DNA from: Cladocopium goreaui
Taxonomy: Eukaryota; Sar; Dinophyceae; Suessiales; Symbiodiniaceae
Assembly: GCA_947184155.2 (NCBI GenBank)
Contig: CAMXCT020000380.1
Span: forward strand, 436,001-500,000
Direction: 5' to 3'
Length of the DNA stretch: 64,000 bases
The first letter of the stretch is position 1. Each line of letters opens with the position of its first letter. A program made the translations under genes and the position numbers. Of the stretch, positions 1 to 64,000 are shown one piece after another. The notes below the pieces were generated by a model. It did no database searches, was not told the origin of the DNA, and was given only the letters and a program-made list of their open reading frames with translations.

Positions 1-1185
1 ATTCGCCCCTACCCCAAGAGAGGTCACATTCGCCCCTACCCCACTATCCTTTCGATTGAATGTGTCATTCAACCTTTTAGGGTTTGACCTGGGGACACAG
101 GAGATTTAGGAGGGACTTGGGGACATTGGTTAAGTCACTTGCCGCACTATTGAATATGTCATTCAACCTTTTAGGGTTTGACCTGGGGACACCGGGCATT
201 TAGGGGGTACTTGGGGACATTGCTTAGGGGGAACTTGGGGGGGACATTGGTTAGGGGGGTGAGGTAGCAATCCTCGGTATTTAGGGGCCCTGGATCTAAG
301 CTAGAAAGCAATGAACACTTGTGGTCCACAGTCGGAGTGCAGCACCTTTTCTGTAGCTATGCTAGCAAAGGGATGTTACAACATAGCATCCAGAGCATCT
401 GGGAAGTTGATTGAAATAGAAGTCACAACGAAACTTCCAGCGTCTTGGAGCTGCTTGAAATTGGATTTTACAACGTAACACGTGAAAATGACTACCTGAG
501 CTGGAAAAAATCATGTCGAGGCTCTGCAGGGGTCACATTCGCCCCTACCCCAAAAGGGGTCACATTCGCCCCTACCCCACAATCCTTTCCAGTGAATGTG
601 TCATTCAACCTTTTAGGGTTTGACCTGGGGACACGGGGCATTTAGGGGGGACTTGGGGACATTGGTTAAGTCACTTGCCGCACTATTGAATATGTCATTC
701 AACCTTTTAGGGTTTGACCTGGGGACACAGGGCATTTAGGGGGGGACCTGGGGACATTGCTTAGGGGGGAACTTGGGGGGGACATGGGTTAGGGGGTGAG
801 GTAGCAATGCTCGGTATTTAGGGGCCCTTGATCTAAGCTAGGCAGCAATGAACACTTGTGGTCCACAGTCGGGGTGCAGCACCTTTTCTGTAGCTAGCAG
901 CTAGCAGCTATGCTAGCAAAGGGATGTTACAACATAGCATCCAGAGCGTCTGGGAAGTTGATTGAAACGGATGTCACAACGAAACTTCCAGCGCCTTGGA
1001 GTTGCTTAAAAGGGGTTTTACAACGTAACATGTGAAAAATGACTATCTGAGCTGGAAAAAATCCTTTCAAGGCTCTGAAGCTACTGCGCCTGCCACACAA
1101 AAGCAGGGGTCACATTCGCCCCTACCCCAGGGTCACATTCGCCCCTACCTCCACCTTGAGTAGGGGCAAATGCGACCCCCGTGCC
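1..1185. repeat. Tandem duplication of a ~535-bp unit with a 24-bp boundary motif
   Basis: Two diverged copies of a roughly 535-bp unit lie head to tail (about 24-530 and 559-1106). Each begins with one or two copies of a motif reading GGTCACATTCGCCCCTACC. Inside each unit a shorter block (TTTAGGGTTTGACCTGGGGA) occurs twice. A third partial start of the unit is at 1107-1150. An imperfect reverse complement of the boundary motif follows at about 1160-1180. No coding sequence is supported here. Confidence 0.75.
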
Positions 1186-2734
1186 CAGATGTGAGGTAGC
1201 ATGTGCGTGTGACGCAAGTTAACATGAGCGTTAACACACGCACCCCACCCCCCAACCCAAGATGTGACGTAGCCTGTGCATGTGACGCAGGTTTACATGA
1301 ACGTTAACGCACCCCACCCCACCCGACCCGACCCAGCAACATACGCGTGTTTTCAAAAACGTGCACGACTACTGGCGTGGTTTTCCCCCCGCTGGCTTAA
1401 ACATGTTGGAGAACAATCGCAGCAAGCCGCCATGCTACAAACAGTGTTAGATCTTCTGGTGCGTGCTCGACACTCTTGCTACTACACGGCAAGATCGTCG
1501 CCATCTGGCGGACAAGCGAGGTGAAAGTCACGTGTACAAGAGAGGGGAAACTCACGTGCACAAGCGAGTGGTCGCCCTGCATGATGATCTCTGATAACAA
1601 GGCTTTGCACGATGATAGCTCCCATTTTTTCCTCTCTCTCGAAGGAGGAGGATGAGGTGGATGATGAAGATGAATGAGTGACGATTATCTTCTTGCTTAC
1701 AGGGCCTACAGTGATCCGATGCGAGCTGCTAAAATCAGCTCTGGGTGTTGTCCTGCACCGTCTCCTTTTGCTTTGACGTAGCATCAAAGCCCAGGCCGAA
1801 GGCAGACTTCTCCGCCTGATCAGTCTGGGCAGAGTCTGTGCATAAAGACACCAAGCGTGCTCTTAGTAGTGTAGGGGCTTCGAACATCTTAGAACAACAT
1901 CTTCAATCATGAGCCGTTTCATACTTCACTGTATGACGTGCAGTCTGTCCATGTGTCGCATGTGTGGCCTGAGTCAGTGAGAATTGTTCCAAGGTACGGC
2001 TTTTCGGGCGTGGGGCATCAACTTCAAAAGCAACAAGGGAGTCAACCGCACATCATCCTCATCGAGACTTGCAGCCCCCATGCTCCCCCAGATGTCGTGG
2101 GTGTTGTGTAGGCGAGGAAAAGGCTGTGCGTGAAGAGGCAGGGACGGAGGGGAAACGGCTATTGAAGTGTATTGGTTTGTACTGAAATTGACTAGTTGTG
2201 CTACTTCAGAGTGTACAAGGTGTACAGTAGTTCCTCTCACAATGTCGGGCGGGATGGAGGAGACATGAGGAGACCATACCCGTGCCTGTGGTTCTGGGGA
2301 ACAGGCTCTCACCCTCCAGTGTGCACTGCTGTCACTTGTTTCTTTATCTGTTCATCCCCGACCACCTACCCATGTATTCATTTGCATAGTTTGCTCCTCG
2401 CACCTCCTAGCTCACTTGATAGAAGATGATAGAAGCACATGATGCGTCCTAGTAGGTCCTGCTACTACACTGCTACAGTACAGCTCATACATACTCACCA
2501 CCAGAGTATCTGGAATGCGCAGGTCTTACCAGCGCAATCCATCCCGAATTCCACAATTTATTTACAGATATTTATAATTATTTATATACAGTATCTATCA
2601 GTATCTATGTTTTCTGGGCAGCTTCATTGGTCTGACGAAGCTCAAAGCACTGTGACGATTTGACAAGCCACTCAAAATGGTTCAAATCAAATACACAGGT
2701 GTCCTGTATACACATGTCTACACTACGGCTCACA
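1186..2734. other. No gene supported
   Basis: Mixed-composition sequence with GTTAACG-type short repeats near 1220-1310. Short open frames occur on both strands, but none has a recognisable domain or paired splice signals. Introns or intergenic DNA are both possible. Confidence 0.4.
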
Positions 2735-2844
2735 CTATAGGCACATAATAAGAAGCACATAGGTACCATGGCCCGCCTTGCCACCTTTCTTCTTTCCCAG
2801 GAAGCTCCGACCTTCCAACTTAGCTGCCTTGGATCCGTGAACTT
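2735..2844 (-). CDS. Possible 3'-terminal exon, function unknown
   Basis: On the minus strand a TTTCACAG acceptor is followed by an open frame of 35 codons ending in TAG. The peptide is lysine and glycine rich (HGSKAAKLEGRSFLGKKKGG), as in a basic protein tail. A second candidate exon lies upstream at 3008-3084, but the reading phases of the two do not join directly, so another exon or a different acceptor would be needed. An alternative frame through the same acceptor is also open. No family is recognised. Confidence 0.3.
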
Positions 2845-3007
2845 CTGTGAAACACCGTCGAATCATTGGTGCTGGCCAAGCCTTGCTCCTTCCAGTCCTC
2901 ACAAATGAACTCTAAGAAATACTACTGTAAGTCCCATACTAGGCATTTCTGAGCACATGTATATGTCATCTTTGAATCATATTTCTCTGATCAATCCTAA
3001 TCGCATC

Positions 3008-3084
3008 TTCCAGGAGTTGCTGCCATCCATGGATCCGAGATACTCGGAATGGCCCGTACTTCATCGCAAGGCCCTGCGCGTCAG
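3008..3084 (-). CDS. Possible internal exon, function unknown
   Basis: The minus strand shows a CATGCTGCAG acceptor, 25 codons (part: GLAMKYGPFRVSRIHGWQQL), and a GA-type donor. GA and GC donors are known in dinoflagellates. The other two frames contain stops or look less protein-like. The exon would precede the candidate terminal exon at 2735-2844. No domain is recognised. Confidence 0.3.
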
Positions 3085-3195
3085 CTGCAGCATGGAAGGC
3101 AAACACAAAACTTCACAAAGTAGTTGGGGAAGTATGCGAATCTGCGGCATGCTTCACATTGCTGCACTATATCCTCATTTTTGCCTGAGTCTCTG

Positions 3196-3607
3196 TGCGT
3201 GTGTGTGCGTGCGTGTGCGTGTTCGCGTGCGTGTAGGTGTGCGTGTGCACATGCGGGTGCGTGTGGGTGTGTGCGTGTGGGTGTGTGTGTGGGTGTGTGC
3301 GTGTGTGTGTGCGTGTGTGTGCGTGTGTGTGTGTGCGTGTGTGTGCGTGTGTGTGTGTGTGCGTGTGTGTGCGTGTGTGTGCGTGTGTGTGTCGTGTGTA
3401 GTGTGTTGTGTGTGCGTGGGTGTGTGTGCGTGTGTGTGCGTGTGTGCGTGTGTGTGCGTGCGTGTCGTGCGTGGTGTGCGCGTGTGTGTGCGTGTGTGTG
3501 CGTGTGTGTGTGTGCGTGTGGTGCGTGTGTGCGCGTGGTGCGTGTGTGCGTGTGTGCGCGTGTGTGCGTGTGTGCGTGTGTGCGTGTGTGCGTGTGTGTG
3601 TGTGTGT
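3196..3607. repeat. (GT)n-rich microsatellite with GCGTGT variants
   Basis: About 410 bp of alternating GT with frequent GCGTGTGT interruptions. Alternating purine-pyrimidine DNA of this kind can adopt left-handed helix. All frames are open by composition only, so the long Cys/Val ORFs across it are artefacts. It runs directly into the first copy of a 331-bp repeat. Confidence 0.95.
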
Positions 3608-3925
3608 ACACCGTTATAACAAACGGTTTTAGTTCTGTTTATTGCGCTTGTACATTTCTCAACAGCAGGGGGCAGAGATACCTATGTCACTTTCTCTGCC
3701 AACGAAGCTGGGTGACATGTGGTAAGGATATAGATCAGGGACGCCTGATCTACGTACCTGCTATAGTTTCAACTGTTGACTTTCTGTTTTTGTTTATGAG
3801 CTGTGCGTTGTTTCTTCGATCGCGAATCCGTGTCTGCCGAAAATCTACTGCCAGGCAACTCAGGAAATTAGGCGACGACTATGACATCATTCACACTTTC
3901 TACTCACTATTACCCCACAGTGTGT
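3595..3925 (+). repeat. 331-bp direct repeat, copy 1
   Basis: This segment recurs at 5011-5341, offset by 1416 bp, with about five substitutions (~98% identity). Both copies are entered from a GT run and exit into GTGTGT. A short inverted motif (CCGTT...AACGG) sits near the left edge. The open frame through it is shared by both copies, but no domain is recognised. Confidence 0.85.
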
Positions 3926-4229
3926 CCTGGGTGTTTGACCTGACTTGGTCGCACCGTCGGTTGGTTTCGACCAATCAAAAAGTCATGAGCGGGCATTTTC
4001 CCGTATTCAGAGTGGAGTATGAATCTCCGAAGCCGTATGCACTTCGAGTGCATTTCAAGCGTCATATGACGAAGTCAAGATTTTACACTGTAAAATCCAA
4101 TCGAAGCAGCCATAAGGCGAAGAAGCCATAAGGCAGAAGTTTCGTCCAGTTCGGACAAAGCAGACATAAGTCGAAGTTCCCAGCACCGCGGGTGCAATAC
4201 AAGTGCTTTTTGGTCTGGTCGGAGTCTCA

Positions 4230-4545
4230 ATAGCATTTTCACCTCACTCGTCATCGTCATCAGGTTCTTTTTAGGCCATGTGTTCATTCTCTTAGGCAGG
4301 CTCCTTAGGTTTGTTTTACCAGGTATAGAACATGGTTCAACGTTTTGTTTCTCACATCACTCGTCATCAGGTTCTTTTGAGGCCATGTATTCATTCTCTT
4401 AGGCAGGCTCCTTAGTTCAGTTTTACTAGGTATAGAACATGGTTCAACGTTTTATTTCTCACATCACTCATCATCGTCATCAGGTTCTGTTTAGGCCATG
4501 TATTCACTCTCTTAGGCAGGCTCCTTAGGTTACTATATAGCAAAC
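4230..4545. repeat. ~112-bp tandem repeat, about 2.7 copies
   Basis: Units contain CGTCATCAGGTTCT followed by CATTCTCTTAGGCAGGCTCC. They start near 4250, 4360 and 4470. A further partial copy lies at about 4886-4960. The repeat is located between the two copies of the 331-bp direct repeat. No coding content is seen. Confidence 0.8.
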
Positions 4546-5010
4546 GGTTTAGTTTTGATGAATCAATCATGTTTTGATACAGCAGGGAATTTTGTTATGC
4601 AGATTGAGCCGAAACTTGTCGGAACCTTTTCGGTCAAGAGCTCAGCAACAACTCAAGCTCATTCTGCAGTTCCGGAACTCAGAATTTCCACTTGCCAATG
4701 TACCTGTGCGATTTTTTGTTCTTGACGATGATGGAATTACAAATGAGGTCTTGGCTGAAAGGCTTTATCGTACAGTCTCTGTGCATCGTTTTCATTTTGA
4801 ACTCAAACGTACTGCATTTGCATACGCTTTTTCTTTCATGTTAGGATTTACGACTTATAGAACAAGGTTTAACTTTTTGCTTTTCACATCACTCGTCATC
4901 GTCATCAGGTTCTTTTAGGCCAGGTATTCATTCTCTTAGGCAGGCTCTTTAGGTCAGTTTTCTTATGTAAAAACTAGGCGGCTTGCGGTTTTGCCCCATT
5001 TCGGGGCCAT

Positions 5011-5341
5011 TGTGTGTGTGTGTACACCGTTATAACAAACGGTTTTAGTTCTGTTTATTGCGCTTGTACATTTCTCAACTGCAGGGGGCAGAGATACCTA
5101 CGTCACTTTCTCTGCCAACGAAGCTGGGTGACATGTGGTAAGGATATAGATCAGGGACGCCTGATCTACGTACCTGCTATAGTTTCAACTGTTGACTTTC
5201 TGTTTTTGTTTATGAGCTGTGCGCTGTTTCTTCGATCGCGAATCCGTGTCCGCCGAAAATCTACTGCCAGGCAACTCAGGAAATTAGGCGACGAATATGA
5301 CATCATTCACACTTTCTACTCACTATTACCCCACAGTGTGT
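5011..5341 (+). repeat. 331-bp direct repeat, copy 2
   Basis: Copy 2 of the segment at 3595-3925, in the same orientation. The right side exits into a fresh GTGTGCGTGTGGG run, whereas copy 1 exits into unique sequence. Confidence 0.85.
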
Positions 5342-6150
5342 GTGCGTGTGGGTGTGGGTGTGCCTTTGCTGATATGTTGAAATGTGCGCGTGCGGGATGC
5401 ATGTGTGTGTGATTGTGTATATTGTAATATGGAGCAACAGTCGTTTCAATATCATTTTCATTTTACCTGTGAAAAACAATCACATGCAAACAGCTACGTA
5501 GAATTATTGAGTTGTATCAGAATGCATTGAATTCTGATGAAACACTAGCCAGTAGCAGCTGCGATCTCGATGGAATCTTCGGCGTACGGGTTGTGCTCTC
5601 CTCTTCATTCTGATATATTCGTAGTGTGGCGGCAGCGGGTGTTGTCATCGTGGTGTCCAGCATTTTGTTATCATGGTACAGCAATCCTATGTATTGCTAA
5701 TGGTGATGTTGGTGGCATTAATAGGAACGCAGTGGCGCAATGATGCAAGCAGCAATAGCAGCAACGCTACGCGCGGGCTTCAGTGCCAGTTCAAGCACCT
5801 TATGTTTTGCTCGCCCCCTTCCTGACATTCAGGACATAGCCATTTGTGTGTGTGTCTGTGTATCCATGTGTATCCTCTAGATTCATACTTTGCTCATATG
5901 CTGCTCAAACGCTGCTCATTACTTGCATGTCCTTGAGTCTGAATCTGTGGCTCTCTTTCGCCTTCAAATCCTCAGGGACTTTCTGGTTGGCTTGCTCCAG
6001 GTTTTCGACCTCGGCTTGGATGAGAAGCGTGCGAAAAAAATGCACAAAGTACTGTACATCTAATTACTATATCAAATTGTGTTCAGGATATTAATCAATG
6101 GGTGATGATTTGTTTAAGGTTTTTTTGTTTTTTTGTTTTTTTTGATTTGC
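5342..6150. other. No gene supported
   Basis: A short GT-rich stretch (to about 5412) is followed by unique sequence with scattered stops in all frames. No domain or convincing exon is seen. Confidence 0.4.
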
Positions 6151-6154
6151 TATT

Positions 6155-6370
6155 GGTGTTCCTTCATTTTCCATTAGTTTTCCTTCAGTTGTCCTTCATT
6201 TTCCATTAGTTTTCCTTCATTTTCCATTAGTTTTCCTTCATTGTCCATCAATTGTTCCTTCATTTTCCATTAGTTGTCCTTCATTTTCCATTGGTTTTCC
6301 TTCATGTTCCAATAGTTTTCCTTCATGTTCCATTAGTTTTCCTTAATTTTCCATTAGTTTTCCTTCTGTT
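6155..6370. repeat. ~21-bp degenerate minisatellite (CCATTAGTTTTCCTTCATTT)
   Basis: About ten degenerate units of CCATTAGTTTTCCTTCATTT type, with GTT/TTT and CAT/CAG variants. The hydrophobic ORF across it is compositional. Confidence 0.85.
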
Positions 6371-6639
6371 TTTTTGGTCGTCGAGGCTGCTGTCCTTCAT
6401 TTCTCATTGGTTTTCAAGGTTTCAAGGTGTCTATCGTTTTTCCTCTCTTGTCATCGACTTTATTTGTTTTACTTGTGTTTTCATTCCATTTTTTTGTTTT
6501 TATGATTTTTATCCATTGATCTCTATGGTTTTCATCGATGGTTTTCAGCATTTTCTGTATGTTTGTCGTCCATCACTCTCTGGTGTTTCTCGTTTTCCGT
6601 TTCTTTCGAGCATTGTTTTTTTTAACTGTTTCCATCGGC

Positions 6640-7200
6640 ACATGAATATAGTTGGAGCCTAGATTGAACAAGTGTCGTGAAATACGTTTTAGCCGCAGCA
6701 AAGAGCTAGTTAGGCCATTGGTTGCAAAAGGTCTCCATTTCTTTTCTAGAAGTATGCATACGAACTTGTTTTTCTATATGTCAGTTTCCTGTACTTTCTG
6801 CGCAGTTTACATGGAGGCCCTGTGTAGTGTATGTGCAAGGTTATGTGCAAACAACAAAAAAGTAGATATAGTTTCACTATACGTGTGTTTGAGGTACTAT
6901 CGCCTAGTGAAGCCAACAAGCAAGTGCCAAGTGAAGCCAAAACCAAAAAGCCAAAAAATCAACTAAGTGTCCTGAAACATGGGTTTGCAGTGACAGAAAA
7001 GGGCTAGTCCGGACACTTGTTGAAAAGAGTTTTAGTTCCTATCGCACAAGCATGCATAGAAACCCACGAGTAAACGTCTGAGGGTCGTGCAACCCAAATG
7101 ACATGAATATAGTTGGAGCCCAGATTCAACAAGTGTCCTGACATGCGATTTTTTTCTTCCTGAAAAGGGCTAGTTAGGACACTTATTACTAGGGTCTTCA
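6640..7200. repeat. Three diverged copies of a ~110-bp segment
   Basis: The blocks at about 6644-6770, 6960-7070 and 7104-7215 share ATAGTTGGAGCC, CAACAAGTGTCCTGA and AAAGGGCTAGTTAGGACAC. The copies are diverged and unequally spaced, which suggests an old duplication. No coding potential is seen. Confidence 0.6.
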
Positions 7201-7257
7201 TTCCTCTCGCACAAACCAAAGGAGAAAAACCAAAAGGCCAACAAACCCAATGCAAAA

Positions 7258-7440
7258 TGCGAAGTGAAGCGAAGGCTAAAAGCCAGAAGCCAAAAGCCAA
7301 AAAGCCAAGGGCCAAGTGAAGCCAAAGCCAAAAGCCCGAGGCCAAACGCCAAAAGCCCAGTGAAGCCAAATGAAGCCAAAGTGAAGCCAAGTGAAGCCAA
7401 GTGAAGCCAAGTGAAGCCAAATGAAGCCAAGTGAAACAAA
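7258..7440. repeat. GTGAAGCCAA / AAAAGCCAAA decamer array
   Basis: A run of about 18 decamers changes from AAAAGCCAAA-like to GTGAAGCCAA-like units left to right. A matching short block is at 6905-6950. Confidence 0.85.
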
Positions 7441-7796
7441 TAACATGGAAAAACTGCCCCAGACTGAAAAACAAAAAAACAAATAAATAAATACATACCA
7501 GTTAAATTACCAACCAAATCATGAACAAGAACCAGCTATAGAACTGCTGACATTGCCCGCATGTGATCTTGTGTCAGATTGTTCGGATTGTTGGACTGAC
7601 AACTGGGCACCGCGGACAAGCAGGGCAGCCATCTTCTTGTTCTGCTCATCACTGGTAAGTAGAGTGTAGGCCTGCAAACAGAGCAGAACCCCGCATTTTT
7701 ACTGTTTCACTTGGAGCATTCGTGCAACGCAAAACAGTTCGAGAACATATTGAACCTGCTTGTGGCCGTGTTCTATCACCCTGCCTAAAAACAGAA
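7441..7796. other. No gene supported
   Basis: Unique sequence between two repeat arrays. Nothing recognisable is seen. Confidence 0.35.
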
Positions 7797-9060
7797 CAAA
7801 GAAGGAACACACGCACATACAAACAGGAAAACATACAAACATACATACAAAAATACAAAAATACAAACATACAAGCATGCATACATACATACATACAATC
7901 ATACAAACAGACAAACAGACAAACAGACAAACAGACAAACAGACAAACAGACATACAGACACACAGACATACAGACGTACAGACGTACAGACATACAGAC
8001 ATACAGACATACAGACATACATTACATTACATTACATCACATTACATTACATTACATTGCATTGCATTACATTACATGACATGACATGACATGACATTAC
8101 ATTACATACATGCATACATACCATACATAAATAACATACGCAACATACATACATAAGATACATAACATACAAAACATACATAACATACATTACATACCTA
8201 CATACCTACATACCTACATACCTACATACCTACATACCTACATACCTACATACCTACATACCATACATACATACATACATACAGACATACATACATACAT
8301 ACATACATACATACATACATACATACATACTTATACATACCTACATACATACATACACACGTACGTACGTTCGTACGTACGTACATATCTACATACCTAC
8401 ATACCTACATACCTACATACCTACATACCTACATACCTACATACCTACATACATACATACATACATACATTACATACATTACATACATACATATTTTTAC
8501 ATACCTACATACATACATACATACACACGTACGTTCGTACGTACGTACATACCTACATACTTACATACCATGCCATATCTTACATTACATTACATTACAT
8601 TACACTACACTACATACATACATTACATACATTACATACATTACATACATTACATACATTAAATACATACATTACATACATTACATACATACCTTACATA
8701 CCATACATACCATACATACCATACATACCATACATACCATAAATACAATACAATACAATACAAGGCAAGACAAGACAAGACAAGACAACACAACACACTA
8801 CAATACAATACAATCATACAAACATACATTACATTACATTACATTACATTGCATTACATTACATTGCATACATACATGAATTACATATATACATTTCATT
8901 ACATATAAACATTTATACATATACACATAGCAAAGCAAAGCAAAGCATTGCATTGCATTGTAAAACATTGCATTGCATCACGCTACATTCACATTGCATT
9001 TCATCAGATTACAATATACTTCATTGCAGTACATTACATTAAATACACGCATACATATGT
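7797..9060. repeat. ACAT/ACAG/TTACAT composite simple-repeat tract
   Basis: About 1.25 kb of tetra- to octanucleotide repeats in blocks: CAAACAGA, CATACAGA, TTACA, CATACCTA, CATA, and ACGTACGT islands. The ordered blocks suggest successive slippage expansions of related motifs. ORFs on both strands (Cys/Val/Tyr and Thr/His/Gln rich) are compositional. Confidence 0.95.
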
Positions 9061-9354
9061 GTATATATATATATACACATTATGATCATTAAATATATTA
9101 TATATGGTATATGTGTGATACATTATGTATATATATATGGTATATGTGTGCGCGTGCACTCTCATAAATGGAGTTGTTGGTTCGGTTGCTCAATATGTTC
9201 TAAACGTATAATCACCTTGTGTATGTATATACATATATGTATCATGTCTATTTAGACAGTCATACGTATGCTGCGTGTATTTATATTAAAAAGTATATAT
9301 ATATATATATTTACACATATATATATATATGGGTTTTGATCAAAATTCCTTTAT

Positions 9355-10165
9355 CCGGGAACGGCCATTCTTCGCGAAAAAAATGTTACTTTCGCGAAAC
9401 TTTCGCGAACTCCATGTTTATCTTTCGCGGGGCCCATGTTGGCCAACAACACCTCTTATGAAGATTCGTTCACCACCTGCCAAATTACGCCAGAGAATCA
9501 CGGATCACTTCTAGATAGCCTTTTAAACATGCAGCTAGCACCACGGAATCCCTTCTCAGGGCAGATTGTTGCTGACTAGGTTTTTTTGGCAAGGTTTACT
9601 GGCCCACCCCCTTCAACATGCACTTTGACTTTCGCCCGCTCTTTCGCATAACTTTCGCGGAACTTTCGCGAAATTATCCCTATTCACAGACCCCGGCCAT
9701 CAGCAGGGGGTGCATTGAAGGAAAAGCGAACACCAGGGGCCTTGGTGTTTGGCTCTCGCAAAGCCTCACTTTTGGAAACTTGGCTACTGCATTTGGAGCT
9801 TGTTTCTTGAGACTTGAAAAAGCATCATTAGGCAGTGACAGCGGCAGGTGCAAGGATGTGCTTCAGGACCATGGCGCTTGGCTGTCGCGAAGCCTCGCCT
9901 TTGGAAGCTCAGCTGCTACATATGAAGGGTGTGATTGTCCACAAGCACCACCACACAGGGAACTGGACCAGAACCAGACCGAAATTCTCTAGTGCCCTTC
10001 TCCTGCCGGACCCCGGGCGGCAGTGGGTGGCAGCCCTTTACATAATGATTATAATATCCAACTTTCGCGAAACTTTCGCGAAACCAAATGTTACTTTCGC
10101 GAACTCAAAAAAAAAACTTTCGCGAGGGTTTCCAACATAATACGCACGGCTTTCGCAATTAAAAC
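9355..10165. repeat. Clusters of the palindrome TTTCGCGAAA
   Basis: Three clusters (about 9370-9440, 9630-9690 and 10058-10155) contain repeated ACTTTCGCGAAACTTTCGCG-like strings spaced 8-25 bp apart. The motif is palindromic and carries two CpGs per unit. The same motif family occurs at 60,275-60,740. Between clusters the sequence is unique, with short open frames but no recognisable domain. Confidence 0.7.
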
Positions 10166-10429
10166 TCCTTGCCTTACAAGGACCTTTAGATCGATCACCA
10201 TATATACACACCATGTGAGTGCACATATACGCCTGCATGCATGCATGTCAGTATATACCAGTATCTACGCATCTATAAAATCCGCCAGCCTGCCGGCCGC
10301 CTGTTTGGTGGATGTTCTTGTGATACATCGTGCGATAGCTTTATCTTCACGTATAATTGCTTCTTCGACGGATGTTTGTTTTCGCTGCTCTACCCCGCTC
10401 CTCCCCCCTCCCCCCCACGTATACACTAT

Positions 10430-10720
10430 AGTCTAATATAGTCTCGTATAGTCTAGTTTAATACATGTTTAAAGTCTAGTTAGTATATTCTAGTATATAT
10501 AATATTATATATAAGTCTAGTATAATAATAATATATATAAGATTATATAAGTGTATAAGTCTAGTATAAGTCTAGTATAAGTCTAGTATATTAAAAGTGT
10601 ATATGATTGTATATATAATATGATATATATAAGTCTAGTATAGTCATGTATAGTCTAGTATACTCTGGTCTAGTACAGTATGTATGATATATATATATAT
10701 ATACAGTTAGTGTAATCTAG
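10430..10720. repeat. AT-rich GTCTAGTATA degenerate repeat
   Basis: Degenerate decamers of TAAGTCTAGTATA type are interspersed with (AT)n. No gene is seen. Confidence 0.8.
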
Positions 10721-11202
10721 TATCGTCTCGTGTCGCCTCGTGTCGTCTCCTGTCGACTCGTCTCGTCTCTTTTCTCAAGCTGCCTAGCACTGACCTTATT
10801 TACATCATCATCGTCTCGGTGGTCAGCGTCATCATCAGCATCATCATCATCATCAACATCATCATCATCATCAACATCATCATCATCATCATCAGGTTCG
10901 TCAGGTTCGTCAGGTTCATCTTCTTCTTCTTCCGGCTCGCTCCTGGGCTGGGATGCAGCATTTTTCCACTTTTTCTCCACGTTTAACGCCCGTTCTCGCC
11001 AATGAGATGCGGCATCTTTCCACGTTTTGTCACATAGATTTCCTGCCCATTCCAGGCAGAAGTACGTTCTAACCTGCCGCTTTTGTGCCCAACACTTTCC
11101 ATAAACACCTACCACTCCTGTTTTTCCTCTGCATGCACGACCTTCTCCGCATGTCCCAGCCATGCCGCTTGCATCTACCAGCTTGGCTCCTTTTGGTTTC
11201 AT
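10717..11202 (-). CDS. Hypothetical acidic protein ORF (161 codons)
   Basis: A minus-strand ORF opens with ATG at 11,202 (MKPKGAKLVDASGMAG). A Cys-, Trp- and Lys-containing segment follows (CLEWAGNLCDKTWKDAASHW), then a long Asp/Glu tract encoded by the CAT/TCA-type repeat at about 10,805-10,935, ending near 10,717. The non-repetitive first half is more protein-like than the other frames, so this may be a real exon. No family is recognised. The acidic tail could simply be a trinucleotide expansion, and the C-terminus then lies in shared repeat sequence. Confidence 0.3.
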   Translation of the reverse strand: MKPKGAKLVDASGMAGTCGEGRACRGKTGVVGVYGKCWAQKRQVRTYFCLEWAGNLCDKTWKDAASHWRERALNVEKKWKNAASQPRSEPEEEEDEPDEPDEPDDDDDDVDDDDDVDDDDDADDDADHRDDDDVNKVSARQLEKRDETSRQETTRGDTRRY

Positions 11203-11214
11203 CTCCAAGGTCTT

Positions 11215-11620
11215 ACACGCGCCAGCTTCTACACAAACCAACGTTTACACCAGCCAGCTTTTACACAAACACCCTTTTACACCAAGCACTTTTTGCAAAA
11301 TTTACACCAAGCAGCTTCTACACAAACCCGCTTTTACACGAACTCGCTTTTCCACAAACCACCTTTTACACCAACCAGCTCTTACACAAACGAGCTTTTA
11401 CACGCATCAGTCTCTACGCAAACATCGCAAACCAACTTTTCGACCAACCAGCTTTCACACAAACAACGTTTTGCACCAACCAACTTTTACAAACCAGCTT
11501 TTACACAAATCAGCTTTTACACAAACCAGCTTTACACAAACCAACTTTTAGACAAGCCACCTTTTACTATATGCAAATGCAAACCACCTTTTACACCAAC
11601 CAGCTTTACACAACCCCGGC
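11215..11620. repeat. ~17-bp degenerate array (TTTTACACAAACCAGC)
   Basis: About 22 degenerate copies of TTTTACACAAACCAGC, with ACC/AAC variants and occasional shortened units. The Thr/Asn/Phe-rich ORFs across it are repeat artefacts. Confidence 0.9.
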
Positions 11621-12234
11621 TTTGGGCCTGTTGGCCAAAGGCCAGAGGGCCGGCGGAATGCCGAAGGCTCTTAAATACATGTCTAAGCATACATCTATGT
11701 ACATACATGTTTATCCCGGCGGAATCTTTTATCGGCTTCACAACATGGTCAAAATATGTCAACATTGTGGTTTCGCTACAGTGACAGGATGCTTTTTGTC
11801 CGCAAAATGTGATCACGAAAAACATCCGTTGCTTTTGGCGTGGGCAACCCTTCCTGCATTTTCTCTTTAAAACCACGCTCGTTTTGCTTTGTCAGCTCAG
11901 CTCTTGAAGAGCTTGGGCCGTTTGCAGCAGGAGATTGTGTTGATTACTGTATTTTATGTTCCCAATGCCATTGGAAGGAGCAGATGTATTTGAACAGGCT
12001 TTTGTTCACAGCAGCTCCTTTGCAATTCAACAAGGAACTCTAGCGTAACATCAACTGAGTGTCACCGTGAACGTTACTGCCCCACCCCACTCCATCCCGG
12101 ACGTAAGACATCTCTAGCATAACATCAACTCGGTCTCATTTTGAACGTTGCTGCCCCACTCCTCCCCTGACATAAGACATGGACGATGCCAAAAAACGCG
12201 CGTTTTGTGGGATGGTAAAAAAATCTGCCAGCAT
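11621..12234. other. No gene supported; short duplicated block
   Basis: A related block (CTAGCATAACATCAACT... CGTTACTGCCCCAC type) occurs near 12,040-12,085 and 12,112-12,160, giving an imperfect ~70-bp duplication. Otherwise the sequence is unique, with no convincing exon. Confidence 0.4.
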
Positions 12235-13050
12235 GTCGATAGATACATGTGTATACTGTATACATCTGTGATCATCTGTGTATACATCTATGTATACATC
12301 TGTGTATACATGTCATGTGTATACATGTGTGTGTATACAGTATACATGTGCATAGTATACATTATACAGACTACATTACATTACATTGCATTAGATTAGA
12401 TAAGATTAAATTATCGTAGATTAGATTATATTAGATTACATTACATACATACACTTGCAATTACAATAATTACAATTTCATTACATTACATGCCATACCA
12501 CACCATGCCATACAAAAACTTCAAATTCATTACGTACATACATTACATGCATTACATTCCGTTACATTACATTACATTGCATTACATTACACTACATTAC
12601 ATTACTTACATTACTTACATTGCATGCATTACATACCTTACATACATTACATACATGACATACATACATTACATACACTACATACATTACATACATGACA
12701 TACATTACATTACATACATTACAATCATTACATACATTACATACATGACATACATGACATACATTACATTACATACATTACATTACATACATTACGCACA
12801 AACATTGCTTACATGCATTGCATTATATTCCATTACATTCCGTTACATTCCATTCCATTACATTGCATTGCGTTGCGTTGCGTTGCATCGCATCGCATTG
12901 CAATGCATTACATACATACATACATTACATTACATTACATTACATTACATTACATTACATACATACATCCATGCATGCATGCATGCATGCATACATACAT
13001 ACATACATACAATTACATACATATTATGTATTATACATTTGCATGTGAAT
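12235..13050. repeat. TATACATG then TTACA/TACAT simple-repeat tract
   Basis: It starts with GTATACATCTGT-like units, continues as (TTACA)n and ACATACATT mixtures with a short TTGCG block near 12,870, and ends with GCATGCATG and CATA runs. The 216-codon ORF over it is compositional. Confidence 0.9.
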
Positions 13051-13440
13051 ACGCAGACAGACAGTGTATATACTTCTCCAAATTCCAAGCTGTCCTTGGA
13101 TGCTGAGTTTGATACAGTTTCGGAGAGTATTGTATTTTAAACGGTCTTGTGAATCAATTGTATATTGTTGAGGATGCTTGAGGCAAAGTGGTCTGGCCGA
13201 TAGCAATGTCCAAAACCATGAAAGGCCCATCTTTGAAAAAGGATGAAAAAGGGATATTACTAAAATGCTTGACGTCGCACTAGATTCATGCTTACAATAT
13301 CTTGCAATCTTGCAATTGCGTGCAATCGTACAAGATGCACAAGTGGGCCACAAGACTTGATGTCACTTGGTGCTACAGCAGGCCACCAACTTTTCAGGAG
13401 TTTTAAGGCTGGCTTCTCCCAATCCATTAGAGCAAAGCGC

Positions 13441-13489
13441 CTGTCCCTCAGCACCAGCACGCCCTGTGCGTCCCACTCGATGCGTGTGC
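13441..13489 (-). CDS. DEAD-box RNA helicase exon, motif VI
   Basis: The minus-strand exon reads HTHRVGRTGRAGAEGQ, which is helicase motif VI (HRxGRTGRxG); this binds the ATP gamma-phosphate and RNA in superfamily 2 helicases. The acceptor is TTGAG|G and the likely donor is GC. Its first base completes the ACG codon left open by exon 13,798-13,858, so the phases agree. THTHR before the core recalls DDX42-type helicases. The continuing frame soon stops, so the exon cannot extend far. An overlapping frame was considered and dropped because only this one carries the motif. Confidence 0.8.
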
Positions 13490-13797
13490 CTCAAGCCAGC
13501 AAATCATATCAGATCCATCGGGCACATTGGAATCTGCTGCACTCGCTTGAATGAAATGCTTCCTCTGGCTTCATGGCAGCAGTGACTCTGGATTCAGTTG
13601 AAATATGTTGAAATGATCCAAATTGCATCCACAACCTCCGAGATGTAAAATGCGCAAGACTTATCAAGAGTCGCAGAACTAAATGATGTGCAACCAAATG
13701 CTAATCAGTACCGTCGCACTAGAATCACTAGAACCTGCGTTGCCGATGTTTTGCCGTCTAGCATGCCTGCAGTCCGGCAACAGCTGGGGGCCGCTGC

Positions 13798-13858
13798 GTC
13801 TCGATGTCACGAGCGGCATCATAAGACACCACGGTGAAGATGCTGGGCAGGTCAAGAC
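13798..13858 (-). CDS. DEAD-box RNA helicase exon between motifs V and VI
   Basis: The exon reads LDLPSIFTVVSYDAARDIE with two bases in front and two behind. It has a TTTCGCAG acceptor and a GC donor. The peptide follows the usual order ...ARG-LDIPSI...V.YD.ARDI.T in DEAD-box proteins. The two leading bases complete the Gly codon of exon 14,480-14,521, and the trailing AC joins exon 13,441-13,489. ARDI.THTHR points to a DDX42-like helicase, a family linked to splicing and RNA remodelling in the nucleus. The family assignment is inference. Confidence 0.8.
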
Positions 13859-14479
13859 CTGCGAAATGAATACGTTGCTAGGCAAAGATGGCAAAGACTG
13901 GGTTCTTTAATGTTCTTTATCTTTCTTCGTCTCACAGAGTCATCATAATGTCATAGAAGCCTTGAAAAAGATACAAAGCTTTCAGAAACAGGTACATTAG
14001 CTTCCTATATTATGTTGTTTGGGCATGAATTTGTGCGATTGAATCAGAAGAAGTGGAAAGAGATGGACTGAATGAGTCGAAAGGATTCGAAAGAAAGGAC
14101 TGAAACATCTCGGAAAGAAAGCGAAAGGACTAAAGATGACGGAAGGATATTGACATTAAAGGATAAAAAAAGGACGTTATCGGACCATCGGATTTGGGAA
14201 ATCTCGCATTGGAGAGAAATTTGCGGAAAAAATTTAATAAGCGCCTCTAATATCCTCTAATCACTCTGTTTGTAGCAACTGAGTCCACCAATGAGTCTAC
14301 CATAATTAGAAGTTCCATCATGTTGAATCATGTATAGTTATATAGTTATGCCAGGTTGTTGTGGAGGAATGGAGGCGACCGGAGGTCCTTATGCGGAAGT
14401 GCACAAATCCAATGGGTCGGACAGCGATCCAGTCCCTTTCATTCATCCCCTCCTCTGCCCCGCCGCTTCACCATGTTGC
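13859..14479. other. Intron of the helicase gene; nothing else recognised
   Basis: Sequence between the motif V exon and the next exon. A short purine-rich open frame on the plus strand (14,072-14,260) has no recognisable domain. Confidence 0.45.
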
Positions 14480-14521
14480 CTCTTGCCGCCACATCGGTTG
14501 CGATGAGTACATCCACCACTC
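14480..14521 (-). CDS. DEAD-box RNA helicase exon, motif V
   Basis: This 42-bp exon reads VVDVLIATDVAAR plus the first base of the following Gly codon. ATDVAARG is helicase motif V, which couples ATP hydrolysis to RNA binding. It has a CCTAG acceptor and a GC donor (AAGAG|GCAAC). The preceding exon (22,379-22,414) is about 7.9 kb upstream; the intron between them contains the whole YR retrotransposon. Phases agree on both sides. Confidence 0.82.
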
Positions 14522-15034
14522 CTAGGCTTTGAAGCAACACCAACATCAGCAACACGCCAATGCAATTCCACGCACTTCCACGGCAATCGCTTAGAGATAC
14601 AAGATGATACAAGATGATACAAGTAGTTTGCGTATCCGGTTTGGCAACGCTTCTCTGATGAGGGTCCTCCTCAGCCTCACTATGACCAATTCACCAGAGC
14701 ACCACTCTGCAAATTTCCGTCCCTGATATACACGCGCAGCAAGTGTGCCGTAACGTGTCAGGTGGGTGTGCCAACTAAGCAAGTGTGCCGTAACGTGTCA
14801 GGTGGGTGTGCCAACTATTGTATTACGTTGGATCCCCGAGCCATTTTTTGCAAATCCGGAGTTCATCCTCTGAAAGCAGCCCGCAAAAACTGGAGGAAGC
14901 AAACCTTGCAAAGCAGCGGTGAATCCTAGCAGTGGTAAATCCTAAGGGACACAGTACAATAGGAATTGTTCTCTGGGAACAGTAAAGTACCATATGATCA
15001 TAGTGTATATATATATATACGTATATATATATAT
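14522..15034. other. Helicase intron flank with (AT)n at the element edge
   Basis: Contains a 30-bp duplicated block (AAGCAAGTGTGCCGTAACGT) at about 14,740 and 14,778, and an (AT)n run at 15,005-15,038 where the YR element is inserted. No gene is seen. Confidence 0.5.
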
Positions 15035-15190
15035 ATATGCTATGTTGCAAAGGGGGTCCTTGTTCGACCACGCCCAGCTGCTGTTTTTCCAACCTGCAGC
15101 CGTGCCTTCTGATCAAATTGGCTGTCCCAGCCAGTGAAAAAGGGACTCAGAAGGCTGCTTAGCAACTGACTTGAAGTCCTATCGTCGGAC
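15035..15190 (-). repeat. Split direct repeat B2 (element 3' terminus)
   Basis: 156 bp, identical by eye to B1 at 15,273-15,428. The outer edge borders an (AT)n microsatellite at about 15,005-15,034. Confidence 0.9.
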
Positions 15191-15208
15191 GAGGGGGTGG
15201 GATGGTGG

Positions 15209-15276
15209 GAGCCGAGAACTCACGGCGGGACCCCCACTTCACCCGCATATACTCCCCGTTACCGAGAAGGACATAT
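15209..15276 (-). repeat. Split direct repeat A2
   Basis: 68 bp, identical to A1 at 22,222-22,289. Its last four bases (ATAT) overlap the first four bases of B1, so B1-A2 forms the circle-junction sequence expected for recombinase-mediated integration. Confidence 0.9.
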
Positions 15277-15428
15277 GCTATGTTGCAAAGGGGGTCCTTG
15301 TTCGACCACGCCCAGCTGCTGTTTTTCCAACCTGCAGCCGTGCCTTCTGATCAAATTGGCTGTCCCAGCCAGTGAAAAAGGGACTCAGAAGGCTGCTTAG
15401 CAACTGACTTGAAGTCCTATCGTCGGAC
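15273..15428 (-). repeat. Split direct repeat B1
   Basis: 156 bp copy of B2. The recombinase ORF stop (15,417-15,419) lies inside it, so the last codons are repeat-encoded. Confidence 0.9.
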
Positions 15429-16406
15429 CTCCCTTCCACGCGTCCCCACCTGGCTCACTGAACGGAATTGAGCTGTGGCACGTTGAATCTTTGGGTGGGA
15501 GGCTGTGGGAAGCGTCAGGGTCATCAAGGCCTGAAGGCCTGTATCAAGATAGACCCGAGCTGTGGCCACATGTTGCCACCGCCCTTTTGTGACGAGCTGA
15601 TCCAAGCTGGATCCAGCCCGATAAGCGCTGGAAGCGCCTCCTCGTCTCAAGCTGTAAGGATAGAAGTTGCAGTGTTGTAGCTTGAGGGCATCCACTAAGG
15701 AGTGCCAAAGGGACATAAATTTTTGCCGCGAGGCCGGCCATAACAGATCCCCAGGCTGCTTGTTGTGAAGTAGGGCTCGGAAGGCTTGGAAGGTGATTTG
15801 CTCAGCCAACTCGACCCTTTCAAGTGGCAAAAAGAGGCGTTTACCGCCCTTCGAGGGAGGCAAGTATAGGACTCCCGATTTCGTTCCCAAAACCACATCC
15901 TGTGCCTTGATTTGTAGTAGCTCCCCTGTACGGAGAAACAGAGTGAACCCGACGACAAGCAGCCACCCGAGTTCAAACTGTTGCCAGCAGAAAGCTTGCC
16001 CAGCAAAAGCCATTAGCAGCTCTGGGGTTAAGGGAGTAGCCCGTTGTGGTACCTCCAATTGATTCCATACCTTCACCAGTTTCCATGACCACGTTAAATG
16101 GTGCTTGGTCTCAGGCCTGAAAAACTGAATGGCGGCTACCACATAGTTCGCGCTTGATTTCGGGGAGCCTTCCTCCCACAAATGCTCCACATATTCCGAA
16201 ACCATATCATCAAAAACTGGCAGCGGTGGTAAGGAGAAATTCCTTCCTAGGTTGTGAAACGCCCTGAATTCGGTGAAACAAAGTTGGTATCTTTCCTCTG
16301 TCTTTTGCCGCACCACCTGATGTCTTAATTTGCCGATCTGTTTTCTTTGTCGCTTTCTCTCCTCCTTTGTAAGTCCCGCGGCAATTGCCAATCGCTTAGG
16401 GCTCAT
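15417..16406 (-). CDS. Tyrosine recombinase of the YR retrotransposon
   Basis: A 329-codon ORF from ATG (MSPKRLAIAAGL). Tyrosine recombinases integrate the circular cDNA through a covalent tyrosine intermediate. Catalytic signatures seen: FLRTGELL (first Arg, near residue 159), YSLRRGGAS (second Arg, near 251), then GRWQHVATARVYLD with the His and nucleophilic Tyr near 280-285. The N-terminal part is basic (KEERKRQRK), as expected for a DNA-binding core domain. The ATG overlaps the end of the RNase H frame in ATGAGCCCTAA, so translation may be coupled by re-initiation. The track start further upstream is a GTG, so I chose the ATG. Confidence 0.85.
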   Translation of the reverse strand: MSPKRLAIAAGLTKEERKRQRKQIGKLRHQVVRQKTEERYQLCFTEFRAFHNLGRNFSLPPLPVFDDMVSEYVEHLWEEGSPKSSANYVVAAIQFFRPETKHHLTWSWKLVKVWNQLEVPQRATPLTPELLMAFAGQAFCWQQFELGWLLVVGFTLFLRTGELLQIKAQDVVLGTKSGVLYLPPSKGGKRLFLPLERVELAEQITFQAFRALLHNKQPGDLLWPASRQKFMSLWHSLVDALKLQHCNFYPYSLRRGGASSAYRAGSSLDQLVTKGRWQHVATARVYLDTGLQALMTLTLPTASHPKIQRATAQFRSVSQVGTRGREVRR

Positions 16407-16758
16407 ACTCTCTGCTGGGTCCGTCAGCCGGGTCCTTGGCACTTTCGACGTAGGCCAACAAAGGCCATACGCCTCCGGCCACCTGCAACGCGGCGAACTT
16501 CCGCAGGAGTCGATTCAGCGACTTCGAACTTGATCGGCCTTTGGTGGCCACAGCTAAGGCCACTTGGGAGTCTGTCAAATGCAGGGCTCGGCAATCTCCG
16601 AAGGCCTGACTTCGCAGCCTCCACTCGAAAGTGTGCACCAGGGCTCGCAACTCCAGCACATTGATGTGGTCTCCTTCTTGAAACGGGAAGGAGTGCGACC
16701 GGTGCCAAATCCACCGGTGCGGCTCGATTGACCCTCTGGGATAGGAGTCCGGCCGGTA
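16396..16758 (-). CDS. RNase H C-terminal half, separated by one in-frame TGA
   Basis: In the same frame as the RT-methyltransferase ORF, immediately after a TGA at 16,759-16,761, translation would continue through HINVLELRAL, LHLTDSQVALAV, NRLLRKFAAL and AYVESAKDPADGPSR. These are the typical C-terminal RNase H motifs of YR retrotransposons (E, D and final D positions). The frame stops 11 bases after the recombinase ATG. Either the TGA is a disabling substitution (for example CGA to TGA) or it is read through. The frame on both sides is otherwise intact. Confidence 0.75.
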   Translation of the reverse strand, partial: YRPDSYPRGSIEPHRWIWHRSHSFPFQEGDHINVLELRALVHTFEWRLRSQAFGDCRALHLTDSQVALAVATKGRSSSKSLNRLLRKFAALQVAGGVWPLLAYVESAKDPADGPSREYEP

Positions 16759-19700
16759 TCAAGCGCTGATGTCCAATCGGACGTCGGATCCCCTGAACTC
16801 TTGCCTACGGACGTAGGCTGATACCAACAGACTGCTCAGTCTCTTTTCATCATGCAATTCATCAGCCAGCAACTTTGCGCTCTGGCTCCTTTTCTCCATC
16901 TCCTCTGACTTCAGCGCTCCCGCCACGCTGACACTGTCATCATCTCTCGCCAGCAGGCTCGTCAGCTCACTGTCCTCCACCAGTGGGGGCTCAGTGGCTG
17001 GAACCTTTGTGGCCTGATTGGCCATGGAGAGCTGGCATATTTCCTCGGGGCCCTTCCTGCTCTTCAAGCCCATTGTGGCCAACACATGGTCCAACAAACA
17101 AGCCACGCTGTTGGTGTGAAACGAATTCCCCAGCGCCGAGCACTGCAAGTCTTGGGCCGCCTGTTTCTCCTCGGCACTCTCAGGTGGCTTTTTCAAAAGC
17201 CTCGCAGTGTGACCTGGCTGATAACCCATCAGCACCTCCCGTTCTTCCGCTGTCAAGGGGCGCAAGACACAGTCCCGGGTCAACACCATGTATTCATCCT
17301 TATAGGTGTAGGGAGGATACCGAAACCGGTCACTCTCCCATCGTGCCTGGCCAGCCGGCCCTGTGCCACTCAACCCAGCCGGGTCTGGTGGCGGCCTTGA
17401 CCGCGGGATGGCCCTGGTGAACGTGGGGAACCTGGCTTTGTCATTGCGCAGCCCTGCTTCCCACTCGCACCCATCTTCCAAAAACAGCGCCAACGGCTCC
17501 GGTGTGGCGCGGTACACCAACTGGGTGTAGCTTTGATGCTCAACGGTTTCCACCTCCTCTACGAACCCAGGTTCGGGCGACACCCAGAATAATCGCGGCC
17601 TCCTGGCGCGAGACAGGTACTGTGCGTCCACCATGTAGGGTTTCATTTTCAGTTCCTTTGACATGTCCCTGATGTCTCTTTCATCTGCGATAACGTTTTC
17701 CAAGAGCTTCAGTACCCACAGGTTTTTCTCTGCGGCCACTTCTTCAACTTCTCTGAAGATCCTACTGGCTTCGAAGAACAACTTCGATCTTTCATCTGCC
17801 AGGTGCTGTCGTTTGCTGGATAAGCGGGAGAGTCCCTGACAAGGGCTCCCTCCCCCTACCACAATTCCTGTAGGTTCCGGCACTTTTCGCAGCAGCTCAT
17901 TGATCTCCTTTTTGCCGAATTTCTCCACCAAGCTGTAGAAATTGGCCCCGGGATATGTACGCCGAAGGAGGCGTCTGCAGTCAGGATCTTTTTCTATGAT
18001 GCCCAGGTGTTTCCAATGAACTACCGCCTTTTCAAGGGAAGCAGTCAGTCCACCCAGGCCAGCAAACATGTCGATGATCAGGATGTTCTCAGATTCCCCG
18101 ATTCTTGTCGGGTCATCCTTTTTCGGGCCCTCCGGTAAGCTGCCACTCTCCAGTAGCTCCTTCACTTCTTCCTCTCCAGCCCTGGTCAGGCGGGACGCAT
18201 AGCAGACCCCCGCGCCAGTTTCGCAGGCGTCACTTGCCGTCACCACCGGGTCAACCTTGGCCTTCAGGTCACATTGAGTGAGGGGCAACAACACCTCCAA
18301 AACAAACATCTCACCTCGCATTTCCTCTGTGATGGGGCATACTGCTGGCCCGTGTGCAATGGCCCTGAACAGGGCCTCCAAGCAGGCAAAGAGGCACCGG
18401 CGGAACTGCAAGATGTGCACGGCCTTCCCTGCATACACTTGCAGGGCTTTCCGGGGCACTCGCCCCTGTTGTCTGATCCAGCTTCCCAGGGACACCAAGT
18501 CCAGACATCTTTTTGTGGTTGTTCGCAGGATTCCTCTCTTGCCGTCAATGAGAGCCCCCAGGCGCTCAGCACGTTTGCATCGCACCAGTGCTTTCTGGGT
18601 ATTGGTGGGAATCCCCCACCATTCATATGCTTTGCGCAACTGCTCCTGCTCCGCTGGTGGCTTTCCCTCCAGGTCTGCCGCTGCCTTCGCCGACACCCTC
18701 TCCAAGATCGTGGTGTCATCGAGGTAGATGGACCATCCTGCTTCCTCCTCCAGGCTTGGGAAAACTGCTGTCCGGGAAATCTCGGCCAGTCTGGACAAGC
18801 CTGCCGCGCCTCTCAAAGGAGAGCCCAGGGCCAATCGCCGGTGAGCGGCTTGCATTATCCCCACCGAGCTGTGCCAGCCCATCGGCAACACTGCTAAGCC
18901 AACGAAGCTCCACTCCTCTTCTGGCCGTCCTACAAGGCGACCTGGTATGGGCTTTGCCAGTGTCATGAAAGGGGCCCAAGCTGGCGGCATGGCAAACAGA
19001 TAGAAAGCGGACACCAAGTCCTCCCCACTCACTAACAACTCTTCACCTTCACCGACCACCACACGCTGGAAGCTGGAAGCTCCCGTAAGCGTCTGTGTGT
19101 CTCCTTCCAATTGGTGAAGCAGCCAGTTCGACGCCCTGAGGTCGACGATGAGCCGCAAAACAGCCTCTCCAGATGCCAGCTTCTTGTCGGCTTTGGGCAC
19201 CCCGAAAACTCCGTTCAGGACGTGTTCATTTTCCACCACCACAAATTGGTCGACGGGCTTGACCAAGCCTCGTTGATAAAGAGCTTCTGCCACGAGATCC
19301 CATTCCGAATCCTCACACATGACTCTGGGCTTCGGCATGGCTTCCGGCCAACTTTCCCTAATGAGCCTCTCTGGGTGTCTCAGGGTTTCAGCCATGTCGG
19401 GGGGCACCAACTCCAAGATATCCACCAACCCCCCATGTTCTGGGCTGGGCAATCCAGGCAGGATCTGCCGCAGCGTCACCCATTGCGCTTTTTCAACCAC
19501 CTCACCAGTGTAGGTGACATTCATCTCACCAATCTCATGCTCCCACTCATGGAGTGGTGTACGTGGGACACCTACTCTTTCCTTGTCGTCGAAAAATACC
19601 TTTACCATCTCCCATATTCTTCCAAGGGCCTTTTCTTGTGCTACCGTGGCTTGGGACCCGGGCCATGGAGGACGGCTCTTTTCACGATCGCCGTACAGGA

Positions 19701-21009
19701 AATTTAGCCCCAAGACCGCTAAAGCGTGCCACGTCTTCAGACCCTCTAGCCTGAGGGCCTTTTGAGCCTTGCTTCGAGTGTCTCCTCGCTCGCGCCACTG
19801 CCCGGCGCGGTCTTTATACTCCCCTGCTGTCAAAACCATCTTCAACTGCTCCACATCGTCGTGCCACAAAGGAAGGGGGAAGAGGTTCCGCACTCTTTCT
19901 TCCCTGTGCTCCGGGGCTTGCAGGTTCCATTCCATTAACCGCTGCAAGGGACTAGGGGAGTGCCAAATCTGGAGCGCCAAATGGGACGCCAGTTGAGCCG
20001 CTGACAGCCCGCTGTACTCATGCTCCCGCAGCCATGATCGCAATAGGCCACTCACCTGTTCTTCCAGCTCATTGCTCTCGGTGCTAGGCTGCGGGAAAGA
20101 CCCTGATGAGGGCTCTTTCTTCAACCGGACTTCCCGGCCCTCTTCCGTGGGTTCTTTGTCCAAGGCTTTCCTTTTCCTTTCTTCCCCTTCCAAGGGGGTT
20201 TGCCCTTTCCCTTGCCTTTCGGGGCGGTCGCTTTGGCGTCCCCTCCTTCTGCTGTCACGCTCCGGACGGGCGAGGTGTCTCTCCCTCGTTCCTCTGTCTT
20301 CTCTTTCTTCTCCGCTTCTGTCTTCCCTGCCTCCCCTGGAGGGGCTGGCAGGGTGGCGCGCAGGGCGCTCTTTCGAATCTCTCCTTCTTCGCGATCTTGC
20401 CTTGCTCTCAGGTCTACAAACTTCACCTTGGGATTCCTCTCGGAACCTCCCCTTGCGGGGGCGGGGAGATGGTGTTCCCCTGCGGCCCTGGCGGGGCTCC
20501 GACTGTGGCTCACGGGCCTCCCCTCCCAGGGGGCTGACCCGCTGCCGGCCTCCTATTTGCTGTTCTTTCCACTCTTGCTGATCGCTTCTTTGAGCTTCAG
20601 CTGCCTCACCTCGGCCTTGGTCGCCATCTCCCTTTCTTCCTCGCGAGACAGCATGGCTCCTGCTGCGAGGATCAGCTCGTAGTGGCGAGCTAGACTCCAG
20701 TGACCGTCTTGTATGGACACTTCCACCGCCTTGAACCTTTGCATCAAGACGTCGAGGCAATGCAGTGTTCTGCTGGCCAACAGTTCGTCTAACGCGGTTG
20801 CGAGCGTGACCAGCTCCCGATGGGCTCTGACTCCGATCTTCGCCGGCGGGGCGGCTGTGAGGACGATCTGGTTCAAGTAGGCGAGAACCTTCTGATTCTC
20901 CCAGGCGCTCGCCTCCAGCCCTCTTTCGGCTTGGCCCGCTAAATAGCGGCTCATTCTTTTCAGGGCCATCTCGGTCAACCGTCCGGGCTTCTTTTGGGAC
21001 AGGCGCCAC
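16759..21009 (-). CDS. Reverse transcriptase / RNase H ORF with inserted C5-cytosine DNA methyltransferase
   Basis: The open frame spans 1416 codons, but no ATG occurs in the first ~380, and the first ~150 codons overlap ORF1. Expression by -1 frameshift from ORF1 fits the frame relation. RT is at about residues 540-850: SGEDLVSAFYLF holds one Asp and IYLDDTT is the YxDD box near 759. The RNase H start (TASDACETGAGVCYAS) is near 925. A full C5 methyltransferase follows: motif I IDMFAGLGGLT (~980), motif IV GGGSPCQGLS with catalytic Cys (~1054), motif VI ENV (~1102), motif VIII QYLSRARRPRLFWVS, and a target-recognition/C-terminal part ending LGNSFHTNSVACLL. The ORF ends at a TGA, beyond which RNase H resumes. 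The methyltransferase would methylate cytosines, perhaps the element's own cDNA. Confidence 0.85.
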   Translation of the reverse strand: MAPVPKEARTVDRDGPEKNEPLFSGPSRKRAGGERLGESEGSRLLEPDRPHSRPAGEDRSQSPSGAGHARNRVRRTVGQQNTALPRRLDAKVQGGGSVHTRRSLESSSPLRADPRSRSHAVSRGRKGDGDQGRGEAAEAQRSDQQEWKEQQIGGRQRVSPLGGEAREPQSEPRQGRRGTPSPRPRKGRFREESQGEVCRPESKARSRRRRDSKERPARHPASPSRGGREDRSGEEREDRGTRERHLARPERDSRRRGRQSDRPERQGKGQTPLEGEERKRKALDKEPTEEGREVRLKKEPSSGSFPQPSTESNELEEQVSGLLRSWLREHEYSGLSAAQLASHLALQIWHSPSPLQRLMEWNLQAPEHREERVRNLFPLPLWHDDVEQLKMVLTAGEYKDRAGQWRERGDTRSKAQKALRLEGLKTWHALAVLGLNFLYGDREKSRPPWPGSQATVAQEKALGRIWEMVKVFFDDKERVGVPRTPLHEWEHEIGEMNVTYTGEVVEKAQWVTLRQILPGLPSPEHGGLVDILELVPPDMAETLRHPERLIRESWPEAMPKPRVMCEDSEWDLVAEALYQRGLVKPVDQFVVVENEHVLNGVFGVPKADKKLASGEAVLRLIVDLRASNWLLHQLEGDTQTLTGASSFQRVVVGEGEELLVSGEDLVSAFYLFAMPPAWAPFMTLAKPIPGRLVGRPEEEWSFVGLAVLPMGWHSSVGIMQAAHRRLALGSPLRGAAGLSRLAEISRTAVFPSLEEEAGWSIYLDDTTILERVSAKAAADLEGKPPAEQEQLRKAYEWWGIPTNTQKALVRCKRAERLGALIDGKRGILRTTTKRCLDLVSLGSWIRQQGRVPRKALQVYAGKAVHILQFRRCLFACLEALFRAIAHGPAVCPITEEMRGEMFVLEVLLPLTQCDLKAKVDPVVTASDACETGAGVCYASRLTRAGEEEVKELLESGSLPEGPKKDDPTRIGESENILIIDMFAGLGGLTASLEKAVVHWKHLGIIEKDPDCRRLLRRTYPGANFYSLVEKFGKKEINELLRKVPEPTGIVVGGGSPCQGLSRLSSKRQHLADERSKLFFEASRIFREVEEVAAEKNLWVLKLLENVIADERDIRDMSKELKMKPYMVDAQYLSRARRPRLFWVSPEPGFVEEVETVEHQSYTQLVYRATPEPLALFLEDGCEWEAGLRNDKARFPTFTRAIPRSRPPPDPAGLSGTGPAGQARWESDRFRYPPYTYKDEYMVLTRDCVLRPLTAEEREVLMGYQPGHTARLLKKPPESAEEKQAAQDLQCSALGNSFHTNSVACLLDHVLATMGLKSRKGPEEICQLSMANQATKVPATEPPLVEDSELTSLLARDDDSVSVAGALKSEEMEKRSQSAKLLADELHDEKRLSSLLVSAYVRRQEFRGSDVRLDISA

Positions 21010-21911
21010 AGGTCGCCTCCCCGGACTGAGGACGGCCGAAAAAGTGACCCTGAACTGGTCGCGCTTGACGACCTTGAGGAACTCCCCGAACTGGGGCTGT
21101 CCCTCCTTCTTCTTCCTTTGTCGCCCTTCCGCTTTTTCTTTTTCTTTCTCCTTTCCTTTTCATCAGCCTCCTTGTCTTGTTCTTCAGCTTTCTTCTTTTC
21201 CTGATCGGCAATCTTATCTGCCAAATGCCTGCGTCTCCCCCGGCTCCGGGATCTACGTCGATCCTTCTTTTCAGCCTCCCGTGGTCGGGGGGCATCTTCT
21301 TGGCTGCCTCGGGCTCCCCCATCCCCAAGTGGGGCTTGGGGTGCTGCCAGGGCTGCGTCCAGGCCCGTGGCACCTGGGTAAACTGGCGCCTTCGCCTTGG
21401 CGCGCTCTTCAATGGCCGCCCTTCCCAGGGCCACTCCTTGCGACTTGAGGTATCCTTGATCCACCATCACCTGAGGGGTGAGTAGCCTCCACCTGTCAAC
21501 ATGGATCAGAATCCTCTTGTCTCCTCGCGGCAGCCTTCTTCGGCACGATTTTGCGCTGCCCTGACACACGTGATAAACAGCGCCTTTTGAGAGCTCATTC
21601 TGGGCGTACCAATCATAGTAAGCATCTGAGCTCTGCCCGTGCTTGGCCCCAAACAGACCATCGCTGGTATCCTCCCACTGCTGAAGCTCCAGGACACCAC
21701 GTCCCTGATTGTTGCCATGGTCGTCATAGCAGTGGTATTCAATCAGCCTCCCCGTCTCAAACAGGTCCCGGGCTATCTCCAAGGCCTGCCTTCCCGCGTC
21801 GTTGGCGATGCACCAATTGCACTCGCTCAGAGGGCGATCAAAGCGTAGGCATGAGCCTACCTCTTCAACACTCAGGCCAAGCTGCCGCCCTATCTGCAGC
21901 AGCTCATCCAT
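20553..21911 (-). CDS. Gag-like ORF1 of the YR retrotransposon
   Basis: A 452-codon ORF from ATG (MDELLQIGRQLGLSVEEVGS). The first ~200 residues are globular, with Trp/Cys motifs (ECNWCIANDAGRQ). A long Arg/Lys/Glu/Ser-rich low-complexity stretch follows (KKDRRRSRSRGRRR, KKKKRKGDKGRRRRD, SSGSSSRSSS), then a C-terminal helical segment (residues ~330-450). Position and basic character suggest a nucleic-acid-binding gag protein; no zinc knuckle is seen. It overlaps the RT frame by 457 bp. The frame change needed is -1. The assignment as gag rests on position. Confidence 0.6.
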   Translation of the reverse strand: MDELLQIGRQLGLSVEEVGSCLRFDRPLSECNWCIANDAGRQALEIARDLFETGRLIEYHCYDDHGNNQGRGVLELQQWEDTSDGLFGAKHGQSSDAYYDWYAQNELSKGAVYHVCQGSAKSCRRRLPRGDKRILIHVDRWRLLTPQVMVDQGYLKSQGVALGRAAIEERAKAKAPVYPGATGLDAALAAPQAPLGDGGARGSQEDAPRPREAEKKDRRRSRSRGRRRHLADKIADQEKKKAEEQDKEADEKERRKKKKKRKGDKGRRRRDSPSSGSSSRSSSATSSGSLFRPSSVRGGDLWRLSQKKPGRLTEMALKRMSRYLAGQAERGLEASAWENQKVLAYLNQIVLTAAPPAKIGVRAHRELVTLATALDELLASRTLHCLDVLMQRFKAVEVSIQDGHWSLARHYELILAAGAMLSREEEREMATKAEVRQLKLKEAISKSGKNSK

Positions 21912-22221
21912 CTCCCACAAGGAGAGGACCAGGTGGCACCACCACCTGGGAGCACCCTCAGGGCGCTCCTCTGAGTGTTGGCCTCCCTCAGGGAGGAAGC
22001 TGACCCACCCTCTCTCTGACGGGCAGCCCTCTTCTAATTTTTCTGTCCTTTCTCTCTCCTCCTTCTTTAGAGGGAAGAGCACCTACCCGAGTTGGGCCTG
22101 ATGCTCTCCCCCCCTAGCCAGCCTTAACCCTCACGGGTCTAGGCTGCTTCTACGGCCACCTCTGGCCAAACACCAGGCACAACCCGAGAGGGGTCTGTGC
22201 CTGCCGTTCGACCCTTGCTGT

Positions 22222-22289
22222 GAGCCGAGAACTCACGGCGGGACCCCCACTTCACCCGCATATACTCCCCGTTACCGAGAAGGACATAT
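22222..22289 (-). repeat. Split direct repeat A1 (element 5' terminus)
   Basis: 68 bp copy of A2, 311 bp upstream of the ORF1 ATG. It ends at ATAT and continues into ATCATTATATATC host sequence. Confidence 0.9.
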
Positions 22290-22378
22290 ATCATTATATA
22301 TCAATATATCTCATACTATGTATGTGTGTTTTTCATTCTGGTCGGGTAAGGACTTCTCACATCCTTTTGTCAAGCATC

Positions 22379-22414
22379 TCTTCTTCACATTCTTGAGGAT
22401 CCGCATACGTTCGC
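22379..22414 (-). CDS. DEAD-box RNA helicase exon between motifs IVa and V
   Basis: A 36-bp exon reading ERMRILKNVKK with two leading bases and one trailing base. The acceptor is TTGCGCCAG and the donor is GA-type. It joins in phase to HGDLDQ(G) upstream and to VVDVLIATD downstream, matching the usual ...HGD..Q..R...L..F... VLIATD spacing. It lies only 90 bp from the A1 end of the YR element. Confidence 0.65.
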
Positions 22415-22605
22415 CTGGCGCAAGGTGAAAAGAAGGACATTGAAATATCAGGTCATGCTGTAGATGCATACCTTCACTGCCTTCACTCACGAGTTGTTTG
22501 TCGAATTGTGTTAAGATAGGTTAAGTATGGTTAAGTAGTGTCATAGAGTCATAGCATGTCATAGCCCTTTGTTCCGTGCATCAAGAAGCGGATTGATCTT
22601 GAGAC

Positions 22606-22653
22606 CTTGATCAAGATCTCCGTGCAGGAACTCCGTCTTCTTGCCAAGAAAGT
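22606..22653 (-). CDS. DEAD-box RNA helicase exon, HGD motif (IVa)
   Basis: The exon reads FLGKKTEFLHGDLDQ. LHGDxxQ is the conserved segment between motifs IV and V. The donor is AAG|GTCTC. The acceptor is either CAAG|AC (phase-compatible with exon 23,009-23,119) or CTTTCGCAG ten bases further upstream. A plus-strand reading of the same stretch is also open, but carries no motif. Confidence 0.72.
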
Positions 22654-22663
22654 CTTGAAAGTT

Positions 22664-23008
22664 CTGCGAAAGCCTCAGGGATTCCATAAACCCAAAGTAC
22701 CCCAAAGCAAATTCTAAGGATTCCAATCGCATCCAATCGCATGTTTAGCGAATCCACAGAATGTCTTCAGTCTTCAGTGACTTTGTCAAACTAGTCTACC
22801 TTAATGAAGCAGGCAAGCGCCCATCCAGCCAAATCAAGGCTTCCCTGGTCACCTTCTCAAATCCCGTTCATCGTGAATCGTACATCCAAAAGAGCTGGGT
22901 GCTATTGGATATTTCTCTTTGGTTGCTTGAAAGACTTATATAATATAATCCTATTATAGCCTTTCTAAACCGTATTTTACCGTTGAATGCGACATTCAGC
23001 AGTTCTGC
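22664..23008. other. Helicase intron; nothing else recognised
   Basis: Contains a short minus-strand open segment (22,795-22,850) with AG and GT at its ends that is not needed by the helicase frame. No motif is seen. Confidence 0.4.
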
Positions 23009-23119
23009 CTTGCAAGGATCGATTGTGGCCATACCGGAGCCCGGTAAGCCGCTGTGGGTACTGAGAAAGAAACTCTTCCGCGCTGTGGATCGACTTCACG
23101 AAGACCAACAACTGCCGTT
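23009..23119 (-). CDS. DEAD-box RNA helicase exon, motif IV
   Basis: The exon reads QLLVFVKSIHSAEEFLSQYP and continues to SLQ. LVFV....AEE is helicase motif IV and the helix after it. The GC donor (GCAAG|GCAGA) gives a phase that matches the AC acceptor option of exon 22,606-22,653. The 5' edge (AG at about 23,120) is less certain. An earlier GT donor (CTCCG|GTATGG) is an alternative that does not keep phase. Confidence 0.65.
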
Positions 23120-23309
23120 GCTTCCACGTGCCACGTGACACATCGATCATGTCATTAAAGATATTAAAGTCATTTAAAGTCTTGTAATTGAAGTTGTCAT
23201 GTCTTATCATGTCTTATCTATAAAATTAGGTTGAAGATTGGTTGAAGTGCTTCTCTCTGGGCCCTTTCTAGTCCGTTACCAAAGAAGTCTTGTCGCAAGT
23301 TGGCTCAAC

Positions 23310-24312
23310 ATGTTAACATGTCGTTCAATGTTGCATTATTTTGCATTCATGTTGCATTCATTTTGCATTCATGTTGCATTCATGTTGCATTCATGTTGCA
23401 TTCACTTTGCATTCATGTTGCATTCATGTTGCATTCATTTTGCATTCATGTTGCATTCATGTTGCTTTCATTTTGCATTCATTTTGCATTCATTTTGCAT
23501 TCATTTTGCATTCATGTTGCATTCATTTTGCATTCATTTTGCATTCATTTTGCATTTATGTTGCATTCATTTTGCATTCATGTTGCATTCATGTTGCATT
23601 CATTTTGCATTCATTTTGCATTCATTTTGCATTCATGTTGCATTCATTTTGAATTCATGTTGCATTCATGTTGCATTCATTTTGCATTCATTTTGCATTC
23701 ATGTTGCATTCATGTTGCATTCATTTTGCATTATGTTGCATTCATTTTGCATTCATTTTGCATTCATTTTGCATTCATTTTGCATTCATTTTGCATTCAT
23801 TTTGCATTCATTTTGCATTCATTTTGCCTTCATTTTGCATTCATGTTGCCTTCATTTTGCATTCATGTTGCATTCATGTTGCATTCATTTTGCATTCATT
23901 TTGCATTCATGTTGCATTCATTTTGCATTCATGTTGCATTCATGTTGCTTTCATTTTGCATTCATTTTGCATTCATTTTGCATTCATGTTGCATTCATGT
24001 TGCATTCATTTTGCATTCATGTTGCATTCATTTTGCATTCATGTTGCATTCATTGTGCATTCATTTTGCATTCGTTTTGCATTCATTGTGCATTCATTTT
24101 GCATTCATGCTGCATTCATGCTGCATTCATTTTGCATTCATGTTGCATTCATGTTGCATTCATGTTGCATTCATTTTGCATTCATTTTGCATTCATGTTG
24201 CATTCATTTTGCATTCATGTTGCATTCATTTTGCCTTCATTTTGCATTCATGTTGCATTCATTTTGCATTCATTTCGCATTCATTTTGCATTCATGTTGC
24301 ATTCATGTTTCA
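23310..24312. repeat. 11-bp minisatellite TTTTGCATTCA / TGTTGCATTCA, ~90 units
   Basis: Uninterrupted 11-mers differ mainly at position 2 (T or G), with rare CTTTCA, GTGCA and CTGC variants. The 11-bp period makes every plus-strand frame open, giving ORFs of up to 414 codons with an 11-residue period, which I treat as artefacts. It sits in the probable helicase intron between exons 23,009-23,119 and 25,052-25,120. Confidence 0.95.
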
Positions 24313-25051
24313 TGTTTCTGTTCACTTTTGAGATTCGCAGCCCCGTCATTTTGCGTCCGGCAAGTGGCCTGGCCCCGTTGAAGCATAGTGTCAACTCGCT
24401 TGGACAACCATGCCTTGGAGCCCATCAGCATTTTAGAGCCAAGTTGGCGCAACGGGGCCCGAACATGTGTGAACACGTGTGAACATGTGTGAACGAGGTG
24501 ATGAATGATCTGTTGTATATGGCTAGCCATAATTAGCCATATCTGCAGAAATCTGCTGTTTCATGATGTGTTATGCTGTTTCATTGTTTCATCGTCCACT
24601 CTGATCTTAAATCCCCTAATCTCCCAACCAGCAAACCTAGAAATGTTCAGAGGAACTGCCAAGACTAAAAACCCCTGTGGTGCTGGATGGTTCGCTAGTG
24701 CAAGATAGGGGAAGGCACTTTGCAGCACTCATCTTCTGAAGAATAGTTGATGTCCAAAGATGTCTAAGGTCTATAAGTCTGTGGCTACTATGCTTCTTGG
24801 AATCACTGCAGTAGTGTTCAGTTGAAAGATGGTGTAAATTTGGAATGCTGGGCCCGGCAGGGCCCGCATCGTAGGGTACGACGGCAAAAGACTGTAAGAC
24901 GCGGGAACACAAACTTTAGACACATCTGTACACATCTGTCGATCTCTTGTAAGATCTGTTAACTTGTGTCAAGTATGGTGGCATGGAAGAGTGTTGTTGC
25001 TGTTGGAACGCTGTTTGGGCTTCACTGTCTCCGGATATGTGGTCCTCTCTC
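24313..25051. other. Probable helicase intron, no further gene
   Basis: Unique sequence. One further small exon is expected between 23,120 and 25,051 from the helicase spacing, but I could not place it. Confidence 0.4.
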
Positions 25052-25120
25052 TCAGATCATGGCCCACTTCTCATCGTCTGTCTTCAGCACTTCAACGAAC
25101 TGCTGCACATTGGCAGCGGC
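25052..25120 (-). CDS. Probable DEAD-box helicase exon upstream of motif IV
   Basis: The minus strand shows a CATCTTCAAG acceptor followed by AAANVQQFVEVLKTDDEKWA. Asn-x-x-Gln-x-Val-Glu-Val ... Lys-Trp is the usual link between motifs III and IV in DDX42-type helicases. The frame runs into TGA after MI, so either a GA/GC donor is used just before it or this is a terminal exon of another gene. The order with the downstream helicase exons supports the first reading. Motifs Q, I and II (DEAD) were not found in the window. Confidence 0.55.
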   Translation of the reverse strand, partial: AAANVQQFVEVLKTDDEKWAMI

Positions 25121-25699
25121 CTTGAAGATGTGAAATGACACAACAAACTATCAACAAACTATCAACATCTTTCAACAGTATCAAAATCTGGGATTCCTCA
25201 TGTTCTCTTCTTTCGATCATAAATTGACATTTAAGACTCCCTGAGACCTTGTGGTGGAGACACATATGTGACTCCAGCTGCTGGATATTTTGAGCGCAAT
25301 CATCACGGGTACCTCTTTCGCTTGCGGTCTTTGCAAGTACGAATTTCTGAAGTTTCTGAAGGACAATTCAGGGCGATTAAGGCCTTATTGTTAGTATTTC
25401 TCGAACGGATTCAACCAATCAAAATAAGTACCTGCAACAGTTTGCTCATACAATCGGAATGGGTCAATCAGAGGTCAGTCATCACTTTGTTTCAAGAGGG
25501 CTGAAACTTTCAGAAACTAACTCCCAGAACGCTTTGGCAACACAGAGCCCGAGTGAGTCCTGTCCAGCTTCGCCAATCGTGATTCGCACTGGCTGCTGAA
25601 GAAGATCGCCTGGCTATGCCCGTGGGTACACTCATGTCCTTTGCCTTTTAAATCCTCCTTGCTTGGGCGGAACTGGAAAAAATGGACATGTTCTCTCAC

Positions 25700-25960
25700 A
25701 CGTATATCATAATAGAATATACAGTATACAATTAACTTATGTGAATACTACATTTAAATATACGGACTTTTAAATATACGAACAGGTATTCTAGACTACC
25801 TCCGGGAAGGTTTTCCTTGGCCCGCCCGGCCATTTAAACATACGGAATCCAATTCATTTAAACATACGGTAACTACATTTAAATATACGAATTGGTATTT
25901 CATACTACCTCCGGACCTCCGGGGCCTCACGGTCTGGCCCTTCCTCCACATATTTAAGTG
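25700..25960. repeat. Diverged ~110-bp duplication with AAATATACG motifs
   Basis: CATTTAAATATACG-like motifs occur at least five times, and TACTACCTCCGG-type boundaries appear twice. This indicates an imperfect tandem duplication. Confidence 0.6.
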
Positions 25961-26280
25961 TCATTACCGGTTTGTCACATATCTCACATCGAATGTGACA
26001 GCATGTGACAGGCTGTGATATCTGTGATAGGTGATAAGCAAAACAACCTTGGCTGCCAAAGAATGCAAGGAACATCCGCCGTAGTGAGCATCAGAGCCCG
26101 GTGCTGGAAAGAGAGTTTAAGGATGGGAGTAAAACATGCCACAGGGACGGGCCAGCTTCTCAATCTTTGGCCTTAAATTTGTGTAAAAGCACGTGACAAC
26201 TGGATGCCCAAAGAATTGAACAGAGGCAATCAGCCCCCTAAGTAATCTGCCACCTTCATTAAGGAGAGAAACTTCTGTTT

Positions 26281-26571
26281 TCAAGCTTTAAACCCATTTG
26301 CAGGAGGTAGTAGCGATGGAGCATCTCGCAACACTTCTTTGACTTGCACCTGTGGGCGAGCAACATCTAGCTTCAGGTGAAACCCGTTGCCAAACTGAAA
26401 CTTAGCACGGGTGTACATCGAGCAATACATAGAGCTGAAAGGCGGCGCGCCCTTAGGGCGGAAGAAAATCTCACTGATCATCACCTCCACAGAATACTCA
26501 GTGGAGCGCTCTGAAACCCTATGGAGTGCATTCGGGAGGCCATAGTGAGGGGTTGGGACGGTTGGGATAAC
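26281..26571 (-). CDS. Possible 3'-terminal exon, function unknown
   Basis: On the minus strand a TACAG acceptor is followed in phase 0 by 96 codons and a stop at 26,281. The peptide is protein-like throughout (for example EVMISEIFFRPKGAPPFSS and AKFQFGNGFHLKLDVARP) and no other frame is open over the same span. Splice signal, length and composition support a real exon, but I recognise no family. It is neither part of the helicase frame nor clearly of the EDR2-like gene. Confidence 0.45.
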   Translation of the reverse strand, partial: VIPTVPTPHYGLPNALHRVSERSTEYSVEVMISEIFFRPKGAPPFSSMYCSMYTRAKFQFGNGFHLKLDVARPQVQVKEVLRDAPSLLPPANGFKA

Positions 26572-26699
26572 CTGTACCGAACTGCTTCGGTCACAAACCG
26601 AAATGTTTGTTCTGTTTGTTCTTGTTCCGTCTTCAAACCATCGCGGAAATCTTCGATCTTTTCTGTAGTCAATTTACTAGGTGTCTAATCCCAACAGCA

Positions 26700-27170
26700 G
26701 AAATCTGATTGGGAGACAAGGGAGACAATTGGAAGACCACATCTGGAAGACAGGACAAGTGGAAGACAAGTGGGAGACAATTATTGGAAAACACATCTGA
26801 TCTGGAAGACAATTAGGAGACCACATCTAGGAAACAACAGGGAGACAACTAGGCGACAATTGGGAGACAATTGGAAGGCATAATCTGAAACAAACTGGGA
26901 CATACTGGGACACAATTGGGAGATGTGACCCACTTGTCTCCCAGTTGCCTCCTAAATGTGGTCTCCCAATTCGTCTCCTAATTGTCTCCCAGATGTAGTC
27001 TTCCAAGTGTCTTCCACTTGTCTCCCCGTTGCCTCCCAGATGTGGTGTCGCAATTGTCTTCCAACTGTCTTCCAATTGTCTTCCACTTGTCTTGCAGTTG
27101 TCTCCCAGATGGGGTCTCTCAGTTTCTTTTCCACTTGTCTCCCACTTCCACGTGTCTCCCAATTTTCTCC
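26700..27170. repeat. Large imperfect inverted repeat of GGGAGACAATTGGAAGAC-type units
   Basis: Left of about 26,935, degenerate ~22-bp units read GGGAGACAATTGGAAGACC and CACATCTGG. To the right the same units appear as reverse complements (CAGATGTGG, TCTCCCAATTG, GTCTTCCA). The two halves could fold into a long imperfect hairpin centred near 26,930. Confidence 0.75.
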
Positions 27171-28280
27171 GTGTGTTTTCTCATTTTTAGCCGCCTTGAA
27201 TTTGAAACCGTCACTGCCGTCACTGCTGTTGGGTTGCAAAGCTGGGTTGATGTGTCTGTCTACTTACCAACTTGAGACACTAAAGCTTCCCTTTAAATGT
27301 TGCACTTCCACATACAATCTTGCAGTAGCTGCTTGCCACTCCAGACTGCAAACAGCTCGGGAATGGAAAAATGTGTCCCTTCTGCTATGGCTGCGGCTGC
27401 AACACAGAACGGGGGTGGCTAGTTGCAAAGGCAGGGCAAGCTGTGGGGTCTAGACGGTCTAGTCACCCAAGTTAGCATAGGACGTACAGCACTTCATGTC
27501 TGCCTTATTCACAACTTCCTGTTTGCAATCTGCTGCATGTTCGGAGCATTTCTCTGTACAGCGGTCTCATGCTGCACTTCTGCTCATGGGGCAAGCAAAT
27601 TTGCTGGGGTCCAAGTAGTTTGCCACTGCTGTGGTAAGCAAGTGTTCCTTAGCAGCGTCAAGACATGCTATGACAATTGTTTCGTATGTTTCACACTGAG
27701 TCATAGAGTCATACTGTGTGATGCTGCTGCAGCAGACTCACACAGGTTCTGGTGCGACAAGACTATATAGTCTGCATGATTCTGACTGTATCTGAATGTG
27801 GGCAAAGATTGGAAAAGGATGGAATAGGCATGTTGTCTGAAGATGTTTGAAGCACGCCCCGATTGTTCAGCACTTTGAAAATTTTAGGGCTTCACATGTC
27901 TGTCTTCAATAGTCCCTTGGTGGCCAAAGTTTAGATGCGCTGTCATGAAGCAAAGTCCTTGGAATAGCCAAAAACTTGATCACCAAAAACGAATTGACAT
28001 GATAGGCCCTGATAGGCGATGCAGATTCACTTGCAAAATCAACCCAGGTCTTGACCAAGCTGCTGGAAGCTCTTCTGGCTCCTTCATTTGTGGAAGCAAG
28101 ACACTTGTCCAGGAAGTGCGCAAGTACAAGATTCAACCTTTCCAGTAAATATGGATAAGTACAGTCTAGGCATACATCTATCATATCTACGACATGTCTA
28201 GGCCCTAGGCATACATCCAAGTTTTCTAGCTTGGGATTGGAAGGGTGAAGACCAGGTCGCGATTTCGAATGGCTTGTCTC
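27171..28280. other. No gene firmly supported
   Basis: One minus-strand segment at about 28,010-28,120 (LNLVLAHFLDKCLAST) follows an AAAG acceptor-like site and could be a further exon of the EDR2-like gene. The rest is unique, with no recognisable coding content. Confidence 0.35.
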
Positions 28281-28342
28281 CTTGGCTTCAAGCAACAAGG
28301 CGCACGAGAGGACTGCTCGCTTCATGGACTTCAGCACGACGC
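28281..28342 (-). CDS. EDR2-like (DUF1336-type) exon C
   Basis: The minus strand has a strong acceptor (CTCCTCTCTAG) followed by VVLKSMKRAVLSCALLLEAK. The two leading bases complete the Gly codon left open by exon 28,703-28,742. The hydrophobic helix ending LLLEA resembles the helix after the YLEV strand in EDR2 C-terminal domains. The 3' edge is uncertain (a GA donor is assumed). Confidence 0.4.
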
Positions 28343-28702
28343 CTAGAGAGGAGAAGACACAATTTCATAAGACAACATAAATGACACAGGTTGTCGCATG
28401 TTGTCGCATGTTCTCACATGTTTTCGCATGTTGTGGTGGTTGTGCCGGTTGGGGTTGCAGGTGCGATGTTTGGAATCGATGATTGCGGACAGCAAACAGC
28501 ACTGTCTGAATAGTTTTGTAATGTTTTGTATAGGTTTTGTATGGGTTTGTTCCCTCTCAAGCTAAGGAAGTGACGCAGGGAAGAGTCAAAGCACATTTTT
28601 CTTTGATTGCTCTCTTTTCCAAACAGGAAGGGCACATGTCTACTGCCTGCTGCCAAGGCGACTGGAATTTCCAGTCATCATCCAAGACACCCACAGTTGC
28701 AC

Positions 28703-28742
28703 CAGTGGCACGCTGAAATGCAACTTCCAAATATTGCGACGT
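28703..28742 (-). CDS. EDR2-like (DUF1336-type) exon B
   Basis: A 40-bp exon: CCACCAG acceptor, TSQYLEVAFQRAT plus one base, GT donor. The YLEV strand is characteristic of EDR2 C-terminal domains. Phase agrees with both neighbouring exons. Without the phase agreement, so short an exon would be weak. Confidence 0.4.
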
Positions 28743-29053
28743 CTGGTGGAAGTCACAACCCAACAGTTTGCAGATCCTTGGGAGGCGAAATGCCGCAACA
28801 CCTGAAGCTAAGAGATCTGACAGCCCTTGTCTGATGTCTAAGCCAAAAGCAACGTTGTTTTTGAGCAAGGCATTCATATGCTGTGATTGGAATGTCCAAA
28901 CAAGAATTACGGTGGTAGAGCAGTCCTTTGCTCTTTAAACTGAAGCAGTACTACTGACTCTGACAGTACAACTTTACACCGCGCATGTCTTTCCATGTTT
29001 GCATTTCGAGATTCTCCCCCAGTCAGCCGGTCTGTTGTTCATCCATGTCCAAC

Positions 29054-29160
29054 CTTGTCCAAAATTTGTCCAAGCATCAGCATGGGTTTCTTGATGAAAG
29101 CTTTCTTCACCAACCACGGACCATCTTCCACCGCCAAGATGAGCTTAAACCGCTCACGCC
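29054..29160 (-). CDS. EDR2-like (DUF1336-type) exon A
   Basis: The minus strand shows TTTTTCAAG acceptor, 35 codons, then AAG|GTTGG donor. The peptide contains RFKLILAVEDGPWLVKKAF and KKPMLMLGQIL. The pattern RFKLI...GPW.VK.A...KP.LLG is the signature of the EDR2 C-terminal (DUF1336) domain, found in lipid-binding START-associated proteins of plants and protists. The expected function is lipid or membrane association. The upstream exon of this gene appears to be 39,037-39,086, with the intact Copia element between them. Confidence 0.55.
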
Positions 29161-29994
29161 CTTGAAAAAGAGCGACTAGATTCTCTGTGCATATCAACGT
29201 CAACGAAAGCACACAAGCAGTTGCAGAATGTTTGGCTTACAGTAAATACTTGCATTGATAGCTCTGCTTATCCAAGCATTGTCGGCATGAAATGGTGAGA
29301 ACAAGAAGTCAGTTCCTTGATAGATTTGATAGGCCAAACATGGCCAACCACTCAAGTGGTGGTGAGAATCATGAAGGTGGAGGACTTCATGCGACGATGC
29401 CTATGCTGTTGAAGCCATTGGGTGAAGCAAGAAAATAAGAAAAGGGGAACCGGAATCCCAACCAAGTACTGTGTTTCGCCATATACAAACAAAGTCCACA
29501 TGCACCACCGTTGCCACTATTATACCACCGGGAACCACTGTGTAAAAAAAATACGAATCCTACCTCCGTACACCGATGCCAGGAGACTTTCTATTCTCAA
29601 CTACAGTACTTCTCAGCCACCATCAGACGTGACATGTGAATAAACAGGAAGAGTGTGGCATGCAAAGCACCTAGCTGTGTTGCAGCCTGTCAAATAAGCA
29701 ACATTGTACAAAAAGTAAGTGCTGCTGCACTTCAATTTATGTAGTTGCAAATGTATTTCAAGATGTAAAGAGTTAAACACGTTTTCATCTTTTCATGCTC
29801 TCATCCATGCCTTCCTATGAGCCAAGCTGCTGCTGTCGTCATCACCATGCAAGAAGTGGTTCCAAACACGGCACCTAAGTTGCTGAGTCCATCAACGGCA
29901 AACCCAAAATGAACTATATAGCAGTGTACAAATCTGTGCTTCATGTGTATAGCAGACGGAGGTATTTAGAGGTCCTGGATTTGGTTATCTTTAA
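29161..29994. other. Probable intron; one further possible exon
   Basis: A minus-strand segment near 29,235-29,300 (FLFSPFHADNAWISRAINAS) follows an AAG site and is protein-like, but I could not place it in the EDR2-like domain. The rest shows no coding content. Confidence 0.35.
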
Positions 29995-30132
29995 AGACAT
30001 ATACATACGAATATATATATATACACATACATACATACATACATACATACATACATACGTATATATACCTATACCTATGAATATACATATACAGATACAT
30101 ATAGATATGCAGATACATATACAGATACATAA
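29995..30132. repeat. (CATA)n / ATACAGAT microsatellite at the left edge of the Copia insertion
   Basis: A TATACATACATA tract followed by ATACAGATAC units, ending in CATAA, which is the target-site duplication of the Copia element. Confidence 0.9.
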
Positions 30133-30247
30133 TGCACAAAAGTATTGACCCCCAAACCAAGTCAGCAGCAGCGGACCTTTTTGTCTTGAGCCAAAATGGT
30201 TACCGTATGTAACATGCTAAGACTATGCACAACTGCAGATACAAACA
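30133..30247 (-). repeat. Copia 3' LTR (115 bp)
   Basis: Identical to the 5' LTR at 38,208-38,322. It is unusually short for an LTR. It contains the spliced-leader-like segment at 30,185-30,205. Confidence 0.93.
30185..30205 (-). promoter_or_regulatory. Spliced-leader-like sequence in the Copia 3' LTR
   Basis: Same 19-of-21 match and orientation as in the 5' LTR. Confidence 0.85.
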
Positions 30248-30255
30248 CCCCTCCT
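30248..30255 (-). other. Polypurine tract
   Basis: On the sense strand AGGAGGGG lies directly before the 3' LTR, as required for plus-strand cDNA priming. Confidence 0.75.
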
Positions 30256-30287
30256 AAGCTAGTTGGGTTTACCAACGACGCTTCCTC

Positions 30288-33200
30288 TCAGGTGTTAGTC
30301 TTAGCAGCAACCGACACACCTTCCCGAACGTTTTGTCCGAGGGTTGTCAGGTGTCGCTGACAGACTTCTTGTCCCACAGGCTTCGTGCATAGGTCCGCAA
30401 GGTTGTCGTTTGTGTGGACCTTGCGGAGTTCGATCTCACGTTGATGCAGCTGTTGTTGCACCCACAAGTACCGAGTCTGAATGTGGCGCGTCTTGCCACT
30501 CAATCCTCGTCGATTGCACATTCCACGTGCTGCCGAGGAGTCTGAGAACACCGTGCAGGTCAGTGGTATTCTCCATTCATTGTAGAGAGCACGCATCCCC
30601 AGCACGCACGCTGACGCCTTGACGATGGCGTAGAACTCGCTCTCGCCACTGCTCAATGCAATGGTACTCTGAGCAGTGCTACTAGCTTTCAGGCAATGGC
30701 CTCCCGCCATCACCACCAGCCCGGACGTGCTTTTGCGGGTAAAAAGGCACCCCGCATGGTCGCTGTCCGTGTAGACCGCCAAGGTGTTGTACATCTCTTG
30801 AGGCTTGAAGGTCTGCACCACTCTTGGTGCTCCTTTCAGATACCTTCCCAACCTCTTCAGTTTCGACCAACTGTGCTCAGTTGGCTTGGCCATGAAACGC
30901 GCCAGCGTTTTCACACTTTCACAGATGTCAGCTCGATCCTGTGACAAGTACGCGCATCGCATCACAATCGATCTGTAGGCACTTTGTTGCTCTGGTGGCA
31001 GCACTGGCAAGTCCAATGCTTCCAACACCTCTTTCGAGGTCATCTTCTCCGCTGGTGTAGACACCGGCTTGGAGTTTTCCAGACCCAGCTGCTTGACCAC
31101 TTGCGCACAATGGCGCGGGTCAGGCTCATACTGCAGCTCGCCGGTCTGCTTGTTGTATTCCAGGATTCTGTTGAGCACTGTCATCACAGACCCATCGTTG
31201 GGATCTGGACCGATGCACCCATCCACACGATACTCGAATCGCTTGGCAAGAACTCCTTCGATGAACTTCTGGCCCTCGTCATCAGCCAGAACCACGAAGT
31301 CGTCCCCGTGGCATAGGAACCTGGAATCGGTGGGTTCGTGGTAGAACAACGCGGGCCATGCCACGCCCGCTTCCACTCCATGCTCCTTGAGCAATTCCGT
31401 GTATGTTTCCTGCCACACGCTCGAAGCGTCTTGTGTTCCATACATGGTTCTGAGAAGCCTTGCGCACTTCCCTTCCTTTTCTCTCCCAGGAGGGAGATTG
31501 GTGAACACTGGACGGCGCGAAGCACCGTAGAAATGCGCCCGAGATATGTCCAGGATGCGCATCTTGAGTGCCCCTCCTCGAGCACTGCGCTTCTTGGATA
31601 CCATCAGGCTGCAAAGCACCTTCAGTGCCTCCAGAGGTGGCATTGCACTGTACAGATCATGATCTGGAAGTGCCTGCCCTTTTCGCTTGATCTCGCGCAC
31701 CACCAGACGCGACCTGTAGTTGCTATTGCCTTTGTCTCTGTCCACCCACTTCAGGGTGATGGGTGGTGCTCCTGTGGCATCCCAACACTCTTGGATGTCT
31801 GCCTCTTCGTAGATCTTCTGCTTCTCCACCCAGCCTAGCTCCTCTTCGCGGGCCTTCTTGACCTTCTGAGGATCTAGCTGCATTCCGGTGACACTGTCGT
31901 AGATCTCCTCTTGGCTGTCGTCATGATAGTCCCACATCTCTTCAGTGGGCTCGTTGCTTGCACCATCCGGACATGGTCCGGCCACCAGCTCGTTGAGAGC
32001 GGACAGCTCTCCCATGTCACGAAGTTCTTGTCTTATTCCCTTCAGGATTGCATTCACCAACCGAGGGGGATAAACTTGAGCATGTCTTGCCCTGCCGTTT
32101 ATCAAGTGGACGTGGCGATGAGTTCCATCGCAGTTCCCTTCGATTGCTTCAGCCAGCCTCTTGGAGTTGGTCATCCAATTGGTCTCTTTCCTGACGAAGC
32201 CGACGCCTTGACCGTCCTCCGCTTTCATGTGCCATTTGCACATTGGTGCCGTCACGGTGTAGACGCCAGGTAGTTCTTGGATCCTCTTGATGTCCTCCTC
32301 TTGCCAGCTCTGGCTTGGCTTCGGATGTTCGTGAAGGAAGAACCTTCCGCTTTGATGCTGCTCCATATAAGCATCGGTTGCGACCTTCAGATGCTTCCGC
32401 CCTTCGGCCAAAATGGCCTGGTTTTCTTCCTCCGATCTCTTGTTCTTGCTCAGATTCTGCAGCGGACTGAACGGTCCGCAGGGAGGTGAGCCGATGAGAA
32501 CCAGTGGCTTCTCATCCCTGAGCAACCTCCTCAGGACTTTCTGGTCTTGCTCAGTTGACAAGTCCCAGTACTCACCCTTGTCGTTCTTGGTCAACGACAG
32601 GTCAATGGCAAACCCGGGCCTTAGGCCGAACGCGTTTGCTCGTGAAACAAACCGTTCTGGATTGTAGATCTCTGCCACATCGCTTTTGCGGATTCCCATC
32701 GAGCATAGCAGCTGCCCGATCTCGAGGATTTCCTTCTTGGACTCCAGTCCTGGAAACATGTTTGCTTCCAGCAATGCCGAGATGTCCTCGGCTGCAGTCT
32801 GCGAACTCGACGAAGATGCGCCTCCAGAGGGACTAGAGTTGCTTCCGACCTTCACCGCCTTTTCCTCAGCGGACATCTTAACATCCGTCACTGGGCGTTT
32901 GACGCCTCTGGATTCCTCAGGTTTTGCCTTCTTCGAGATGCTCTTGGGCTCCCCTCCTTCGGCCTGTCTCTTGGCCTGAGCCGGCTGAACCAAGGGTTCA
33001 ACTCGCTCTGGAGCGGGTCTCCCAACTGCATCTGGGCCGTGCACCTCTTGTTCCACATCTGGACCATCTTCCAAGGCTACATGTTCTCCGCCTTCTGCCG
33101 GAACAACTGCCTCGCTCTTGCGCTTCCGAGCCTTCTCGACTCGAAGCTTGCCTTCTTCCGTCTGCAGCAGCCTCTGTTGCACTGCCGTTCTGCACTCTGA

Positions 33201-34358
33201 ATTGTGCGACCTTGCGGGCAATCCCGTCTGGATCGCTATGCATCCAGGACACCCAACGGTGTACTGGCCCTCTACGTCCTTCTTCGTGACATAGAGGTTC
33301 CTGGGACCACCGTCCCTCAGTGCCGGCTCCGGCGTGAGCCGTCCTTCCGCTTCTGGAAGTGCGATCCTCACAGGCAGTGAGTCCACATCTTCCGCCATTC
33401 TCGGCCTCAAGTTCCAGGGAGTACCCCGAAGCTTGTCGAAGTCCTCCATGTCCCACCTTTGTTCGATGGGGACTCTCTTGATGCTGCCTCCCTTCCAGAC
33501 ACCATCCACGGTCATGATCAGCACATCGCCGTTGCGCCCATGCGTTCCAACATAGCGCCCCAGCTTCAGCTGCGGCTCCATGTCGCCTTGTCCAGCGACA
33601 TAGCTCTTCAAGGGCCGAAAGTAGACCTTCTCCCCGAAGCTCACCATGGGCCGCTTCCATCTCTTGCCTTTGAGCCTCTCATAGGCGGTTCGACCATCTT
33701 GACCGACTCTGTAACGCGACATCAGGAAGTTCCCGTGCCTTGCCACACAACTCCAAATTGGGTGGGTGTCATTGATCTCGGCCTTGGTCTTTTCCAAGAA
33801 CGCGCTTTTCATAGCGCGGCACTGTCTCTTGCTCTCTTTGACAGCTGCCTCAGCCAACCCGTTTGATCGGCTGTCTCCAGTCTTACTCTCCTCCAGCAGC
33901 ACCTCGACGCTCGATGCCGCCTGAACAGCCTCCTTGAGAGACTTCACAGCGGGCTCATTGTCACTCCTCAAAGTCACCCGCTTGTATCCACACTCGCTCA
34001 GGATCCCCACGACGAAGTTGACAGCAAAGGCGTCTGCCCCCTTTGCAGGAACCGCGCTCGACCAACTCATGCCTGAGCAGTCATCCTTCACTTGCAGATG
34101 GGGAAGTCCTTCATCTTGCTTCCCGAAGAAATAGTAGTCGACGCCCAAAGTGGGCAATGCCTTCTCTTCATGGGCCATCGCTGGATGTTTCTCCAGCATC
34201 CCTCTTGCTCGCACACAGTGACCACACCAGCTGCGGTGCACTGAGTGCCCTATCATTTCATGCTCTTCGATCTCCTCGGCAGTGGGACTTGTCGGAGCCC
34301 TCAACGCCTTCGGCTTGAGCCCTTCAACAGCCTCACCACCGTCGCCGGAGATCTCCAT
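30288..34358 (-). CDS. Copia Pol: integrase, methyltransferase-like domain, reverse transcriptase, RNase H
   Basis: A 1356-codon ORF from ATG. The integrase zinc finger is HSVHRSWCGHC near residue 40; the catalytic triad is in GVDYYFFG (~73), LRSDNEPAVK (~134) and NGLAEAAVKE (~165). An acidic linker follows. At about 570-790 lies a domain with FAIDLSL, GSPPCGPFSPLQ (~621), FLHEHPKPSQSW and APMCKWHMK, which recalls methyltransferase motifs I, IV and VI. RT spans about 875-1150: ILDISRAHFYG (~935) and HGDDFVVLAD (~1016) carry the catalytic Asp residues. RNase H starts at YTDSDHAG (~1194) with SSGESEFYA and ends after DLCTKP (~1320). The frame extends 5' of the ATG and overlaps gag in the -1 frame, so frameshift expression is possible. 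Confidence 0.92.
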   Translation of the reverse strand: MEISGDGGEAVEGLKPKALRAPTSPTAEEIEEHEMIGHSVHRSWCGHCVRARGMLEKHPAMAHEEKALPTLGVDYYFFGKQDEGLPHLQVKDDCSGMSWSSAVPAKGADAFAVNFVVGILSECGYKRVTLRSDNEPAVKSLKEAVQAASSVEVLLEESKTGDSRSNGLAEAAVKESKRQCRAMKSAFLEKTKAEINDTHPIWSCVARHGNFLMSRYRVGQDGRTAYERLKGKRWKRPMVSFGEKVYFRPLKSYVAGQGDMEPQLKLGRYVGTHGRNGDVLIMTVDGVWKGGSIKRVPIEQRWDMEDFDKLRGTPWNLRPRMAEDVDSLPVRIALPEAEGRLTPEPALRDGGPRNLYVTKKDVEGQYTVGCPGCIAIQTGLPARSHNSECRTAVQQRLLQTEEGKLRVEKARKRKSEAVVPAEGGEHVALEDGPDVEQEVHGPDAVGRPAPERVEPLVQPAQAKRQAEGGEPKSISKKAKPEESRGVKRPVTDVKMSAEEKAVKVGSNSSPSGGASSSSSQTAAEDISALLEANMFPGLESKKEILEIGQLLCSMGIRKSDVAEIYNPERFVSRANAFGLRPGFAIDLSLTKNDKGEYWDLSTEQDQKVLRRLLRDEKPLVLIGSPPCGPFSPLQNLSKNKRSEEENQAILAEGRKHLKVATDAYMEQHQSGRFFLHEHPKPSQSWQEEDIKRIQELPGVYTVTAPMCKWHMKAEDGQGVGFVRKETNWMTNSKRLAEAIEGNCDGTHRHVHLINGRARHAQVYPPRLVNAILKGIRQELRDMGELSALNELVAGPCPDGASNEPTEEMWDYHDDSQEEIYDSVTGMQLDPQKVKKAREEELGWVEKQKIYEEADIQECWDATGAPPITLKWVDRDKGNSNYRSRLVVREIKRKGQALPDHDLYSAMPPLEALKVLCSLMVSKKRSARGGALKMRILDISRAHFYGASRRPVFTNLPPGREKEGKCARLLRTMYGTQDASSVWQETYTELLKEHGVEAGVAWPALFYHEPTDSRFLCHGDDFVVLADDEGQKFIEGVLAKRFEYRVDGCIGPDPNDGSVMTVLNRILEYNKQTGELQYEPDPRHCAQVVKQLGLENSKPVSTPAEKMTSKEVLEALDLPVLPPEQQSAYRSIVMRCAYLSQDRADICESVKTLARFMAKPTEHSWSKLKRLGRYLKGAPRVVQTFKPQEMYNTLAVYTDSDHAGCLFTRKSTSGLVVMAGGHCLKASSTAQSTIALSSGESEFYAIVKASACVLGMRALYNEWRIPLTCTVFSDSSAARGMCNRRGLSGKTRHIQTRYLWVQQQLHQREIELRKVHTNDNLADLCTKPVGQEVCQRHLTTLGQNVREGVSVAAKTNT

Positions 34359-34381
34359 CTCTTCTCCTTGTTCGACCGGAC

Positions 34382-37300
34382 TTACGGCTTCTGCGCCTGC
34401 CGGCTGAAACCTTCATCAACCGCTCCAAGATCTCGACCGACGTGGTCAAAACCTTTATCCTTAGCCGTGCCATTCAGCCAAAGATCGAAAACGTAGATTC
34501 CCTTGTGCTCGTAGAGCTCCGTGAGATCGTCAGCCTCCTTAGGATGCGCCTCAACGAGCTTCTTGAATGCTGCCCTCATGCCATTCGCGATCTTGCCCGA
34601 CTTGGGCAGGATCCAGCCTTTGTCACCTTCCAGCACCACCATGTTCTTCTTTGCCACTGCGGTGCCGCTGGCCAACATCCTGTGGACGCCGACCAATCTT
34701 CCATCCACGCTCCTTCCAAACCCATTGTTGTTGAGACCCTTGACGACGACTCCACCTTCGTCTTCTAGGATCTCACCTGAAGCAGTCTTGTAGGATCTCA
34801 GCATTGACTTCGAGTCTCCTTTCACCAAGCCCTGCTCCTCCAAAGTCCTTGGCACAGCCGTGATGGCTGCCCCAGTGTCGAAGTTCACCACCAGCTTGGT
34901 CCAACCGTCACTGGTAGTGAAACTGTTCACATCTTCTTCAAACGAATTGATCTCTTGCTTCTTGCCGGTCAGCTTCTCAACCTCAGTGTTGCGGCCTTCG
35001 ATGAAGTGGATCTCCCTGTCAAGCTCCGAGTGTCCCATTCTGCACTTCGCTCCCCTGTGGCAGTAGGAGCGCCGAAAGTCAGCGCACATCCTTCCGCTTT
35101 TGGGATGTTGCAGGTAGAACTCATTGTCGGGGTCCACCTTATAGGCCTTCGCTTTCCTCATCTTCGCAGCCTTGACTCTCTTAGCTCTTTGCTCCTTCTG
35201 CTCCTTGGTCATGACTCGTCGCCTCACCTTGAACAAGTTGGTGCGCTTCTTCCTCATGACCTTCATCTCATCTTCCTTCGTCTCAGTGTTGAACTTCGAG
35301 ACCTCGTCCTGGGTCAGCTTTCGATATGATCGCGCAGACTTCACAAAGGTGCCTGCGTCCTTCCTCTTCAGCTGACCTCTTCTGACCGGGCGGGCATTTC
35401 CTTTCAAGACCCTGATTCCTCCATCTTCCGTTTCGACAACAGCCTCCGTTTCTATTCCTCCAAGCGTCTCGTCGTGATACTCTTCATCCTTCACCTTCTT
35501 GGTGTCAAACTCACGATGCCAGGCTTCATCCTGACGAAGACGTTCTGCAGCACGTTCTGATGCTCCAGATCGACGGTGCAAGGTGGCCTTGCGGCGCTTC
35601 TTCTCTTCGGACCAGGCCTTGGAGTGTGTGACACCCGCCTTGCGAGCGGCGTAGTACCGCGCATCGTGCCAGCTCTGATCATTCGCAGTCTCCGCCGTCA
35701 ACTTAAATCCACCTTCCTTGCTCTTGAGCTCCTTGCTCCTTCGGTCGTTGTCCCTGATGGTCTCCTTCAGGATGTTCTTGCGCTCGTCGATCTCTTTGAT
35801 GCGTGTCTCCAGCACCTTCATCTCGTCTTCATCCTCACAGTCTTCGAGCTCTTGGATCTTCTCTCTCTTCTCGGCATCCAAGTTGGCCACCTCGAGCATT
35901 TCAACCGTACGATGCATCCTCTGACTCGAAGCTGATCCGATGGGTCGAGATGGAACTGCAGCCTCGGCCGATCCACTGGATCGACTCGGGCCGTCCACCT
36001 CCAGGGTCGGTCGTTGACCAAAGGTCCGACTCACCCCTTCCATCAGATGCTCCGACAGCTTCTCGAAGTAGCTGACCCTCATGCCTTCTCTGGATGCCTC
36101 GAGCTGCTTGAGTGTGCTGGCATTCTCATCCCGACTTGTCCCCAAGGGATCATGCACCTGCCTCAACTCGTCCTTCTTGTCCTCGTCCAAGCTGTGGAAA
36201 GCACCCTGCGTGATGCCTTTGAACAAGCAGATGGTCTTGTCCACCAGGTAGTGAAAGCTTTCAGGACGAGTGATCTTGAGCAGGTTTCGAATTTGACTCT
36301 TGGACGATCCCGCCGACGTCGCATCTTCAACCAACTTCTTGCGATGGTTGCTGCAGACTCCACACTCATGAATGAAGTGACGTTCATTGGGATCCACCTG
36401 ACATTTCAAATGCAGGCAGCAGTCACAAGGCTCGGAGCACGACACTTCCTCCGACTTCACCATCACATAGCGCTCAGGCTCCACCCGAACATTCACATAG
36501 GTGCTGCTCGAAGTTCCCGTCGGCTCTTCAACCTCCTCAGCCTTGATCTCTTCGTCTTCACTCCATTCTTCAAGTCCGGCGATGCTCAAGTAGCCGGTTT
36601 CTGCAGTCTCGGCTTCCGGCTCGGCCTCCTCCAAGTTGCTCACTCTGCCACCTTTTCCACTCTTCTTTGACGATCCCTTGGACTTCGGTTGCTGGTTCTT
36701 GTTGGCAGCTCCACCACCAGCAGACCAGCAGTCCTTCCTCAGGTGGCCCACCTTTCCGCAGTTGTTGCAGGTCCGGGTTTCCTTGGACCCATCGCCAGGC
36801 CCTTTTCCCTTCGCTGCACCTCCTTTGCCTTTGCCCTTGGAGGAGCCCTTCTTGCCGTCACCCTTGCCGCCCTTCTTGCCCTTACCTTTGGGACCCTTGC
36901 CAAATGCCCCGATGTCCATGGGTGCCGCACCACCGGGATCCACCACTTTCATGCGGCTCCCCAGGCGAGATTCCAGAAACAGGACGACTTCGCCCCTGAC
37001 GTCATCGTAAGAAGCGCATCGCGACCTGTTCATCTGTAGGTGCTTTTCCAACTCCACCGGGCATAAGTGCTCGACCACCGATATCTTTATCTCATCATCC
37101 AAAATGTGCCTGGTGCCATCACTGCGTTTCCTCGCCTCGTATAACCTCAGCTGTTCTTCCCAGGCTTCCAAGGCGGATGACAAGTCTTCGATCTTGGTGA
37201 TCTTCGTGGGCGTCAAGATGTGACGCAACAGCGCACGACGTCTGCCTCCTGTCGTGGGATCGAACCTCTTGATCAGCTTTCTCCAGGCCTCACATCCGTT

Positions 37301-37936
37301 GTTCCGACCAGCTGAACGAACGATCGTGAACGACTCCTTCTCACAGAGGCTTTGCAGGACTGCGTAGAACTGAGTGTTCATGCCTTCGACGTTCTCGATG
37401 GTCCTGTCGGTCGGATTGACTGGGCCAAAGCTTGCAAGCAGATCTGCATTCGTGATCTCGCTGTCCTCATTCTCCGCCCAGGCCATCACCGACTCGAACT
37501 CAGGGTAGACCGAAGCGATGAACGACTCCAGCTTCGTCCTCCAGTAAAGGAAGCTCTCCTCCTTTCCATCGAACTTCTCGGGCTTTGCCAAGCCCTTCGT
37601 GTCGAAGAGGGTCACGTTCCTCTCCTCCTTCTGCTTTAACCCGTCGATGAGGTCCTTTTGGCTTTGGGCCATGGCTTGGAAGGCTTGTCCAACCACTGCT
37701 TGCAGACTTCCAGGTCCAGGGTTCTGAACTTGCTGCGTCAGCTGTTCTACTTGGGCTCTGAGTTGCTGTTCTCTCTGCTGTGCTTCCGTGCCGACTTGCA
37801 CCAGCTGCTCAACCTGGGCTCTCAACTGGGCCTCACGTTGTTGACCTCCATTGACTGCCTGTCTCAACTCCAGCACGGTGTTGATGAGCTCTTGCGCATT
37901 CATCTGAGGCGCTGTTCCTGCAGGTTGCTGGGCCAT
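34382..37936 (-). CDS. Copia Gag-protease polyprotein
   Basis: A 1184-codon ORF from ATG (MAQQPAGTAPQMNAQELINT), about 270 bp from the 5' LTR. The order is: a Gln-rich coiled coil (residues ~20-95); a gag core (~110-330); a Gly/Lys basic tract; a CCHC zinc knuckle CNNCGKVGHLRKDC (~389); Glu-rich and charged helical segments (~430-900); a CCCH-type finger CHRGAKCRMGH (~955); and an aspartic protease with NFDTGAAITAVP (~1014) to the C-terminus. The knuckle binds RNA and the protease matures the polyproteins. It is much longer than typical Copia gag, and the CCCH finger is unusual. Stop at 34,382; Pol follows in the -1 frame. Confidence 0.9.
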   Translation of the reverse strand: MAQQPAGTAPQMNAQELINTVLELRQAVNGGQQREAQLRAQVEQLVQVGTEAQQREQQLRAQVEQLTQQVQNPGPGSLQAVVGQAFQAMAQSQKDLIDGLKQKEERNVTLFDTKGLAKPEKFDGKEESFLYWRTKLESFIASVYPEFESVMAWAENEDSEITNADLLASFGPVNPTDRTIENVEGMNTQFYAVLQSLCEKESFTIVRSAGRNNGCEAWRKLIKRFDPTTGGRRRALLRHILTPTKITKIEDLSSALEAWEEQLRLYEARKRSDGTRHILDDEIKISVVEHLCPVELEKHLQMNRSRCASYDDVRGEVVLFLESRLGSRMKVVDPGGAAPMDIGAFGKGPKGKGKKGGKGDGKKGSSKGKGKGGAAKGKGPGDGSKETRTCNNCGKVGHLRKDCWSAGGGAANKNQQPKSKGSSKKSGKGGRVSNLEEAEPEAETAETGYLSIAGLEEWSEDEEIKAEEVEEPTGTSSSTYVNVRVEPERYVMVKSEEVSCSEPCDCCLHLKCQVDPNERHFIHECGVCSNHRKKLVEDATSAGSSKSQIRNLLKITRPESFHYLVDKTICLFKGITQGAFHSLDEDKKDELRQVHDPLGTSRDENASTLKQLEASREGMRVSYFEKLSEHLMEGVSRTFGQRPTLEVDGPSRSSGSAEAAVPSRPIGSASSQRMHRTVEMLEVANLDAEKREKIQELEDCEDEDEMKVLETRIKEIDERKNILKETIRDNDRRSKELKSKEGGFKLTAETANDQSWHDARYYAARKAGVTHSKAWSEEKKRRKATLHRRSGASERAAERLRQDEAWHREFDTKKVKDEEYHDETLGGIETEAVVETEDGGIRVLKGNARPVRRGQLKRKDAGTFVKSARSYRKLTQDEVSKFNTETKEDEMKVMRKKRTNLFKVRRRVMTKEQKEQRAKRVKAAKMRKAKAYKVDPDNEFYLQHPKSGRMCADFRRSYCHRGAKCRMGHSELDREIHFIEGRNTEVEKLTGKKQEINSFEEDVNSFTTSDGWTKLVVNFDTGAAITAVPRTLEEQGLVKGDSKSMLRSYKTASGEILEDEGGVVVKGLNNNGFGRSVDGRLVGVHRMLASGTAVAKKNMVVLEGDKGWILPKSGKIANGMRAAFKKLVEAHPKEADDLTELYEHKGIYVFDLWLNGTAKDKGFDHVGRDLGAVDEGFSRQAQKP

Positions 37937-38195
37937 TGCGTCCTAAGTCGACGCAAGAGGTTTGGATTCAAGTGGTGGTTCAAGTGATGTCCCAGGTACG
38001 CGAAGTACCTCTGTTGCCTCCTCACTCTCCGAAGCTTCCGGATCAGCCTTTCCCACCTGCTCGGAACCCTTTTCCGCCTCCTTTGGATCCACCCCAGGGT
38101 CCGGCCGATCGAAGCGATCGACGCGACCCCGATCAGGAGTGGGATCCAAGTGAGCTCAACCGCGACCGCCAAGCGAATCACCAGATCGCCAAGCA

Positions 38196-38207
38196 GCTCC
38201 GCTACCA
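38196..38207 (-). other. Primer-binding site
   Basis: On the sense strand TGGTAGCGGAGC begins at the first base after the 5' LTR. It is complementary to a tRNA 3' end GCTCCGCTACCA. This resembles eukaryotic initiator-methionine tRNA, the usual Copia primer. The same 12 bases follow the 5' LTR of the older Copia element. Confidence 0.8.
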
Positions 38208-38322
38208 TGCACAAAAGTATTGACCCCCAAACCAAGTCAGCAGCAGCGGACCTTTTTGTCTTGAGCCAAAATGGTTACCGTATGTAACATGCTAAGACTA
38301 TGCACAACTGCAGATACAAACA
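38208..38322 (-). repeat. Copia 5' LTR (115 bp)
   Basis: Identical to the 3' LTR. On the sense strand about 42 bp precede the spliced-leader-like segment and about 52 bp follow it. Confidence 0.93.
38260..38280 (-). promoter_or_regulatory. Spliced-leader-like sequence in the Copia 5' LTR
   Basis: The minus strand reads CGGTAACCATTTTGGCTCAA followed by G, matching 19 of 21 bases of the dinoflagellate spliced leader, including an exact 15-base 3' part (CCATTTTGGCTCAAG). It is in the sense orientation of the element. The other LTR has the same match at 30,185-30,205. It may be a captured leader or a mimic marking the transcript 5' end. Confidence 0.85.
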
Positions 38323-39036
38323 CATAAACATTTACATATTCATATACATAAATATTATATAATATGTATGTATATGTATGTATTGTCATTCCACAACAAC
38401 CTTGGAGAGGGCAGGTCAGGAACACACCGGGGGTTCTGTCCAAGTCGCTGAGGCGATGTCTCATCTTTGAGCCACTTAGCATCAGAATTCAGGGCCATTG
38501 TCATGACAGCCTCGCGAGCTGAGACGCAAAAACAACTGAAAATGTGATACTAAAGGTGTGCTATCACTGTGCTATCCGCTACTATCCTTTCTATACTCCT
38601 TCATGTGTTTAGGTACTGCCACATGAGGTCTTATCTTCTAGGACAGTTGGGCGTTTGCAGCCAGACCGTCGGAATCATTGACGTTGAGAGATCCGGTAAA
38701 GCCCTGCACATTAGCCTGGTGAGTTGGACGTTGCAACTCGACACTTGCTAGGTCAAGGATGGTCAAGGTTCAAACAAACCACCGGCTCCCTGAGTTTTGC
38801 AGACCGTGGCAACAAGGCACCCAGTGGCCCGATGAATTGTTCAGTTATATGAAAGGATGTATGTACAAGATTGTACAAGTACACATACCATATAGTAGAT
38901 ATATGCGGAGTAGGAAAATAAGTGAATGCATAGATGCTCCAATATGATACAAATTGCATACAAATACAGAATACACTTGCATACAATTGCATATTGAAGC
39001 TTGCCGAACACTGCAAGACTAGGATATCACTTGCAC
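38323..39036. other. AT microsatellite edge and probable intron
   Basis: AT-rich repeats run from 38,328 to about 38,400. Two minus-strand segments (near 38,505 and 38,700: AVMTMALNSDAKWLKDE and VQGFTGSLNVNDSDG) are protein-like after AG sites but could not be placed. No firm gene call. Confidence 0.35.
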
Positions 39037-39086
39037 CTGGAAGTCACCCAAAATGAAATTGACCACCAGCAGAAACCGCTGCTCAC
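39037..39086 (-). CDS. EDR2-like (DUF1336-type) upstream exon
   Basis: The minus strand shows GGGCAAG acceptor, EQRFLLVVNFILGDFQ with two leading bases, then CAG|GTGCAAG donor. A hydrophobic (L/I)VVNF strand opens the EDR2 C-terminal domain. Order, strand and phase are consistent with it preceding exon A at 29,054-29,160, with one or more missing exons (the GDD/FRN part) not found. Confidence 0.4.
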
Positions 39087-40009
39087 CTTGCCCAGAATCG
39101 GCTCTTTGATTCTCTCCAGTGCCTTTTGTGAGTTCTTTGATTCTTTTAGCACTTGAATTAATTTCCAAAGAAATCGCTGAAATTTTTAGCCTGAGATAAT
39201 CTTGGATACTTCGCCTCTTTCTCTTGGCCAATGCGGGACTAAGTGTCAAACCATCTTTTCTAGCACTGGCTGGGTAGAAGTCAGGATGCTTAGAGGCACA
39301 TGAAACTGGCCCTTCGTCGCCTCAGGATTCGGAAATCGTGATGTCATTTTGCTGGCACATGTCTGTCTTGTTGAATCCGCGAACTTGCACAGCCTTGCAC
39401 ATCTTCGTGTCATCCACTTGGTTTGGGTTTGCGTGTATGTGTCTGTGTGTGTCGTTTGATTGCGATTGTGAGCGAAGAGGTTCCAGGCGCCAGGCCAACC
39501 GCAACCCAATCCTCAGCGTTGACTCAAGAGGATGCAAAAAATTGACGTAGATATCATGCACCAAACGCAAAACCGAGAACTCTTCCAGCAGCCAACAGAA
39601 ACAGGCAAACTGGATTGTTCATTTTTTAAGTTTATGTGAAGCTTACTATTACATGTTGTAAGATTCATCCTCGTTTTCCTCCCTTTGTTCCAAAGTGTTT
39701 CTCACTTGCCCGCGCCCGGCCCCCTTTTCGGACTTTGAGATATGTTCTGTCTACCGGTACGCTTCGTTTTTGCCCTGCAACTCACTTTCGCCTCCCCACA
39801 GCCCAGAACCCACAAAAAGGTGTTGCGCTCAGTTTGTTTTCTGCTAACACCCTTGAACATGTCATCACCTTGCAGCACTGCACCCATCTCTGCACCCTCA
39901 TAGACCACAGTTCCCTCTCAGAGCATCCTCCGATTCTAGAGCCTATTCTAGCACCCAGCAATCCCATTGCACGAAGTCAAGAAAACGATGGCTTAAGCAC
40001 AACTAACAG
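39087..40009. other. No firm gene; possible further coding upstream of the EDR2-like exon
   Basis: A minus-strand open stretch 39,100-39,240 is Lys/Arg/Glu rich (KRIKELTKGTGENQ), possibly exon or intron. Plus-strand ORF 39,636-40,046 has no domain. Confidence 0.3.
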
Positions 40010-40131
40010 ATACAGTAAAACATATACATATACACATATATACTAACACACACACACATATATATATACATATTCAAATTTTCATATACATATATATATA
40101 TATACATACATATATACATGTATACATACAT
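40010..40131. repeat. (AT/ACAT)n microsatellite at the left edge of the older Copia
   Basis: TATACACATATATAC-type units run to the first base of the LTR. Confidence 0.9.
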
Positions 40132-40455
40132 TGTGAATTCTGAAATGCCTAATCACCTTCCAGTGGGTCCAGTCAGTCGTGTGTCCAGCCTTTTTGACCA
40201 TGCCTGCCAAGGGTATGATGACATCTCACGATGTTTGCCGTGGGCCTTCCCACTCAAAGGCCCAAGAGGGGGTTTGCATGCGCTCAATATGCCAATAGGA
40301 GAAAGCAGCTTGGGGCGAGCGCGGTTTGCCATCGGTGTGGCCTTTTCGGTGAAGATCTGGGTGACTTAGCAACAATCTATCTCGGTTCATCGGTGTGGAC
40401 ATTCAAATCCTTTTGGTGGTTGCAGATCCCTACCATTGTTGGACACCAATCCATA
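40132..40455 (+). repeat. Older Copia 5' LTR
   Basis: Begins TGTGAATTCTGAAATGCC and ends CCAATCCATA, with the final CA changed relative to the other LTR. Confidence 0.85.
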
Positions 40456-40643
40456 TTGGTAGCGGAGCTGTGTGCTCCTCAGGTGCTTTCTTGGAAACAG
40501 AACAATCCGGTGGTTGAACGTTCCTGGAAAACAACACCTTGGGAAATCAGTTTTCCGTGACTGTGCATCATTTTTGTGCTGCACTCCAGCTGGTGATAGC
40601 CCTGGAAAGGAGTTGACCCAGTGAGAAGTTTTTGGTGCTCCGA

Positions 40644-41168
40644 CATGGCTGAAGGCGAAGGGATAGGAACTTCCTCGCAGTCTGCCACAGGAACAGGGAC
40701 TGCCTCCCACCGTCCATGGCATCTCATTCCGTCAATTGACCCAAGTGAGACTGATTTGACCGAATACACTAGAAGGCTTGAATTCCTTGCTGGCATTTGG
40801 AAGTCAATCACATGCAAGAGGCAGATGAGGAGAGTCAACTCTATGACGATTCCAGCTATGTTTTCACTGCTGATGCTTCCAACGTTCCGGAAACCATGAT
40901 TGAACAGTTGTTGGCTGAAGGTGATGAGGACGCGCTGGTTGCGCACCAATTTGAAGAGGCCTTGGTTGAATTGCAGTGCGGCCAGAAGGGACATTGGCGG
41001 GCTGAATGCCCAAAGAGGCTTCATAGCCAACCTGCATCCGGGCCTCCACAGCTACAACCGACAAATATGTTGATCTCCGCCAGTGGTGTCAATGATGATG
41101 ATGATGAGGATGTCTTCGTGATGGAGCCGACCGGATCTGTCTTGTCTGATGTCTTTGTCTTGAGTTAG
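40644..41168 (+). pseudogene. Gag remnant with zinc knuckle (older Copia)
   Basis: The start MAEGEGIGTSSQSATG is joined, by frame change near 40,800, to a segment ending in the zinc-knuckle core CGQKGHWRAECPKR. The first Cys of the CCHC pattern is lost at a frame break, and most of the gag core is missing, so an internal deletion is likely. Confidence 0.7.
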
Positions 41169-41267
41169 GACCCCGGGGTGATAAGAAAGGCTCACATTCC
41201 CATGGTTGCTTTGTGAGTTAGTCCCAGAAGAGTAACCATAAGTATAAGGGGAAATACTACAAGCAGG

Positions 41268-41807
41268 TTGCAAACGCTGTTCAAGTTCAAGGGTTCTGCC
41301 ACCGCTCATCCATCCAGGATGACACCAAGTGAGCCTGTGAAGCCATGCGAAACCCCCTCTGAGAAAGTAGACTCCGTTGCCAGCCACCGCAAGTATGTTT
41401 TGCCCGGATCTGACCATGCCGATCAACTTCCAAAGCCTGATGTGAAACCCAGACATGTGACTGATGCTGTTCATAAACAGCCGTGTGAAACAATGTTTGC
41501 AACCGCCAAGACTTTAGGAATCTTGGATCTGGGAGCGTCTCAAACAGTGATGGGCCGACATAAGCAAGATGAATTCATGTGTGGATTGCCCGACTCCGTC
41601 AGCAGCCAAGTTTTCCAACAGCCAGTGGAGATGTCTTTTCATTTTGGGAACAATAGTGTGGTCCCTTGCAATAGAGCCATCTTTGTACCCATTGACAAAT
41701 TCTGGTGGCTGGTAGTTTTGTCAAAGCAGATAGACAGAGATGTCTCACTTCCGAGTTTACTGAACTTTACACCAAGACTTTCGGAAGGCACGTCGCCAAA
41801 GCCGTGA
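41268..41807 (+). pseudogene. Aspartic protease remnant (older Copia)
   Basis: GILDLGASQTVMG is a protease active-site motif with Leu where Thr/Ser is usual (D-T-G-A). VPIDKFWWLVV follows. The frame continues to 41,807, then the protein breaks. Confidence 0.7.
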
Positions 41808-41825
41808 AAGCCAGCCGTTTGACAT

Positions 41826-42293
41826 GTGAGAATGCCCTGGGATGTCCCCTGTATACTGATGTTTCATAGCTATCATGGAGAGAAGGCCATATCCGATGAT
41901 GCTGCGCCGGGTGTAAAGCGTCACCGTCTGACTGTCAAGACGACAAGTCCAACTGGATATCCGGAGTCTGCTGTGCCGAAGAATACTGATGCATGCCCTG
42001 TTGGACAAGTGCCAACCCCGACATGTTCCCACGCTGATTTGCAACAGGGGTTTTTGATGAAAGCCCTTAAGAATGCACCTCGGGTTGGAAAGGTCGTTTT
42101 GGAGCGTGGTGGGTTGTTTGAAGAAATGCAGCTGTTGTTCCCTGAATATCGAATCCGCGTCATCGAACTTTGCAGAGGGACTGATCGCTTTCGCAGACCT
42201 CCTGTTCGCCTTGTTCCTCAAGAGGCACCGTGGAGACTGTGTTTGGGTCGTTACAGACATCAGCTGCAACCTCAGCAATCGCCAACTTTATAG
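41826..42293 (+). pseudogene. Spacer region remnant between protease and integrase (older Copia)
   Basis: The open segment contains GFLMKALKNAPRVGKVVLE and ELCRGTDRF. Its function is unknown; its position is between protease and integrase. It could be the equivalent of the methyltransferase-like linker, but no PPC motif is visible. Confidence 0.4.
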
Positions 42294-42531
42294 TAAATCC
42301 CCACCACTAAGACTTATGATCACCGTGTTTGCCCAGAAAGCCGACAACACTGCAGTTGCGGAAAAACTACATTCTGAATCCGTGCGAAGACTGATTGTCC
42401 CAGAGCAAGCTGCTGATTCATCCATCGATTCCAAGGATGATATGAAGATGGGACATGAGATGACCTAACAGAAGCCAATCACTGATGCAATCGGCAAACA
42501 TGACCCCAATAATGATGATAAGACGCAGTGG

Positions 42532-43407
42532 TTGACACATGGTCCCAAGTTCCGCATGCTTTCCAAAGAACACCAAGGTTGGATATCGAAAATTCACCAC
42601 AATTTGGGTCACCCAAATGTACAAAAGTTGCAAAATGTGCTCAAACAACAGGGGTACTCCGATGAGATAATCCAAGGCACAGCTGACTTTTGCTGCAACA
42701 TATGCCATGAAACTCAAGCGGCACGAATTGCCAGACCGGCGACCTTGTCGGATGTGCGAGATTTCAATGACTGCGTTGGATGCGACCTGGTCACATGGAC
42801 CTCCAAGTCTGACAAGAACCACCAGTTTTTGCATGTAGTTGACAGTGCCAGCAACTTTCAACTTGCCATGCCGCTTTTAAGAACTGATGCGGATTCCCTG
42901 TTTGAAGCATTCAAAACATTTGGGCTCAATGGGCTGGACCATGCAAACAGCTCGCGATTGACAATGCACCCGCACTGTGTTCGGAACAAGTCACACAGCT
43001 CATGCAAGGTCAGGATACTCACCTCCGCGTTGTTGCTGCATACGCTCACTGGCAGATGGGAAAATTGGGAAAGACCGAACGACATGGGGAGATAATCCAA
43101 CACATGTTGAATAAGTATGATCATGATCATGACATAGATGCTGCCGAAGAATTCCAACAAGCCATTCGTAGATTGTTGTCAGGCCAAAAATGCACTTTCT
43201 AGAGTAAAGGGGTACAATCCTGAAATCTTGGTACTTGGAAAAAGCAGACCACTCCCCGGCAGTCTATGTGAAGATGCCCCAACAGCTTCTCAGTTTCTCG
43301 CGGACAGTGACACGCCTGAAGGCATTCAGTTCCGGCAGCAACTTTTGAAAGGTGAGAGTGCGAGAAAAGCCTTTGTTAAAGCTGACAATTCCAAGCGATT
43401 ACGGTGA
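42532..43407 (+). pseudogene. Integrase remnant (older Copia)
   Basis: The pre-integrase zinc finger reads HHNLGHPNVQKL ... CCNICHE (H-H-C-C). The core start is GCDLVTWT. Further integrase-like parts continue in other frames to about 43,400. Catalytic Asp/Glu positions are split over frameshifts. Confidence 0.75.
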
Positions 43408-43591
43408 GCCTTTCTCAGGCGACAGCGTCCAGCCAGGGTTTCTACACGGGTGGTACGTTTGTGATGTTTTGGGGGCCAGCCGTGGAGAACAAGCAAGTCA
43501 GTGGCATTGGGCGCGCCAAAGTTATCATCCAAGAATCACAACATGTTGTGTGGATTTCCCATTCCAGCTGTTTATCGTGTAGCCCCAGAGT

Positions 43592-45004
43592 ATGTGCGCA
43601 GTTTGTCCGAGAGAGAAGCAGTCCAGAACCGCCTATTGGAAAACCAAAAGTCAGATGAAAATACCAGTCCAACCAGTGGAAAAGGGGTATGAAGATCTCA
43701 CTGAAAACATTCATCACGCACCACCTCCAACAATTGAATCTGAAACTATTGTCATACCAAATCCATTACCATCGCCCATTCCCAATACTTCCATGCCTGA
43801 ACAGCCTGATTCCAAACCAAGTAACGTGCCTGGTGATAACGCCACCCCATCGCCTTCCAATGCCTATACACCAACCACTCCATTAAGTAATTCCCCAACT
43901 ATTAACTCTAATCCTGAAGAAGCAACTGACCCGAAAGATGTTCCAGCTCCAACTGATGATGATGACGAGTTTGTAGCTGAAGATCACTGGCTAGTCCAGA
44001 AGGATAAGCTCATTCGTGTACACCAGAAGCCAAGATATGAAGCATTTGACCAAGCACGTGCTGCAACTGCCCGGTAGACATACTCTGCGTAAGTGGCGAA
44101 AGGTTCTCAACTGGCAATGCAAACCAACAGGATCTCTGGTCACATCAAGATACCTGGAATAAAAATGACAACACGTGGCAAATCGCAACCTTGGACTGGA
44201 GTGACCATTTTCCATAATAGAGATTGAGAACGCAGGACTGTACTCCCCCGACGTAGATGTATTGCATGTGGAAAATAGCCAGGGGGGTGCTTTTGAAGTT
44301 TTCTTCGCCCAAGAGGACATGGATGCGACCATCCAGGAACACAACAATTTGCCAGTTTTCAGCCAAAAGACAGAGAGCTGAGGTGGAAGTCGAAGACCAG
44401 AGCCCGGAAGAACTAAAACAGTTTCAAGGAGCCAAGGACAAAGAACCAGATCAATGGTTAGCCGAAACAATCAAAAGGTTCTGAGAAGTCAAATTCCGGA
44501 GAAAAATATCCTTCGTGCCAGATGGGTGCTCATATGGAAAGATGTAGGTCCAATCGCAAGTGCCGCTGAGGGATGCACACGAAAAGCAAAAGCTAGACTT
44601 GTCATACTTGGGTATGAAGATCCCGACATCACACCGATTCCTAGAGACTCACCAACCTTGCAAAAGGAATCTCGATCACTGTTGTTACAACTTTGTGCCT
44701 CCTGAAAATGGCAAATCCAAAGCTTTGATATCAAGACTGCATTTCTCCGAGGGTCTAGAAGAGACAATCGGCAATTGGGCCTTGAACCTCCACGTGAACT
44801 TACGACGTAGTTAAAACCGAAAGAAAACGAAATTTGCGAACTTCTGAAATCTGCCTACGGTTTGGTAAATGCACCGTATTTATGGTATCAAGAACTTCGT
44901 GAGGCGCTGTGGCAACTCAATTTCACAATCAGTCCGCTGGATCCGTGTCTTTTTGTCTTGGCTGACAAAGATGGACATGTTCATGGATTCATGGAGCCAT
45001 TGGC
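43592..45004 (+). pseudogene. Linker and N-terminal RT remnant (older Copia)
   Basis: A Pro/Ser/Thr-rich linker (to about 44,077) is followed by RT pieces in changing frames (RARWVLIWKD near 44,515; APYLWYQELREALWQL near 44,870). At least four frame changes are needed. Confidence 0.65.
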
Positions 45005-45958
45005 ATGCACGTGGACGATGGACTATGTGGTGGCGCCAGCACTTTTATGAAAGTTCTGAACCAACTTGAGGCGCGTTTCCCTTTTGGATCCAAGAGAATC
45101 AGTGACTTCACTTTTACAGGCATACACGTTCAGCAAGATGAAGAATACAACATTCACCTTGATCAGATGTCCTATGTTCAAAACATAGATCCAACCAAGA
45201 TCGAAAGACATCGTAGAAAACAAGAACAAGAGAGTGTGAATGAAGGCGAACGTCAAGGTCTTAGAGGTCTCATTGGATCACTACAATATGCCGCGACAAA
45301 TACTCGTCCAGATACTGCTGCGCGTTTGAGCTTGCTTCAATCCAAGATCAACTGTGCAAAGATAGCAGATCTACTTGATGCGAACCGATTGCTGGGAGAT
45401 GCTAAGAAACATAGTGATTCTCGTATTACCATCTCAAGCATCCCAGAAGAACAAATTCGAATTGTAGCTTATTCCGATGCCTCCTTTGCCACTCGTGAAA
45501 AGCAACAAAGTCAAAAGGGGAGCCTGATCTTGGCTGCACATGAAGATGTCTTTCGCCAAAGGGTCGCAAATGCTAATCCATTGTCTTTGTCATCAAAGAA
45601 AATTGACCGCGTGGTGGCGAGCACATTGGCTTCCGAGACATTTGCCCTATCTCATACCGTAGATGTTTTGAACTGGATCCGCCTGGCCTGGGACTGGGTT
45701 CGAAATCCGTTGACACCTTGGCAGAGACCTGAAGAAGTTTGGAAATCAGCATATCCTGGCATAGCAGTTGTTGACTGCAAATCACTATACGATGTCATCA
45801 CCAAAAACACAACACCCCAATGTCAAGAACACCGCACTTTAATTGAAGCACTTGTCATCAAAAATACCCTTAAAACTGGAATTCACCCACATTGGGCTCA
45901 CAGCGCTGCACAATTAGCAGATGCACTGACAAAACATATGGATAGCTACAGACTGTGA
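45005..45958 (+). pseudogene. RT C-terminal part and RNase H (older Copia)
   Basis: One continuous 317-codon segment: MHVDDGLCGG is the YxDD-box region of RT. RGLIGSLQYAATNTRPDTA follows, then RNase H with VAYSDASFA, STLASETFALSH and VVDCKSLYDV. It ends HWAHSAAQLADALTKHMDS, the standard Copia C-terminus. It stays open although the upstream gene is broken. Confidence 0.85.
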
Positions 45959-46175
45959 GAGTTTCTCAAACACTGACGGTGTTGTTTGCATGAGGTGGAA
46001 GAGATCCTCAAACAAAGAGCTGACCGCAAAGCACAGAAGAACTGGCTTTCCGAAGCTGTAATACCAAAGCCTTCCTCAGTGCTGCATGCAACCTGATGTA
46101 AATAGTGTTAATGGGGATAACATTGAATACTGATTACAGTAATTATATAAACTTTGAATAAAGAAACTTTCAGAG

Positions 46176-46500
46176 TGTGAATTCTGAAATGCCTAATCAC
46201 CTTCCAGTGGGTCCAGTCAGTCGTGTGTCCAGCCTTTTTGATCATGCCTGCCAAAGGTATCATGACATCTCACGATGTTTGCTGTGGGCCTTCCCAGTCA
46301 AAGGCCCCAAGAGGGGGTTTGCGTGCACTCAACGTGCCAATAGGAGAAAACAGCTCGGGGCGAGCGCGGTTTGCCATTGGTGCGGCCTTTTCAATGAATA
46401 TCTGGGTGACTTAGCAACAATCTATCCCGGTTCATCGGTGTGGCCATTCAAATCCTTTTGGTGGTTGCAGATCCCTACCATTGTCGGACACCAATCCACA
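46176..46500 (+). repeat. Older Copia 3' LTR
   Basis: Begins TGTGAATTCTGAAATGCC and ends CCAATCCACA. It is preceded by AATAAAGAAACTTTCAGAG, a weak polypurine region. Confidence 0.85.
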
Positions 46501-47190
46501 GTATATACATATATACATATATACATATATACATATATACATATATACATATATACATATATACGTATATACGTATATACATATGTACATATATACATAT
46601 TTACATGTATACATATAGTTACATATATATACATATATATATACATATAGATACATACATATATGCATATATATATATATTTATATATACATATTTATAT
46701 AAATATATATATACATATATATATAGAGATACATACATATATACATATATACATATATACATATATACATATATATATACATATATACATATATACATAT
46801 ATACATATGTACATAGATACATACATACATACATACATACATACGTACGTATGTACGTACTTACATACATTACATACATTACATACATTACATACATTAC
46901 ATACATTACATACATTACATACATTACATACATTACATACATTACATACATTACATACATTACATACATTACATACATTACATACATACATACATTACTT
47001 TACATTACATTACATTACATTACATTTCATTACATTACATTACATACATACATATATAATTACACATATATACATGTATATATATACATATATAACATAT
47101 ATAACATATATAACATATATAACATATATAACATATAAAACATACATAACATATATAACATAATATAACATATAAAACATATATACATGA
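46501..47190. repeat. ATAC/ATAT then TTACATACA then ACATATATA tract
   Basis: Simple-repeat blocks in order: (TATACA)n, mixed ATATAC, (ACATACATT)n of about 14 units, TTACAT, then ATATATAAC. ORFs on both strands are compositional. Confidence 0.95.
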
Positions 47191-47302
47191 TCTTTTACAA
47201 AGAAAGTGAGCAGGAAGCCAAGGCAAAGGCTGAACACCGCGAACGGATAAGCTTTCCCAAATTTGGTGGAAGAAAACCTGTGGCAATTCCAAATGCACAT
47301 AT

Positions 47303-47372
47303 TTGCAAATAAGGCCTTGCAAATAAGGCCTTGCAAATAAGGCCTTGCAAATAAGGCCTTGCAAACAAGGTT
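47303..47372. repeat. 14-bp tandem repeat TTGCAAATAAGGCC, five units
   Basis: Four perfect units and one diverged final unit. AAGGCCTT is palindromic in each junction. Confidence 0.9.
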
Positions 47373-48568
47373 CACAATGGAGGAGCTCAAACATTGTGCT
47401 GCAACACGGCAGCTTTCGCCGATCTCGGAAGTATGTTTCCTTGGGAGAAGACCGAGAGGACGAGGAACATTTGTTGTGACGTTGAACTCCATCTCACTCA
47501 TCAAGACCATTTGAGCTGAGGAACACAAACTAGCAAACTACTACAGTATTGAGAGATATTGAGAGCTTGGCTATGGTTTGACAAGCACTAGGGATAATGA
47601 AGCCACATATTGAAATATTATGATATATTCGTGCGGGCTGAGTCTGACATCAGTGACACCCGACAGCGCCACAAAAGCTGCTAGTCCAAATTCCCACTCC
47701 AACCTCCAAACGCTCATCGCTCTTCCTACTCCTAGGGTCCTAGATACCCTATCATACTCCAAGCACTGCTCCTCCTACAAGTACCACCATAGACCCCACT
47801 TGTGCGACTACCCTTGCAGCCCCCGGCCGCAACAAAGTCACCCGTGTGATGCTACAGCAAAAGCAATTGGGATCCATGTATGCCAAAAAAAGATTAGGGT
47901 TATTTCTTTCGATTTCTTCTCGCCTTGCTGATTGCCCTTTTGAAACTCTGACTCTCCTTCCGTCCGGGAATCTGAACGAATCCGCCAGTTGCCGCAATCA
48001 CCTCGGTTGCGCATGGAAGTATTGGCAACGCATGAAGAATCCCTTTGAGGCGCAGCATGGCACAGCAATGACAGCGCATGACTTGCCGAGCTGCCCAGAT
48101 TCCACGAGTTTGGCAAATGACCTCTGGGGCAGCTTTGCATTCGCGTCTTCAGGTTCATTCGTGGTGCCTTGCATCAGATCAGTGCAGAGGAGCAGTCAAC
48201 TTGTCTTACAGTAGTTGAGCAGACTTTACCCATCCTGGGGTGATACTTCGGAGAAAATCGTTGTTCACACACAAAGTTGTTGATTGTTTCCTATTTGCAG
48301 ACATGTTTATTTTGTCAGTCATGTGTAGAAAAATAATATAGAATAACGCTAAACGATTTTGATACCCATCACTGTGGGCACCTCACCACAAAACTCTGCT
48401 ACAAAACCTGGTGTAGTTGCGTGTACCTCGTTCCTACAGATTTCTACAGCACACAAAGCAACGCATAGCAACACAATGCAATACGCAGCGCGTCATGACA
48501 TTATGTACATATATGTACATAGCATGACACTATATTACGCTCAATTTGTCCCATCTAGTCCCAACTTC
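47373..48568. other. No firm gene
   Basis: Overlapping ORFs of 106-122 codons on both strands at 47,840-48,210 show no recognisable domain. The rest is unique sequence. Confidence 0.35.
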
Positions 48569-48644
48569 TCAGCGGAATGGCGCCTTGCTGCTTTTGGCCT
48601 TGCGACGGGCCGAGCTCTGTGAGCCATCGTCGGAGCCTTCACTC
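48569..48644 (-). CDS. Possible 3'-terminal exon, Ser/basic-rich tail
   Basis: On the minus strand a GTGCTGAG acceptor is followed by DAFFSMSEGSDDGSQSSARR, a short basic tail and a TGA. The acidic-serine stretch followed by Arg/Lys resembles a phosphorylatable C-terminal tail. No family is recognised; the overlapping plus-strand frame is also open. Confidence 0.3.
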
Positions 48645-48814
48645 ATGGAGAAGAAAGCGTCCTCAGCACCGGTTTTGCATGTTTTGAAAAGGCAAATGAA
48701 TGGTAAAAAGAAGTACGAGTACGGTGCAACCCTGACGTTGCTCCGCACCGAAATTGCTGAAGAGTTGCGTATTTTTGAAATGCCGTGCCGGTGGACTTTC
48801 AATATGTAGATGTA

Positions 48815-48953
48815 TATGTGATCATCATCATCATCATCGTCATCATCATCATCATTGTCGTCATCATCATCATCATCATCACCAAGATCTCACCATCATC
48901 ATCATCATCATCACCATCATCATCATGATCATGATCATCGTCATCGTCATCGC

Positions 48954-48987
<34 letters not shown>

Positions 48988-49030
48988 GTCATCATTGTCA
49001 TTGTCGTCATCATCATCATCATCATTACTG
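48815..49030. repeat. (CAT)n-rich tract, left arm of an inverted pair
   Basis: CATCAT with GTC, CAC and ATGATC interruptions. A segment with TCACCAAGATCTCACCATC is the reverse complement of one at about 49,728-49,745. Confidence 0.9.
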
Positions 49031-49545
49031 TATCCCTTATGAAGATAAGTTGATGCTAGTATCAGAATCAGCATATTTGCCACCGGGGTGGAGGATGTTT
49101 TGATCCCTTATGAAGATATGTTGATGCTATTGTCAGATTCAGAATATTTGTCAAAGGGGGTGTTGTTCTTTGATCCCTTATGAAGATAAGTTGATGTTAT
49201 TCCTTATTCCAATTTAAAAAGTCAGAGAGGGTGGTGGACTTGTTGCTCCCTTATGAAGATAAGTTGATGTGAATACACTATTTAACATATTTGTCGGAGG
49301 GGTGGAGGATGTTTTGATCCCTTATGAAGATAAGTTGATGTGATTACACCATTCAACATATTTGCCACAGAGGGTGGTGGATGTTTGATTCCTTATGAAG
49401 ATATGTTGATGTGATTACACCATTCAACATATTTGCCAGAAAGGGTGGTGGATGTGTGATTCCTTATGAAGATAAGTTGATGTGATTGCACCATTCAACA
49501 TATTTGTCATAGGGGGTAGCGGATTTATGATCCCTTATGAATCTA
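49031..49545 (+). repeat. ~71-bp minisatellite, about seven units
   Basis: Units start with CCCTTATGAAGATAAGTTGA near 49,033, 49,105, 49,176, 49,245, 49,317, 49,389, 49,459 and a broken one at 49,531. They end with GGGTGGTGGATGTTTGAT-like sequence. Neighbouring units differ by several bases. Confidence 0.9.
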
Positions 49546-49599
49546 GGACATACAACTTCATGGTTTTACCCCAGACCACATGGGCTGACACTGGCGATA

Positions 49600-49912
49600 A
49601 AGATGTCATCATCATGATCATCACGATCATGATGATGATGATGATGATGGCGAGACCAGGGTGGTGATGGTGATGATGATGATGATGACGATGACGATGT
49701 CGATGATGATGATGATGATGATGATGATGGTGAGATCTTGGTGATGATGATGATGACGACAATGATGATGATGACGATGATGATGATGATGATGATGATG
49801 GTGATGACGATGACGATGATCATGATCATGATGATGATGATGATGGTGATGGTGATGATGATGGTGATGATGTTGATGAGGAGGAGGAGGAGGGCGACGA
49901 CGACGATGATGT
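49600..49912. repeat. (GAT)n-rich tract, right arm of an inverted pair
   Basis: ATGATG with the same interruption pattern as the left arm in reverse complement (GGTGAGATCTTGGTGATG, GACGACAATGATG, GATCATGATCATG). Confidence 0.9.
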
Positions 49913-51379
49913 TTGTAAGTGTGGAGCAACGTCCGGTTTGGACGGAAGATGTACAAAGCATATTCATTGTGGTCATCGAATATCAGTGACTAAACATGAC
50001 AAGACAAATTCTTAACGACGGTATTTGAAAGTGCTTGGTGAATATTTTAGTGATGACTTGAATCGCTGGAATTACACCCCAAATCCGTCCAATCTGCCTC
50101 TGCCCATGTCTCATTACAGTAGGTATATTCCAATTGAGGTACATCCTCGCCCTCTTCTGCGCCACATGGAGGCAGCCTTGGTTTGGTAATTAGAATATCT
50201 CGGAAACTACATTTTTGTTTAAAACAAAGGCAGCTGTGGATTGCCCGACTCATACAAAACTGTGATACTGAAAGGTTCGATGGTTGTATTCAAAGGCGCA
50301 AAAAGCATGGAACTGAATATTCCAGTCAAAGCTGAGACACTCTAGCCTGTCTGCATTCCTGGCAAGACTTGGATGGTCAAAGGAAGACAATCCCGACTGA
50401 GACTTCGCAGTGGTGGAGACACTAGGTCTCTGCGAGTTGTTTTTATATGTTTTTATTCCGGGGCATGTCACCCTAGCAGGCGCTAGTAAGACATAGGAAG
50501 ACTTTACAGACTTTACAGTAAGACTGGTATTAAAAGGACTGTATTGAAGGAAGTCAGTGGCAGTCAGTGGGAGTCAGATCCTCAGCGGCCCTTCACCCCT
50601 TCAGCAGTCTTCAGCCGTGAAATTCGAGGTTGTTTGCTTCGGGAAAAAATGCATTGGCCTTGAGAGGCTTTTACGGCATCTGCCAAAACAAATCAATCTT
50701 TATGCATCTTCTAATTGGGAACTAAACCATGCGCTAGCCCCAAAACCACCTGAAATCAGGTTTGCTCATCCAGATACACCATGGTACATCCATGTACACC
50801 CTGTGTTTCTGCAGACTGCTTACGGATGGCTTGCGCTTTCACAGTTTTCACAGTATCTTTTGCCATGACCAGCCGGAGGAAAGCGCACCTGGCGGTTGGC
50901 TCCGAGTGGCTGGACACCTGGACAGTGCGTGAAGATCGAAGAGAAGCACATGTTAGAGATCTTTTGTAAAAATTTACAGCTATAATATGTATTAATATGT
51001 TATAATTAGTGTGTCTTACTCTAATATGTACCAATATGTACTGTAATCACATGTATTAACATGTTACAGTGTTGCAAACATTGATAGGGATGGTCAGAGA
51101 TCCAGCGATAGCAAGTCTGTGCAGAGTCCCAACCACCTTCAAGACACAATTTAAGCAGTTTTTGTGAAGACATTTGCTCAAGGGCCAACAAGGGCCCAGG
51201 CTGTCTCGGTGTCAGAGTGTGACTGTGAATGGCCCTGTGGAAGCGGTGGCGCCGGTCTCAACCTGAATCAAGAAGCAGTGCATGCTGGCGGGCCACCCGG
51301 GCCACCCGGGAATTCAATTGAAAGTAAATGCATGCATCAACGCTGTTTCATGCGTGAATGGTGTATCAAGTCAAAATAT
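49913..51379. other. No firm gene
   Basis: A plus-strand open stretch at 50,605-50,868 (with ELNHALAPKPPEIRFAHPDT) follows a TCTTCAG site and could be an exon. The opposite frame at 50,756-51,034 is also open. No family is recognised. Confidence 0.3.
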
Positions 51380-51955
51380 CATAATATAAAATATAATATA
51401 TAATAAAAAATAAAATATATAATATAAAATAATATAATATAATATAATATGATACGATATGATATAATGCCATATAATACAATATAAAATAATATGGTAT
51501 AATAAATATGATATGATATAATATAATAGGAATATAATTTAATATCATGTAATGTAAAATAATATAATATGATATGATATAATATGATAAGAATATAATA
51601 TAATATCATGTAATGTAAAATAATATAATATGATATGATATAATGTAGTATAAAATAATATAATATGATACTATATGATATAATATGATACGATATGATA
51701 TAATACCATACAATATAATATAATATAATATATAATATAATACAATATAATATAATATAATATGGCATAATAAATATGATATGATATAATATAATAAGAA
51801 TATAATAGAATGTAATGTAAAATAACATAATATAATAATATATTATATAAAATAATATAATAAAATACAATATAATATAATATGATATAATAATAAAATA
51901 TAATATAATTTAATATAATATAATATGATATAATATGATGTAATATAACATACAC
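51380..51955. repeat. AATAT/TGATA AT-rich tract
   Basis: About 575 bp of degenerate ATAATATAAT with TATGATATGAT units; over 85% A+T by eye. Internal duplications of GGAATATAAT blocks occur. Confidence 0.95.
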
Positions 51956-52489
51956 TTATACGCTTTTCAGGCCTGTTAGATATCATGGATGCGACCCCAG
52001 CATCTTGCATTTGGAAGCTGGTAAAGCAAATGCGCTAGCAACGTTGCAAATAGCATTGTTCCTGCATTCATGGCCTGCTCCAATGTAACACAGTTGCTAA
52101 GTTGCACATTATTGATCATCATTGCACAAGTGAATCATTGATTCTACAATTTCGCTTTGAACTTTGCTTGGGTGTCCCCGCTGCAAATGCGCCAAGAAGT
52201 GCGGATCTACCAACAGCCTCTTCACATCCTCTCGCTCGAGGACCTGTTGATATCAGGCTGGCCGAGTCAAAGAACCACCGGCGATTGTCCGTTTGGTCTG
52301 GATTACAATGAATCATGCGTTCTTTTTGTTGCCACTTTCTCCAGTCAATTTTAAAACATATTCATCCTCTGCTACGAATGCCGCCACTAGTTGCAGTACA
52401 AGCTTAGGACTTGTGCACCAAAGCACCTGCGAACGTATTTCATGCAGAGGCAAATGATACAATGAGAAATACTAGCGTGCAGGCGCGTT
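51956..52489. other. No firm gene
   Basis: A G+C-richer island near 52,150-52,300 is open in several frames on both strands, without a recognisable motif. Confidence 0.3.
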
Positions 52490-52680
52490 TTTGTTTGTTT
52501 GTTTGTTTGCTTGCTTGCTTGTTTGCGTGTTTGTTTGTTTGTTTGTTGCTTGCTTGTTTGTTTTATATATATATATATATTTGTTTGTTCGTTTGTTCGT
52601 TTGCTTGCTTGCTCATGTGTATGGGTCTCTGTGTGTCTTTGTTTGTGTCTGTGCGTGTGTTTGTGCTGTTTCGGGATGGG
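52490..52680. repeat. GTTT/GCTT and (TA) microsatellite
   Basis: TTTGTTTGTTTGC units with a TATATATATA core near 52,570, then GTGTGTCT-type repeats. Confidence 0.9.
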
Positions 52681-53306
52681 CAGAATATAGAAAATACAGT
52701 ATTTTAACAAATGACACATCTAGGGACCTAGAGACTATAGTATAGGAGTTTGTGAAACAACTGCTTTGTTCACTGACAATACTGTGTGTGTGAATCACAT
52801 AGAGGAAGAACTTCAGCATTCCAAAAGGGATAGACTTCCCTTTCTGCACTATTCTGCGGCCAGAAGTCACTGGAATGGAGACTCTAATGCGTCTAACTTT
52901 CCAAAGAACTGGAGACCCTTCCCTCAAGATCTGGACTAATTCGCAGATTTCACACCTGGCAAATGGCGCTCACAATCAGCTGCAGTCGTCTCCGGCGATG
53001 TACCCTTTGATCGTTGAAGGTTGCTTGCCTCAGATCTCCAAGATGTCCAGTGAGCAGTGGCATGAGCAGTGGCATCAGCAGCACAGCTGGGTTCATGAAA
53101 CTCACTTTGTGAGGGACTTGGAGCTGCAAGTTGCTACCACGAATCACTGAGTGAAAACTCTAGATAGGAGGATTCTCACAGGTGCAAGACCAGCCTCGTT
53201 TCCAAGTAAGCAACTCAATCCACTCTGGTCGAGCCGAGTCAAGCTGAGTCAAGCTGTGTCAAGCTGTGCCAAGCGGCAATTTGTTGGAAGCGGAGGTTAC
53301 CTTCAG
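52681..53306. other. No gene supported
   Basis: Unique sequence with a short tandem GTCAAGCTGAGTCAAGCTGT near 53,238. Nothing recognisable is seen. Confidence 0.35.
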
Positions 53307-53436
53307 GAGTTGTGCATGTGCAGTTGGACTGAGCCGATCCAGGCTGCTGATTGTCTCCTTGGGAAGGCAGCCGGATTTATGAATGAGAAGGCTGACAAAA
53401 CCAAGGCGCAGAGACTTCTGAGACTTCTATGTCCAG
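53307..53436 (+). CDS. Possible exon, function unknown
   Basis: The plus strand shows TACCTTCAG acceptor, an open frame (part: AADCLLGKAAGFMNEKADKT), and no stop before about 53,500. The other plus frames stop early. This is the best plus-strand exon candidate in the window, but it has no family match. Confidence 0.22.
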
Positions 53437-53459
53437 AAAATGATTGCTCTGTCTTTCAT

Positions 53460-53651
53460 GGATTTGCGGTATGCATATGTAAATATGTACATATGTATAT
53501 ATGTATAGGTGTATAGATGTATAGATGTGTGTATATATATACATATGATATGTCTATATGTAAATTAAAAAATGAATATGCATGTATGTATGTATGTATG
53601 TATGTATGTATGTATATGTTTATAAATATAAAAGTGTGTCTATATATAATG
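53460..53651. repeat. ATATGTA / (GTAT)n microsatellite
   Basis: CATATGTAAATATGTA units, then (TATG)n around 53,585. It borders the poly(A) end of the LINE fragment. Confidence 0.9.
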
Positions 53652-54140
53652 TTTTTTTTTCGCAGCCATACCTCGCATCGACTGAATTAGACTCAGACGA
53701 TTGAGCTGCGAGGCGTTGGCGCAGCAAGAGACTGAACGCTAAAGCTGTCTGCTTACGGCTGCTTCATACACCCTTTGATCGTTCATGTGAGTCTCACCAT
53801 AATCATAATGCCCTAATATGTTTTCATAAACATACTTTTTGGTATGCTGCAGCCAATTTTGACGAGGCTTTCCAACTCGCTTGGTTCCGTATTCAACTCT
53901 GTGCGCAGAATCAGGTAGAAAAGAAATTTGCCTCATAGGGTCGTTGCCGTTGCTTCTTAATATGTGTCCAAGCAATTTTACTCGTCTATTCATGTGATAC
54001 TCACTGAACGGTATAATTTTTCTGCGGTCACAGCGAGATGGGTAAGCGATGGAACTTGCTTCTTCTAATAATGATTTGTTTGTATTTCTACGGTCTATAA
54101 AAGTGGAGTTGCGTTGTAAAATTCTCCGTAGGCCGCGCAT
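53652..54140 (-). mobile_element. 5'-truncated non-LTR (LINE) retrotransposon tail
   Basis: A 3' fragment ending in a short poly(A) (plus strand T9 at 53,652-53,660) and carrying an open C-terminal ORF. Both sides abut AT microsatellite. Truncation at the 5' side with a 3' A-tail is typical of target-primed reverse transcription. Confidence 0.7.
53739..54140 (-). CDS. LINE ORF C-terminus (RT-associated endonuclease region)
   Basis: An intact 133-codon segment with RRGLRRIL-like start sequence, [27 protein letters not shown] and [11 protein letters not shown]. The pattern RRLKLLGH(I/L)LR...DP.R...F......R.G.PR..W is common at the C-terminus of RT proteins in protist and animal LINE-like elements. 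The longer open frame to the right is repeat-encoded and not included. The true start is lost by truncation. Confidence 0.7.
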
Positions 54141-54159
54141 CTCAATATATTGGTGTATA

Positions 54160-54280
54160 TAAGTATGTAAATATATATATATATATGTGTATATGTATTT
54201 TTTAATACATATATACATATACATACATACATATATACATATAAATGCATATATACATATATACATATATACATATATAC

Positions 54281-54314
<34 letters not shown>

Positions 54315-54793
54315 GTACATGCATATATATATATGCAAATATGCATATATATATGTATATACATATATATGTATATGTATACATATATACATTTATATAT
54401 ATACATATATATACATATATATATACATATATATGCATATATTTACATATATACATATATATACATATATATATATATACATATATGTAGATATATATAT
54501 ATATATATATATATGCAAATATATACATATATATATTTACATATATATACATATATACATATATATATACATATATATATATACATCAATATACATATAT
54601 ATATACATATATATATACATATATATACATATATATACATATATATACATATACATATATATATGTACATATATATATATATTTACATATATGTACATAT
54701 ATATACATACATACATATGTATATTTACATATATGTGTACATAAATACATATGTATGTATGTATTCATATGTATGTATGCATATATATATGTA
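54160..54793. repeat. (ATATAC)n microsatellite
   Basis: Over 600 bp of ATATATAC variants. ORFs on both strands (Tyr/Ile/His or Tyr/Ile/Cys) are compositional. Confidence 0.95.
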
Positions 54794-56133
54794 ATCCTCT
54801 CAACTACTATCCCCAGACCCTAGGAAACTTCATTGTAGACCCTGGATCTAGGGTCTAAAGTGGGGTCTGGAATGATAAATACCTAGGTGATTCCAGAAAC
54901 ATAACGGAACCATGCTAGACCTTACCTAGGGGTCCGGGAACTTGCACATAACACAGCTATGATACTGGAAGGCTCAGAGAGGTAACTTCACTTTAGACCC
55001 CTGGGCCCGGCATCTCCGGCAGTAAGCCTAACATCAAAGCTTGAAGTACCTTCCCTCAGGAGCATATCTCCTATATTCTCTTATTTAAGGGTTATATTGT
55101 GGTTATTTCGAGACTATATTGATTTAGTATTAGTCTATTTGTTTTACATGCAGATGGAATTCAAATTAACAGTTTTTGGGTTATACAATAAACATGAATA
55201 CATATTTGTCACACTCTGGTGCCTTAAGATTTCCTAACATAGGGGGTAAGTTTAAAAAACCTGATTTTTCTCGACTCGAGTAAAACCAACTTACCCCAGA
55301 GTTATCCTGAACTGTGTCTACCCACAACTTTGAATAAACCAATCCCAAATATCCAAATCTTGCCATTCGACCATTCCACCGAGGGCAGTTTGAAAAAGCT
55401 CTGATTAACACGACGCATCCTGACAGCTTCCATTGCAAAATGCTCGCCTTGCATTTTTTCCGCCAGATAGAATTATTTCCACCTTCGAGGTATTTTGGGG
55501 TTGGATGTGTAATTATGTGATGTGACCCAATATGTTTTTCTTATCTTTTCCTCATCTTCATGGGTCTGAAATGGTTTACCACATCCTGAAACCAGAAATA
55601 TTCACCACAAATGCTATGGGAACATCATTTCAGACCCATCAAGATGGACCATTCCCAACTATACAGAAGAGAAACCATCACCATCAACATATCAGAAAGA
55701 ATGTCAGAAGATATGCCAGATAGAATGTCAGAAGATATGCCAGATAGAATACCAGAAGATATGCCAGATAGAATGTCAGAAGATATGCCAGATAGAATGT
55801 CAGATAGAATGCTAGAAGATTTGGCAGATAGAATACCAGATAGAATGACAACAAGATTGCGCCTTATGTCTCCACTGGTTGTGGTTGATTGATGTTGGTT
55901 GTGGTTGCTTGGTATGCGTTTGGCAACCTTTATTAGGGTTCCAAGGATGCAAAGGGTCTAAGATGAAGTTCCCTATGCAAAAGCCAAAAGGTCTAGAATG
56001 GATTTCCCTCATGATAGTAAGGGTCTAACATGGTAGGAGGCAAAAGGTCTACAATGATTTTCAGACCATCTTAGACCTTCCATCTTGGGAGCCCTAGGCA
56101 AACCATCTTAGACCCTCTAGTAGTTGAGGGGAT
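54794..56133. mobile_element. 1.34-kb terminal-inverted-repeat element, non-autonomous
   Basis: The left end ATCCTCTCAACTACTA (54,794-54,809) matches the reverse complement of the right end (56,118-56,133) at 15 of 16 bases, and both are flanked by TA, consistent with a TA target-site duplication. Near both ends GGTCTAAGATGG / TAGACCC-type motifs recur, as subterminal repeats do. The outer flanks on both sides are ATAT microsatellite, as if the element split one tract. No transposase is seen. TA duplication suggests a Tc1/mariner-like or similar cut-and-paste family. Confidence 0.65.
55690..55865 (+). repeat. 24-bp tandem repeat AGATAGAATGTCAGAAGATA-type
   Basis: Six degenerate units inside the TIR element. 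On the plus strand they encode an eight-residue repeat (RMSEDMPD) within a 93-codon open frame (55,611-55,892); the frame is probably incidental. Confidence 0.8.
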
Positions 56134-56135
56134 TA

Positions 56136-56415
56136 TATGTATGCATATATATGTGTGCATATATATATGTATACGTGTGTATGTGTATGTGTATGTATGT
56201 ATATGTGTACTTGTGTATGTGTGTATACGTGTATATGTCTATATATGTATGTGTATATGTGTATATGTGTATATATGTATATATGTATACAAGTATACAT
56301 GTACATATGTATATATATATATATATGTATTTATGTATACTATATATGTATATATGTATGTATCTATGTATCTATGTATCTATGTATCTTTGTATGTATA
56401 TAGATATATATATAT
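56136..56415. repeat. (TATG)n / ATATGTGT microsatellite
   Basis: Right-hand continuation of the AT microsatellite interrupted by the TIR element, with TATGTATC units near 56,360. Confidence 0.95.
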
Positions 56416-57595
56416 GTGAAATTATACACGTGTTTTCCAGCTTGTGGGTGTACGCGTACAGAAAGGGATGCAAAAAGCAAAAACATGCTTGAACACCGTA
56501 GTGATGGGGAGCTAATGGGGGGCCCTTCACAAATGGAATTGGACAGTTTTCCTTGCAACATTTCACATGTTTGGCTTCCTGCAGTATCAAATCTTCCAAG
56601 TCTGCATGGTTTCGGAGCTGACCTGGCATTGAAATGTGCTCTTCCTAATGACGTCATCACCCCTGTCATATCTTGTCATCAAACAAGCAACTGAAAACTT
56701 ATGCCAAGGTACCAAGATGATTGGAAACACAACACGCGCACGATCTGCACCAGCAGCATCCACTGTCTCACGGTCAAAGTCTTGACCCAAAGCCAAGGCG
56801 GCAGCCCTGCTGCGACCAGGTTCAGATGAGTTTGGGGTCGTTCAAGCAGTTTTTTGCTCGTGATTCGGGATGTCCCAACTCCCAACTGCATCTGGATTCC
56901 GAAATGGGCCAATACTGAAAGGAAAGCTTGTTTACCGGTTTGAACTCGCATTACCATTCAAAAAAGCTAACATAACAGCTGGCAACTGGAAGTCAAATGG
57001 TGATGTTTCCTTCAATTCAATAGATATGGGTCATTCGGCATTCGCAAAACATTGCGAAAATACGGGAATGACAAAGTGAATCATCTTGTGTTTTTGGGCT
57101 TCAAACTTCGAACATATGGCATTTGAAGAGTTTTGCAAAGGCTTGTCCAAGTAAACGACCAATGAAAACCACACTCACACGATGCGTTCGCGCTTTCTGC
57201 TGTTGCTGATTCAAAACGTCTCAAATCCAAACTATGCAAAAATACAATTCAATGATATTCAACGCATATTTTGTTTGAAGTTTATTCTCAGCAAGAGCAG
57301 TTGGACGTCACTTTGAGACATTGCATGTAACTTCTCTGGGTCGCCAACTCTATTGTCTCCACTGCTACTCGTCTGTGGAGCAAGAAGAAGAGCGGGGCGA
57401 GATGCTCCTAACAGGCTTTGCAGGTGCATCATGAAGATCCTACGGCCAGAATATATAATATACAGTAACATATATGCAAAGCTGATACATCGTGATACAC
57501 ATAGAGTCTAAGAGCCATCTTCAGAGGAAATACATGCATGCAAATCTCATATACAAAACCTTGGAGCACGTGATGGTTCGATATTATATTTTGTA
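56416..57595. other. No firm gene
   Basis: Unique sequence. Short ORFs occur on both strands, none recognised. Confidence 0.35.
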
Positions 57596-57724
57596 TGCAT
57601 ACACGTGTGCATGTGTGCATGAATGTATGTATGTATGTCTGTCTGTCTGTATGTATGTATGTATGTATGCATGGATGTATGTATGTCTGTCTGTCTGTCT
57701 GTCTGTATGTATGTATGTATGTAT

Positions 57725-57759
<35 letters not shown>

Positions 57760-57880
57760 ATATATATATGTATATCCATATAAATATGTGCACATACACA
57801 TCTACCAATGCATATAAACTAATATATATAGCTCAAATTTGTTGTTTGTATATATATATATACATATCATATGCGCATAT
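57596..57880. repeat. (TATG)n, (TGTC)n and (ATATGT)n microsatellite
   Basis: GTATGTCTGTCTGTC blocks and a TATATGTATATG run. The Cys/Val/Tyr ORFs are compositional. Confidence 0.95.
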
Positions 57881-59374
57881 GTGATCACACATGCAGATAT
57901 TGCATGCAGTACAGAACGCATGTATTGTACAGTTACAGCGTTGGCAATTGGCAAGTGGATTGAGAAAAGGTCCAGGCGATCTCAACTGTATTCTGCAGGC
58001 TCAAGAAGAATTCCATTCGGAATGACTCGTCCAAGCTGAAGAACATGCAAACTTCGTTTGGAAAAATTCTAAAGAATTGCAAAAAGACTTGACCCTGTTG
58101 CAGGACTTGTTCCAGTCAATGAAACTTCTCCTCGGGGTGATACTTTTCACCTCGTGGGATTGGGCAACCATTTATGTTAATCATTCTAAATCATTCTAAT
58201 CCCTGTTCCTAGGATGCAAATTTCTTTTCGTTGGTGCACCTGCACTTCAGCAATCTCCAACTCCGCATTGCCAGGACCTTGTGCTCGCAAGAGATACCTG
58301 GGCCGGCATTGCAGAGATCGGAAGTGTAAACAATAGACGTTCCAGACGTCTGTCAGATTCTGTCAACCTTCCAGCGTGCCGCACCTGCGGATTATCCGCA
58401 TTTTTGGAGGGCTCGATCACGAACGAACCGTGACAACTCCTCAAATACCAATCGTCTCTCCACTATCTGTCCACCATCTTTCTGAAATCCGGGCGGCAGT
58501 CTCTGCACCCATGGCGAAAAAGTGCGCGTGACCTCATCCAACACCGTCATCCGTGCCTCGTGGTCGGCACTCAGTCAGTCAAGTGCTTTTCAAAGTACAG
58601 TATTGACTTCCCTGGACTCCCTGTTCAAAAGCAAACGCTCCGCTGATGCAAAGGCACGACAAGCCACCTGGTGGATCCTTGTAACCAATGTGTTGTTTTT
58701 CGTATGCAACCAGCGATTACACTCTTCACTATGTTTGTTTTCTCAACAAGTGAACATCTTGCCTCTACAGAAGCACCATGATAGGCTTTCAGCTGCCATT
58801 GACTCCACTTCACCTGATAGGCCGACGGGGGCTGCAAAAAAACTATCGATGAAAAATGGGGTCACTTGACCTTACGGTGACAACATCCCAAATTGCGCAA
58901 CCTTTCAGAAAGGGACTTTGACATCTCTCAGGCTCAAATATTTCCAACATGGCGGTAGGACATCCATCAAGATTCGACTGGCCCACGAAACATTTTTAGG
59001 AGGAATTTCATGAACATGCGATTGTTTTGTGTTTTACATGTATGGTGGCATCAAAGTTGCTAGGAACAAGAGTTGCAATTTGAAAGAGCTTTGCCGGTTT
59101 CTCTGGCTCATCTTTCAGCGCCAATTGTTTGATGTCACCAACAAATGTCTGCTATTGCATGCTCTCTACGACAATATCGACTGCCTTTTGGCAGTGTGGC
59201 CTGTCGTTGTTTTGTCCCACGTCTAGATAGGCACATTGTGATGGTACAAGACTTGCACCCCTGTCACAACTCTGGGATGCAGTTTCTGTTTAAATTATCA
59301 TAGCCTGACGTGTTTTTTCTCTGCATTTTCCTTGTTCTCTGCATATTTCATAAATTTCACGTACGGCTCATTTG
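57881..59374. other. No firm gene
   Basis: Unique sequence. Several 60-115-codon frames lie on both strands (for example 58,522-58,869 plus) without recognisable motifs or paired splice sites. Confidence 0.35.
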
Positions 59375-59394
59375 ATTGATTGATAGATAGATAG

Positions 59395-59435
<41 letters not shown>

Positions 59436-59480
59436 GGATAGGATAGGAAAAGATAAGATAAGACAGGTAGATACTGTAGA

Positions 59481-59512
<32 letters not shown>

Positions 59513-59931
59513 TAGATAGATAGATAGGTAGAAAGACAGACAGGCAGACAGAGAGAGACACAGAGAGAGAGATAGACAGATAGATAGATGGATGGATGGA
59601 TGGATGGACTGATCGATGGATGGATGGATGGATGGATAGATAGATAGATAGATAGGTAGGTAGATAGATGGATGGGCTGGATTGGATTCGATTAGATTAG
59701 ATTTTATTACATTGGATTGGGTTAGATAGATAGATTAGATAGATAGATTAGATTACGTGAGATGAGATTAGATCAGATAAGATAAGGTACGATAGAAAGA
59801 TTGGTCGATAGGGTGGTTGGGTGGATAGATAGGTAGATAGATAGATAGATCGACAGATAGATAGATAGCCAGCTAAATAGATAGATAGATGGATAGGATA
59901 GGAAAAGATAAGATAAGACAGGTAGATACTG

Positions 59932-59962
<31 letters not shown>

Positions 59963-59997
59963 GATAGGAAAAGATAGGATAAGACAGGTAGATACTG

Positions 59998-60030
<33 letters not shown>

Positions 60031-60156
60031 GGATAGGATAGGATAGGATAAGATAAGATAAGATAAGATAAGACAGGTAGATACTGTAGATAGATAGATA
60101 GATAGATAGATAGATGGATAGGATAGGATAAGATAAGATAAGACAGGTAGATACTG

Positions 60157-60189
<33 letters not shown>

Positions 60190-60230
60190 GATCGATGCAG
60201 TAGGTGGATTAGATAAATAGACGATAAATG
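59375..60230. repeat. (GATA)n higher-order repeat
   Basis: GATA runs alternate with GGATAGGA, AGATAAGA and CAGGTAGATACTGTAGATAG blocks. The unit of about 75-85 bp (GATA run + GGATAGGAAAAGATAAGATA + GACAGGTAGATACTGTA) repeats at least five times, so it is a higher-order array. Confidence 0.95.
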
Positions 60231-60274
60231 AATAAGCAAATGATTGTGAGTGTTGGTCAAAGGTATTTCGTTTC

Positions 60275-60740
60275 TGTACAAATGGCAATTCTTCGCGAAG
60301 AAACAATTTGCTTTCGCAAAACTTTCGTGACTCCCGAGGGGTTATGGTTATCCATTTTTGTGCTGCTGAGCACTTCAAACCGCATGTAAACAGCAACTGT
60401 GTGAGTGATCCAGGAGGCAGCCAAGGCTAGATGCAAGGCCATGTTGGAGTACTTCCCGCAGGAAGCAACAGAGTTTCATTGTTTCCAGGTTCCCTTGAAA
60501 CTGCGAAGGTGCTGAGTGTGGGCAGTGGGCTTCCATGGACAGCTTTCGCCACAAATCAGCCCTGAATCGTGCTTGGGAGTGCAGCTCCACTTGATTACAA
60601 TATAGCACGCGGGTCTACTCTGTTCCTGTCATTCACAATTCAGAAGGTTGCACTTCATCTAGAAAGCGATATCATGAACCACTTCATCAAAATGTTCGCC
60701 ATATCTTTCGCCAATTAACAATTACTTTCGCAAACTCACA
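60275..60740. repeat. Second locus of TTTCGCGAAA-like motifs
   Basis: TTCTTCGCGAAGAAAC, CTTTCGCAAAACTTTCGTGA (about 60,290-60,335) and TTTCGCCAATTA, ACTTTCGCAAACTC (about 60,703-60,738) match the motif family at 9.3-10.2 kb, but with more CpG decay. Confidence 0.65.
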
Positions 60741-61152
60741 AAAATATCATTCCAATAATCTCAGAATGGGTGCTCATCACTTTGGAGGTACCAGTTCCAT
60801 CCAAAAGTGGATTGGTCGCCACCCAAGAGCAAAAGAAAACCAGTGGAAGAGGCCCTGAAGGCCACATCTCTAGGAAGCCAGGTACCAGCGGCAGGGGAAA
60901 AACTTGCACCCAGTAGGGCAGCCCGAGGCCAAAAGCCAAAAATTCAAAAAAAAAAACAACAGCCCGGAGCCCGACATGCTAGAGTTGGAGCGGGAAGAAC
61001 ACTGACTGCGACCGAAAGGAAGCAGGCAAAGCTGCTCTGACAAAGAAGAGCTCGGCAAGGGACGTGTCTTCCCGAGCCCCCCGCACAGCTTGCTTCAGAC
61101 GTCATCGAGAGTCATCAGCATCATCTGGCGCCGCAAGGAGCAAGAATGCCGG
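60741..61152. other. Unrecognised basic open frame on the plus strand
   Basis: A plus-strand frame at 60,807-61,040 is Lys/Arg/Pro rich (KIQKKKQQPGARHARVGAGR) and ends TGA. It may be an exon tail or chance. No family. Confidence 0.25.
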
Positions 61153-62086
61153 TCACATGGTGGCCAGAAGGGCAGCTGTCGACGAAACATGGGGAGAGGA
61201 CGACAGCGACGACACGAGCTCAGAACGTCTGGAGAGGGCAGCTCTGCCGCGATAGCTTCGGACAGTCACGCACAACTCTTGGAGGAAGTGACTGTGAAGG
61301 ACGGAAGCATTGCTATGCTCACGGGCAGCAGCGGCGCGTGACACAGCCTTGGGGAGGTGGGCAGCTTCCGGTTCCCAGGCGCCAGTGCTTTCAACGATGA
61401 CAGGGCGGAAGGTGACTCCTTGGGATTGGCATTCTTGTGCCGTGTTGAGATGGGCCCGTTTGGTGCCAGCACAGCACTAATATAGGCAATGGCTGCGGCA
61501 GGACTTTTATGGACTTTGCTGCGCTGCGTCACCAAGGCTCTCCTGTCGCTGGGGGGCCGTAATGGCCAAATCAAAGGCAGCAGGGGAACCGAGATAAGAC
61601 GGCGCAATAAAAATGTCAGCCGGCCTACGCCGTGCCAGGTGCGCATCACCAGGGCGTTGGGGTAGAAGCAACCCCGGCTTCTCTTTTTCGGGCTGAAGGC
61701 CTGCCCGCTCAGACCAGTGATGAAGCAGGTCGCGCACAGCATGATGCCGGAGAATTCGTTCAGGGCCAGCCACACAAAGACCGGCATGGTATGAGCAGCC
61801 CATTGCATTTGGGGCACCACTCATCGGCAGCAGCCTCTGCAATGCATAACCGATGGCGGAGCTCGGCAAGGAAAACTGCACTGTCCATATGTTTGCGGCC
61901 AGAAGGAGCAGCAGCGAGGAACGCCCGTGCCCCAGGCTCCGCTTCGGAACGCAGAGTGGCGCAGGGAGTGAGGCTCGAAGCTTGGAGTTGCTGATCCCAG
62001 CTATGGGTGTCAAGCCCAGTGGTCAGAGATTTTTGGCTTTGGGCGAAGGCAACGGGGCCAGCTGGCTGGCTTGGGTCAACATCCAT
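61153..62086 (-). pseudogene. Decayed non-LTR retrotransposon C-terminal region
   Basis: Minus-strand pieces in changing frames: LTTGLDTHSWDQQLQASS and LRSEAEPGARAFLAAAPSG, WCPKC (zinc-finger start) near 61,830; RHHAVRDLLHHWSERAGL, GLLLPQRP and RRPADIFIAP...AFDLAIT near 61,570-61,730; then a tail EHSNASVLHSHFLQELCVTV ending near 61,153. RRPAD...FD(L/F)A(I/V)T looks like a restriction-like endonuclease core. I recognise the series as a repeat-protein tail common in dinoflagellate genomes. At least three frameshifts make it non-functional. Confidence 0.6.
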
Positions 62087-63036
62087 AGGTCATAGGTGCT
62101 GAAGGGGGGGCTGCCTGGCGAGGGGAGCAGCTTCGGGCCCGCATCGGGCGTCCCAAGCCAACCGGAGTGCCGGGAGATAGGGCCATGGCTCAAGGATTCA
62201 GTGATGGGATAAAAAAAAGTGATTCCCAACTCGCAAAAAAGAACCTTGCGAGGTCTCATGTTACAATTTGCTTCCTGTATTTTCTACATCAAGAACTTTC
62301 TCTGTGATTCCTGCGCTGCGCTTGACATGTAATTAGTTATCTTTGCATGTAAACTTGATGGCACGGAAAATTCATTGGCAGAATTTTCAATTTGTAGATT
62401 TCAGGAAATCTTGATCAACTTCATTCAAGAATGCTGTCACTGAGCCAGACAACAAGACTGGCTCGTTTCATCCTATAAATTTCTGCCGTTAGAACGGAGA
62501 AAAAAACATGACGTCAGCGTTGCGACAAAACCATATGCCAAAGTGCCATGAATTTCAAACGCCGCATGGTCGGATGGATGTCACCTGCCGCCGGTGCAAT
62601 AGCCAATGGACATATGAGGTTGTGGCATTCGGCAAAAACATGCAAAAAACACGACTTCAAAAAGACTCTGGAGTTCAATCTGAAGTATGACTCTTTGGTT
62701 TCCAAAATAGAAGGACACAACCAATTCACTTTGGTCTGGGGCAAGATCAACAAATTCAGGAAGCATCTGGGCAGATGTCAAGTCCGAGGTCAAAAAACCT
62801 GCCGTTGCACACACCTGACGCCTAGACCCGTCCGGTTTTTCATTGGGGGAAACAAACTGGTAGCTTCACATGCCTTCGCCATGGCTGGTCTCATGTTGAA
62901 GCTCCTGCGCTTTTGGACAGCAAGGAGCAAGTTGTTTCAAACATTTTCAAACATGTTTCAAACATCATGAATCATCTACAACAGCGTAGCAAAACACATC
63001 TTGAAGACTTTGAAGTGCACCATGCCTTACACATGT
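62087..63036. other. No firm gene
   Basis: Overlapping plus-strand frames at 62,508-62,970 (part: TLEFNLKYDSLVSKIEGHNQ) are open for up to 140 codons but show no domain. Confidence 0.3.
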
Positions 63037-63225
63037 TTACAGCTCCAACTGCTGTTTCAACTGCTGTTTCAACTGCTGTTTCAACTGCTTCAAACGGTCC
63101 TGGCTGCCCCAGTATCTGGCCCATTGGTAGCCTCCAGCGCCGCCCAGCAACGCTGCTAGAGCCAGGCCTGGCACCACCAGCGGTGAAGCCGCCACACCCA
63201 AGGCTCCGCCAAACGCAGCGCCGAC
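63037..63225 (-). CDS. Possible 3'-terminal exon with hydrophobic segment and KQQL repeats
   Basis: On the minus strand a CAACCCGCCCAG acceptor is followed by 62 codons and TAA. The first 35 residues are Ala/Gly/Leu rich (FGGALGVAASPLVVPGLALA), long enough for one or two membrane passes. Then YQWARYWGSQDRL and a Lys-Gln-Gln-Leu repeat encoded by a 12-bp tandem repeat at 63,050-63,097. It is likely the C-terminus of a membrane or organelle protein; no family is recognised. Confidence 0.45.
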   Translation of the reverse strand, partial: VGAAFGGALGVAASPLVVPGLALAALLGGAGGYQWARYWGSQDRLKQLKQQLKQQLKQQLEL

Positions 63226-64000
63226 CTGGGCGGGTTGGTCGAACATGAAATGAACATCAAATGAACATGAAAATCATGAAATGAACATGAAATGAATGAA
63301 ATGAACATGTAGAATTCAGATGAATGCATGATTCAAATATCCTCCAAGATCTTCAGATAGCATTAAGAATTGTTGGAACGCACATGTGCATAAATTATGA
63401 TGCAGCGATTGCAATTGTCGGCGAATTCTTGATTCTATGCTGTGACTTCATGTGAAGCTTGAAACTACAAGTTGACATGATGATCCTGGGCTGCGTTCTT
63501 AGGGTGGTAAGGTTAACGAATGAAGTTCAGGAACGGGGGGCGAAGTTGTGCGATATTGGCTGTGGGACACTGCAGAAATTGCTCTGCATGCATCCTGAGT
63601 CTCTCACAGCACCCAGCTTGTAACTTCTCCATGAACTCCTTTCCTGCCAAAGAATCTCGTTCTGTTGCAATGTTGAACCGAGTACATTACCTACACTTCC
63701 ATGTCCAGCCACTTTACCGATCAAACTAAGTCTCTTGGGGCCTGAGGATCTTGTCATCGCATTTTACAGCACTGCCAGAGTACTCTGTCCCTATGCCCGT
63801 GCTAGCTACTGAGATTATCTGTTTTCTACATATCGTAGCCGAGGAGATTAACATAGACTAAACGTCAAATTCATTTAAATACATTCAAATCCATTCAAAT
63901 TCCATTATCAATAAGCCCAGCATAGCCCAGCTGCAGGCAGATTCAAACAGGTCCTTGATGTACTCGGAGAAGTCTGACTCAAACTTTTCTTCAATGGTAG
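63226..64000. other. No firm gene
   Basis: A short AAATGAACATGA degenerate repeat (63,240-63,312) is followed by unique sequence. Frames of 69-76 codons on both strands at 63,520-63,757 are unrecognised. Confidence 0.35.

Follow-up and report, generated by a model that had tools for sequence, protein, structure and literature searches.

The window, by which we mean the whole 64,000-nucleotide stretch of Cladocopium goreaui DNA analysed here, carries a 7255-bp element on its minus strand (22289-15035) in the order A1-gag-pol-YR-B1-A2-B2. Repeat A1 (22222-22289) forms the 5' end and starts with ATAT, while repeat B2 (15035-15190) forms the 3' end and is directly followed by an AT-repeat flank (15005-15034), the putative target. 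Between the coding region and B2 lie B1 (15273-15428) and A2 (15209-15276), which share an ATAT at 15276-15273, common to the end of B1 and the start of A2, at what would be the circle joint. The two B repeats (15428-15273 and 15190-15035) are 100% identical over 156 nt, and A1 and A2 are 97% identical over 74 nt, with the first 68 identical, in agreement with an earlier note on this DNA that had described the split direct repeats as intact. All of these repeats are direct, and none of five inverted pairs connects the element ends. The earlier note had listed the parts correctly, with an orientation that we amend to the minus strand.

Three stop-to-stop reading frames occupy the interior (gag-like, 22082-20553; pol, 21159-16759; recombinase, 16514-15417), all on the minus strand. 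The gag-like frame (20556-22082; 509 aa stop to stop, first ATG at 21911) shows constraint in its own frame and ends in a UAG at 20555-20553, and the pol frame (16762-21159) lies in -1 relative to it. Pol encodes a reverse transcriptase (RT; 18253-19350, bounds mapped from residues 215-580 of the homologue P0001) with YLDD at 18726-18715, followed by RNase H strands 1-2 with the first catalytic Asp (SDACETGAG, 18187-18243, assigned by alignment and predicted fold) and a Dnmt3-type C5-methyltransferase (17059-18099, mapped from P0001 632-978). An RNase H C-terminal piece (16396-16758; HINVLEL, LTDSQ and DPADGPSR) was recognised by fold comparison. The tyrosine recombinase ORF is separate from pol and, read from its first ATG (16406), covers 15417-16406, its start overlapping the end of the pol frame. 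Pfam assigns the methyltransferase to PF00145 (41.5 bits vs a cut-off of 22) and the recombinase to PF00589 (27.3 bits, cut-off 27.1). The ORF content noticed earlier, namely a recombinase, an RT with YLDD and methyltransferase motifs I, IV, VI and VIII, is all present; the four motifs read DMFAGLGG, GSPCQ, ENV and RPRLFW, respectively, and lie within pol.

The element had also been called a complete tyrosine-recombinase retrotransposon. While the layout bears this out, an in-frame TGA (16759-16761) splits pol, and the element is therefore not complete. The C-terminal part of RNase H continues beyond the TGA in the same frame (16758-16396), and because of this stop the window copy is unable to make a full RNase H. 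Eleven of 52 genome matches to P0001 span nearly the whole of Pol, and the internal stop is private to the window copy; a programmed stop was rejected since the other 10 of these 11 matches lack it. Several partial Pol matches in the genome are also broken. The nearest other copies in the genome have 72-74% DNA identity, and the matches found thus include no close copy. The window element is an aged and partly degraded member of a retrotransposon kind already known from dinoflagellates.

That kind is SymbioDIRS-Dnmt3 (de Mendoza et al. 2018, PMC5890265), to which the element fits as described in the text of that paper: A-coding-B-A-B repeats, a Dnmt3-type methyltransferase and RT in the Pol ORF, a separate tyrosine recombinase ORF, a methyltransferase under purifying selection, no CpG depletion and dinoflagellate hosts. 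The earlier note had mentioned reports of methyltransferase capture by dinoflagellate retrotransposons and had left the class undecided; the element belongs with the reported one, and a methyltransferase-bearing retrotransposon is therefore not in itself new. The same text distinguishes two architectures of SymbioDIRS-Dnmt3. Ngaro elements, as outlined in the text of PMC8547959, share the A1-[ORFs]-B1A2B2 split direct repeats, RT, RNase H, tyrosine recombinase and GAG, and their types differ in integration preference, but that text does not mention a methyltransferase. DIRS1-like elements, as presented in the text of PMC3266345, likewise combine gag, YR and a pol with a methyltransferase; unlike the element described here, they have inverted terminal repeats with internal complementary regions and mostly NTT termini, and their methyltransferase, listed after RNase H, is of a Dam-like adenine type according to the text of PMC5890265.

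Comparison with other copies bears on both the repeat structure and selection on the coding regions. The repeat arrangement recurs at the copies C31 (B pair 156 nt, 100%) and C1280 (B pair 164 nt, 99%; A pair 70 nt, 100%) and, as a B pair, in 13 of 20 further 3' ends, in 13/13 of which an upstream A1 partner of A2 was found at 96.9-100% identity. The ends without an accepted B pair held none (L044, L055, L057, L059), simple repeats (L054, L060) or another tandem (L061). Between the window copy and C31, pN/pS was 0.114/0.743 in RT, 0.141/0.752 in the methyltransferase, 0.066/0.706 in the RNase H C-terminal piece and 0.114/0.715 in the recombinase, values that rest on one copy pair with silent sites near saturation. 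On this one pair, all four appear to be under strong purifying selection, the methyltransferase being conserved nearly as well as RT, in line with what PMC5890265 reports for this kind. Among public proteins we identified 63 homologues, the best being 82% identical across the 1001 residues used in the search; Effrenium voratum and Skav gene models, which we take to be from S. kawagutii, are among the named sources.

A further feature, apparently new, lies at the junction of gag and pol. The gag stop is UAG in 13 of 14 copies, preceded by AAA in 11 (one of the 14 has no stop at the gag end), and pol is open in the -1 frame there, a context that may resemble the AAA-UAR shift sites of Euplotes. 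Six bases past the stop begins a covarying RNA hairpin (20507-20546, minus strand) in which 93.6% of cells pair over the 14 copies and four pairs are changed on both sides, a number reached by 3 of 500 shuffles. Its covariation score of 0.336 compares with 0.118 (sd 0.024) for shuffles, none of 500 reaching it, and with at most 0.108 when the hairpin partner is slid by one to three columns; RNAalifold independently recovers a seven-pair stem. In four of the 14 copies the outer three base pairs form one base further on and were scored as unpaired there. Close relatives are included (C1675/C4702, C2112/C6065, C2794/C447), such that the copies do not represent 14 independent events. Folding energy over the 90 nt past the gag stop gave z values from 0.75 to -3.04 across the 14 copies, and the support for the hairpin is therefore covariation rather than energy. 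Rfam returned no match within 20380-20640.

The conserved stop and the arrangement of frames are observed, and a hairpin-stimulated shift into pol, yielding Gag-Pol, is the reading that we favour. Alternatively, the hairpin may serve RNA packaging, priming or dimerisation while Pol is made from an mRNA of its own, either trans-spliced or re-initiating. We regard this as unlikely, though it is the strongest of the alternatives: the window pol frame has no ATG before 19935 and would need another start, visual inspection of the gag stop revealed no canonical slippery heptamer, and the pol stretch past the hairpin is weakly constrained (dN/dS 0.49), but the hairpin sits six bases past a UAG kept in 13/14 copies, exactly at the frame change. 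Two further coding possibilities were examined and rejected. The pol frame was dropped as a second coding frame within the gag overlap, where it is unconstrained and where the substitutions that separate the window copy from C31 fit gag (pN/pS 0.093/0.549) and not pol (0.236/0.111). A K/G-rich frame past the gag stop (20552-20121) was dropped as a nucleocapsid extension, BLAST giving 0 matches to it among the 63 homologues. The covarying hairpin offers a way into the question of how Gag becomes linked to Pol.

What looks new about the methyltransferase is its position within pol. In 51 aligned homologues and two AlphaFold models, the Dnmt3-like domain sits between RNase H strands 2 and 3; it is thus nested inside RNase H as judged by motifs and predicted folds, its Dnmt3 affinity coming from PDB sequence matches and fold. 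The alignment comprises 51 of the 63 public homologues, the 12 omitted being mostly truncated or rearranged, and trees were built from 45 of the 51 aligned rows. Across the whole lineage examined, the methyltransferase is fixed within RNase H and inherited together with RT. Recognition of this RNase H depends on fold comparison, which succeeded with weak Foldseek E-values (best 0.028, for the C-terminal piece). By sequence profile, the joined RNase H pieces gave no RNase H and one chance match to UNC18, and hhalign against E. coli RNase HI brought the Glu and an Asp into register at a probability of 0.5%. The sole NCBIfam match was to dcm, below the cut-off. A methyltransferase-free ancestor was also sought: no contiguous RNase H was found by motif among 141 homologues, a weak negative in a set with many fragments and an RT search covering proteins of about 245-780 residues. 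Should the methyltransferase indeed belong to the RNase H fold, a single enzyme can link reverse transcription with methylation of the cDNA.

What this methyltransferase acts upon may be read in several ways. The earlier note had suggested that the element could methylate its own circular cDNA or its insertion site, an interpretation that finds partial support. Methylation of the element's own cDNA is the reading that we favour, while action mainly in trans, on host DNA or insertion-site chromatin so as to keep the host hypermethylated, seems improbable. The text of PMC5890265 considers that the host methylome and the insertion site might be affected, and there is no element-specific CpG footprint, CpG observed/expected being 0.65 in the element vs 0.69 in the window. 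This lack of CpG depletion also speaks against the reading that we favour. Against action in trans, fixation within RNase H and joint inheritance with RT would tie the enzyme to reverse transcription rather than to free diffusion. Slightly less probable still is that a structural or nucleic-acid-binding role, or RNA methylation, accounts for the retention of the domain, with DNA methylation incidental. Since the predicted fold makes the domain a physical component of RNase H, losing it could disable RNase H, and this alone could explain purifying selection on it; however, the catalytic Cys, Glu and Arg are invariant in 51/51 alignment rows, and two related methyltransferase domains from other copies carried out de novo CG methylation in yeast, as reported in the text of PMC5890265. 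According to the same text, expansion is no different in elements that lack a methyltransferase, and the domain would therefore be unnecessary for movement as such.

The YLDD lineage, to which the window copy belongs, lands in AT repeats. Among its 13 independent insertions (the window copy, C31, C1280 and ten more), 12 have an alternating AT run of five or more directly behind the 3' end, C4702 being the exception; in the window, runs of this length occur at 815 of 63,980 positions (1.27%), which gives a binomial P of 2e-22. C433 was merged with C1675 in this count because they have the same flanks, and two insertions of the YLDN lineage, which stand outside it, have no AT run in the flank. 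YLDD-lineage insertions lie at the 5' border of AT runs. The 5' flanks, also rich in A+T (0.55-0.95 over their final 20 bases), show less regularity than those on the 3' side. For one copy, C2074, an empty site was found on contig C1232, with both flanks contiguous (94.4% over 700 bp and 97.2% over 427 bp) and the filled ends covering the empty sequence with nothing duplicated or lost except for one or two shared bases. For the window copy no empty site was found, its 3' flank being matched elsewhere only as 27-30-bp repeats. That integration itself created the AT runs, or that these belong to the 3' end of the element, would agree with the greater regularity of the 3' flanks over the 5' flanks but is highly unlikely, and is refuted for the C2074 copy, whose empty site already carries the (TA)n tract. 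The insertion ends and this one empty site fit recombination between an AT core at the circle joint and a genomic AT repeat, and suggest that a tyrosine-recombinase retrotransposon recombines at a defined core. This is akin to the rule set out in the text of PMC3266345 for DIRS1-like elements, in which a 3-bp junction recombines with an identical genomic sequence without target duplication.

We hypothesize, with a probability of roughly 0.7, that the window element is a decayed member of SymbioDIRS-Dnmt3, elements that make a hairpin-recoded Gag-Pol, methylate their cDNA with the RNase H-nested methyltransferase and insert as a circle at an AT core. Gag would be translated first, the hairpin at the UAG letting part of the ribosomes continue in -1 to give Gag-Pol, with a Pol consisting of RT and then RNase H with the Dnmt3-type methyltransferase between strands 2 and 3. 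RT would copy the RNA and RNase H remove it, while the methyltransferase acts on CpGs in the double-stranded cDNA as this is made. B1-A2 would supply the joint of a methylated circle, which would resemble the heavily CpG-methylated host DNA, and the tyrosine recombinase would use the short AT core to insert this circle at the 5' border of an AT repeat in the genome, leaving the target unduplicated. A more specific version is tentative, and we consider it rather doubtful in full: that RNase H and methyltransferase form an interlocked pair for RNA removal and nascent-cDNA CpG methylation, that -1 Gag-Pol recoding depends on both stop codon and hairpin, and that the methylated circle is aimed at AT repeats.

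Three of these features appear to be new, namely the methyltransferase built into RNase H, the AT-repeat target and the hairpin at the gag-pol joint. The main text of PMC5890265, as far as covered here, mentions neither an RNase H split by the methyltransferase nor an AT target, and a literature search of the running text of mainly open-access papers found no split RNase H, AT-repeat target or hairpin for such elements. With them, a known oddity, methyltransferases in dinoflagellate retrotransposons, becomes testable biochemistry. The window also contains a copia element, with relatives in Durusdinium and Symbiodinium natans.

Five public homologues of the Pol protein of the main element (P0059-P0063), together with the copies on contigs C2972 and C2557 of the searched genome (L062 and L063), form a distant lineage in which YLDN replaces the YLDD motif of the reverse transcriptase. 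Their methyltransferase motifs are mostly GPPCQ and ESV, P0062 being different, and the methyltransferase is nested within RNase H, at the same place as in the YLDD lineage. B-A-B ends are present in two copies of the YLDN lineage, and neither of these two has the AT-run target at which most YLDD-lineage insertions sit.

The copy on contig C31 (293943, L043; L036) carries its A1-like repeat approximately 2.9 kb farther upstream of gag than the copy in the window, as if something had been inserted between repeat and gag. Contigs C1675 and C433 (L048 and L049) hold a single insertion in two copies, with the same flanks and AT tracts of different length; the pair is either a haplotig or a segmental duplication.

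The window also contains a Ty1/copia-type element (37942-30288, minus strand), with a gag-like ORF bearing a CCHC knuckle and a pol with RVT_2. Ahead of its reverse transcriptase lies a stretch of approximately 240 residues with the motifs GSPPC..FS, LHEHP, and HRH, conserved across 61 aligned rows of copia-type proteins. This stretch may be a divergent C5-methyltransferase. In a profile search against the PDB, 14 of its 16 weak matches were to DNMT1 (best E 0.17); alignment to the Dnmt3 domain with hhalign matched motif IV alone (probability 6.3%), and neither Pfam nor NCBIfam gave a methyltransferase match for the element. According to de Mendoza et al. 2018 (PMC5890265), no DNMT domain of any kind is present in the Copia elements of Symbiodinium. 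An open frame at 44966-45958 (plus strand), without a Pfam match over the cut-off, resembles by eye the final part of another polyprotein of copia type.

Near the SymbioDIRS-Dnmt3-type element, a satellite built from 11-bp units, ATGTTGCATTC and its variants, occupies 23305-24331 on the plus strand, which there holds long open frames of Cys/His/Phe-rich repeats.
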